From a virus, in IMG/VR virus record IMGVR_UViG_3300035181_001326, positions 1-20,982 of that record: a stretch of DNA of 20,982 nucleotides; one strand, given 5' to 3'. The notes under the pieces are model-generated. The model was not told the origin of the DNA, did no database searches, and was given only the letters and a program-made list of their open reading frames with translations. Within the stretch, counting starts at the first letter, position 1; each line of letters begins with the position of its first letter. Below, piece after piece: positions 1 to 20,982 of the stretch. Made by a program: the position numbers and the translations under genes.

Positions 1-6986: not shown

Positions 6987-7004
6987 AATATATTCCTTTT
7001 AAAT

Positions 7005-7211
7005 TTACCAATCTGTATAGTTAGTAATATCTATTTCAATTCCATTTATAATTAAAGTAATATTATTACCAATACCTGTTTGGGTTTCTTTTATTCTATA
7101 ATTTGTTTTATTAAGAATTATTGATTTAAATAAATCAAAATCAATTAATACCTTTTCTTTATTTATTTTATCTTTACTATTTTCTTTCACTATTTCTTCA
7201 ATTTGACTCAT
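7005..7211 (-). CDS. Hypothetical protein, 68 aa, sharing its N-terminus with the next gene
   Basis: A 68-residue protein starting MSQIEEIVKENSKDKI, then a segment that may form beta strands (GIGNNITLIINGIEIDITNY near 46-65). About 27 bases around the start (ribosome site plus first seven codons) are duplicated at the start of the following gene. It overlaps the end of the upstream gene by 14 bases, so the two are probably translationally coupled. Function unknown. Confidence 0.72.
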   Translation of the reverse strand: MSQIEEIVKENSKDKINKEKVLIDFDLFKSIILNKTNYRIKETQTGIGNNITLIINGIEIDITNYTDW

Positions 7212-7476
7212 TATATATTCCTTTATAATATTTTTTATAAATTAACTCAGAATATATATATTGTTTAATTGACTCCAACACTAAATCTTTATACTTGTAA
7301 TTATCTTCTTTAATTAAATTAATACAATCTCTTATTTCTTTTAAAATTATATTAAAGTCTTTATTATCTAACATTTTTGTAATTTCTATTCTTTCACTAT
7401 CTCTTAATAACGATAAATATTTTATTAATTTAATTAATATTTTATAATTTAAGTATATTTCTTTAATTTTATTCAT
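7198..7476 (-). CDS. Hypothetical protein, 92 aa
   Basis: A 92-residue, Lys/Ile/Leu/Tyr-rich, probably all-helical protein (LIKLIKYLSLLRDSERIEI near 16-34; LVLESIKQYIYSELIYKKYY near 66-85). The amphipathic helices contain charged residues, so a membrane segment is unlikely. The start has an AAAGGAGT ribosome site on the minus strand. It is the second gene of the operon driven from 7718-7745. Function unknown. Confidence 0.72.
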   Translation of the reverse strand: MNKIKEIYLNYKILIKLIKYLSLLRDSERIEITKMLDNKDFNIILKEIRDCINLIKEDNYKYKDLVLESIKQYIYSELIYKKYYKGIYNESN

Positions 7477-7488
7477 TTTGATACTCCT

Positions 7489-7689
7489 TTATTTTTTAAG
7501 AATATTAATTTCATAATCAAACGGACACTTTTTAGATTTAGGTTTTTCTTTATCTATAACACTAACATATTCACACATTAACATTTTATATCTTCTTTTC
7601 AAACCAAGTAATTCTTTTGTATGCCTAGTATATTCAAATAATTTTACTAATTCATTAATCTCTTGTAACAGTTCTACTTTTTTACTCAT
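7489..7689 (-). CDS. Hypothetical protein, 66 aa, first gene of second accessory operon
   Basis: A 66-residue protein with an N-terminal helical, coiled-coil-like half (KKVELLQEINELVKLFEYTR) and a basic middle (LKRRYKMLMCEYVS). No domain recognised. The ribosome site is AGAGGAAAAA before ATG. The promoter, leader and first two codons are nearly the same as those of the methyltransferase gene just upstream (direct repeat 7682-7771 against 8827-8916), so the two share expression signals. Function unknown. Confidence 0.75.
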   Translation of the reverse strand: MSKKVELLQEINELVKLFEYTRHTKELLGLKRRYKMLMCEYVSVIDKEKPKSKKCPFDYEINILKK

Positions 7690-7771
7690 TTTTATTTTTC
7701 CTCTTGTTATATTATATATTTTAAACTAATTTAAAATATTGTCAACTATTATTTTAAACTTGTTTTATTTA
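7682..7771. repeat. Left copy of a 90-bp direct repeat flanking the DPPY methyltransferase
   Basis: This segment matches 8827-8916 with about 5 mismatches in 90 bases at a constant offset of 1145. It contains the start codon, ribosome site and promoter of the 66-residue gene plus the last 23 bases of the methyltransferase gene. Confidence 0.85.
7718..7745 (-). promoter_or_regulatory. Repeated accessory promoter, copy 3
   Basis: On the minus strand TTGACA (7740-7745), 16 bp, TAAAAT (7718-7723). The spacer ATATTTTAAATTAGTT is identical to that of copy 1. It drives the four-gene operon 7689 to 6849. Confidence 0.77.
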
Positions 7772-8834
7772 ATTCATTATCTATTCTTGATTTACTTATA
7801 TCTAAATACTCTTGTGATAAGTCAATACCAACATAATTAAAATTTTCTCTTATTGCTGCTTTACCAGTGCTACCACTACCATTAAAAGGATCTAATATAA
7901 TTCCACCAGGTGGAGTTACTAATCTACATAAATAAGCCATTAAATTAGTAGGTTTAACAGTTGGATGATTATTAGCTGATGGTTTAGTAGTAAATTTATC
8001 TTCTACACTTAATTTTTTAAATCCATCTACTGTTGATTGTGTATTATTTCCATTATATATTTTACCTTTTAATTCAAAATTATCTAACCCATCATTTCTA
8101 TCTTTTTTACTTGCTTTTGCACAATAAAAAAATCTTGAATTGTCATTTGGAAAAATCTTTTTTACTTCTTCACTACCATCATGAATTAAATTTGCTGGCC
8201 ATCTACCTAAATCATTATTTGGATTGGTTACATCGTTTTTTATATCTTTATATTCAACTCTACAATCATCTATATTTAATCCACCAACACCCCATTTTAA
8301 TACATTTTCAGAAACTGTTTTTTCAGATAAAGGCTTCCTTGCTAATACCATTGGCTCATGTGCTGGTTTTAAAGCTGTCCCCCATCCATCCCATTGTTTA
8401 GCTTCTTCTGTTGATGGTTTTAATTTTCCTAATCTTTTTTTATCAATTTCATCATAATTTGTATCTCTATATACTTGAACTTCTTGTAATTTACCATCTA
8501 TTGCTTTACTAATATTTAAATTTTTTGGAAAGCCTGTACCATATAACCATAGCATTTGATCGCGTATTTCAAACTCACTATTTTCAATTGCTACTGCCAT
8601 ACGATGATAAGTTCTTGAACCAGAAAATGCTATTAAATGACCACCTGGTTTTAATACTCTAAAACATTCACTCCATAATTCTTCATTATAAGCAATTTTA
8701 GTTGAGTCCCAAGATTTACCCATAAAACCAAGTTCATAAGGTGGATCTGTAACTATACTATCAAAATGGTTATCTGGAAATTGCTTTAATTCTTCTATTG
8801 AGTTACCTTTTATTAATTTATATTTATTACTCAT
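7749..8834 (-). CDS. Adenine (or N4-cytosine) DNA methyltransferase, beta-class DPPY type
   Basis: A 361-residue orphan methyltransferase of the N6/N4 family (Pfam PF01555). The catalytic motif DPPY is at 30-33 (SIVTDPPYELGF) and the S-adenosylmethionine-binding region DPFNGSGSTG at 315-324, near the C-terminus; this order defines the beta class. Further family signatures are FRVLKPGGHLIAF (58-70), WLYGTGFPKNLNISKAID (96-113) and HPTVKPTNLMAYLCR (290-304). DPPY favours N6-adenine as product. The central 115-285 region probably holds target recognition; the sequence methylated cannot be read from it. No restriction gene is adjacent. It has its own promoter copy and an AGAGGAAAAA ribosome site. 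Its role is likely protection from host restriction or regulation. Confidence 0.95.
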   Translation of the reverse strand: MSNKYKLIKGNSIEELKQFPDNHFDSIVTDPPYELGFMGKSWDSTKIAYNEELWSECFRVLKPGGHLIAFSGSRTYHRMAVAIENSEFEIRDQMLWLYGTGFPKNLNISKAIDGKLQEVQVYRDTNYDEIDKKRLGKLKPSTEEAKQWDGWGTALKPAHEPMVLARKPLSEKTVSENVLKWGVGGLNIDDCRVEYKDIKNDVTNPNNDLGRWPANLIHDGSEEVKKIFPNDNSRFFYCAKASKKDRNDGLDNFELKGKIYNGNNTQSTVDGFKKLSVEDKFTTKPSANNHPTVKPTNLMAYLCRLVTPPGGIILDPFNGSGSTGKAAIRENFNYVGIDLSQEYLDISKSRIDNELNKTSLK

Positions 8835-8916
8835 TTTTATTTTTCCTCTTTTTATATTATATATATTAAGCCAATTTAAAATATTGTCAAGTATTATTTT
8901 AAACTTGTTTTATTTA
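8827..8916. repeat. Right copy of a 90-bp direct repeat flanking the DPPY methyltransferase
   Basis: This is the counterpart of 7682-7771. It holds the methyltransferase start, ribosome site and promoter, and continues into ATTATTTTAAACTTGTTTTA, which at the left copy encodes the methyltransferase C-terminus but here is intergenic and supplies the -35 box of the endolysin promoter. Confidence 0.85.
8863..8890 (-). promoter_or_regulatory. Repeated accessory promoter, copy 4
   Basis: On the minus strand TTGACA (8885-8890), 16 bp, TAATAT (8863-8868). The spacer differs from copy 3 by two bases. It is the promoter of the DPPY methyltransferase gene. Confidence 0.77.
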
Positions 8917-8933
8917 TTTTTTTATGTTATACT
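8905..8933 (+). promoter_or_regulatory. Endolysin promoter
   Basis: TTGTTT (8905-8910), 17 bp, TATACT (8928-8933), about 29 bases before the endolysin ATG. It diverges from promoter copy 4, and its -35 lies inside the duplicated 90-bp segment. Confidence 0.6.
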
Positions 8934-8961
8934 AATTATAGGAAAAATAAGGATAAAAACA

Positions 8962-9399
8962 ATGATAAACAGTAGAAAAATAGAAGATTTACATCCTATC
9001 GTTCAAATATATGCTAATCACTTTTTAGAAAAATGCAAGGAAGCAGGGATTGATTTATTAATAACATCAACTTATAGAGATGCTGAGAGTCAAAATGCAT
9101 TATTTAACCAAGGTAGAACAACACCCGGACATATAGTAACTAATGCTCGTGCTGGTTATTCTTTCCATAATTTTAAAGTAGCGATGGACGTTGTACCGTT
9201 AGTTGATGGTAAAGCTGATTGGAACTCTCCAAAATGGAGTCAAATTGGTCAAATTGGTCGGGGGGTAGGTTTGTTTTGGGGTCATGATTGGATCCATTTT
9301 AAAGAGATGGCACACTTTCAATATACTGGAAGAATTAATGACTATACAGAAGCAATTAAACATTTTAGAAATGGTGGTACATTAGAAGAAATAATTTAA
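8962..9399 (+). CDS. Endolysin, M15-family L,D-peptidase (VanY / L-alanyl-D-glutamate peptidase type)
   Basis: A 145-residue zinc peptidase that cleaves peptidoglycan cross-bridge peptides for host lysis. The family pattern is clear: STYRD (36-40), SFHNFKVAMDV with ligands H69 and D76, and the last zinc ligand H118 in MAHFQ, preceded by WGHDW (106-110). The start was set at ATG 8962, with an AAGGAT ribosome site; an upstream TTG at 8884 would prepend 26 hydrophobic residues but lacks a ribosome site and overlaps two promoters. The protein has no signal peptide, so it should need a holin. A holin candidate follows. Confidence 0.92.
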   Translation: MINSRKIEDLHPIVQIYANHFLEKCKEAGIDLLITSTYRDAESQNALFNQGRTTPGHIVTNARAGYSFHNFKVAMDVVPLVDGKADWNSPKWSQIGQIGRGVGLFWGHDWIHFKEMAHFQYTGRINDYTEAIKHFRNGGTLEEII

Positions 9400-9401
9400 T
9401 A

Positions 9402-9430
9402 TTGATTTTTTATATTTTACACGTTATAAT
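9402..9430 (+). promoter_or_regulatory. Holin gene promoter
   Basis: TTGATT (9402-9407), 17 bp, perfect TATAAT (9425-9430), 24 bases upstream of the holin candidate's ATG. A separate promoter here would allow holin and endolysin levels to be set independently. Confidence 0.65.
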
Positions 9431-9453
9431 AAAATATAAAAAAAGGATAAATT

Positions 9454-9741
9454 ATGGAAAATGATGAAGTTACACCAAATGAAGATTCACTAGAAGAAAT
9501 ACCGCAAGAATTAGAAGATCAAATGATAAAAGCTTGGTATAAAAGTAAAACCATTATAGGTAATGCTATTGTTGCAGTTCCTGGTGTTTTGTTTGAATTA
9601 TATAACCAATTATCAGACAATACATCAGATATATTGTCATATCTTAAATCATTAAACATGAATTATTATATTACTGCTATTATTATTATAGCCATCTTAA
9701 ATATAATTAATAGAAAATATACAACAAACCCTATTAAATAA
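9454..9741 (+). CDS. Putative holin
   Basis: A 95-residue protein with an acidic N-terminal 25 residues, a moderately hydrophobic stretch at about 34-48 (IIGNAIVAVPGVLFEL) and a strong membrane segment at about 70-86 (NYYITAIIIIAILNII), then a short basic tail. The small size, membrane character and position between endolysin and spanins support a holin that permeabilises the inner membrane. The AWYKSKTIIGN string before the first hydrophobic stretch is similar to that of some phage holin-like proteins. The ribosome site is AAAAGG. An antiholin or another small membrane protein remains possible. Confidence 0.65.
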   Translation: MENDEVTPNEDSLEEIPQELEDQMIKAWYKSKTIIGNAIVAVPGVLFELYNQLSDNTSDILSYLKSLNMNYYITAIIIIAILNIINRKYTTNPIK

Positions 9742-9748
9742 TTTTTAT

Positions 9749-10018
9749 TTATAGTTTATCTAAATATATTAAAAGAAGACGTAATTTTGCTATGTCTTCT
9801 TTTGTTCTAAATGAAAAATCTAAATTAACTATTAATTGAGTGTTATTATATAATGATACAGTGCCATCTTCTTCTTTATTAAAATTTATTATTGTATTTT
9901 CAAATCTTGCATTTGCATCTTTAACAAAATCAAATATTTCACATATAGCAAGCATACAGTTTAAATGATGTGCTTGACTTGATAAAGTGATGGCTTCTAT
10001 TATTTTATTATCAAACAT
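9749..10018 (-). CDS. Hypothetical protein, 89 aa, single minus-strand gene in the lysis region
   Basis: An 89-residue protein with no recognised domain. Its first half looks helical (IEAITLSSQAHHLNCMLAIC near 7-26) and the second half contains likely beta strands (TVSLYNNTQLIVNLDFSF). It has an AAGGG ribosome site. It sits between holin and spanin genes, on the opposite strand, and does not have the repeated promoter cassette of the other minus blocks; a TATAAT with a weak -35 occurs upstream (minus strand, 10033-10038). Its stop lies eight bases from the holin stop, so transcripts converge there. Function unknown. Confidence 0.75.
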   Translation of the reverse strand: MFDNKIIEAITLSSQAHHLNCMLAICEIFDFVKDANARFENTIINFNKEEDGTVSLYNNTQLIVNLDFSFRTKEDIAKLRLLLIYLDKL

Positions 10019-10074
10019 AAATAACCCTTTTTATTATATCATATATTAAAATATATAAAATACAATAAAAAAAT

Positions 10075-10103
10075 TTGTTTTTTATATATAAATAGTATAT
10101 AAT
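10075..10103 (+). promoter_or_regulatory. Spanin promoter
   Basis: TTGTTT (10075-10080), 17 bp, perfect TATAAT (10098-10103). The segment AATAGTATATAATTATAAA is shared with the portal promoter at 4627. Confidence 0.65.
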
Positions 10104-10121
10104 TATAAAAAAGGTTTTAAT

Positions 10122-10508
10122 ATGTCAATAATTTTATTAGTTTTAAAATATATTAGTGATTTTTTCTCAACAAAAATAGGTCAAATTATTCTTATTATAA
10201 TTTTATTAATATGTTCTATTATGTACTCTCATCATTTAGGTTATAATAAAGGCGTTATTTTTCAACAAAATATTGATAATATAGCACTAGATAAAGAATT
10301 AAAACAACAAGCATTAAAACAAGGTTTAATTCAACAAAAAGCAATTGAAGTAGTTAAAGCAGAGAAACAGATTGAAACAGTTTATAAAGATAGGGTTGTA
10401 ATAGTTAATAAATTAATACATGACAATCCTCAATTAAATAGTAAAGATTGCTCTATTAATAATACTGATTTAAAAACATTAAACGACTCATTGGATGCTA
10501 TAAAATGA
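10122..10508 (+). CDS. Inner-membrane spanin (Rz-like)
   Basis: A 128-residue protein with an N-terminal signal anchor at about 19-37 (IGQIILIIILLICSIMYSH), followed by a periplasmic helical region rich in Gln, Lys and Glu (KELKQQALKQGLIQQKAIEV) typical of i-spanins. After the peptidoglycan is degraded, such a protein pairs with an outer-membrane lipoprotein to fuse the two membranes. The 3' end overlaps the lipoprotein gene (ATGA at 10505-10508), as in many Rz/Rz1 pairs. The assignment combines topology, partner gene and context; sequence identity alone would be weak. Confidence 0.87.
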   Translation: MSIILLVLKYISDFFSTKIGQIILIIILLICSIMYSHHLGYNKGVIFQQNIDNIALDKELKQQALKQGLIQQKAIEVVKAEKQIETVYKDRVVIVNKLIHDNPQLNSKDCSINNTDLKTLNDSLDAIK

Positions 10509-10753
10509 TTAAAATTAGCCTATTATTAACACTTTTATTATCTAGTTGTGCAAATATGCCAAAAGTTGTAAATACAGCTACTTTAATTGCTCCAAATGAA
10601 ATTATGGAAGATTGCCAAGAATATATTAAACCAAAAGTTGGAACTCCTGCTGAATTTATAAATGTTATTATAGAAAATAAAAAAATATATGCTTTATGTG
10701 TTAATCAAAATAAAGCAAAAAAAGATTTTATTTTAAATGAAGAAAAGAAATAA
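10505..10753 (+). CDS. Outer-membrane spanin lipoprotein (Rz1-like)
   Basis: An 82-residue lipoprotein. It begins MIKISLLLTLLLSSCANMPK, with a signal peptide and lipobox LLSSC in which C15 would be lipidated after signal peptidase II cleavage. The mature chain is about 68 residues with two more cysteines (C37 and C65) and a Lys-rich tail. The start overlaps the Rz-like stop by four bases, implying coupled translation. It would act from the outer membrane as the o-spanin partner. Its presence shows that the host is diderm. Confidence 0.88.
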   Translation: MIKISLLLTLLLSSCANMPKVVNTATLIAPNEIMEDCQEYIKPKVGTPAEFINVIIENKKIYALCVNQNKAKKDFILNEEKK

Positions 10754-10776
10754 ATTAAATATATTTAAAATAAATA

Positions 10777-10805
10777 TTGACTTTTTTAAAATATAACCAT
10801 ATAAT
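10777..10805 (+). promoter_or_regulatory. Strong promoter before the non-coding RNA and capsid genes
   Basis: TTGACT (10777-10782), 17 bp, perfect TATAAT (10800-10805), one of the closest matches to sigma70 consensus on the + strand here. An eight-bp inverted repeat, ATAACCAT (10793-10800) and ATGGTTAT (10825-10832), straddles the -10 and the predicted start near 10812. Its half-site centres are 32 bp apart, about three helical turns, so it could be an operator. Confidence 0.75.
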
Positions 10806-10811
10806 CTATTA

Positions 10812-11100
10812 AGAAGAGTAGTAAATGGTTATGGAATACAGAGGATAACGCCAAACGAACATAACTTGTAATGCATAAGAATGTGGACAGATGCAACGGT
10901 GTGCGAATTATAGAGCCGGTCTAGGGTGTAATTAAAAGATATTGTGAATTTAGCCAAGCTTTTATATTGCATAAAGTCTGTAATAAAGTCAATTGCGACA
11001 GGGTATATTTTAATAAATATATTTTGATTGTTAAAAGATAAAGCGAAAAATCTTATAGGATTGCTTTGTCTTTAAGCTCTAGGGTATACAAATATAGATG
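10812..11100 (+). ncRNA. Putative structured RNA or long structured 5' leader
   Basis: From the promoter to the protease ATG at 11150 there is no credible gene on either strand (about 340 bases). Base composition departs sharply from the genome: I count 40 G+C in the 90 bases 10841-10930 (44%). Several helices can be drawn: TGCAT/ATGCA (10872-10876 with 10891-10895); AATTATAGA with TCTA and TAATT (10906-10914, 10920-10923, 10929-10933, GGGTG bulge, GCCGG loop); CTTTTAT/ATAAAG (10959-10976); TATATTT/AAATATA (11004-11021, four-base loop); and an 11-bp stem AAAGATAAAGC/GCTTTGTCTTT (11034-11044 with 11063-11073) enclosing AATC/GATT. ATACAGAG (10836-10843) could close the fold with CTCT and GTAT (11077-11087). 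No intrinsic terminator precedes the protease gene, so it may be a leader, or a processed RNA. I do not recognise it as tmRNA, RNase P, a known riboswitch or a group I intron. Confidence 0.6.
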
Positions 11101-11149
11101 AATTAAAAGAAGTACAAATAACTATAAAACAAACTAAAAGGGTTAAAAA

Positions 11150-12307
11150 ATGAAAATGAAACAAATTTACGGTGAGATTAATAAAACAGAACAACAAGAT
11201 GATGGTACAATTAAAGTATGGGGTTATGCTAGCTCTAACTCTATTGACTCTGATGGGGAAACTATAACATCTGATGCTTTAAAAAATGCTTTACCTGATT
11301 ATATGAAATTTGGTGCTGTCCGTGAAATGCATGGTAATAATGCAGCAGGTACAGCAATTGAAGCATCAGTTGGTGAAGATGGTAAAACTTGGTTTGGTGC
11401 TCATATAGTAGATCCAATTGCTGTATTAAAAGTTCAAACAGGAACATATAAAGGTTTTAGTATTGGTGGTAAAGTTTTAGAAAGAGATAATTTAAATAAA
11501 TCAGTTATAAAACAAATTAAATTAGTAGAAATATCATTAGTTGATCGTCCTGCTAATCCAGAAGCCATTTTTACAATGTTTAAAGCTGAAACTATTGACA
11601 AAGATATTAATATATTAGATAATGAAGAAAAGGAACAAATAATGGATAATAAAGAAGTTGTTAAAGCAGAAGTTGTTGTTGAAGAAGTTATTAAAGCAGA
11701 AGATAATACAGATATTAAAAAAGGTTTATCAGATGTAGCTTGGCTTGCTTCAATTGTTCAAGAATTAGCATATTTGCAAGAATGTATGGAAAATGAAGAA
11801 AAATACGAAAAAGATAACTCAACACTTCCATCTGATTTAATTGAAGTAATTAAAACATTAAGTAATATATTAGTAGCTTCTGCAAAAGAAGAAACTGATG
11901 AGTTGACAAGTTCAAATGATTATGTTAATATTGATAATGAAGATGATAGTGTTGCATATTCAGAAAAAAATACAGACTTAAATAAATCAGAAGAAATAAT
12001 TAATTTGTTAAAAGGTTATGGTTTAGAAGTTGTTAAATCAAAAGTAAATGAAGATTTAAACAAATTTGAAGTTTTAAATGAAGAGTTACAAAAAACAATA
12101 AAAATTAATGAAGATTTAGCAAAAAGAGTAAATGAATTAGAAAACATGCCTAAACCTGCAAAAGCTTCTTTAATGTCTATATCAAAAAATGAAGAATTAG
12201 GTATTACTAATGAATTTGAAGATGTAATATATAAATCTGGTTCAAATGAAATAGATGAAGTTGCAACAGCAATAAAGAAATCTCAAAAAATAAGAAAAAA
12301 CTACTAA
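11150..12307 (+). CDS. XkdF-like prohead protease with C-terminal scaffold-like region
   Basis: A 385-residue protein. Residues 1-145 match the phage serine protease type found in XkdF-like proteins: MKMKQIYGEI, GYASSNSIDSDGE (25-37), VREMHG with candidate catalytic H61, YKGFSIGG (100-107) with candidate S104, and LVEISLVDRPANPEAIFTM (125-143). The remainder, about 155-385, is acidic, lysine-rich and predicted helical (LNEELQKTIKINEDLAKRV near 310-328), as expected for an internal scaffolding region removed by self-cleavage. The gene stands directly before the major capsid gene. The ribosome site AAAAGGG is 7 bases before ATG. An internal scaffold-only start, ATG 11643, is possible but not evident. 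Confidence 0.88.
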   Translation: MKMKQIYGEINKTEQQDDGTIKVWGYASSNSIDSDGETITSDALKNALPDYMKFGAVREMHGNNAAGTAIEASVGEDGKTWFGAHIVDPIAVLKVQTGTYKGFSIGGKVLERDNLNKSVIKQIKLVEISLVDRPANPEAIFTMFKAETIDKDINILDNEEKEQIMDNKEVVKAEVVVEEVIKAEDNTDIKKGLSDVAWLASIVQELAYLQECMENEEKYEKDNSTLPSDLIEVIKTLSNILVASAKEETDELTSSNDYVNIDNEDDSVAYSEKNTDLNKSEEIINLLKGYGLEVVKSKVNEDLNKFEVLNEELQKTIKINEDLAKRVNELENMPKPAKASLMSISKNEELGITNEFEDVIYKSGSNEIDEVATAIKKSQKIRKNY

Positions 12308-12337
12308 AAATTTAATTTTATAAAAAGGAAATAAAAA

Positions 12338-13858
12338 ATGAATGAAACACAAAAAACTCTTGATGCATTAAAAACAGCTCAAAGTAATCCAATTGCTGAT
12401 GAATTGTCTAAATCATTTACACAATCAGGATCTGCTATTTCTGGTATTACATACTACGATTTAGAAATTGGAGCAAAATTATTATTTCCAGTTATGACTC
12501 CTTTACGTAATCGTATTAGTCGTAATGTTGGTGGAATGGGTATCCAAGCAAACTGGAGAGCAATAACAGGTATTAATACAAATGGTATGGGTATCGGTGT
12601 TGCTGAAGGTGCTCGTGGTGCTGTTATGGCTCAAACAACTGCTGATTATTTAGCTAAATTTGCCTTTATGGGATTAGAAAACTCAGTAACATTTGAAGCT
12701 GATTTCGCTGCAAAAGGATTTGATGATGTTAAAGCTCTTGCTGTTAAAAATCTTTTACAAGCTACCATGATTCAAGAAGAACAATTAGACTTGGCTGGTA
12801 ATGCTACTTTGGCATTAGGAACAACTCCTACTCCAACTGTTGCTACTTCTACTACTGGTGGACTTTTACCTACTGCTATTACTTATAATGTAATCTGCGT
12901 TGCTTTATCTAAAAAAGGTTATGAACAAGTTGCTGGATTAAATAACGGTACTGTTAATCAATCATTTATTCAAGCAAGTGCTACTTTGGTACCAACTTAT
13001 ACAGTGGTAGACCAAGGTTCTGGTACTTCTTATACAAAAGCAGGTGGTGTTGCTAGAAAATCGGTAGCTACTTCAATTACAACTGGTGCTACTTCTACAA
13101 ACTCTGTTACAGCAAGTGTTACAGCTGTTGCTGGTGCAATTGGTTATGCTTGGTTCTTCGGTGTTGCTGGTTCAGAAGTTTTAACGGCTGTTACTTCAAT
13201 TAACTCTGTTACAATTAATAATGTATCAGCTTCAACTGTTAATGCTTCTTTATTTACTAATGATAACTCAATTGACTCAACTGTTTATGACGGTATAATG
13301 ACTCAAATATTAAAACCTGGTTCAGGTTCTTATGTTAAAGCATTAGCAACAGGTACAGCAGGTGTTGGTACAACTTTAACAAGTGATGGTGCTGGTGGAG
13401 TTCAAGAAATTGAAGATGCATTAATTTCTTTCTATCAAAATTATCGTTTAAGTCCAGATACAATTTATGTAAGTGCTTCTGTATTAACATTAATTACAAA
13501 ATTAGTTATTGCAAACAATGGTGCTCCATTAGTTAGATTTGCTGGTGATTTCAATGGTTCTAGCTCTTTACAAGCAGGGACAAGTGTTAGATCATATTTA
13601 AATAAAATAACTGGTGATTTGATTAAAATTGAAGTTCATCCAAATGCTGCTCCTGGTACTATTATGTTTTATAGTCAATCAGTACCTTATCCATTAAGTA
13701 ATACTGGTGTTCTTTTAGAAAAATCATTAAGACGTGATTACTATCAAATGGAATGGCCATTAAGAACTCGTAAATATGAGTATGGTGTTTATTTTGATGG
13801 CGTATTAAAAAATTACTTCCCACCAGCTTTTGGTTTGATTTATAATATTGCTGCTTAA
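12338..13858 (+). CDS. Major capsid protein
   Basis: A 506-residue protein that forms the head shell, recognised from position after the protease/scaffold gene, size, and HK97-fold-like flow. The N-terminal region (residues 30-150) has AISGITYYDLEIGAKLLFPVMTP, then the segment with WRAITGINTNGMGIGVAEGARGA; the C-terminal region has RRDYYQMEWPLRTRKYEYGV near 467-486. The middle, about 155-330, is rich in Ala, Thr, Ser and Val and resembles an inserted beta-sandwich (AIGYAWFFGVAGSEVLTAV near 265-283), perhaps displayed on the capsid surface. It ends with TAA followed at once by TAG, and a terminator follows. Its codon use is slightly richer in Gly and Ala codons, as expected for the most abundant protein. 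Confidence 0.93.
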   Translation: MNETQKTLDALKTAQSNPIADELSKSFTQSGSAISGITYYDLEIGAKLLFPVMTPLRNRISRNVGGMGIQANWRAITGINTNGMGIGVAEGARGAVMAQTTADYLAKFAFMGLENSVTFEADFAAKGFDDVKALAVKNLLQATMIQEEQLDLAGNATLALGTTPTPTVATSTTGGLLPTAITYNVICVALSKKGYEQVAGLNNGTVNQSFIQASATLVPTYTVVDQGSGTSYTKAGGVARKSVATSITTGATSTNSVTASVTAVAGAIGYAWFFGVAGSEVLTAVTSINSVTINNVSASTVNASLFTNDNSIDSTVYDGIMTQILKPGSGSYVKALATGTAGVGTTLTSDGAGGVQEIEDALISFYQNYRLSPDTIYVSASVLTLITKLVIANNGAPLVRFAGDFNGSSSLQAGTSVRSYLNKITGDLIKIEVHPNAAPGTIMFYSQSVPYPLSNTGVLLEKSLRRDYYQMEWPLRTRKYEYGVYFDGVLKNYFPPAFGLIYNIAA

Positions 13859-13872
13859 TAGTAATTAAAAAT

Positions 13873-13905
13873 AAAAGCCCTCTTAAAAAAGGGTTTTTTA
13901 TTTTA
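13873..13905 (+). terminator. Intrinsic terminator after the capsid gene
   Basis: CCCT (13878-13881) pairs with AGGG (13890-13893), extended by AAAA/TTTT across a bulged G, with an eight-base loop and a T-rich tail (TTTTTTATTTT). It would separate capsid transcripts from the connector genes, which have their own promoter. Confidence 0.75.
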
Positions 13906-13908
13906 TAC

Positions 13909-13936
13909 TTGCTTTTTTATATAAATAATGTATAAT
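13909..13936 (+). promoter_or_regulatory. Promoter for connector and tail genes
   Basis: TTGCTT (13909-13914), 16 bp, perfect TATAAT (13931-13936), 18 bases before the start of the 55-residue gene. Confidence 0.6.
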
Positions 13937-13954
13937 AATTAAAAAGGATTTTAT

Positions 13955-14122
13955 ATGATAAAATTAAAAGCATTAAGCGATAGCTTATTAAAAATAGTTA
14001 TAGCAGGAAAAGAATATATAGTTAATGAAGAAAATTGTATTGAAGTAGAATTAGTACATTTAGAAACTGCTTTAACACATGGTTTTGAAGTATTTGTAGA
14101 AAAAGTAAAAGGTAAAAAATAA
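13955..14122 (+). CDS. Small hypothetical protein after the capsid gene, 55 aa
   Basis: A 55-residue gene beginning MIKLKALSDSLLKIVIAGKE and ending EVFVEKVKGKK. The start has an AAAAGGA ribosome site and the stop overlaps the connector ATG (TAATG), so it is translationally coupled to the next structural gene. It has an alternating hydrophobic pattern (LKIVIAGKEYIVNEENCIEV) suggesting a small beta-rich fold. Small proteins in this slot are common in siphophages between capsid and connector and can be head-associated; I do not recognise this one. Confidence 0.8.
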   Translation: MIKLKALSDSLLKIVIAGKEYIVNEENCIEVELVHLETALTHGFEVFVEKVKGKK

Positions 14123-14670
14123 TGGCTGATTTAACTACATTATCAAATGCTAAACAATTTTTAAGAATAACTGGAACAACTGATGATGCTCTTATTACTC
14201 GTTTAGTTACTGCATGTAGTGAATTTATACAAACATGGTTAAATAAAGAATTATCAATTCAGACATATACTGAAAAATTTAGTGGTACAGGAAATCAGTT
14301 TCATATTTGTGGAGATTATCCTATAACTTCAATTACTAGTGTTGTTGTAAATGATTTATCTATACCATTATCTCAAAACACAAATACGGCTGGTTATATT
14401 AATGATGATGAGCAAATAGCATTACAGGGATATGTTTTTGCAAGAGGTCGTTTAAATTGTGTAATAACTTATCAAGCGGGTTATTCAATAATTCCTCCTG
14501 AAATAGAGCAAGCATGTTTAGAATTAATAGCAACAAAATATAAACAAATAGAACATATAGAACAATCAAGTAAAGTTGTTGCTGGTGAAACTGTTGCTTT
14601 TATAACTTCTGATATACCTGCATTTATAAAGGTAACATTAAAAAATTATAAAAAAGTTATATCTTTTTAA
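14122..14670 (+). CDS. Head-tail connector protein (gp6-like)
   Basis: A 182-residue protein of the gp6-like head-tail connector type. The N-terminal helices TTLSNAKQFLRITGTTDDAL and TRLVTACSEFIQTWLNKEL (27-45) are typical, followed by a beta-rich middle and a C-terminal helix EIEQACLELIATKYKQIEH (131-149). Such proteins form the ring below the portal that completes the packaged head and joins the tail. Start overlaps the upstream stop by one base. Gene order (capsid, connector, gp10-like, terminator, tube) supports the call. Confidence 0.9.
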   Translation: MADLTTLSNAKQFLRITGTTDDALITRLVTACSEFIQTWLNKELSIQTYTEKFSGTGNQFHICGDYPITSITSVVVNDLSIPLSQNTNTAGYINDDEQIALQGYVFARGRLNCVITYQAGYSIIPPEIEQACLELIATKYKQIEHIEQSSKVVAGETVAFITSDIPAFIKVTLKNYKKVISF

Positions 14671-14682
14671 AAGGATATTATT

Positions 14683-15159
14683 ATGATATATGTTAGATTT
14701 GATGATAGTGTTTTACAAAATAAAATAAATAATTATGAAGTTAATATAAGAAAAGCATTAACAGAAGAAATTACAAAACTATCAATAAAGTTGACAAATC
14801 ACATAAGAACTGATAAACTAACAGGAACAGTACTAAATGTAAGAACTGGTAGATTAAGAAATAGTATAAAATATAATGTTTCTTCAAATTCTAATCAAGT
14901 TATAGGAATAGTAAGTACAAATGTTGTTTATGCAAGAATACATGAATATGGTTCTAAAGGTTCAGTTAATGTAAATGGTTTTACAAGAAAAATAAGCCAA
15001 GCTTTTGGAAAAAGTATAACTCCAAAAACAGTAGATGTAAAATCTCATATAAGAAGAGTAAATATGCCAGAAAGAAGTTTTATGCGTAGCTCTTTAGCTG
15101 ATATGAAGAGTGAGATTTTAAATAAAATAAAAGGTGCAGTTGTAAAGGTAGATTTATGA
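14683..15159 (+). CDS. HK97 gp10-like head-tail joining protein
   Basis: A 158-residue protein with the HK97 gp10-like pattern: an N-terminal amphipathic helix (ALTEEITKLSIKLTNHIRTD), then TGRLRNSIKYNV (66-77) and VVYARIHEYGSKG (88-100), and the C-terminal RSFMRSSLADMK typical of the family. Its role is in the head-tail interface or early tail completion. The AAGGA ribosome site lies in the 12-base gap after the connector gene. The stop overlaps the next start (ATGA). Confidence 0.92.
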   Translation: MIYVRFDDSVLQNKINNYEVNIRKALTEEITKLSIKLTNHIRTDKLTGTVLNVRTGRLRNSIKYNVSSNSNQVIGIVSTNVVYARIHEYGSKGSVNVNGFTRKISQAFGKSITPKTVDVKSHIRRVNMPERSFMRSSLADMKSEILNKIKGAVVKVDL

Positions 15160-15584
15160 ATAGAGAATTAATATATAGTACTTTATTTACATTATTGAAA
15201 ACAGTACCTAATTTGAATTATACATCAAGAAGATTAAGGCATTGGGATGACATGGGTAATGGTAATATGCCAGCTATGTTCTTAATGCAAGGAAAAGAAA
15301 CATCTACTGTAAAAACTGGTATGCCTAATATATGGACTTTACATGCAGAAGTTTATGTATATATAAATGCTGGAAGTGATCCAAATGTTGTACCTTATAG
15401 TATTTTAAATCCTATTGTAGATAATATTATACATTTATTTGATTCAAAAAATTTACAGCAAGGAAAACAAACATTAGGTGGATTAGTTCATACAGTAAAA
15501 GTAAACGGTACAGTAGAGAATGATGGTGGTGCATTAGGTCCAATAGCAATAGCAATAATACCATTAGAAATAACAGTAGCATAA
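15156..15584 (+). CDS. Tail terminator / tail completion protein
   Basis: A 142-residue protein beginning with an N-terminal helix (MNRELIYSTLFTLLKTVPNL) followed by beta strands including a WTLHAEVYVYINAG segment (61-74) and an end with IAIAIIPLEITVA. The layout, length and position between the gp10-like and tube genes match tail terminators, which cap the tail tube and attach it to the head. The start overlaps the upstream stop by four bases. Sequence motifs are weaker than for its neighbours, so the assignment leans on gene order. Confidence 0.78.
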   Translation: MNRELIYSTLFTLLKTVPNLNYTSRRLRHWDDMGNGNMPAMFLMQGKETSTVKTGMPNIWTLHAEVYVYINAGSDPNVVPYSILNPIVDNIIHLFDSKNLQQGKQTLGGLVHTVKVNGTVENDGGALGPIAIAIIPLEITVA

Positions 15585-15620
15585 AATTAACAAAAACTAA
15601 CTTTAAAAAGGAATAAAATT

Positions 15621-16391
15621 ATGAGTCAAGCAGTCTTTGGAGCAGGAATAATGTGGGGAACACAATTACAAGATTCAACAGGTGCAGCAGTAGCTAATGC
15701 AACACCTATTATGATTGGTATATTGCAAAATGTATCAGTAGATATATCTTTTGAAACAAAAGAATTACATGGATCTGATAGTCAATTTGCTAAATATGTC
15801 GGTCGTGGTAAGGGAAAAATTGATTGTAAAGCATCTATGGGAACTATTAAAGGTGCTATATTTAATAGTTTGTTTTTTGGTCAAGGTCAAACAAGTGGTA
15901 TAAATTCAGTTGTTTATGATACTGTTGGTGCTGCTATTCCTGCAACTCCATACCAAATTACTGTAACACCACCATCATCTGGAACTTTTCAAACAGATTT
16001 AGGTGTTGTATATCAAGCGACCGGTTTACCTTTAACAAAAGTTGCATCTGCTCCAACAACTGGTCAATATTCAGTATCTAATGCTGGTATTTATACTTTT
16101 GCTGCTGCTGATACATTATTAGTTGTTTATATTAACTATTCTTATACAGCTACTTCTACAACTGCTGTTAAAAATACTGTAAAAAATATACCAATGGGTT
16201 ATTCTCCATCATTTTCAACTGAATTATATATGCCTTATGATGGTAAATCTTTGGTTCTTACATTAAACAAATGTATATCAAATAAATTATCAATATCAAC
16301 AAAATTAGATGACTTTATGATGCCTGAATTAGATTTTAGTGCTTTCGCTGATTCAGCTGGTAATGTTATGTCATGGGCTACAACTGAATAA
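15621..16391 (+). CDS. Major tail tube protein
   Basis: A 256-residue beta-rich protein rich in Gly, Thr, Ala and Ser, in the tube-protein slot immediately before the tail chaperones. VSVDISFETKELHGSDSQF (33-51) and YVGRGKGKIDCKASMGTIKG (54-74) resemble the core strands of siphophage tube subunits. The central part, about 105-185, includes an extra beta-type segment (TPYQITVTPPSSGTFQTDLG). The last third contains GYSPSFSTELYMPYDGKSLV and a C-terminal strand region. The ribosome site is AAAGGA. A strong terminator follows, isolating this abundant protein's transcript. Confidence 0.85.
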   Translation: MSQAVFGAGIMWGTQLQDSTGAAVANATPIMIGILQNVSVDISFETKELHGSDSQFAKYVGRGKGKIDCKASMGTIKGAIFNSLFFGQGQTSGINSVVYDTVGAAIPATPYQITVTPPSSGTFQTDLGVVYQATGLPLTKVASAPTTGQYSVSNAGIYTFAAADTLLVVYINYSYTATSTTAVKNTVKNIPMGYSPSFSTELYMPYDGKSLVLTLNKCISNKLSISTKLDDFMMPELDFSAFADSAGNVMSWATTE

Positions 16392-16417
16392 TAATTAAAA
16401 TAAATAAGTAAAAAATA

Positions 16418-16447
16418 AAAAGACATAAATTATTATGTCTTTTTATT
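16418..16447 (+). terminator. Intrinsic terminator after the tail tube gene
   Basis: AAAAGACATAA (16418-16428) and TTATGTCTTTT (16433-16443) form a perfect 11-bp stem with the four-base loop ATTA, running into a T-rich tail. The A-rich start of the stem means it could also act on the other strand. Confidence 0.85.
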
Positions 16448-16474
16448 TGATTTTTATTATTAATGCTTTATAAT
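16447..16474 (+). promoter_or_regulatory. Promoter for tail chaperones and tape measure
   Basis: TTGATT (16447-16452), 16 bp, perfect TATAAT (16469-16474), directly after the terminator and 35 bases before the chaperone ATG. Confidence 0.62.
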
Positions 16475-16509
16475 ATATTATAAACTTTACTTTACAAGGA
16501 AAAAAAGAA

Positions 16510-16830
16510 ATGACAAAATATAAAGGTTTTGAAATTGAATTAGGTGGTACTCGTTATGTATTCCCATCATTATCATTAGGTGCTGTTGAAAGATTACAAG
16601 ATAAAATTGATGCTGTAACTTCTAGCGATTCTCAAACAAACCAAATATCAGCAATTATTGATATAGCTCATGCTTCATTAAAAAGAAATTATCCAGATAT
16701 AACAAGAGATGATGTTGCTGATTTAATTGATGTATCAAATATTCAAACAATTTTTGTAAATATTATGTCAACTTCTGGAATGACAAATGTTAATAAAGAT
16801 GAGGTTGGTACAGCAGAAGCAAAAAAATAA
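16510..16830 (+). CDS. Tail assembly chaperone, short form (lambda gpG equivalent)
   Basis: A 106-residue chaperone that coats the tape measure during tail assembly. It starts MTKYKGFEIELGGTRYVFPS and contains LSLGAVERLQDKIDAV (22-37) and RNYPDITRDDVADLIDVSNI (57-76), as in phage tail chaperones. Its last codons GCA AAA AAA TAA contain a perfect A AAA AAA slippery heptamer, and the -1 frame beyond continues as coding sequence, so a second, longer product is made. Position between tail tube and tape measure is the standard one. Confidence 0.9.
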   Translation: MTKYKGFEIELGGTRYVFPSLSLGAVERLQDKIDAVTSSDSQTNQISAIIDIAHASLKRNYPDITRDDVADLIDVSNIQTIFVNIMSTSGMTNVNKDEVGTAEAKK

Positions 16831-16889
16831 ATTGGGGTGAAATATACTCTCATTTAATCGTTTGCACTGGATGGACATGGGAGTATATT
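16821..16889 (+). promoter_or_regulatory. Programmed -1 ribosomal frameshift element
   Basis: The heptamer A AAA AAA (16821-16827) is in the correct frame phase for a -1 slip and is followed immediately by the short form's TAA. After a 13-base spacer comes a 13-bp stem, including one G-U: AATATACTCTCAT (16841-16853) with ATGGGAGTATATT (16877-16889), enclosing a 23-base loop. The spacer is longer than the typical 5-9 bases, so the stem's stimulatory role is inferred. Confidence 0.82.
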
Positions 16890-17099
16890 GAGGAATGTAT
16901 GGATATACCCCGTCTTATCTCTATGAATGAATATTTTGCTGATAATCCACCTTTACATCTTTTAGTTAAAGGATTTATGGGATTTGAAAATAAAAAGAAG
17001 AAAAAAATAGAAAATACACAAGAAAGCATTCACGAATTATTAAAAGATATACCTCATGATGTAAATAAAAATAAAAAAATAAAGGTAAGAATGATATAA
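16827..17099 (+). CDS. Frameshifted extension of the tail chaperone (lambda gpGT equivalent)
   Basis: After the -1 slip, reading continues from 16827 as INWGEIYSHLIVCTGWTWEY and onward for 90 residues, giving a fusion of about 196 residues with the short form. The frame is open only from 16803 (TGA at 16800-16802) and its first ATG is at 16899, well after clearly coding residues and without a ribosome site, so independent initiation is unlikely. WTWEYIEECMDIPRL and YFADNPPLHLLVKGFMGF are typical of T-domain proteins, which recruit tube subunits to the tape measure. The end is very basic (NKNKKIKVRMI). The stop overlaps the tape measure start (TAATG). Confidence 0.88.
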   Translation: MNWGEIYSHLIVCTGWTWEYIEECMDIPRLISMNEYFADNPPLHLLVKGFMGFENKKKKKIENTQESIHELLKDIPHDVNKNKKIKVRMI

Positions 17100-20000
17100 T
17101 GTCAAACGAAGATATAAAAATTAGTATTATAGCTGATGCAAGTCAAGCAATAGCAGAAATTAAAAAAATTGCTAATATATCTGCACAAGTATCAGTATCA
17201 TTTAAAACTGCTATTGATAGTATGAGAGCAGATATAGCGAGATTATCAACTACAACTTCTTCTGGTGCAAGTAGTGTATCAAGCTCATTATCAGGTATGA
17301 CATCACATCTATCTGCTGTAAGTTCTCATACAAGAGCAATTAGCACTGTAAGTCATGATTCTTTTAGTGGAATGAAACACGCCATTAAAGATGCAGCATT
17401 AGAATTAGTTGCATTAGAAGTTGGATTAAAAGCAATAGAAAAAATAGGAGAGGGTATATTTGAATTATTTAAAAATTCATTAGAGTTAAGAATGGATATA
17501 GATACCACTAAAAATGGTATAGCTGGTCTTGTATCTGATATGTATACAATAAAAGATGCTAATGGTAAAATATTAGAGGGACAAGATGCTTTTAATAAAT
17601 CTGTTGAAATATCAAGCGAACAAGTTAAAAAATTACAAAGAGATGCTATAAGATTAGGTTTAACAACAAAAGAATTAGCAGAAACATTTAAAATGGCAAT
17701 TGCTCCATCTGCTGGTGCTGGTATGAATTTAGATCAAGCAAGGACAATGGCTGGATATGCATCTGTTGTTGGTAAATCTTTGGGAATGGGTCAAGATCAA
17801 TTAATGCGAGATTATAAAGATGTATTGATTGGTAGAGCAAATACATTATCAAGTGCATTAGGTTTAGGTCATGGTAGTGCTTTACATGAAGAATATTTAA
17901 CTGCAATAAAAACTGGTAAAGCTTATGAATTTTTAGAGAAACAATTTAAAGCATTTGCTTTATCTGGTGAAGCACAAGCAAACGGGCTAGCAGGTATGTT
18001 TAATGCCTTACATGACGTTTTTCAAATGTTCGAGTATGAAATATCAAACGGTCTAAATGGATCACTATTAAAATTAAAGGAATTATTAAAATCTGTATAT
18101 AATATCGATACTGGTGAATTTACTGACTCATTTAGACCTATTGTAGCATTATTAAATACTATTGGTAAATTATTAGGAGATGAGATAGTTAATGGTGTAA
18201 AATCTGTTATCTCTTGGGTTATAAAAATGGGAGAATACCTAGATAGCGACCAATCTTTTATAAATGGTATGATTGCATTATGGAATGAAACAAAAGGATT
18301 TTTAGGTCAGGTTTTTGGCTTAATTGGCGATATTATTGTAATAGTACTTGATCTAGCACATGCTATATTAAATGATGTAAATGGTGGAATAGACCAAGGA
18401 AAAGACAAAATAAGTAAAATGGGTACAGCAATGCAAATTTTTACTGGTTTTGTTGCTGCACTAAAAATTGTTTTTTCTGCTATTAGAGATATAGTTGATG
18501 ATATTGTTAATGCATTAAAAGTTGTTATTGGTGGAACAATTGCATTAACTAATAAAGTTGCAGCTGTAAGTGATAAAGCATTAGCTAGTACAGTTCAGGT
18601 TTTTGGTAAAAATTCATTAGGTAAAAGTTTAGAGGATAGAGCACAAGCAAACGAAGAAGCAAAACAAAGAGGTATTAATTTAGCTGCATCAGGAAAACCA
18701 TTAGAACAATGGACAAAAACAAAAGAGGCAGCATTAGAGGGTGCTGATGATATAAAAAAAGCAGGTGAAAAAGTAAACGCTGAATATAAAAAAGCGATGC
18801 AAGATTTAAAAGACAATATTGAAAAAGAAAAACAAAAAGAAAAAGAAAATGAAAAAAACAAGATAATTCCTAAACATCCAAATAAAACAACTGGTAAAGC
18901 TGGTAAAGTATCACCACAAGCAGATGCTGATTTTGCTTTACAAAAAGCTCAAATGGAGAGTGATTTATCTTTACAAAGAGAAAATGCTAAACAAGAACAG
19001 GAAGTAAATGATGACTTATTTAAACATAATAAAATAACATTAGAAGAGTATTATGCTGAAAAAGCAAAAATTACAACAGCAGATTTTGAAGCTCAAATTA
19101 AAATTAAAGAGAAAGAAAAAGCTTTTGCTCAAAGTAAAAAATATGATACTACTGCTGAAAAAACAAAAAACATGGCTGAGGTTGCTACTTTACAGGGTCA
19201 AATTAATTTACTTAAATTACAAGAAACTGATGCAATTAAAGCTAATACAAGAGCATTAGAAAATGAAAAAGATGCTCGTAGTGATAATATTGCATTATCA
19301 CAAGCAAAAAACAAACAAGCTGATTTAGATTTAAAATATTCATTAGAAAAATTAAATCAAGAAAGGTTATTATCATTACATAAAATAAGTAATGAAGAAT
19401 CTTTACAAATGGATTTAAAGACAGAAGAAGCAAAATATACTGCTTTAAAAGATACTTTAAATAGTAAACTTGCATTAGAAAAAGGTAATGAAAAAGAAGA
19501 ATTAAAAATAAATGATGAGATTTTAGCTGCATCAAGAGAACATGCTGTAAAGATGGGTGAGATTTATAATAGTATAGCTGTTGAAGCAAACAAAGATGCA
19601 CAAACAATTACTGATGGATTTAAAAATAGTTTTGCTACTATTATTGAAGATTTAGAATCTGGTAAAAAATCATTTAAAGATAGTATTAAAGAAATGATTA
19701 GTAGTGTTACAGCAATGCTTAATAAAATGGTTGCTCAAAAGCTAGCAGAAAGATTATTTGGAACTGTTGATGGTAAAACTGGTTCTGGTGCTGGAATTGG
19801 TGGGTTTTTTAGTGATTTAATTAATGGTAAATCAAGCAAATCAAGTACAGATACACCTGCAACTGGTGGTGCTGATTTATCTACTTCTATTATATCAAAA
19901 TTATCTCCAATGTTTGATTCTATAAGTAGTATGTTTAGTAAGTTTTTTAGTGGATTGGGTGACTCATTTAGTTCTATATTTAGCTCATTAGGTTCAATGT

Positions 20001-20308
20001 TTAGTAGCTCTGGTGGTGGTTCAGGTGGAGGTATGGGTAGTATGGTTAGTAGTGCAGCATCATGGATTGGTAGCTTAGCATCATTTGATGTTGGTACTAA
20101 TTATGTACCTAATGACCAAATAGCAAAAATACATAAAGGTGAAGCTATTGTACCTGCTAAATATAATAATCCAAAATATCAACAATCAGGAAGTGTTCAT
20201 TCTAGCATTAATTTTATAATGAATCAAGCTCCTGATTTAAGAACTCAATCACAAATGGCCACAATGGCAGGAGCTGAATTACAAAGAGCTATGAAAAGAA
20301 ATGGATAA
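17099..20308 (+). CDS. Tape measure protein
   Basis: A 1069-residue protein that sets tail length and is probably ejected into the host envelope. The N-terminus is Ser/Thr-rich and helical (residues 1-95). Hydrophobic stretches lie at about 401-425 (FLGQVFGLIGDIIVIVLDLA) and 445-490, fitting membrane insertion. A long charged coiled-coil region runs from about 560 to 860 (Lys/Glu/Gln-rich). The C-terminus is Gly/Ser-rich and carries FDVGTNYVPNDQIAKIHKGE, a string typical of the lambda-like tape measure end. With the rule of about 1.5 angstrom per residue, the tail would be near 160 nm. It is the longest gene in the window and appears intact. Confidence 0.95.
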   Translation: MSNEDIKISIIADASQAIAEIKKIANISAQVSVSFKTAIDSMRADIARLSTTTSSGASSVSSSLSGMTSHLSAVSSHTRAISTVSHDSFSGMKHAIKDAALELVALEVGLKAIEKIGEGIFELFKNSLELRMDIDTTKNGIAGLVSDMYTIKDANGKILEGQDAFNKSVEISSEQVKKLQRDAIRLGLTTKELAETFKMAIAPSAGAGMNLDQARTMAGYASVVGKSLGMGQDQLMRDYKDVLIGRANTLSSALGLGHGSALHEEYLTAIKTGKAYEFLEKQFKAFALSGEAQANGLAGMFNALHDVFQMFEYEISNGLNGSLLKLKELLKSVYNIDTGEFTDSFRPIVALLNTIGKLLGDEIVNGVKSVISWVIKMGEYLDSDQSFINGMIALWNETKGFLGQVFGLIGDIIVIVLDLAHAILNDVNGGIDQGKDKISKMGTAMQIFTGFVAALKIVFSAIRDIVDDIVNALKVVIGGTIALTNKVAAVSDKALASTVQVFGKNSLGKSLEDRAQANEEAKQRGINLAASGKPLEQWTKTKEAALEGADDIKKAGEKVNAEYKKAMQDLKDNIEKEKQKEKENEKNKIIPKHPNKTTGKAGKVSPQADADFALQKAQMESDLSLQRENAKQEQEVNDDLFKHNKITLEEYYAEKAKITTADFEAQIKIKEKEKAFAQSKKYDTTAEKTKNMAEVATLQGQINLLKLQETDAIKANTRALENEKDARSDNIALSQAKNKQADLDLKYSLEKLNQERLLSLHKISNEESLQMDLKTEEAKYTALKDTLNSKLALEKGNEKEELKINDEILAASREHAVKMGEIYNSIAVEANKDAQTITDGFKNSFATIIEDLESGKKSFKDSIKEMISSVTAMLNKMVAQKLAERLFGTVDGKTGSGAGIGGFFSDLINGKSSKSSTDTPATGGADLSTSIISKLSPMFDSISSMFSKFFSGLGDSFSSIFSSLGSMFSSSGGGSGGGMGSMVSSAASWIGSLASFDVGTNYVPNDQIAKIHKGEAIVPAKYNNPKYQQSGSVHSSINFIMNQAPDLRTQSQMATMAGAELQRAMKRNG

Positions 20309-20357
20309 CATAAATTAGAATTAATGCAGTAATAGTATTTACTAATAATATTCTCAT
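20289..20357 (-). CDS. Tiny hydrophobic peptide, 22 aa
   Basis: On the minus strand an ATG at 20357 follows an excellent AGGAG ribosome site seven bases upstream and encodes MRILLVNTITALILIYVIHF then FS, with stop TAG at 20289-20291. It is a single membrane-spanning peptide. The last 20 bases overlap the convergent end of the tape measure gene. The ribosome site lies just past a perfect 17-bp hairpin in the preceding gene. The strong ribosome site and operon position argue for a real product, but the length makes this tentative. Function unknown; type I toxin-like or membrane-modulating peptides have similar form. Confidence 0.45.
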   Translation of the reverse strand: MRILLVNTITALILIYVIHFFS

Positions 20358-20359
20358 TG

Positions 20360-20521
20360 TTATACTCCTGTAATTAAAGATATTATTACAAACATAAAAA
20401 TATAAACTAATAATATCTTTAATTCATAGTTAGTATTTTTAATTAAATAATTAATTTTATTGTTTTCTTTTTTTACTATATTAAATTGATTATCGTAATG
20501 TGAATCTGGTTTATTATTCAT
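20360..20521 (-). CDS. Small single-pass membrane protein, 53 aa
   Basis: A 53-residue protein starting MNNKPDSHYDNQFNIVKKEN, hydrophilic for 33 residues, then a hydrophobic segment at about 34-52 (LKILLVYIFMFVIISLITG). The start is one base after the stop of the upstream gene, with only a weak ribosome site (AGTGAG), so translation is probably coupled. The membrane segment is encoded by a perfect inverted repeat (20372-20388 and 20408-20424). No recognised family. Confidence 0.6.
   Translation of the reverse strand: MNNKPDSHYDNQFNIVKKENNKINYLIKNTNYELKILLVYIFMFVIISLITGV
20372..20424. repeat. Perfect 17-bp inverted repeat with 19-base loop inside a coding region
   Basis: AATTAAAGATATTATTA (20372-20388) is the exact reverse complement of 20408-20424. 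In the minus-strand RNA the hairpin closes just before ACAGGAG, the ribosome site of the 22-residue peptide. No U tract follows on either strand, so a plain terminator is less likely. Confidence 0.85.
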
Positions 20522-20522
20522 G

Positions 20523-20804
20523 TTATTTACTCACTTTATTAAAAATTTTATCAGCTAACTTATTTAAATAATATAGTTGAAATTCATCTTCTAATTTTTT
20601 ATTTTTAATAAATTCTTCAAAAATATTTATTTTATCATTTATAATTTTAATATCTCTATTTATTTTTTTAATTTCAATATCTTTTTTATTTATTTCTTTA
20701 TCTAATATATTTTGCATATTGTTCTCTCTTATTTTAATTGTAGAAGTATTCCATTTATGTTTTTCTATTTTAATTAATAATTGTTTAAAATTTTCATCAA
20801 TCAA
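20523..20804 (-). CDS. Coiled-coil-like hypothetical protein, 93 aa (or 64 aa)
   Basis: A lysine/isoleucine-rich helical protein; the central part (LDKEINKKDIEIKKINRDIK, then IINDKINIFEEFIK) looks like a coiled coil. Two starts are possible. TTG at 20804 overlaps the upstream TGA (TTGA), which suits coupled translation and gives 93 residues. ATG at 20717 with an AGAGAG ribosome site gives 64 residues. I use the longer form but either is defensible. No domain recognised. It is the second gene of the operon from promoter copy 5. Confidence 0.62.
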   Translation of the reverse strand: MIDENFKQLLIKIEKHKWNTSTIKIRENNMQNILDKEINKKDIEIKKINRDIKIINDKINIFEEFIKNKKLEDEFQLYYLNKLADKIFNKVSK

Positions 20805-20899
20805 AATATAACTTTACTATTATCTCTTACAAAAACTCTCTTTAAATATATCACTGAATAAATAAATAAAACATCCATTATTAATGTAATTGCAATCAT
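20801..20899 (-). CDS. Small hydrophobic peptide, 32 aa, first gene of third accessory operon
   Basis: A 32-residue gene beginning MIAITLIMDVLFIYSVIYLK and ending in a basic tail RVFVRDNSKVIF, stop TGA at 20801-20803. It has one of the best ribosome sites in the window (AAAGGAG, six bases before ATG) and lies 30 bases downstream of promoter copy 5. The first 20 residues would span a membrane. The strong signals argue that it is translated despite its size. Function unknown. Confidence 0.6.
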   Translation of the reverse strand: MIAITLIMDVLFIYSVIYLKRVFVRDNSKVIF

Positions 20900-20928
20900 T
20901 TTAATTCTCCTTTGTTGTTTATATATAT

Positions 20929-20956
20929 ATATTAAACTACTTTAAATTATTGTCAA
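20929..20956 (-). promoter_or_regulatory. Repeated accessory promoter, copy 5
   Basis: On the minus strand TTGACA (20951-20956), 16 bp, TAATAT (20929-20934), with spacer ATAATTTAAAGTAGTT closely matching the other four copies. It drives the small-protein operon 20899 to 20289. Confidence 0.75.
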
Positions 20957-20982
20957 CTATTATTTTAATAAATTTGATTTAT

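Follow-up and report, generated by a model that had tools for sequence, protein, structure and literature searches.

The question raised by this locus is what the gene-free stretch ahead of the phage protease gene encodes, and whether it acts on the head genes that follow. The window, meaning the whole stretch of DNA analysed, is 20,982 bases long with a G+C content of 26.7%, and carries genes for a terminase, a portal, a Mu F-like protein, an endolysin, an Rz1-like protein and an S78 protease, together with a gene at the capsid position whose product matches phage capsids. A preliminary description had proposed that the stretch is a structured RNA or a leader of the protease and capsid genes, fitting no known RNA class. 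In agreement with it, positions 10754-11149 hold no open reading frame of at least 60 amino acids; the longest frames lying wholly inside are 27 (plus strand) and 47 (minus strand) amino acids, and no conserved protein-coding frame was found. The G+C rise it had counted was reproduced (40 of 90 bases at 10841-10930 vs 26.7% for the window), and as many or more G+C bases were observed in 143 of the 20,893 90-base windows of the stretch. Elsewhere in the window we observed a tRNA-Thr (TGT) gene upstream of the terminase (164-237). Of 61 sampled genomes of Campylobacterota, the one phylum compared, 48 had a match to it, with a best identity of 85%. Two minus-strand DNA methyltransferase genes (1969-2850 and 7749-8834), of the EcoRI-type adenine and N6/N4 types, lie amid the plus-strand phage structural genes, and a third was found beyond the window in the longer contig of the same phage (G002).

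Relatives of the stretch were found through the capsid gene. A capsid scan of viral contigs returned L019, whose capsid is 64% identical to that of the window and which has a non-coding gap at the equivalent place; the two gaps align, with an nhmmer E-value of 4.7e-14 when the window sequence was the sole query. Scanning bacterial genomes for the capsid returned L049, a contig within a metagenome-assembled genome (MAG) titled Campylobacterota bacterium, containing two copies of the RNA (1.4e-11 and 3.6e-11). Second copies were also observed in G002 (1.4e-25) and in the L019 phage, G001 (L148, 7.5e-38), giving a total of six distinct copies of about 270 bases, two in each of three related phages; further IMG/VR contigs were repeats of the window's phage and were left out of this count. 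The terminases of the two relatives are 70 and 74% identical to that of the window. The portal and Mu F-like proteins, encoded by separate genes in the window (4663-6815), both match a single open reading frame in the L019 phage, and likewise in L049.

Copies within a phage were 76, 64 and 73% identical, while identities between phages ranged from 50 to 63%. The core G+C fractions of the copy pairs were 0.34/0.33, 0.43/0.43 and 0.48/0.51, in surroundings of 0.27, 0.29 and 0.33. A tree joined the two L049 copies (support 100) and set the pair from the window's phage apart from all others (91); L019 and L148, whose likeness is weak (64%, vs 62-63% to the window's copies), were left unjoined. These identities and groupings suggest that copies have been homogenised in two of the phages, with the third unclear; the likeness would be accounted for by a partner in common or by gene conversion alone. 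The two L049 copies (L049:2070-2312 and 16280-16520) are alike for about 80 bases beyond the possible pseudoknot P7, and the L049 form of the RNA may therefore extend further. Just after P7, L019 and L148 have in common the 20-base AAGATCTAATTAAAGATCTA, a possible hairpin which by eye the other phages do not have.

Table 1. Features of the RNA locus; positions are those of the window unless a contig is named.
Feature	Position	Strand	Basis
Promoter-like site TTGACT-17-TATAAT	10777..10805	+	11/12 consensus matches
Structured non-coding RNA gene, copy 1	~10806..11095	+	homologues, covariation; ends approximate
Helix P1 (10827-10833 with 10860-10866) around conserved 26-nt loop 10834-10859	10827..10866	+	
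Helix P2 (10885-10888 with 10919-10922)	10885..10922	+	covariation
Helix P2a (10892-10894 with 10899-10901)	10892..10901	+	94.4% of 18 cells paired; one-sided changes only
Conserved motif GNGNGYGRATNNNAGAKC	10899..10916	+	6/6 copies
Helix P3 (10926-10932 with 10966-10972), variable-length hairpin	10926..10972	+	covariation
Motif AAGTCTG	10974..10980	+	identical in 6/6 copies (alignments)
Possible hairpin P4 (GTC/GAC)	10988..10999	+	by eye
Possible hairpin P5	11004..11021	+	own 0.83, swapped 0.49; hand-chosen strands, lenient test
Helix P6, the 11-bp stem of the preliminary description	11034..11073	+	83.3% of 66 cells paired
Possible pseudoknot P7 (11056-11059 with 11078-11081)	11056..11081	+	duplex energies
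Copy 2 of the window's phage	L147:18334-18604 in G002, outside the window	-	homology to copy 1

We examined base pairing across the six copies, a comparison resting on three phages of shared ancestry and on a structure derived from the same six sequences. In a plain MAFFT alignment, unfitted to any structure, the 11 pairs of P2, P2a and P3 were standard in 90.9% of 66 cells, while shuffled alignments gave 67.9% and none of 500 reached the observed value. An alignment fitted to a model, which leans towards structure, gave 13 pairs in four helices (P1, P2, P2a and P3; two of the pairs in P1), with 74 of 76 cells paired and ten of the 13 pairs changed on both sides, matched by none of 500 shuffles; slid registers paired at 25-59%. 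The strongest helix was P2, with all 24 cells paired and all four pairs changed on both sides (GGAC/GTCT, CCCT/AGGG, CCCC/GGGG, GCGC/GCGC, GAGC/GCTC and GCGC/GCGT in the six copies). All four tested pairs of P3 also changed on both sides; its cells were paired at 95.8% with model fitting and at 79.2% without it. MAFFT left the outer part of P1 unaligned; with the P1 loop delimited by hand, its flanks pair in 40 of 42 cells, compared with at most 34 in 2000 simulations. Helix strands and loops in several of these pairing tests were chosen by hand, which favours pairing. Comparison across the homologues shows the predicted helices P1, P2 and P3 to covary, and the structured RNA of the preliminary description is supported both by conservation in relatives and by covarying pairs.

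Other parts of the proposed fold fared less well. The 11-bp stem is present and kept in the relatives but barely covaries, with two of 11 pairs changed on both sides, and its level of pairing was reached by 173 of 500 shuffles. A pseudoknot of the P6 loop with the strand behind P6 is tentative: the mean duplex energy was -8.12 for own pairs vs -5.72 when swapped between phages and -5.10 with loops shuffled (sd 2.5, hand-chosen loops). The bulged hairpin drawn at 10906-10933 is not upheld: it forms all nine pairs in the window, yet across the five remaining copies just 19 of 45 cells pair. Nor is the closing pairing of 10836-10843 with 11077-11087: tested as the P1 loop against the strand behind P6, it gave a mean duplex energy of -8.98 for own pairs, vs -7.90 swapped between phages and -8.04 loop-shuffled (sd 3.0). 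Folding energy, proposed as a check, gave a z of -1.05 for 10806-11149, with 15 of 100 shuffles folding at least as well (33 of 100 for the reverse strand), and the six copies with tighter ends ranged from -0.23 to -2.50. The single-sequence fold is no better than chance, and folding energy alone proves nothing.

Known RNA families were searched with Rfam 15. The whole window returned only the tRNA at gathering score, and copy 1 had no match up to an E-value of 10; the other five copies had one or two matches each up to the same value, all far under threshold, with no family recurring, and none of the six reached the gathering score of any family. The GOLLD and ROOL models matched none of the six copies, and the pRNA model had no match in the window or copy 1. 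A likeness to cobalamin or T-box motifs, judged by eye, had no such Rfam match and was rejected. We describe the RNA as new relative to Rfam 15 and the literature searched, and claim this for that scope only.

Our model of the RNA (R1) matched one of 397 genomes sampled from the phylum Campylobacterota and one of 175 genomes of the family, in both cases the MAG holding the L049 phage; the motif pattern matched one of 398 genomes sampled from the order, and the capsid was present in one of 175 genomes of the family. These phylum, order and family samples overlap, and in scans exceeding 40 genomes the filters were stricter and can lose weak matches. The phage contig may have been binned with the Campylobacterota MAG without infecting that organism. 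In more distant phages, many of them fragments, model R1 had no match in 30 records, none in 89 loci and none at an E-value of 0.001 in a further 15 records (one at 0.12). Two matches among 29 loci, at 10.4 and 9.8 bits, were rejected, as one falls inside a coding frame and most of P2 is missing from the second. Two whole GenBank phages and one partial record contained no RNA match. In viral contigs, a longer pattern including GNGNGYGRATNNNAGAKC matched nine stretches, each belonging either to the window's phage or to that of L019. The pattern TATAGGATTGCTNTGTC also found nine there, four from the known phages and five judged by eye to be chance because nothing beyond the pattern matched, and a strict pattern had no match in genome contigs. 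We ran blastn against phages for three copies: window copy 1 matched 35 records, of which the best 20 had E-values of 0.03-0.4 and were taken as chance, as were two records at 0.02 for L148, while L049 copy B matched none. Searches against plasmids with window copy 1 and L049 copy B also found none.

The position of the copies differed among the phages. Copy 1 precedes the protease gene in the window's phage and the L019 phage, so two of the three phages show the proposed placement ahead of the protease and capsid genes, but L049 has no copy there, with 48 bases between the protease gene and a small open reading frame (Rz1-like by eye). Both L049 copies are transcribed against the head genes; copy B is followed by only opposite-strand genes for 4.7 kb, while a same-strand 148-amino-acid frame begins 134 bases downstream of copy A. 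Copy 2 of the window's phage is followed about 100 bases downstream by a same-strand phosphoesterase gene (calcineurin-like), which is also found in L049, 1.4 kb after copy A and on its strand. In G001 the gene adjoining copy 2 is convergent, and only a truncated frame at the contig end resembles the phosphoesterase start (by eye). The nearest downstream gene was on the same strand for four of the six copies, and its identity varied among the phages. Comparison of the contigs shows homology, two copies per genome and a placement and orientation that are not constant with respect to the head genes.

Other genes were observed near the copies. A GIY-YIG gene lies beside copy 2 in two of the three phages (L147:18795-19217 and L148:492-914), and in the third it is 3.8 kb away from one; it is SegE-type in G002, with the relatives linked by blastp. 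Near the two ends of G002 are frames resembling ankyrin repeats by eye (L146:157-1606 and L147:19330-19809).

The site put forward as a near-consensus promoter in the preliminary description is present, as a promoter-like sequence, ahead of copy 1. Sites of this class are common in AT-rich DNA of this kind and are not enriched in the region (8 found vs 7.5 expected). Taking the best-scoring site in the 130 bases before each of the other five copies, we found TATAAT in four and TAATAT in one, with spacings of 16-17, so that, with this choice of sites in AT-rich DNA, a promoter-like site precedes all six copies and an exact TATAAT five of them.

Our preferred reading, to which we give a probability of roughly 0.55, is that 10806-11095 is an independently transcribed, structured non-coding RNA gene that acts in trans, belongs to a family outside Rfam and occurs in two copies per phage. 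Each copy would be transcribed from its own sigma-70-like promoter, and the RNA would most likely bind a phage or host protein, through contacts at the conserved P1 loop and the P2/P2a junction. We infer a trans-acting, probably protein-held RNA from the invariant loops, the promoter-like sites and the free position, and the varied position and opposed direction in L049 are compatible with trans action. The two copies may serve dose or different times of infection, and might be kept alike by one common partner. A further-reaching version is possible, and we offer it tentatively: an undescribed class of phage RNA that works as a machine or scaffold, plays a new biochemical part, is needed in two near-equivalent copies and co-evolves with one phage partner. 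Counting against the RNA gene are the folding energies near those of shuffled sequence, the small set of six sequences, the weakness of P6 and P7, the same-strand next gene of four copies, the frequency of promoter-like sites in DNA this AT-rich and the weak likeness between L019 and L148.

That same-strand gene, the promoter-like site ahead of each copy and the presence of two copies per genome would also be expected of a cis-acting leader, altering transcription or translation of whatever operon comes next in the manner of the HK022 put sites. We consider this unlikely, though still worth weighing, since a put-like element should have a same-strand gene after every copy, and L049 copy B, the convergent gene in the L019 phage and the differing downstream genes depart from this; a put site is also much shorter. 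The original proposal of a leader dedicated to the protease and capsid genes, regulating their expression, draws on the placement of copy 1 in two phages. A leader role here is doubtful because in L049 the protease is preceded by no copy, the two copies run against the head genes, and copy B faces 4.7 kb of opposite-strand genes; with second copies elsewhere and no fixed place before one same gene, we regard this specific form as improbable. A DNA element that forms hairpins, for instance one used in packaging or replication, could likewise occur twice per genome, but the G-U cells of P2 and P2a favour RNA (as DNA they would be mismatched), promoter-like sites lie upstream, and 180-odd bases of conserved helix and loop would be large for such a site, making it very improbable. 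Chance similarity or unstructured intergenic DNA would fit the folding energies and the lack of covariation in P6 but is refuted, unless the homologues are assembly artefacts, by the nhmmer match of L019 and by covariation that no shuffle equalled, leaving it the slightest of chances. A CsrA-type GGA sponge was also considered.

The locus also illustrates how a leader interpretation built on a single genome may not survive comparison with relatives. Strongly covarying phage RNAs that belong to no catalogued family give direct access to uncharted phage biology, and as this RNA is small, present twice per genome and has invariant loops, its partner could be revealed by experiment.

Several known systems resemble the RNA in part. 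The HK022 put sites also occur twice per phage near promoters, but they are short and act in cis, on the very transcript of which they are part, whereas L049 copy B here is followed by opposite-strand genes only over the next 4.7 kb. AbiF-type systems include a phage-encoded RNA that reportedly works with a protein, as proposed for the RNA here; among the genes annotated beside the copies, none was identified as Abi-type. The pRNA of phi29, a structured packaging RNA, is likewise phage-encoded, and the RNA here could similarly serve virion assembly, but pRNA is shorter and single-copy, and its model has no match here. GOLLD and ROOL are described as structured RNAs of phages and prophages of unknown function, with GOLLD members often longer than 800 nt and both often found near tRNA islands (PMC12286853). 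They differ from the RNA here, which is about 270 nt, occurs in two copies per phage and has its copy 1 10.6 kb from the window's tRNA; as structured, phage-encoded RNAs they are nevertheless the closest to it in kind.
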